Shown: positions 1 through 12,977 of the stretch, in pieces | How the letters are laid out: every line of letters begins with the position of its first letter | Numbering within the stretch: the first letter of the stretch is position 1 | Assembly: GCA_025927935.1 (NCBI GenBank) | Contig: JAICKM010000111.1 | Span: 1-12,977, forward strand | Direction of reading: 5' to 3' | DNA: 12,977 nucleotides | Source of the DNA: Chloroflexia bacterium | Lineage (GTDB): Bacteria; Chloroflexota; Chloroflexia; QHBQ01; JADMIH01 | Position numbers and translations under genes: made by a program | Notes under the pieces: model-generated | The model's database searches: none | Told to the model about the DNA's origin: nothing | What the model saw: only the letters and a program-made list of their open reading frames with translations

Positions 1-551
1 CCGGGCCGGATGCCCGCCTGCTCGCGGAAGCGGGTATCGATCTGGTCGGGCTTCGGCGCCGTGGCGTCGGCGGCGTTGTGCACCGGTTTGCGCCCGGCGG
101 AAAGCTGCAAGCGGGCCAGTTCCACGTGGGGCTGGTCGGGCAGGCGGTCGCGCTCGTAGATGGCGTAGGCTTCGAGCAGGCGGCTGGGCCGTTCCTTGCC
201 GTCTTCCACCGAGAGCGCCGGCTGGGTCGGGATCTCGCGGAACATCAACACCAGGAAGACGGTGCCCGCCTCCTGGGTGTTGATCTGGTAGCGGAAGGGT
301 TGGGCCACGATGATCAGCCGGCCCTCCGGGTCCAGCGCCACGCCGGGGCGGATCCACACCGAGCGGTCCGCCGGGTCGGCAGCGTCCACTTCCAGACCCG
401 CGACGATGCCCCAGCCGTGCAGCGCCAGCGCGTGGGCCGCTTCGGCCTGGCGATGGTAGTCGTGCGAGTCGCGCCAGGTCTCCGCGTCGATCATCAGCCC
501 CAGGAAGGGATCGACCCGCTTGAGTTGCACGCGGGGTACGGCGTCGTCCAT
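1..551 (-). CDS. eCIS-associated protein, 5' part only (runs off the window)
   Basis: This frame opens with an ATG at 551-549, 5 nt after the stop of the tail protein I-like gene, and stays open to the window edge, giving 183 residues with no stop. I translated it by hand. The visible part starts MDDAVPRVQLKRVDPFLGLM. It has a DYHRQ stretch (31-35), then HGWGIVAGLEV (45-55), and a beta-rich PGVALDPEGRLII segment (69-81). This G-x-V-x-G-L-x-V plus P-G-x-A-x-D-x-x-G-R pattern occurs in proteins attached to tail and eCIS clusters, but I cannot name the family securely. There is no signal peptide or membrane segment. An AG-rich stretch (AGGAAGAGGAG) inside the end of the preceding gene could be its ribosome site. 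The position after the baseplate genes suggests a structural or accessory baseplate or fibre-region protein. That role is inference; the reading frame itself is well supported by spacing and codon pattern. Confidence 0.75.
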   Translation of the reverse strand, partial: MDDAVPRVQLKRVDPFLGLMIDAETWRDSHDYHRQAEAAHALALHGWGIVAGLEVDAADPADRSVWIRPGVALDPEGRLIIVAQPFRYQINTQEAGTVFLVLMFREIPTQPALSVEDGKERPSRLLEAYAIYERDRLPDQPHVELARLQLSAGRKPVHNAADATAPKPDQIDTRFREQAGIRP

Positions 552-556
552 GCTGC

Positions 557-1240
557 CTATCTCCTCTTCCTCATGCTGAGGGCGCCCGCGGGCAGGTCGA
601 GCTTGACCACGCGCAGGACATAAGTGGTTTCCACGGGCTTATCGGCTTCGATAATCCCGCGCAGGGTGTCCATATCGAGTTCGTCGGGCCGGGGCACGGC
701 GACGACGACGGTGAAGGTCTGCGGGCGGTTCTCGCCGATGGACGTGTTGAGGCCCAGGCGGGCATCGGCGTCGAGACGGAAGCCGTTGGTGCGCTCCATG
801 ACCAGCGGCAGGCCGCCGGTGTAGATGCCGACGTGCTGCTTGATTCCGGCGCGGGTGCCGCGCATGCGGTAAAGCGCGGCGGCGGCGGCGATCAGGGCGC
901 GGCGGCGCGGCAGCGGCCACTCCTCCCCTTCATGCAGGTCGACCCACATCGCCAGCCAGTCGAGCAGTTCGACCGGGGCAGTCATCGGATCGAAATAATA
1001 GGGCAGGTTGTCCACCATGACCGAGATGGGGTCGAGCACATCCTCGAAAATCCGCAGGAAGCGCCCGGCGAACTCGTCGGCGGCGTAAATAGCCGGGAGC
1101 AGCCTCAGGTAGCTCGACGGCTCCGGCGTCTTGCCGTCCACGAAGCCCAGGGGCAGCGGGCCGTGGCCGTTGCTGCTGAGGGTCTGCGGCGCGTCGGGCA
1201 CGGTGGCGGCCAGGGCGCTCAGGTCTTGCGGTGGACTCAT
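557..1240 (-). CDS. phage tail protein I-like baseplate protein (TIGR02242 / P2 gpI type)
   Basis: A protein of 227 residues. A Pro/Ser-rich leader of about 40 residues precedes the family core: SSYLRLLPAIY (42-52), a helix with FLRIFEDVLDPI (61-72), WLAMWVDLHEGEEWPLPRRR (95-114) and YRMRGTRAGI (124-133). These are the hallmark stretches of the TIGR02242 / Tail_P2_I family, which in P2-like phages and eCIS joins the gpJ-type protein in the baseplate wedge. The C-terminal part from about residue 150 is beta-rich and less conserved. The ATG overlaps the stop of the upstream gpJ-like gene as ATGA, so the two are probably translationally coupled and made in related amounts. It is much smaller than Afp12, and I infer that it fills part of that role. 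Family assignment is strong from motifs; exact placement in the particle is by analogy. Confidence 0.9.
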   Translation of the reverse strand: MSPPQDLSALAATVPDAPQTLSSNGHGPLPLGFVDGKTPEPSSYLRLLPAIYAADEFAGRFLRIFEDVLDPISVMVDNLPYYFDPMTAPVELLDWLAMWVDLHEGEEWPLPRRRALIAAAAALYRMRGTRAGIKQHVGIYTGGLPLVMERTNGFRLDADARLGLNTSIGENRPQTFTVVVAVPRPDELDMDTLRGIIEADKPVETTYVLRVVKLDLPAGALSMRKRR

Positions 1241-3198
1241 TTGACGGTCACCACGTGATTATAGGAGGCCAGCAGGCCGTTGGCCGGGCAGGTGATCGTG
1301 CCTTCGACGGGAGTGCGCGTGTTGGTGATCATATCAACCACGTAGAGGCGCACGGTTTCAACATACTCCACGCCCTCGATGCCCTGCACCAGCGCCGTGA
1401 CTTCCGACTGGAACAGGTTGCGCTCCCAGGGCCAGCCCTCGCCGTCAGGGCCGCCGTTGGCCGGGTTGATCAGGCGATAGAGGGCGCGCTCGATCTCGCC
1501 GCGCAGGGCATCGCGCAGCGCGCGCTTGCGGGCGCCGGCGGTCACTTCCACGGAGACGAAGCGGTATTCGGGCGGATCGATCTGCAACATGGACGTGATC
1601 AGGCGGCGCTCGTTGAGATAGGTCATGACTTCGCCGCGGGCGCGGTCGCTCAGCGCCAGTTCGGGCGGCGGGATGGCCGAGTCGGTATGGGCGCTGGCCG
1701 GCACCAGCAGCACGCGGATGATCGCCCGGCCCGCGGCCACCTCGGTCGGGCTGGGCGCCAGGCAGCGAGCGCGCAGCACTTCGGGCGTGGCCCGTTTGGC
1801 GAGGTACTCGTAGTCCTCGCAGGTCACGGCGCGCGAGCGGGAGCGCAGCAGTTGCGGCCCGCGCAGCATCGCCATGTCGATGGTTTCGGCATCCTCGCCG
1901 CCGATGGCCGGGCGGGCGTTGGCGACCGTGGCGATATAGGGGATGGACGACTTGAGCACGGTGATGGTGCCCTTGCCGACGTTGCCGCGGGTGCCGCCGC
2001 CGGTGCGGTAGCCGGTGAAGCGCAGCAGCCGGCCTTCGACCGGGTGCGCGCCGTACTGGATCTCGCGGCCTCCGGAGTCGCGGATGAGCGGGCCGAAGCG
2101 GATCACGCCGGTCTGGCTGTCGAGCATGTAGTGCGGGTCGCCGGGGCGCGAGGCGCCGAAATCCTCGACCTCCTGCCAGGGCAGGAAATTGCCGTCTTCC
2201 TGCTCGACTTCCAGAAACTCGCCCTCGCTACGGGCCAGCACCGGCGGGTGGCTCAACTGCCACTCCTGGCCGGGCAGGCCGGTGGCCCGGCCCAGCACTT
2301 CCTGGCCGATGAACTCGACCTGGCTGGCGGGCACGATGCCGCCCAGCGAGACAGTCTCCAGGGCGCGGATGCGCGGCGCCGCCGAGTAGGCGGGCTGGTT
2401 GGGGCGGGGCGCTGTGGCCCGGCAGCGAATCCAGAAGGCCACATGGCCGTCGATATCGCGGGGGCGGGCGCCGAAGGGCACATGGACCACCACCTCGCCG
2501 GGCCGGTTCAGGCCGCCGGTGGTGTCGCTTTCCAGGTAGAGCGCGCCCCATTCTTGCGCGGGGCCGTCCCAATACTCCCAGGCCAGCGGCGGGTCCTTCG
2601 GATTGACGCCGATGCCCTCGATCTGGCTGTCCACGTCCAGGCGCAGGATATGGCCGCGCAGATCTTCGTAGTAGCCAAAGTACATGGCGTCGTTGGGTTG
2701 CGGCGGGTCCTGGAAGATGCCCATGTTGAGCGCGGGCGTGCGCAGCACCGGCATGTAGTCCTGGTAGGTGTAGCCGTCGCGGTTGACGCGCAGGCCGGAG
2801 AGGGTGGGCACGTAGATGGTCAGGTCGTAGTCGCTGGAGAAGGTGATCGCCTCCTGCGACTCGGTGCGCACGGTCGCCACCTGGCTGCCCGCCGGGATGG
2901 TGACGGCTTCGGGCTGCGGCCCGGTCAGGTAGAAGGTGATGTCGGCGCGGGCGGGCCGCGGTGGCTCCAGCTTCACGCCCAGCATCTCCAGCCACTTGAT
3001 GTAGTTACGCTGGGGCACCCGGTTAATGCGGTAGAGCAGGATGTCCGTCATGTAGGCGAACAACTCGATCAGCGTCACGCCGGGATCGGAGACGTTGTGA
3101 TCGGTCCACTCCGGGCAATAGCGCGGGATGAGCCGCTTGGCGTCGTTGACCAAATCCTGGAAACTGCGGTCGTCCAGCTTGGGGACAGGTAATACCAT
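1237..3198 (-). CDS. putative baseplate assembly protein, gpJ-like (Afp11-like)
   Basis: A protein of 653 residues, typical for the TIGR02243 / baseplate J-like group. The N-terminus reads MVLPVPKLDDRSFQDLVNDA, followed by the diagnostic DHNVSDPGVTLIELFAYMTD (33-52) and a RINRVPQRNYIKWLEMLGV stretch. The middle carries beta-rich domains (about 85-390), and the gpJ-type core with YEYLAKRATPEVLRARCLAP follows at about 452-471. The C-terminal region contains the ALYRLINPANGG wedge segment. In contractile particles this protein is the main baseplate wedge component, equivalent to T4 gp6, P2 gpJ or Afp11. It begins 6 nt after the gp25-like gene stops and ends in a 4-nt overlap with the gpI-like gene, matching the usual gp25-gpJ-gpI order. 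No frameshift or missing segment is apparent. The mirrored plus-strand open frame over the same region is a GC artefact. Confidence 0.93.
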   Translation of the reverse strand: MVLPVPKLDDRSFQDLVNDAKRLIPRYCPEWTDHNVSDPGVTLIELFAYMTDILLYRINRVPQRNYIKWLEMLGVKLEPPRPARADITFYLTGPQPEAVTIPAGSQVATVRTESQEAITFSSDYDLTIYVPTLSGLRVNRDGYTYQDYMPVLRTPALNMGIFQDPPQPNDAMYFGYYEDLRGHILRLDVDSQIEGIGVNPKDPPLAWEYWDGPAQEWGALYLESDTTGGLNRPGEVVVHVPFGARPRDIDGHVAFWIRCRATAPRPNQPAYSAAPRIRALETVSLGGIVPASQVEFIGQEVLGRATGLPGQEWQLSHPPVLARSEGEFLEVEQEDGNFLPWQEVEDFGASRPGDPHYMLDSQTGVIRFGPLIRDSGGREIQYGAHPVEGRLLRFTGYRTGGGTRGNVGKGTITVLKSSIPYIATVANARPAIGGEDAETIDMAMLRGPQLLRSRSRAVTCEDYEYLAKRATPEVLRARCLAPSPTEVAAGRAIIRVLLVPASAHTDSAIPPPELALSDRARGEVMTYLNERRLITSMLQIDPPEYRFVSVEVTAGARKRALRDALRGEIERALYRLINPANGGPDGEGWPWERNLFQSEVTALVQGIEGVEYVETVRLYVVDMITNTRTPVEGTITCPANGLLASYNHVVTVK

Positions 3199-3204
3199 GC
3201 TTTG

Positions 3205-3603
3205 TTACTCCGACCGGATAAGGTAGAAAGGATAGACCAGGTTGCGCTCGTCGTTGGTGGCGCGCACGCGATAGTGGATGGTGATGATCAGCAGGTTGCG
3301 CTCGTCGTCGTCGGTGTCCACGTTGACTTCGAGGACCTCGACGCGCGGCTCCCACCACCCAATGGCCTCTTCGACATAGCTTTCGACCAGCCCGGCGGTC
3401 GTGGCGTTGTTGGGCGCGAACACCAGCTCATGGATGCCGCAGCCGAACTGCGGGCGCATGTGCCGCTCGCCCTTGGCCGTGCTGAGAATAATGCGGATCG
3501 CTTCGTCGATGTCGCGCTCGTGGCGTTGCAGGGCGATCCCGCCGCTGGGACTGATGCGGAACGGGAAGGCCCAGCCACTACCGAGAAAATCGCCGTCGCT
3601 CAT
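3205..3603 (-). CDS. gpW/gp25-like baseplate wedge protein (Afp9-like)
   Basis: A protein of 132 residues, the normal size for the gp25 family. The N-terminal GSGWAFPFRISPSGGIALQ is followed by a helix with DIDEAIRIILSTAKGERHMR (31-50), where the GER-hMRP segment is the family signature. Next comes FGCGIHELVFAPNN (53-66), a helix, then WEPRVEVLEVNV and a beta hairpin ending in YPFYLIRSE. In T4, Afp and PVC this protein sits at the sheath-baseplate junction, where it nucleates sheath assembly. AGAGGGAG lies upstream of the ATG at a usable distance. The gene is preceded by a repeat-containing gap of about 150 nt, the largest non-coding stretch in the window, and is followed after 6 nt by the gpJ-like gene. 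Afp places gp25 before PAAR; here PAAR is transcribed first. Confidence 0.93.
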   Translation of the reverse strand: MSDGDFLGSGWAFPFRISPSGGIALQRHERDIDEAIRIILSTAKGERHMRPQFGCGIHELVFAPNNATTAGLVESYVEEAIGWWEPRVEVLEVNVDTDDDERNLLIITIHYRVRATNDERNLVYPFYLIRSE

Positions 3604-3621
3604 CGCTGCTCCCTCTAGTTG

Positions 3622-3757
3622 CCCATTACACTGCCGGGCGGCGGGCCGGTTTCAAACCGGCCCCTACACTGCACAATCGCGGTGGCCGGCCACCAATTGT
3701 TCACTACACTGCTGGTGACGGGCCAGTTTGCAACCGGCTCTTACACCGCATAATCAC
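3622..3757 (-). repeat. two direct copies of a ~59-nt palindrome-bearing intergenic repeat
   Basis: Two related units fill the gap between the PAAR and gp25 genes. Unit A spans 3622-3680 and unit B about 3700-3757. On the plus strand both follow the order cactgc, an inverted repeat, then tacac-gca and taatca/caatcg. Unit A holds a perfect palindrome arm pair GGGCCGGTTT and AAACCGGCCC around one C (3643-3663). Unit B holds a decayed version with several substitutions. Between them is another palindrome, GGTGGCCGGCCACC, at 3681-3694. Unit B runs over the stop codon of the PAAR gene (3754-3756). The units could form RNA hairpins between two cistrons. They look like a dispersed palindromic repeat rather than a terminator, because no U-tract follows. 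Confidence 0.75.
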
Positions 3758-4149
3758 GGGCCGATCAGGACGGTGCTCATGCCGACGATGGCGCTGGTGG
3801 GCGCGGGCACCGGGTCGTTGCAAGTCAGGACCTGATCGCCGACGCGCGCCGCCGGCTTGTTGTTGATCAGCACGGTGGGACTCCCGATCATGACCGTGCC
3901 CTGGTTGGTGGGCGGGATCGAGAAGGAACCGCCCTGCGGGATATGCGGCGGGCTGTTCACGGCGATGGAACCGAGCGTGGCCGCCGGTTTGCCCTCGATC
4001 AGCACGTTTGGGCTTAAGTTGCCCGTCAGCGTGCCGTTGAAGGGATGCGGCAGCGGCGTCGGCACGGGACCGCCCGGACTGGGCACCAGGATGATGTGGA
4101 TATCCATGCCCACGACCTTGTCGCCCATTTTCGCCGCCGGTTGTGGCAT
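3754..4149 (-). CDS. PAAR-like spike tip protein (Afp10-like)
   Basis: A protein of 131 residues with PAAR-type repeats: PAAKMGDKVVGMDIHIILVP (4-23), NVLIEGKPAATLGS (48-61), TVLINNKPAARVGD (92-105) and the closing IVGMSTVLIGP. The (V)LI-x-x-K-P-A-A-x-x-G-(D/S) units are the classic PAAR fold elements. Candidate zinc ligands at the tip are H18, H35, H69 and C110. PAAR proteins form a pointed cone on the beta-helical spike and pierce the target envelope. AGGAG upstream supports this ATG. The gene follows the spike gene, its expected partner, after a 99-nt gap that contains a hairpin. Short length and the absence of an extension suggest a plain tip with no fused toxin domain. Confidence 0.9.
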   Translation of the reverse strand: MPQPAAKMGDKVVGMDIHIILVPSPGGPVPTPLPHPFNGTLTGNLSPNVLIEGKPAATLGSIAVNSPPHIPQGGSFSIPPTNQGTVMIGSPTVLINNKPAARVGDQVLTCNDPVPAPTSAIVGMSTVLIGP

Positions 4150-4168
4150 CGCCGGTTCTCCTCTCCAC

Positions 4169-4198
4169 GGCTAGCGGGTATGCAACCACCCTCTAGCC
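4169..4198 (-). other. hairpin between spike and PAAR genes
   Basis: The 99-nt gap 4150-4248 between the spike and PAAR genes contains an inverted repeat: GGCTAG-A-GGGT, an 8-nt loop, then ACCC-G-CTAGCC as read on the transcribed strand. That gives 6 plus 4 base pairs flanking a single A/G mismatch. It ends about 20 nt before the PAAR ATG, upstream of the AGGAG ribosome site. No U-tract follows, so it is more likely an mRNA processing or stability element than a terminator. The rest of the gap holds only short GC-rich palindromic pieces such as CCGCGCGG, and no ORF. Confidence 0.55.
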
Positions 4199-4248
4199 GG
4201 TAAATCAGCCCTGCGGCGCGCGAAGTTACGTGCCGCGCGGCCCCATGC

Positions 4249-6099
4249 TTAGTTCAGCTTGACCAGACCACCTTTGATGTTCACGACAGCGCTGCCGTTC
4301 ACGTCGATCATCGGGCCGCCGATGGAGACCTTGACCGTGGAATTGACATCCACCCCTTGCGTGCCGTTGATCGTCACCTTGGCCGGGTTGCTGGCGATAT
4401 CGACGCCCTGCTTGCCGTTGATCGTCACCTTGCCCGGATCGCCCTCGATGTCCACCCCTTGCTGGCCCTTGATCGTTACCTTGCCCAGCGTCGAAGTGAT
4501 CTGGATGTCCTGGTCGGCGACGATCTCGATCTTGTTGAGCTTGGTGTTGATCTGGATCTTGTTCTTCAGCGTCTTGTCGATCAGCGTGATGCCGCCGGGA
4601 TCGGGCGTGTCGTCGAAGATCATCTCATGGCCGACGCGGGTGCGGATCACCCGGCGGATGGTCTGGCCGCCGGTGACAAGCTGGCCGGTGGGCTTGGGCA
4701 GCGCGTCGGCCCCGTTCCAGACGGCGCCCAGCACATAGCCGTTGTTCGGATCACCGTTCTGGAAGGCGACGACCACTTCGTCGTTGGCCTCGGGAAAGAA
4801 GGCAATGCCGCGCACCCCGCCGGTCATCGGGGTCGCCATGCGGCACCAGTAGCTCTCCACGTTGTCGCCCAGCGCGGGGAACTTGACCTTGACCCGGCCC
4901 ATATTCTCCGGGTCCTTGTTGTTGGTCACGATGCCGACCATCAGGCCGCGCTCGGTGGGCTTGTCGCCGTTCACGCCGGGACCGTGGCCGTTGCCGTTGC
5001 TCAGCAGGTCGGTGATGGACATGGTGCCGTCGCCGCCGCTGATCCAGAACTGGATCACGTAGCCCGCCTTGGCGCTGTAGCGATGCAGCGCCCGCGTGAC
5101 CAGGTATTTACCGCCGAAGCGGTCGCCCACGCCGGTGATGTTGACGAAGGTGCCCGCCTGCAAGGCGGGCCGGCCCGCGCAGGACCCCTCGGCCTGCACA
5201 AACCCGGCGGAGAGATGATCCAGCCGGGCCTTGGCGAGTTTATCGGCCTCGGACTGGGTGAACACGGGCAGGTCCACCACCATGCTCGTGCCCTGCCGGC
5301 CATGAGCGGCCTGCGCGGCCTGGCCCCCGGTGCGGGCCTCGCCGATGTGATGCGTGTTGGTGGCAGCACTGGCCTGACCCACAATAGCCTGCTTCGTCTT
5401 TGGGTTCCAGCCGCGCACCGTCACTTTGGACACTTGATCGATGGTGCTGAGCCGGGCGCGGAACTGCGCCAGGTCGATGCCCCATTCGAGCTTTGTTTCA
5501 GGCGGCGCGGGTGGCGGCGGCTCGAAGTGCAGCTTGCGGTCCTCGACAAAAAGCCGGTAGCCGATGCGCCTGGCCCGCTCCATCAGGAACTCCCAGTCGG
5601 TCTGGTTGGCCTGCATGAGATACGGATAGACGACCGAAGTCGCCGTCACCTGCGCGCTCAAGCCGGATGCGCCCGCCAGTTGGCGGGCCAGGTCGGCGTC
5701 AGTCACTTGCTGATAGGTCTTGGTTTCGCGGACCCGGTGCATCTTATGCGAGCGATCATAGCCCCGCACGACCAGCGTGGCGCGATCCATGGCGTTCAGA
5801 TCCGGTTCGATCCCCGTGATCTCGCCGACCATCAGCACGACCGCCGGACTCGGAGCCTGGTTGGGCTGCTCCGGAGGCGTGCTCGCGGTGATCTTCACCT
5901 CGCTACCGAGCTTGAAGACGTTGTTTTTCAACATCTCCAGTTCGGGGTCCTTCAGGTGGAGGACGAACATATCGGGCAGGTACAGCGAGTCGTCCACCTC
6001 CACGCTGATGAGGTTGTCCGAATATTCGGGCTTGATGGCGCCGATTTCGCGCCCATCCACCATAATATAGAACTGGGCGATGTGTAGCGTAGCAGGCAT
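4249..6099 (-). CDS. VgrG/gp5-gp27-like central spike protein (Afp8-like)
   Basis: A protein of 616 residues with three regions. Residues 1 to about 360 form the gp27/gpD-like hub domain (e.g. SVEVDDSLYLPDMFVLHLKD at 32-51, NQTDWEFLMERARRIGYRLF at 165-184). Residues about 384-465 form the gp5 OB-fold, with RGLMVGIVTNNKDPENMGRV (384-403) followed by VKVKFP, FPEANDEVVVAFQNGDPN and YVLGAVWNG. From about 490 to the end is a beta-helix of short repeats, including three 17-residue units with KVTI-x-G-x-QGVD. This is the trimeric needle below the tube that carries the PAAR tip. It starts 5 nt after the LysM gene and lacks a strong ribosome site, suggesting translational coupling. No C-terminal effector domain is fused. 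Confidence 0.94.
   Translation of the reverse strand: MPATLHIAQFYIMVDGREIGAIKPEYSDNLISVEVDDSLYLPDMFVLHLKDPELEMLKNNVFKLGSEVKITASTPPEQPNQAPSPAVVLMVGEITGIEPDLNAMDRATLVVRGYDRSHKMHRVRETKTYQQVTDADLARQLAGASGLSAQVTATSVVYPYLMQANQTDWEFLMERARRIGYRLFVEDRKLHFEPPPPAPPETKLEWGIDLAQFRARLSTIDQVSKVTVRGWNPKTKQAIVGQASAATNTHHIGEARTGGQAAQAAHGRQGTSMVVDLPVFTQSEADKLAKARLDHLSAGFVQAEGSCAGRPALQAGTFVNITGVGDRFGGKYLVTRALHRYSAKAGYVIQFWISGGDGTMSITDLLSNGNGHGPGVNGDKPTERGLMVGIVTNNKDPENMGRVKVKFPALGDNVESYWCRMATPMTGGVRGIAFFPEANDEVVVAFQNGDPNNGYVLGAVWNGADALPKPTGQLVTGGQTIRRVIRTRVGHEMIFDDTPDPGGITLIDKTLKNKIQINTKLNKIEIVADQDIQITSTLGKVTIKGQQGVDIEGDPGKVTINGKQGVDIASNPAKVTINGTQGVDVNSTVKVSIGGPMIDVNGSAVVNIKGGLVKLN
4333..4485 (-). repeat. three 51-bp repeats coding the spike beta-helix
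   Basis: The end of the spike gene contains three in-frame 51-bp units (17 residues each, about residues 539-589). Each follows the pattern G/A-K-V-T-I-x-G-x-Q-G-V-D-(I/V), then a variable turn. Each would be one or more coils of the triple-stranded beta-helix needle. The units are similar at DNA level, with a recurring gatcgt(c/t)accttg core on the plus strand, so unit number could change by recombination and alter needle length. Confidence 0.8.
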
Positions 6100-6104
6100 G
6101 GCGG

Positions 6105-6773
6105 TTAACTCTGCATCGGGACGATCAAGAGCCGCTGGCCGGGTTGCAGGCGGCTGGGATCGTCCAGGTCATTGCCGGCGGCCAGGTGGCGCCAGGCGGT
6201 GCTGGTGCCGTAGGCGGTAAAGGCGATCCAATCGATGGTCTCGCCCTCCTTGACCACATGCACGGCATAGCCCTCGCGGGCGCCGGAAGTCGGGTTCTGG
6301 CCCGGATACTGGCCCTGCTCCTCGGCCTGCATGAACGAGATCGTCACCGTCGAGCGGACCGGCGTGCCGTCCGGGTCGAACAGCGTGAACTTCTGCTGCA
6401 ACGACGTGATGACCGCCTTGAAGGTCCAGGTGCGGCCCCAGCGGAACTCGACATGGGGCGGCTCGCTCTTTTTGGTCTGCGGGTCCTTCTTCTGGTCGGC
6501 CACCTTCATCATCTTCCAGAGGCCGTCAGTGCGTTTGCGCACGTCGCGGTTGCCGCGCTCCTCATAGGTGTCGAACAGCAACTCCATCTGTAAGGTCATC
6601 GGCTGGCCGCCGGTATACTTGGGCGGCTGCATCGTCTTGCCGATGGCCCGGTTGGGGGTCCAGGTGTTCTGCTTGGCGAAGGTATACTCCTTGGGCCGGA
6701 AGAGGCAGCGCACTTCCTCGTTCGTAAGCAGGTTCTTGATGACAGCTTCCTGGAGGCCGTTATTGGCAGGCAT
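6105..6773 (-). CDS. LysM domain baseplate hub protein (Afp7-like, CIS tube-like)
   Basis: A protein of 222 residues. The N-terminal part (about 10-155) is a tube-like domain with LFRPKEYTFAKQNTW (24-38), MTLQMELLFDTYEERG (59-74), a WGRTWTFKAVITSL strand (112-125) and PVRSTVTISFMQA. The C-terminal LysM domain (about 170-219) reads YAVHVVKEGETIDWIAFTAY, then WRHLAAGNDLDDPSRLQPGQ and RLLIVP. In Afp/PVC particles this protein is an adaptor between tube and spike, like T4 gp53/gp54-region hub proteins. A perfect AAGGAGG lies 8 nt before the ATG, which fixes the start and suggests independent, strong initiation after the long upstream gene. It is followed after 5 nt by the spike gene, its structural partner. 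Confidence 0.92.
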   Translation of the reverse strand: MPANNGLQEAVIKNLLTNEEVRCLFRPKEYTFAKQNTWTPNRAIGKTMQPPKYTGGQPMTLQMELLFDTYEERGNRDVRKRTDGLWKMMKVADQKKDPQTKKSEPPHVEFRWGRTWTFKAVITSLQQKFTLFDPDGTPVRSTVTISFMQAEEQGQYPGQNPTSGAREGYAVHVVKEGETIDWIAFTAYGTSTAWRHLAAGNDLDDPSRLQPGQRLLIVPMQS

Positions 6774-6781
6774 CAGCAGTC

Positions 6782-6788
6782 CCTCCTT
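6782..6788 (-). promoter_or_regulatory. strong Shine-Dalgarno of the LysM gene
   Basis: AAGGAGG on the minus strand, 8 nt before the ATG at 6773. It is one of the few consensus-perfect ribosome sites in the window. It lies in the 23-nt gap after the 1444-residue ORF and would restart translation on the hub genes. Confidence 0.8.
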
Positions 6789-6796
6789 GTGCCGGG

Positions 6797-9700
6797 CTAG
6801 GCCCAGTCACGTTCGCGCTCCACCTCCAAGCGGCGGCGGATAATCTCGTACACAGAATTGGCTAATTCGTCCAGGTCGCCCGCCGCATCGCCTGCGGTGG
6901 ACTCCTGGTCCTCACCGGAGGCGGCCTGCTGGACGGCGGGCACGCCTTGCTCCTCACCCGACAGGGCCAGCGCGGGCATCCCGGCGCCAAAATCACTATC
7001 GACCGCGGCGGCGACCACCTCGGCCCAGGCCGCGGCATCGCTATCATACTCATCGCTCCCGGTATCGCCGATCCAGGCCGGCGCCGCGGGCTCCGGCAGA
7101 GACGGCATCATGCCGGGCGCCTGGGCGCCCGCCCAGTTCACCGGCGGCGGCCCGGCGGCCGGGCGCTCCCACACACGCCGCGCGGGAGTCGCCGCCGGTT
7201 GCGGACTCGCGAAGCCGATGGTTTCCGCGACCCAGGCCATATCTTGCGGCAACACGCCGCTCGCCTCGGCGGCGGGCACGACAAAGCCGCCATAGGGCAC
7301 GGCCAGCGGCATCGTCTCCGAACCCGCAGCCGGCGCCCCGTACATCTGGTCGAGGGCGGCGATCCAGGCTTGCGCCGCATCGGTTCCGCCGGTATCCGCA
7401 TCGATCCCCGACTCGGCGTCGAGGTACGGGGCCGCAGCCTGGGCCGGATCGGCGGTGAGCCAATGGGCGCCCAGCGCGGGCACGAAATCGGCCAGCGAGC
7501 GCCCGGCCAGCGGCGCTCGCCCGCCCAACCCGGCGGGCGGGGTCCAGGCGACCGGCGCCGGGCCAGAGGTCGCGGACGGGCCGAACATTACACGCGGTTG
7601 GCCGCTATAGTCGCCAATCCGCGCCGGCACCGGTGTTCCACCCGTCGCGCCCAATGTTGCCGGACCAAAGATTACGCCAGGTTGGCCGCTATAGGTCTCC
7701 ATCCGCTCCGGCGCAGACGGCCCACCCGTCGCGCCCGGCGTTGCCGGGCTGCCGGCACTCCAGGCATAAGCGAGGGGCGTTGCGGGCGGCGCCGCGTGCT
7801 CCCAGCCGGACGCGGCGGCACCGGGCAGCGCGCGCTCGAAAGCGCCCCAGATGCGGCTCCACAGACCCTCTTGCCCGGCGGTGCTCAACGCTGTCACCGG
7901 GACCAGCGGAGTCTGGACCCGCGCCAGCACACCGGCCATCGAGTCGCTGTCGCTGTCCATCCAGGGCGGCCCGGCCGGCGCCTCGTCCATCTCCGCCGCG
8001 AATGGGTCGAAGGCGGCGGCGGGCGTGCCGGCCCAGGCGGGCGCTTCGGGCGCGGCGGGCAGATCGCCCGCCGCCGGAACGGACGGCATAGCGAGCGAGG
8101 GGCCGGGCGCGAGTAAGGGCGCCGAGGGCGCGGGCGGCGCGGCGGCTACATCTGCGCCGGCAGCAAACGGCGCGGGCGGCGCGGCGGGCGCGGCAACAGC
8201 CCGCTGAACGGGCATCGGCGGGGGAGTCGTCTCGTACCCAGCGGGGCTATCCTGGCCAGCATCGGTGGGCGGCGTGGCGCGGCGTGCCCAGGGCATATCA
8301 AGCGGCGCGGGACCGGCGGCAGGCGCGGACGGTTCCGGCGTGCCGCCCAGCAGGCGGCCGATGAGGGCGCTCAGCAAGCCGCCCATACCACTCACCGGAC
8401 GCGGCTCGACCAGCGGGGCAGCCGCCGCAGGAACGAGCGCGGATTCCGGCAGGGCCGGCAACTCAGGCGGTGCGTCAGGTTGCCCGCCGGTATCCAACGC
8501 AGCCGGCAGCACCGGCGAGGTCTCGACCTGCACCGGCACGCCGGCCGGCGCCGCGCCGTACTCCCCAGACGGCGGCCCGCCGACCTGCGCCGTGCCGTGC
8601 TCCCCAGACGGCGGCACGTCGAGGGCCGGGGTGGTGCTCGTAGCGGCGAACACATCCGCACCGGCAGAGATAGGGGCGGGGGCGCCGGACTCCGCGCCGG
8701 GGGCCGGGGGCACGGGCAGCAGCGCGGGCACAGGGGTCATGGACGCGGGCGGGGCCGCGGGAGCCGGCACACCTATCGTGGCGACCGGCGGGGCCGCGGC
8801 TGGCGGCGCTCCGCTCTCGTACTCCGCGACGCTATCGGATTCGGCGGCAGGCGGCGTGGCGCGGCGTGCCCAGGGCATATCGAGCGGCGGGGGACCGGCG
8901 GTGGGCGCAGGCGGCTCCGGGGTGCCGCCCAACAGGCGGCTGACGATGGCGCTCAGCAATCCGCTCGGCGCGGGCGCCGGGCGAGACTCGTCCCGCGGGG
9001 CGGGCGCGGGTGCAGGGACGGCCACCGGCGTGGCCGGCGGGGCCACCGGGGGCACGACAGGCACCCCGCCCGGCGCCGCCGGCAACGGCACGCCTATCTC
9101 GACAGGCGTGGGCGGCGCCTGCGAGGCATCAACGGGGGCTAGCGCCGACGGCGGCGCCGGAGCCGGGAGCGGGGGGGATGCCGGCGCAGGGGCGCCAGGT
9201 ACTTCGGCGGACCGGGCGGCCAGCGATTCCAGCGCGTGCCGGATCGGTTCCGGCAGCGGGATCACCGCCGTTACGCGATCCACCAGGCGGCTGAACAGAC
9301 CCGGATTCGCCGTAGGCAGATCCGCAGTTCCGATCACGGCCTCCGGTGAGGTTGCAGCCCGTGCGCGAGCGGCCAGCGGCATCGCCAGCGGCGTCACGTC
9401 TTCGGGCGGCGGGGCGCTTGTGATCGCCTCCGGTGGGCGATCCGGCACGGCGGCCTGCGCCGGATCGCCCGTTCGCTCCGCGCGCTCCGGCCCGGCGCCC
9501 GGCGCCTGATCCCATGTCCGCTCCGGGCGGGCCAGGAGATCGCTTGGCGCAACAAGGTCGCGATTGAGTTCGGTTGCCAGGTTGGCGGCGGGGCCGGCCC
9601 ACAGCGGCGCGGGCGGCGGGGCCGGCGTATAGGCCAGGCGGACGACGGGGGGCGCGGCTTCCAGCGCGGGCGGCGCGCTCTCGACCGGCGCCGCCACCGG

Positions 9701-11131
9701 CAAACGCGGCAACACGCCGGCAGGCTCCGGCCCACCGGCAAAGGCAACGGGCGGCGGGATTGGGGTATCCCCACGCACGGGCGCGGCCACCGGCGACCAG
9801 CGCGGCGCGGGTTGGTTTTGCGCCGGTGCTTCTTCCCGCACGACGACCGGGCGAACGCGCCAGACCAGGTCCTGATCCCAGCGCGTGGGCGCAGGCGGGG
9901 CGGCAGCAGCGAGCGGGCTTCCCGCAGCGCGCGGCAGCGGCGCCAGCGCGCCGAGCACGGGCGCCGTCACCAGCGGGGCGGCGGGCACGAGGGCCGGGCC
10001 GGGCGTGTAGCCGACCTGGATGCCGCTAGGCGGCGCGGCGGGAGCGGCGGGCGCCATACCGGCGGGCGCCGCAGCACTCCCGGTCGCAGCAGGCATCCGT
10101 TGCACCGGCGAGGCGGGCGCCAGGGCTGGCCCTGCAAGCGGCATGGCACTACCGGCAGCGGGCGGAGGCGAGACGGCGGTCATCGGTAGCAGGCTCATGC
10201 GCGGTTCGGCGGGCGGCGTAGTGTCCGGCGCGGTGGGTGCAGTCGCGGCCGGGCGGATGCGCCAGACCAACGGCGTCTCCGGCACAGGCGCCGGACCGAG
10301 GATGGTGAAGCCGGGAGCGGCCGGTGGAGCGGCGTCCTGGCCCATGCGATAGGCGATCCGGCGGGCCAGCGCAAGCGGCGGCGCCAGCGGTGCCGGCGCC
10401 ACGGGCGGGCGCGTCACCTGCTCCCAGAGCGGGACGCGCTGCACCGGGGCAGCAGGCGCAGGCGCCGCCGGTGGCATGGCCGTCACAGGAGCAGCGAAGC
10501 GCGGCGCCACGGACGGGACCGGCGGCACAAATGCGGCGCGGCCCGGCGGCGGGGATGCGTAGCTCGGCGGAGCGACGTTACCTGGCGGGGATGCGTAGCT
10601 CGGTGGAGCGACGTTACCTGGCGGGGGCGCGGAACGGGCGCTGCTCGACGGGGGCGGCGAAACGGGTGCGAAGGGCGGCGCAATCGGCGGCGAAACGGGC
10701 GAAGCGGGCGCGAAGGGCGGCGCGGGTGGAACCGGTCGCGCGGGCGAGAAGGTGGGCGGCGCGGCACGCGGCGCAAGGTACGGAGGGGCCGCTTCGCCCG
10801 CATCATCCTGCGCCGGGGCCACCGGGCGCACCCGCCAGACGAGATCCACGGCCGGGGGCCGGGGCGGCGCGGACGACGAGGCGGTGCTCAGCGGGGTGCT
10901 GGCGGGCGGGGTATATCCCAGGCGCCGGGCGACCTGCTGCCAGAGCACCGCGGGCCGCAGCGGGCGCGCCGCAGGGCCGGCATACGGCCCAGCCAGCCGC
11001 GCCAGGATCGCTTGCACCATACGTCCCGCCGCGCTGCCGGCCAGCATGACCATGCCGCCCGACGCAGGCGCCGCCGGACGGGCCGCGCCGCGACTCGCCT
11101 GGGGATCCGGGTTGTTACCGCGCGTGCTCAT
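6797..11131 (-). CDS. giant Pro/Ala-rich repetitive protein of unknown function in eCIS locus
   Basis: A protein of 1444 residues, mostly Pro/Ala/Val/Gly linkers and probably disordered. I recognise no catalytic domain, signal peptide or transmembrane segment. Short conserved islands interrupt the linkers. Trp/Arg motifs are VLWQQVARRLGYTP (62-75), DLVWRVRPV (96-104 and 421-429), LVWRIRPA (288-295), PLWEQVTRP (234-242), LDMPWARRATPP (750-761 and 944-955) and RVWERPA (1319-1325). Amphipathic helices include GLFSRLVDRVTAVI (611-624), GLLSA-x-x-x-RLLGGTPEP (about 724-740 and 918-934) and GLWSRIWGAFERAL (1089-1102). A tandem 28-residue unit lies at 1133-1188. The last about 25 residues (DLDELANSVYEIIRRRLEVE, then RERDWA) form a helix resembling the end of the DUF4157 protein. 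The ATG is 3 nt after the second tube stop, so the two are likely co-translated. It could be tube-lumen cargo, a scaffold or an atypical tape measure; all are inference. Confidence 0.85.
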   Translation of the reverse strand: MSTRGNNPDPQASRGAARPAAPASGGMVMLAGSAAGRMVQAILARLAGPYAGPAARPLRPAVLWQQVARRLGYTPPASTPLSTASSSAPPRPPAVDLVWRVRPVAPAQDDAGEAAPPYLAPRAAPPTFSPARPVPPAPPFAPASPVSPPIAPPFAPVSPPPSSSARSAPPPGNVAPPSYASPPGNVAPPSYASPPPGRAAFVPPVPSVAPRFAAPVTAMPPAAPAPAAPVQRVPLWEQVTRPPVAPAPLAPPLALARRIAYRMGQDAAPPAAPGFTILGPAPVPETPLVWRIRPAATAPTAPDTTPPAEPRMSLLPMTAVSPPPAAGSAMPLAGPALAPASPVQRMPAATGSAAAPAGMAPAAPAAPPSGIQVGYTPGPALVPAAPLVTAPVLGALAPLPRAAGSPLAAAAPPAPTRWDQDLVWRVRPVVVREEAPAQNQPAPRWSPVAAPVRGDTPIPPPVAFAGGPEPAGVLPRLPVAAPVESAPPALEAAPPVVRLAYTPAPPPAPLWAGPAANLATELNRDLVAPSDLLARPERTWDQAPGAGPERAERTGDPAQAAVPDRPPEAITSAPPPEDVTPLAMPLAARARAATSPEAVIGTADLPTANPGLFSRLVDRVTAVIPLPEPIRHALESLAARSAEVPGAPAPASPPLPAPAPPSALAPVDASQAPPTPVEIGVPLPAAPGGVPVVPPVAPPATPVAVPAPAPAPRDESRPAPAPSGLLSAIVSRLLGGTPEPPAPTAGPPPLDMPWARRATPPAAESDSVAEYESGAPPAAAPPVATIGVPAPAAPPASMTPVPALLPVPPAPGAESGAPAPISAGADVFAATSTTPALDVPPSGEHGTAQVGGPPSGEYGAAPAGVPVQVETSPVLPAALDTGGQPDAPPELPALPESALVPAAAAPLVEPRPVSGMGGLLSALIGRLLGGTPEPSAPAAGPAPLDMPWARRATPPTDAGQDSPAGYETTPPPMPVQRAVAAPAAPPAPFAAGADVAAAPPAPSAPLLAPGPSLAMPSVPAAGDLPAAPEAPAWAGTPAAAFDPFAAEMDEAPAGPPWMDSDSDSMAGVLARVQTPLVPVTALSTAGQEGLWSRIWGAFERALPGAAASGWEHAAPPATPLAYAWSAGSPATPGATGGPSAPERMETYSGQPGVIFGPATLGATGGTPVPARIGDYSGQPRVMFGPSATSGPAPVAWTPPAGLGGRAPLAGRSLADFVPALGAHWLTADPAQAAAPYLDAESGIDADTGGTDAAQAWIAALDQMYGAPAAGSETMPLAVPYGGFVVPAAEASGVLPQDMAWVAETIGFASPQPAATPARRVWERPAAGPPPVNWAGAQAPGMMPSLPEPAAPAWIGDTGSDEYDSDAAAWAEVVAAAVDSDFGAGMPALALSGEEQGVPAVQQAASGEDQESTAGDAAGDLDELANSVYEIIRRRLEVERERDWA
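7568..7735 (-). repeat. tandem 84-bp repeat in the Pro/Ala-rich gene
   Basis: Two adjacent in-frame units code residues 1133-1160 and 1161-1188. Both start GATGG, continue with a variable P-x-R segment, then YSGQP-x-V-(I/M)-FGP. The aromatic, Gly-rich YSGQP...FGP element stands out from the Pro/Ala linkers. The conserved DNA core is ggttggccgctata on the plus strand. Confidence 0.8.
8267..8965 (-). repeat. two ~117-bp direct repeats ~580 bp apart in the Pro/Ala-rich gene
   Basis: The copies lie at about 8267-8383 and 8849-8965 and code residues 917-955 and 723-761. Each encodes a small amphipathic helix (GLLSA, two variable hydrophobics, RLLGGTPEP), a short Pro/Ala linker and LDMPWARRATPP. 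On the plus strand both begin ggcggcgtggcgcggcgtgc. The region between is low-complexity Pro/Ala linker and includes a further 13-residue tandem unit (PPSGEHGTAQVGG then PPSGEYGAAPAGV, residues 840-865). Confidence 0.85.
10553..10624 (-). repeat. near-exact 36-bp tandem repeat
   Basis: Two copies code PPGNVAPPSYAS twice (residues 170-193). The only base difference I see in the shared core is one transition (ctcggcgga versus ctcggtgga on the plus strand), which suggests recent slippage. It is in frame and does not break the ORF. Confidence 0.85.
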
Positions 11132-11134
11132 CGG

Positions 11135-11584
11135 TTACCTCAGCAGTAACCCCTTGTGGGTCAACTTTAGCGTTTGCACCGCCGCCACGCTCTGCCCGGC
11201 GTTGAGTTGCGGGCCGGTCCACTTCACCGGCAGCGCCTCCTGGAACTCCCACGCCTGGGTGCGGTTGCTCTTTTGATCGACCATGATGATCGAGACATGC
11301 CGGCGCTGGAAGGGCGGTCCCTGGATCACCTGCTTGTACCAGTTCCAGAGTTCCATCGAGGTGGTGATGCCGTTCTTCAGGGTAATGTCGGAGACCTTGG
11401 TGCGCCCCGGCAGGCGGTGGACATGATCGTTCCGCCCGCCCTCCTGATAATCGGTCACTTCGGTTTCGATATCGAGGCCGGACACCTCCTGGAAGATCGC
11501 CTCGGTTATGCCGTCGATCTCGACGTAAAACCGGTAGGAGACCAGCACATCGGTCCGATTACTGGTGCCTGACACCATGGTCAT
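11135..11584 (-). CDS. tail tube protein, T4 gp19-like (Afp1/Afp5-like), second copy
   Basis: A protein of 149 residues, standard for eCIS tube subunits. Key stretches are SYRFYVEIDGITEAIFQEVS (16-35), GLDIETEVTDYQEGG, a LPGRTKVSDITLKNGIT loop, LWNWYKQVIQG, the strand HVSIIMVDQ, then W-x-F-x-x-A-x-P-V-K-W-T-GP and a terminal LKLTHKGLLL. These match the gp19-like tube fold that stacks in hexameric rings inside the sheath. AAGGA precedes the start region, 4 nt before the first ATG and 10 nt before the in-frame ATG at 11578, so the true start may be MVSGTS. It lies just before the Pro/Ala-rich gene and the hub genes, which fits the Afp5-type tube protein that begins the tube at the baseplate. 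Confidence 0.94.
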   Translation of the reverse strand: MTMVSGTSNRTDVLVSYRFYVEIDGITEAIFQEVSGLDIETEVTDYQEGGRNDHVHRLPGRTKVSDITLKNGITTSMELWNWYKQVIQGPPFQRRHVSIIMVDQKSNRTQAWEFQEALPVKWTGPQLNAGQSVAAVQTLKLTHKGLLLR

Positions 11585-11621
11585 TCCGTCCTTTACCTGT
11601 ACGCCGCGCGCAGGCAGATGG

Positions 11622-12176
11622 TTAGCGCCAGCCGCGGGCGCAGCGTTCGCGGTCGGTCAGCAGTTCCTGCACGAGCAGGCGATACACCCGCTCGGCCACT
11701 TCCTCCGGGTCGGGCGGCGCGGGCGCCCGGCGCGCGTTGGGGGCCTGCTGGGCCTGCAGCGCCGCCGCTTCCACCGCCACCGCCCGCGCCTCGCCCGCGG
11801 ACAGGCCGGAAGCGGTCGATCCCTGTACACGCTGCACCGCGGGAGGCCGGCCCGCGGGCGCCAACAGCGGCAGCGGGGCGACAGGCGCAGCGCCGCTCTG
11901 CTCGACCGCGTGGGTCATTTCGTGCGCCAGCAGCGCCACGCCCTGCGGCGTCAGCGGGTGGACCAGCGCGGGCTGCACGTAGACATGCCGCCCGGCGGTG
12001 AAGGCCCGCGCCCCCACCCGACCCGCCAGATCGCCGGCCTGGCCCGTGTCGTGGACCCGCACATCGCTCAGCGAGCGCCCGATCAGCCGGCTCACCCAGG
12101 GGCCGGCGCCGGCCCGGTCGGGCGTGGGGGCCTGTTCGCGTTCCGTCTCGTCCATCGCCGCCTGTGCTCCGCTCAC
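11622..12176 (-). CDS. DUF4157 (eCIS core) domain protein, putative metalloprotease
   Basis: A protein of 184 residues. After a polar N-terminus, residues about 23-95 form the DUF4157 domain: IGRSLSDVRVHDT (32-44), GARAFTAGRHVYVQP (55-69) and LLAHEMTHAVEQ (82-93). The last contains HEMTH (85-89), an HExxH zinc-binding and catalytic motif. A Pro/Ala linker follows, then a C-terminal helix, EEVAERVYRLLVQELLTDRE (about 157-176), similar to the end of the 1444-residue protein. DUF4157 proteins are strongly associated with eCIS loci and are often fused to toxins. Here no second catalytic domain is present, so it may be a structural or processing factor or a small cargo. The GTG start overlaps the preceding stop as GTGA; an internal ATG at residue 8 (12155) is an alternative start. 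Family call is solid; function is unproven. Confidence 0.9.
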   Translation of the reverse strand: MSGAQAAMDETEREQAPTPDRAGAGPWVSRLIGRSLSDVRVHDTGQAGDLAGRVGARAFTAGRHVYVQPALVHPLTPQGVALLAHEMTHAVEQSGAAPVAPLPLLAPAGRPPAVQRVQGSTASGLSAGEARAVAVEAAALQAQQAPNARRAPAPPDPEEVAERVYRLLVQELLTDRERCARGWR

Positions 12177-12385
12177 TCTTCGACGTTAAGCTGCCGGTTG
12201 ATGCCGGCGATCTGCTCCACCCACGCCCGCCGCTCGTGGTGCTCCAGCTCTAAGATCTCCTGGCGCGGCCAGTGAAAATAATAGGCGATATAGGCTACCT
12301 CTTCCCGGAGCTGATCAGGAGGGTAGCCGGTTATCCCCCCGCCGGCACTAACTCCACCTCGAACTCGTGATTGCACGCCGGGCAC
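12173..12385 (-). CDS. DUF6760-like small protein; probably the -1 frameshift extension of the tail assembly protein
   Basis: The open frame gives 70 residues from a GTG at 12385, but only the last 53 look like a real domain: ITGYPPDQLREEVAYIAYYF (18-37), HWPRQEILELEHHERRAWVE (38-57), then QIAGINRQLNVEE. This matches the DUF6760 pattern seen in eCIS loci. The first 17 residues overlap the upstream gene, have no clear ribosome site and read as out-of-frame sequence. The conserved domain begins exactly at the codon (ATA, 12334-12332) that would follow a -1 slip on G GGG GGA. The expected fusion is therefore 132 plus 53, i.e. 185 residues (join 12729..12334, 12334..12173). Independent initiation at GTG remains possible. 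The last codons overlap the DUF4157 gene start (GTGA). Confidence 0.85.
   Translation of the reverse strand: MPGVQSRVRGGVSAGGGITGYPPDQLREEVAYIAYYFHWPRQEILELEHHERRAWVEQIAGINRQLNVEE
12293..12340 (-). promoter_or_regulatory. predicted programmed -1 ribosomal frameshift signal
   Basis: On the transcribed strand, G GGG GGA (12340-12334) fits the X XXY YYZ slippery heptamer, and its zero-frame codons are GGG and GGA. The zero-frame stop TAA follows directly (12333-12331). After a 5-nt spacer (TAACC) comes a stem: 5' arm GGCTACCCTC (12328-12319), a 17-nt loop, and 3' arm GAGGTAGCC (12301-12293). This pairs over 9 bp with one bulged C. Slippery site, in-frame stop, short spacer and stem are the standard components of phage tail-chaperone frameshifting. 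Frameshifting itself is inferred, not shown. Confidence 0.8.
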
Positions 12386-12729
12386 TGGGCGGGGATCGTG
12401 ACGTGCTCCGCCTCGTTGATGCGCCGGTAGAAATCCTGCAAGTAGGCGAAATCGGCGGAAAAGAGCTTCTCGATCACGCCGGTATGCACATCTTCGAGCG
12501 TGCCCAGCTTGGTGATCACCTTCGACAGGAGCACCACGGTCAGATACGCCTGGTTCTGCTTGACGCGCATATCGCGCATGGGCGTGATCTCGTCCATCGC
12601 GGTCGCCAGGCGCATCACGCCGTGGCGGTGCAGGTTGCCGTCGCTATCGACGTAGCCCCGTGGCAGGGTAAATTCATACTCGGTCTGCAACCCCTTTTCG
12701 GCGCGGGGTTTGCTGTTCGTGCCGACCAT
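12331..12729 (-). CDS. phage tail assembly protein (chaperone-like; G-like partner of frameshift pair)
   Basis: A protein of 132 residues resembling the small tail assembly proteins that follow tube genes in eCIS and Myoviridae-type loci. Visible stretches are TEYEFTLPRGYVDSDGNLHR (16-35), HGVMRLATAMDEI, an acidic/helical middle with LTVVLLSKVITKLG (63-76), FSADFAYLQDFYRRIN (about 89-104) and a C-terminal AQCPACNHEFEVEL. The C116-x-x-C119 pair, with H121, is a possible metal site. GGGAG upstream of the ATG supports the start. Located between a tube gene and the rest of the tail genes, it matches phage chaperones (lambda G, P2 E) that hold the tape measure during tube polymerisation. Its stop follows a slippery heptamer, so some ribosomes should extend into the DUF6760 frame. 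Function is by position and family resemblance. Confidence 0.88.
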   Translation of the reverse strand: MVGTNSKPRAEKGLQTEYEFTLPRGYVDSDGNLHRHGVMRLATAMDEITPMRDMRVKQNQAYLTVVLLSKVITKLGTLEDVHTGVIEKLFSADFAYLQDFYRRINEAEHVTIPAQCPACNHEFEVELVPAGG

Positions 12730-12752
12730 ACTTTGCTCCCATCAATGAACAG

Positions 12753-12802
12753 GGCGGGGGCAAGGGGGGCGCCCGCCGTGGGATACGCCCCCTTGCCCCG
12801 CC
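12753..12802 (-). other. long GC hairpin between first tube gene and assembly gene
   Basis: The 92-nt gap 12730-12821 holds a near-perfect inverted repeat. On the transcribed strand, GGCGGGGCAAGGGGGCG (12802-12786), a 14-nt loop and CGCCCCCCTTGCCCCCGCC (12771-12753) form 17 bp with two bulged C residues. No U-run follows, and the GGGAG ribosome site of the next gene lies outside the stem. I expect a 3' stabiliser or partial terminator that keeps tube mRNA abundant relative to downstream genes, rather than a full stop to transcription. Confidence 0.75.
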
Positions 12803-12821
12803 GGATCGCGGAACGCCGGGT

Positions 12822-12977
12822 TTACTTGACGCGAGTCAGCTTCTCGTGCACGATCTCCAGCTCCTCGACGCCCACCTCGTTGGTCGACGAGTTCATCGAG
12901 GGGCCGCTGATCTTGCGCGGCCAGGCGCGGATGAAGTTCCAGCGGGCCACTTCGGCGCCGGTCTGGTCCACCATGAC
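12822..12977 (-). CDS. tail tube protein, C-terminal fragment (runs off the window)
   Basis: The last 51 codons of a frame that continues beyond the window, ending LTRVK and TAA at 12824-12822. The visible part starts VMVDQTGAEVARWNFIRAWP and continues with a W-x-F-x-x-A-x-P-x-K-x-x-GP pattern, then VEELEIVHEKLTRV. The same layout ends the complete tube protein at 11135-11584 (IIMVDQ, W-x-F-x-x-A-x-P-V-K-W-T-GP, LKLTHKGLLL), so this is a gp19-like tube paralogue. It is probably the main Afp1-type tube subunit, which normally follows sheath genes. It is followed by the long GC hairpin, consistent with high expression. Confidence 0.88.
   Translation of the reverse strand, partial: VMVDQTGAEVARWNFIRAWPRKISGPSMNSSTNEVGVEELEIVHEKLTRVK

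Follow-up and report, generated by a model that had tools for sequence, protein, structure and literature searches.

The slippery heptamer of the lambda G/GT pair is G_GGA_AAG. Lambda makes its tail assembly chaperone in two forms by −1 frameshifting, the short form binding the tape measure protein and the T part binding the tube subunit (PMC5009743, accessible portion), and we propose a similar arrangement for eCIS. For phage P2, the sequence record annotates E+E′ as a −1 frameshift product encoded after FII and before the tape measure gene T; gpE has 91 aa and gpE+E′ 142 aa, a C-terminal extension of 51 aa compared with 53 in the locus described here, and reportedly no hairpin accompanies the T_TTT_TTG site in P2 or in three P2-like phages (PMC3091744, accessible portion). 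The motif GGGGGAA ("fivetwo") occurs in actinobacteriophage chaperone genes, with about a thousand such motifs in phage data (PMC10274946, available in part), and dnaX combines a slippery heptamer with a downstream hairpin and an upstream Shine-Dalgarno (SD) sequence (PMC3711429, available in part).

Like its P2 counterpart, the eCIS pair lies after a tube gene. It differs from P2 in being encoded by the host rather than by a phage, in the usual presence of a G-run site, in a conserved hairpin and in the PHROG of the chaperone (508 in the window, 103 for P2 E). With dnaX it shares the slippery heptamer, the downstream hairpin and possibly the upstream SD sequence, although the gene and the heptamer are different and the SD sequence is tentative in eCIS. 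In the open-access literature, as distinct from subscription papers and preprints, we found no mention of DUF6760 and no report of −1 frameshifting in eCIS; the word "frameshift" is absent from the accessible parts of PMC8213781, PMC11566945 and PMC13277306, and the frameshift in the accessible part of PMC9022992 concerns tube Ig domains. The comparison of homologous loci presented below strongly supports −1 frameshifting, and we consider it very likely that the eCIS chaperone is made in two forms by a −1 frameshift into DUF6760, so that the interpretation offered in a preliminary description of this locus is supported.

The chaperone–DUF6760 junction and its genes

The window, the whole stretch of 12,977 nucleotides that was analysed, is an eCIS locus in which tube, CIS_tube, spike, PAAR, gp25, baseplate J, tail I and eCIS_core genes co-occur (Pfam). 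On the minus strand, the C-terminal end of a gp19-type tail tube protein, cut by the window end (12822..12974; PF06841, E = 1.4e-13), is followed by the gene for a tail assembly chaperone-like protein of 132 aa, the short product (12331..12729), by the DUF6760 extension (12173..12334; PF20546, E = 5.2e-12) and, immediately downstream, by an eCIS_core (DUF4157) gene (11622..12176; PF13699, E = 2.5e-17). A second gp19-type tube gene (11135..11584; PF06841, E = 1e-44) comes next, and further downstream lie genes for CIS_tube with LysM, spike (Phage_GPD/Phage_base_V), PAAR, gp25, baseplate J and tail I. Neither a sheath nor an ATPase nor a tape measure gene was identified within the window, whose end adjoins the upstream tube gene. 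The 1444-aa proline/alanine-rich ORF between the tube and CIS_tube genes (6797..11131, minus strand) has no Pfam match and may encode a tape-measure-like or cargo protein.

All junction elements lie on the minus strand. The zero frame reads CCG GCG GGG GGA TAA, with the heptamer G_GGG_GGA (12334..12340) in phase (GCG GGG GGA) and directly followed by the TAA stop of the chaperone (12331..12333), whereas the −1 frame reads GGG GGG ATA ACC GGC TAC CCT (G-G-I-T-G-Y-P) and continues for 53 codons from the ATA (12334–12332) to a stop at 12175–12173, giving predicted products of 132 and 132 + 53 = 185 residues. A 5-nt spacer, TAACC (12329..12333), separates the heptamer from a hairpin (12293..12328) that is the likely frameshift stimulator. 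The junction as first described is therefore real: the heptamer, stop and spacer, the entry of the −1 frame into the DUF6760 domain at ITGYP and both product lengths are confirmed. The GTG start of the 70-aa ORF that contains DUF6760 (12385) had been said to lack a clear ribosome site, and on inspection no purine-rich stretch directly precedes it; another in-frame GTG lies at 12376, and the junction itself has no canonical start codon.

A stem of 9 bp with one bulge had also been described; the hairpin holds, whereas its size does not, the minimum-energy fold having 13 pairs, of which the outer 7 are perfect, and two single-base bulges. The 63-nt stretch 12337–12275 folds at −24.1 kcal/mol, whereas shuffles average −15.67 (sd 2.8; z = −3.01), none of 200 reaching that stability, and the 39-nt stem region is more stable than synonymous recodings (z = −2.02, p = 0.023). 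At the gathering score, Rfam returned nothing within the window. Eleven nucleotides before the heptamer lies the SD-like sequence GAGGTGGAG (12352..12360, minus strand), a candidate upstream stimulator by anti-SD pairing, which reaches −10.4 kcal/mol and is not exceptional relative to synonymous recoding (p = 0.305). Across loci this signal is enriched on average, with p ≤ 0.05 in just 5 of 155, and because the enrichment fails locus by locus we do not claim the SD sequence as a stimulator.

The protein upstream of the slip site is a tail assembly chaperone as judged from its match to PHROG 508, "tail assembly chaperone" (E = 4.6e-6). It matches PF12322 (T4_baseplate) below the cut-off (E = 0.0075), and weak matches among 35 homologues are to PF12322 in 22 and to PF10109 (Phage_TAC_7) in 9. 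Its predicted structure reached a pLDDT of 58 from a shallow and 84 from a deeper alignment; a Foldseek search of the PDB gave no match at E ≤ 0.001, and the matches of the model to chaperones in structure comparison were weak and are a hint only. Sequence searches of solved structures gave nothing below E = 0.3 for the chaperone or DUF6760, NCBIfam gave no match for either, and tblastn of the chaperone in phages gave no match at E ≤ 1. A CPxC motif at chaperone residues 116–119 (12373–12384, minus strand), about 30 nt before the slip site, is invariant in 49 aligned chaperones and may be half of a zinc site.

Profile comparisons relate DUF6760 to the gpE′ extension of P2, of which it is the counterpart in eCIS, in keeping with the analogy to P2 E/E′ drawn in the preliminary description. 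The window DUF6760 scores 46.1 bits against the PF20546 cut-off of 27. Thirty-one of 38 DUF6760 proteins match PF06528 (Phage_P2_GpE), the best at E = 6.5e-6, and two exceed its curated cut-off of 23 bits (P0129 at 24.1 and P0130 at 26), with P0132 missing it at 22.7. The window protein scores 14.9 bits, so that it is related to P2 gpE′ without being filed as a member of that family. An hhalign comparison of DUF6760 with P2 E′ gave 96.2% and E = 2.4e-9 over 33 columns, with 4 sequences on the P2 side, and phrog_1756 is matched by both the P2 E′ part (E = 1.2e-25) and the window protein (E = 0.003). A tblastn search with DUF6760 in phages returned 35 records (E up to 10), and three of them, with E of 2 to 9, were inspected: two of these matches, one annotated GpE, lie between a tail assembly or unnamed gene, itself after a tube gene, and the tape measure gene, and the third is P2-like too, its neighbouring genes carrying no names.

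Frame, slip site and hairpin across eCIS loci

The comparative set comprised 178 loci: the window and 177 fetched loci, of which 80 came from genome contigs (the best 80 of at least 555 matches), 2 were viral and 95 came from five phylum-level genome searches (30 of 38, 19 of 19, 6 of 6 and 10 of 10 loci, plus the best 30 of matches in 119 genomes). DUF6760 was present in 177 of the 178 and both genes in 176. With L082 (no DUF6760 match; contig end), L125 (no chaperone match) and 12 identical junctions left out before counting, 164 loci remained. The −1 frame relative to the chaperone opens into DUF6760, a conserved coding extension, in 162 of these; the loci were sampled by score rank and are mutually related, and the counts are not independent events because homologues share descent. 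The exceptions are L013, in which DUF6760 lies in the +1 frame, still with GGGGGGATAG, probably through an indel, and L127, in which DUF6760 is a separate gene in the same frame as the chaperone. Ten further loci on complete, named plasmids of Cyanobacteriota, Pseudomonadota, Actinomycetota, Bacillota and Haloferax (10 of 20 listed among 34 records) were fetched separately, and all ten have DUF6760 in the −1 frame. Seven of them carry an in-phase XXXYYYZ or GGGGGAA and the other three GGGGGAG; a junction ATG or GTG is present in three of the ten.

Scoring of slippery heptamers at homologous junctions, as the preliminary description had suggested, revealed that slip sites are conserved across the loci examined and start codons are not. 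Under a tight rule (XXXYYYZ or GGGGGAA within the last 12 codons), an in-phase motif such as the G_GGG_GGA of the window precedes the junction in 154 of 162 loci compared with 19.9 expected from synonymous codon resampling, and elsewhere in the same genes such motifs occur at 48 of 17957 codon positions. In broader classes, 81 loci have a strict in-phase XXXYYYZ, including doubtful heptamers in five (CCCGGGG only in four, CCCTTTA in one), 74 have a run of five (67 of them GGGGGAA) and 7 have no motif. GGGGGAA is the motif of the actinobacteriophage chaperones, which are phage genes; as a counterpoint, it is not a strict XXXYYYZ, and the second tRNA would need G:U re-pairing.

The letters of the motif vary among loci while slipperiness is kept: G runs occur in 140 loci, T_TTT_TTR in 6, G_GGA_AAN in 6 and A_AAT_TTT in 2. 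T_TTT_TTG, as in P2, is present in five loci (three of Cohnella, L067 and L137) and T_TTT_TTA in L132; Paenibacillus L054, which has both T_TTT_TTA and a G run, falls outside the T class because G runs took precedence. The lambda-like G_GGA_AAT is found in L138–L141 and G_GGA_AAC in L142, all five found when the phylum of a Methanosarcina genome was searched, and G_GGA_AAC also in Haloferax larsenii.

The hairpin is conserved as well. Over 162 loci, the 39 nt from the GYP codon have a mean minimum free energy of −17.8 kcal/mol compared with −9.2 for synonymous recodings (mean z = −2.70, median −3.03; p ≤ 0.05 in 128), whereas control stretches of the same length gave mean z of 0.03 and −0.33 for the next two downstream (n = 161 each) and −0.30 upstream (n = 162). 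Broken down by slip class, a significant hairpin is a feature of 121 of the 140 G-run loci, 2 of the 6 with GGGAAAN, 1 of the 6 with T runs, in line with what is reported for the T_TTT_TTG sites of the P2 group, 0 of 2 with AAATTTT, the one locus with another motif and 3 of 7 without a motif; it is not confined to frameshift loci, since L131 and L147 fold without a slip motif. The distance from heptamer to hairpin is 5 nt in 118 of 155 slip-site loci. Codon choice in the 124 YP-type loci differs from that in the chaperone genes: GTA encodes valine 11 in 106 of 112 cases (8% in chaperone genes), GAG glutamate 9 in 83 of 84 (61%) and GGC glycine 1 in 66 of 66 (42%). TYA-type junctions such as L091 keep the hairpin in a shifted register.

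Pairing was counted in 45 of 107 distinct YP-type hairpins, hand-chosen for variety, a set without the T-run loci, poorly folding cases such as L050 or the actinobacterial type with its shifted register. In these, 91.3% of cells pair, compared with 31–60% in slid versions, and the outermost pair is not formed in 12 of the 45. Cells changed on both sides numbered 14, in pairs 1-36 and 12-25, where shuffles gave 5.2, and covariation scored 0.146 where they gave 0.096; none of 500 shuffles was as high on either measure. Two pairs in the same 45 hairpins carry a double change and 11 further pair types occur, neither figure being above shuffles (reached by 460 and 204 of 500, respectively); in most pairs a free third position faces a fixed first one, and few are therefore able to change on both sides.

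Frameshifting, coupling and other explanations

We found 38 free DUF6760 proteins, many of which begin with Met at or beside the position of the window's ATA; P0123, 96% identical over 76% of the query, has Met where the window has Ile. Because this is what an ATGA overlap would give, translational coupling became the main rival to frameshifting, with a free DUF6760 re-initiated at a codon overlapping the chaperone stop (ATGA or GTGA, or a rare AUA or AUC where, as in the window, these are absent). Of the 162 loci, 56 do have an ATG, GTG or TTG at the junction, slip motif or not, and 110 have ATC, ATA or ATT two codons before the domain, which is compatible with rare starts. However, 106 loci have no canonical start close to the domain, and in 66 the entire open −1 frame is devoid of one; of these 66, 65 carry a slip motif and L119 has GGGGC and a hairpin. 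Zero-frame stops are split among TAG (60), TGA (55) and TAA (47), and an ATGA overlap is therefore not a conserved feature; three loci have the stop 31 nt beyond the start of the domain. Coupling predicts neither phased slip sites, nor the change from G to T runs, nor the hairpin. Public annotation fits it poorly too: of five DUF6760 gene models, those of Nostoc, Pseudanabaena and Rhodococcus begin at ATA, ATT and an internal TTG, respectively, and the other two at GTG and, in Haloferax, ATG. As the explanation of this junction, coupling is unlikely. A Brasilonema gene table lists no DUF6760 gene, such tables being incomplete. Among the best 120 of 4617 matches there was one clean single-frame fusion (P0159), which counts against the frameshift reading. 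In both P0159 and P0166 chaperone and DUF6760 share one frame, P0159 being clean across the junction and P0166 seemingly shifted before it, and each may be a natural fusion or an indel.

The proposal that DUF6760 proteins are generally frameshift extensions stands for 155 of the 162 score-ranked loci; the others mostly combine a start codon with the lack of a slip motif, and at these DUF6760 is probably a gene of its own under translational coupling, so that the claim for all DUF6760 is too strong. Junction starts are present in 6 of the 7 motif-less loci and in 50 of the 155 slip-site loci, where re-initiation could add free DUF6760. Start codons without a slip site occur in L124, L126, L130 and L131, and also in L125 (chaperone not found) and L127, which lie outside the count of seven; all are from the actinobacterial search. 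It is therefore reasonably probable that the family uses both modes, most loci frameshifting and some lineages, mainly in the actinobacterial search, having a free coupled DUF6760, and single loci may do both. The hairpin is absent in L124, L126 and L130 and present in L131. Use of both modes is compatible with frameshifting in the window, of which it says little, there being no canonical start at that junction. A switch between frameshift extension and free, coupled gene is possible in L124–L127, L130 and L131. The homopolymer run at the junction also invites an explanation by transcriptional slippage, yet the G runs are just 5–8 nt or so, mixed heptamers such as G_GGA_AAT stand at other loci, the hairpin mostly follows the site by 5 nt, and realignment during transcription is cited for runs of more than 7 A or more than 8 T (PMC3711429, available in part), making this very improbable. 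Homopolymers are also prone to sequencing error, of which L013 may be a case; the same −1 frame despite differing run lengths in 162 of 164 loci and in all ten complete-plasmid loci leaves an assembly error or a decayed gene with a negligible chance.

Predicted roles of the two chaperone forms

We infer ribosomal slippage, its efficiency and the role of the two forms from conservation and from the lambda G/GT and P2 E/E+E′ precedents. Under the frameshift model, most ribosomes would stop at TAA and release the predicted 132-residue chaperone, while some, aided by the hairpin, would slip back one base on G_GGG_GGA and read through DUF6760, giving the predicted 185-residue chaperone–DUF6760 fusion. 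By analogy with the phage systems, the short form would serve as the coat of a tape-measure-like protein, with the rarer fusions bringing in tube subunits. A DUF4157 effector of Streptomyces davawensis is related to tape measure proteins (PMC11126660, accessible portion), which makes a cargo-coating role of the eCIS chaperone attractive. There is perhaps an even chance that a host-encoded cassette of slip site and hairpin is ancestral in many bacterial and archaeal eCIS operons, with DUF6760 mainly an extension and the ratio of chaperone to fusion controlling tube building around tape-measure-like or tape-measure-derived effector cargo.

If so, the uncharacterised DUF6760 family would gain a function and an origin, and what has been treated as a separate gene would mostly be a chaperone extension, whose public gene models can be forced, as their ATA, ATT and internal TTG starts suggest. 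Many cellular, non-viral genes, some of them archaeal, would be added to those with programmed frameshifting, and the stoichiometry of eCIS assembly would become directly testable.

In the phylum of G006, DUF6760 was found in 119 of 282 sampled genomes, far above the other four phyla sampled. The chaperone–DUF6760 pair is also carried on plasmids typed as conjugative, in Nostoc (L184) and Rhodococcus (L188). Finally, six metagenome proteins (P0160–P0165) have 249–251 aa, and the two that were read, P0160 and P0162, each contain two tandem chaperone domains in one ORF.
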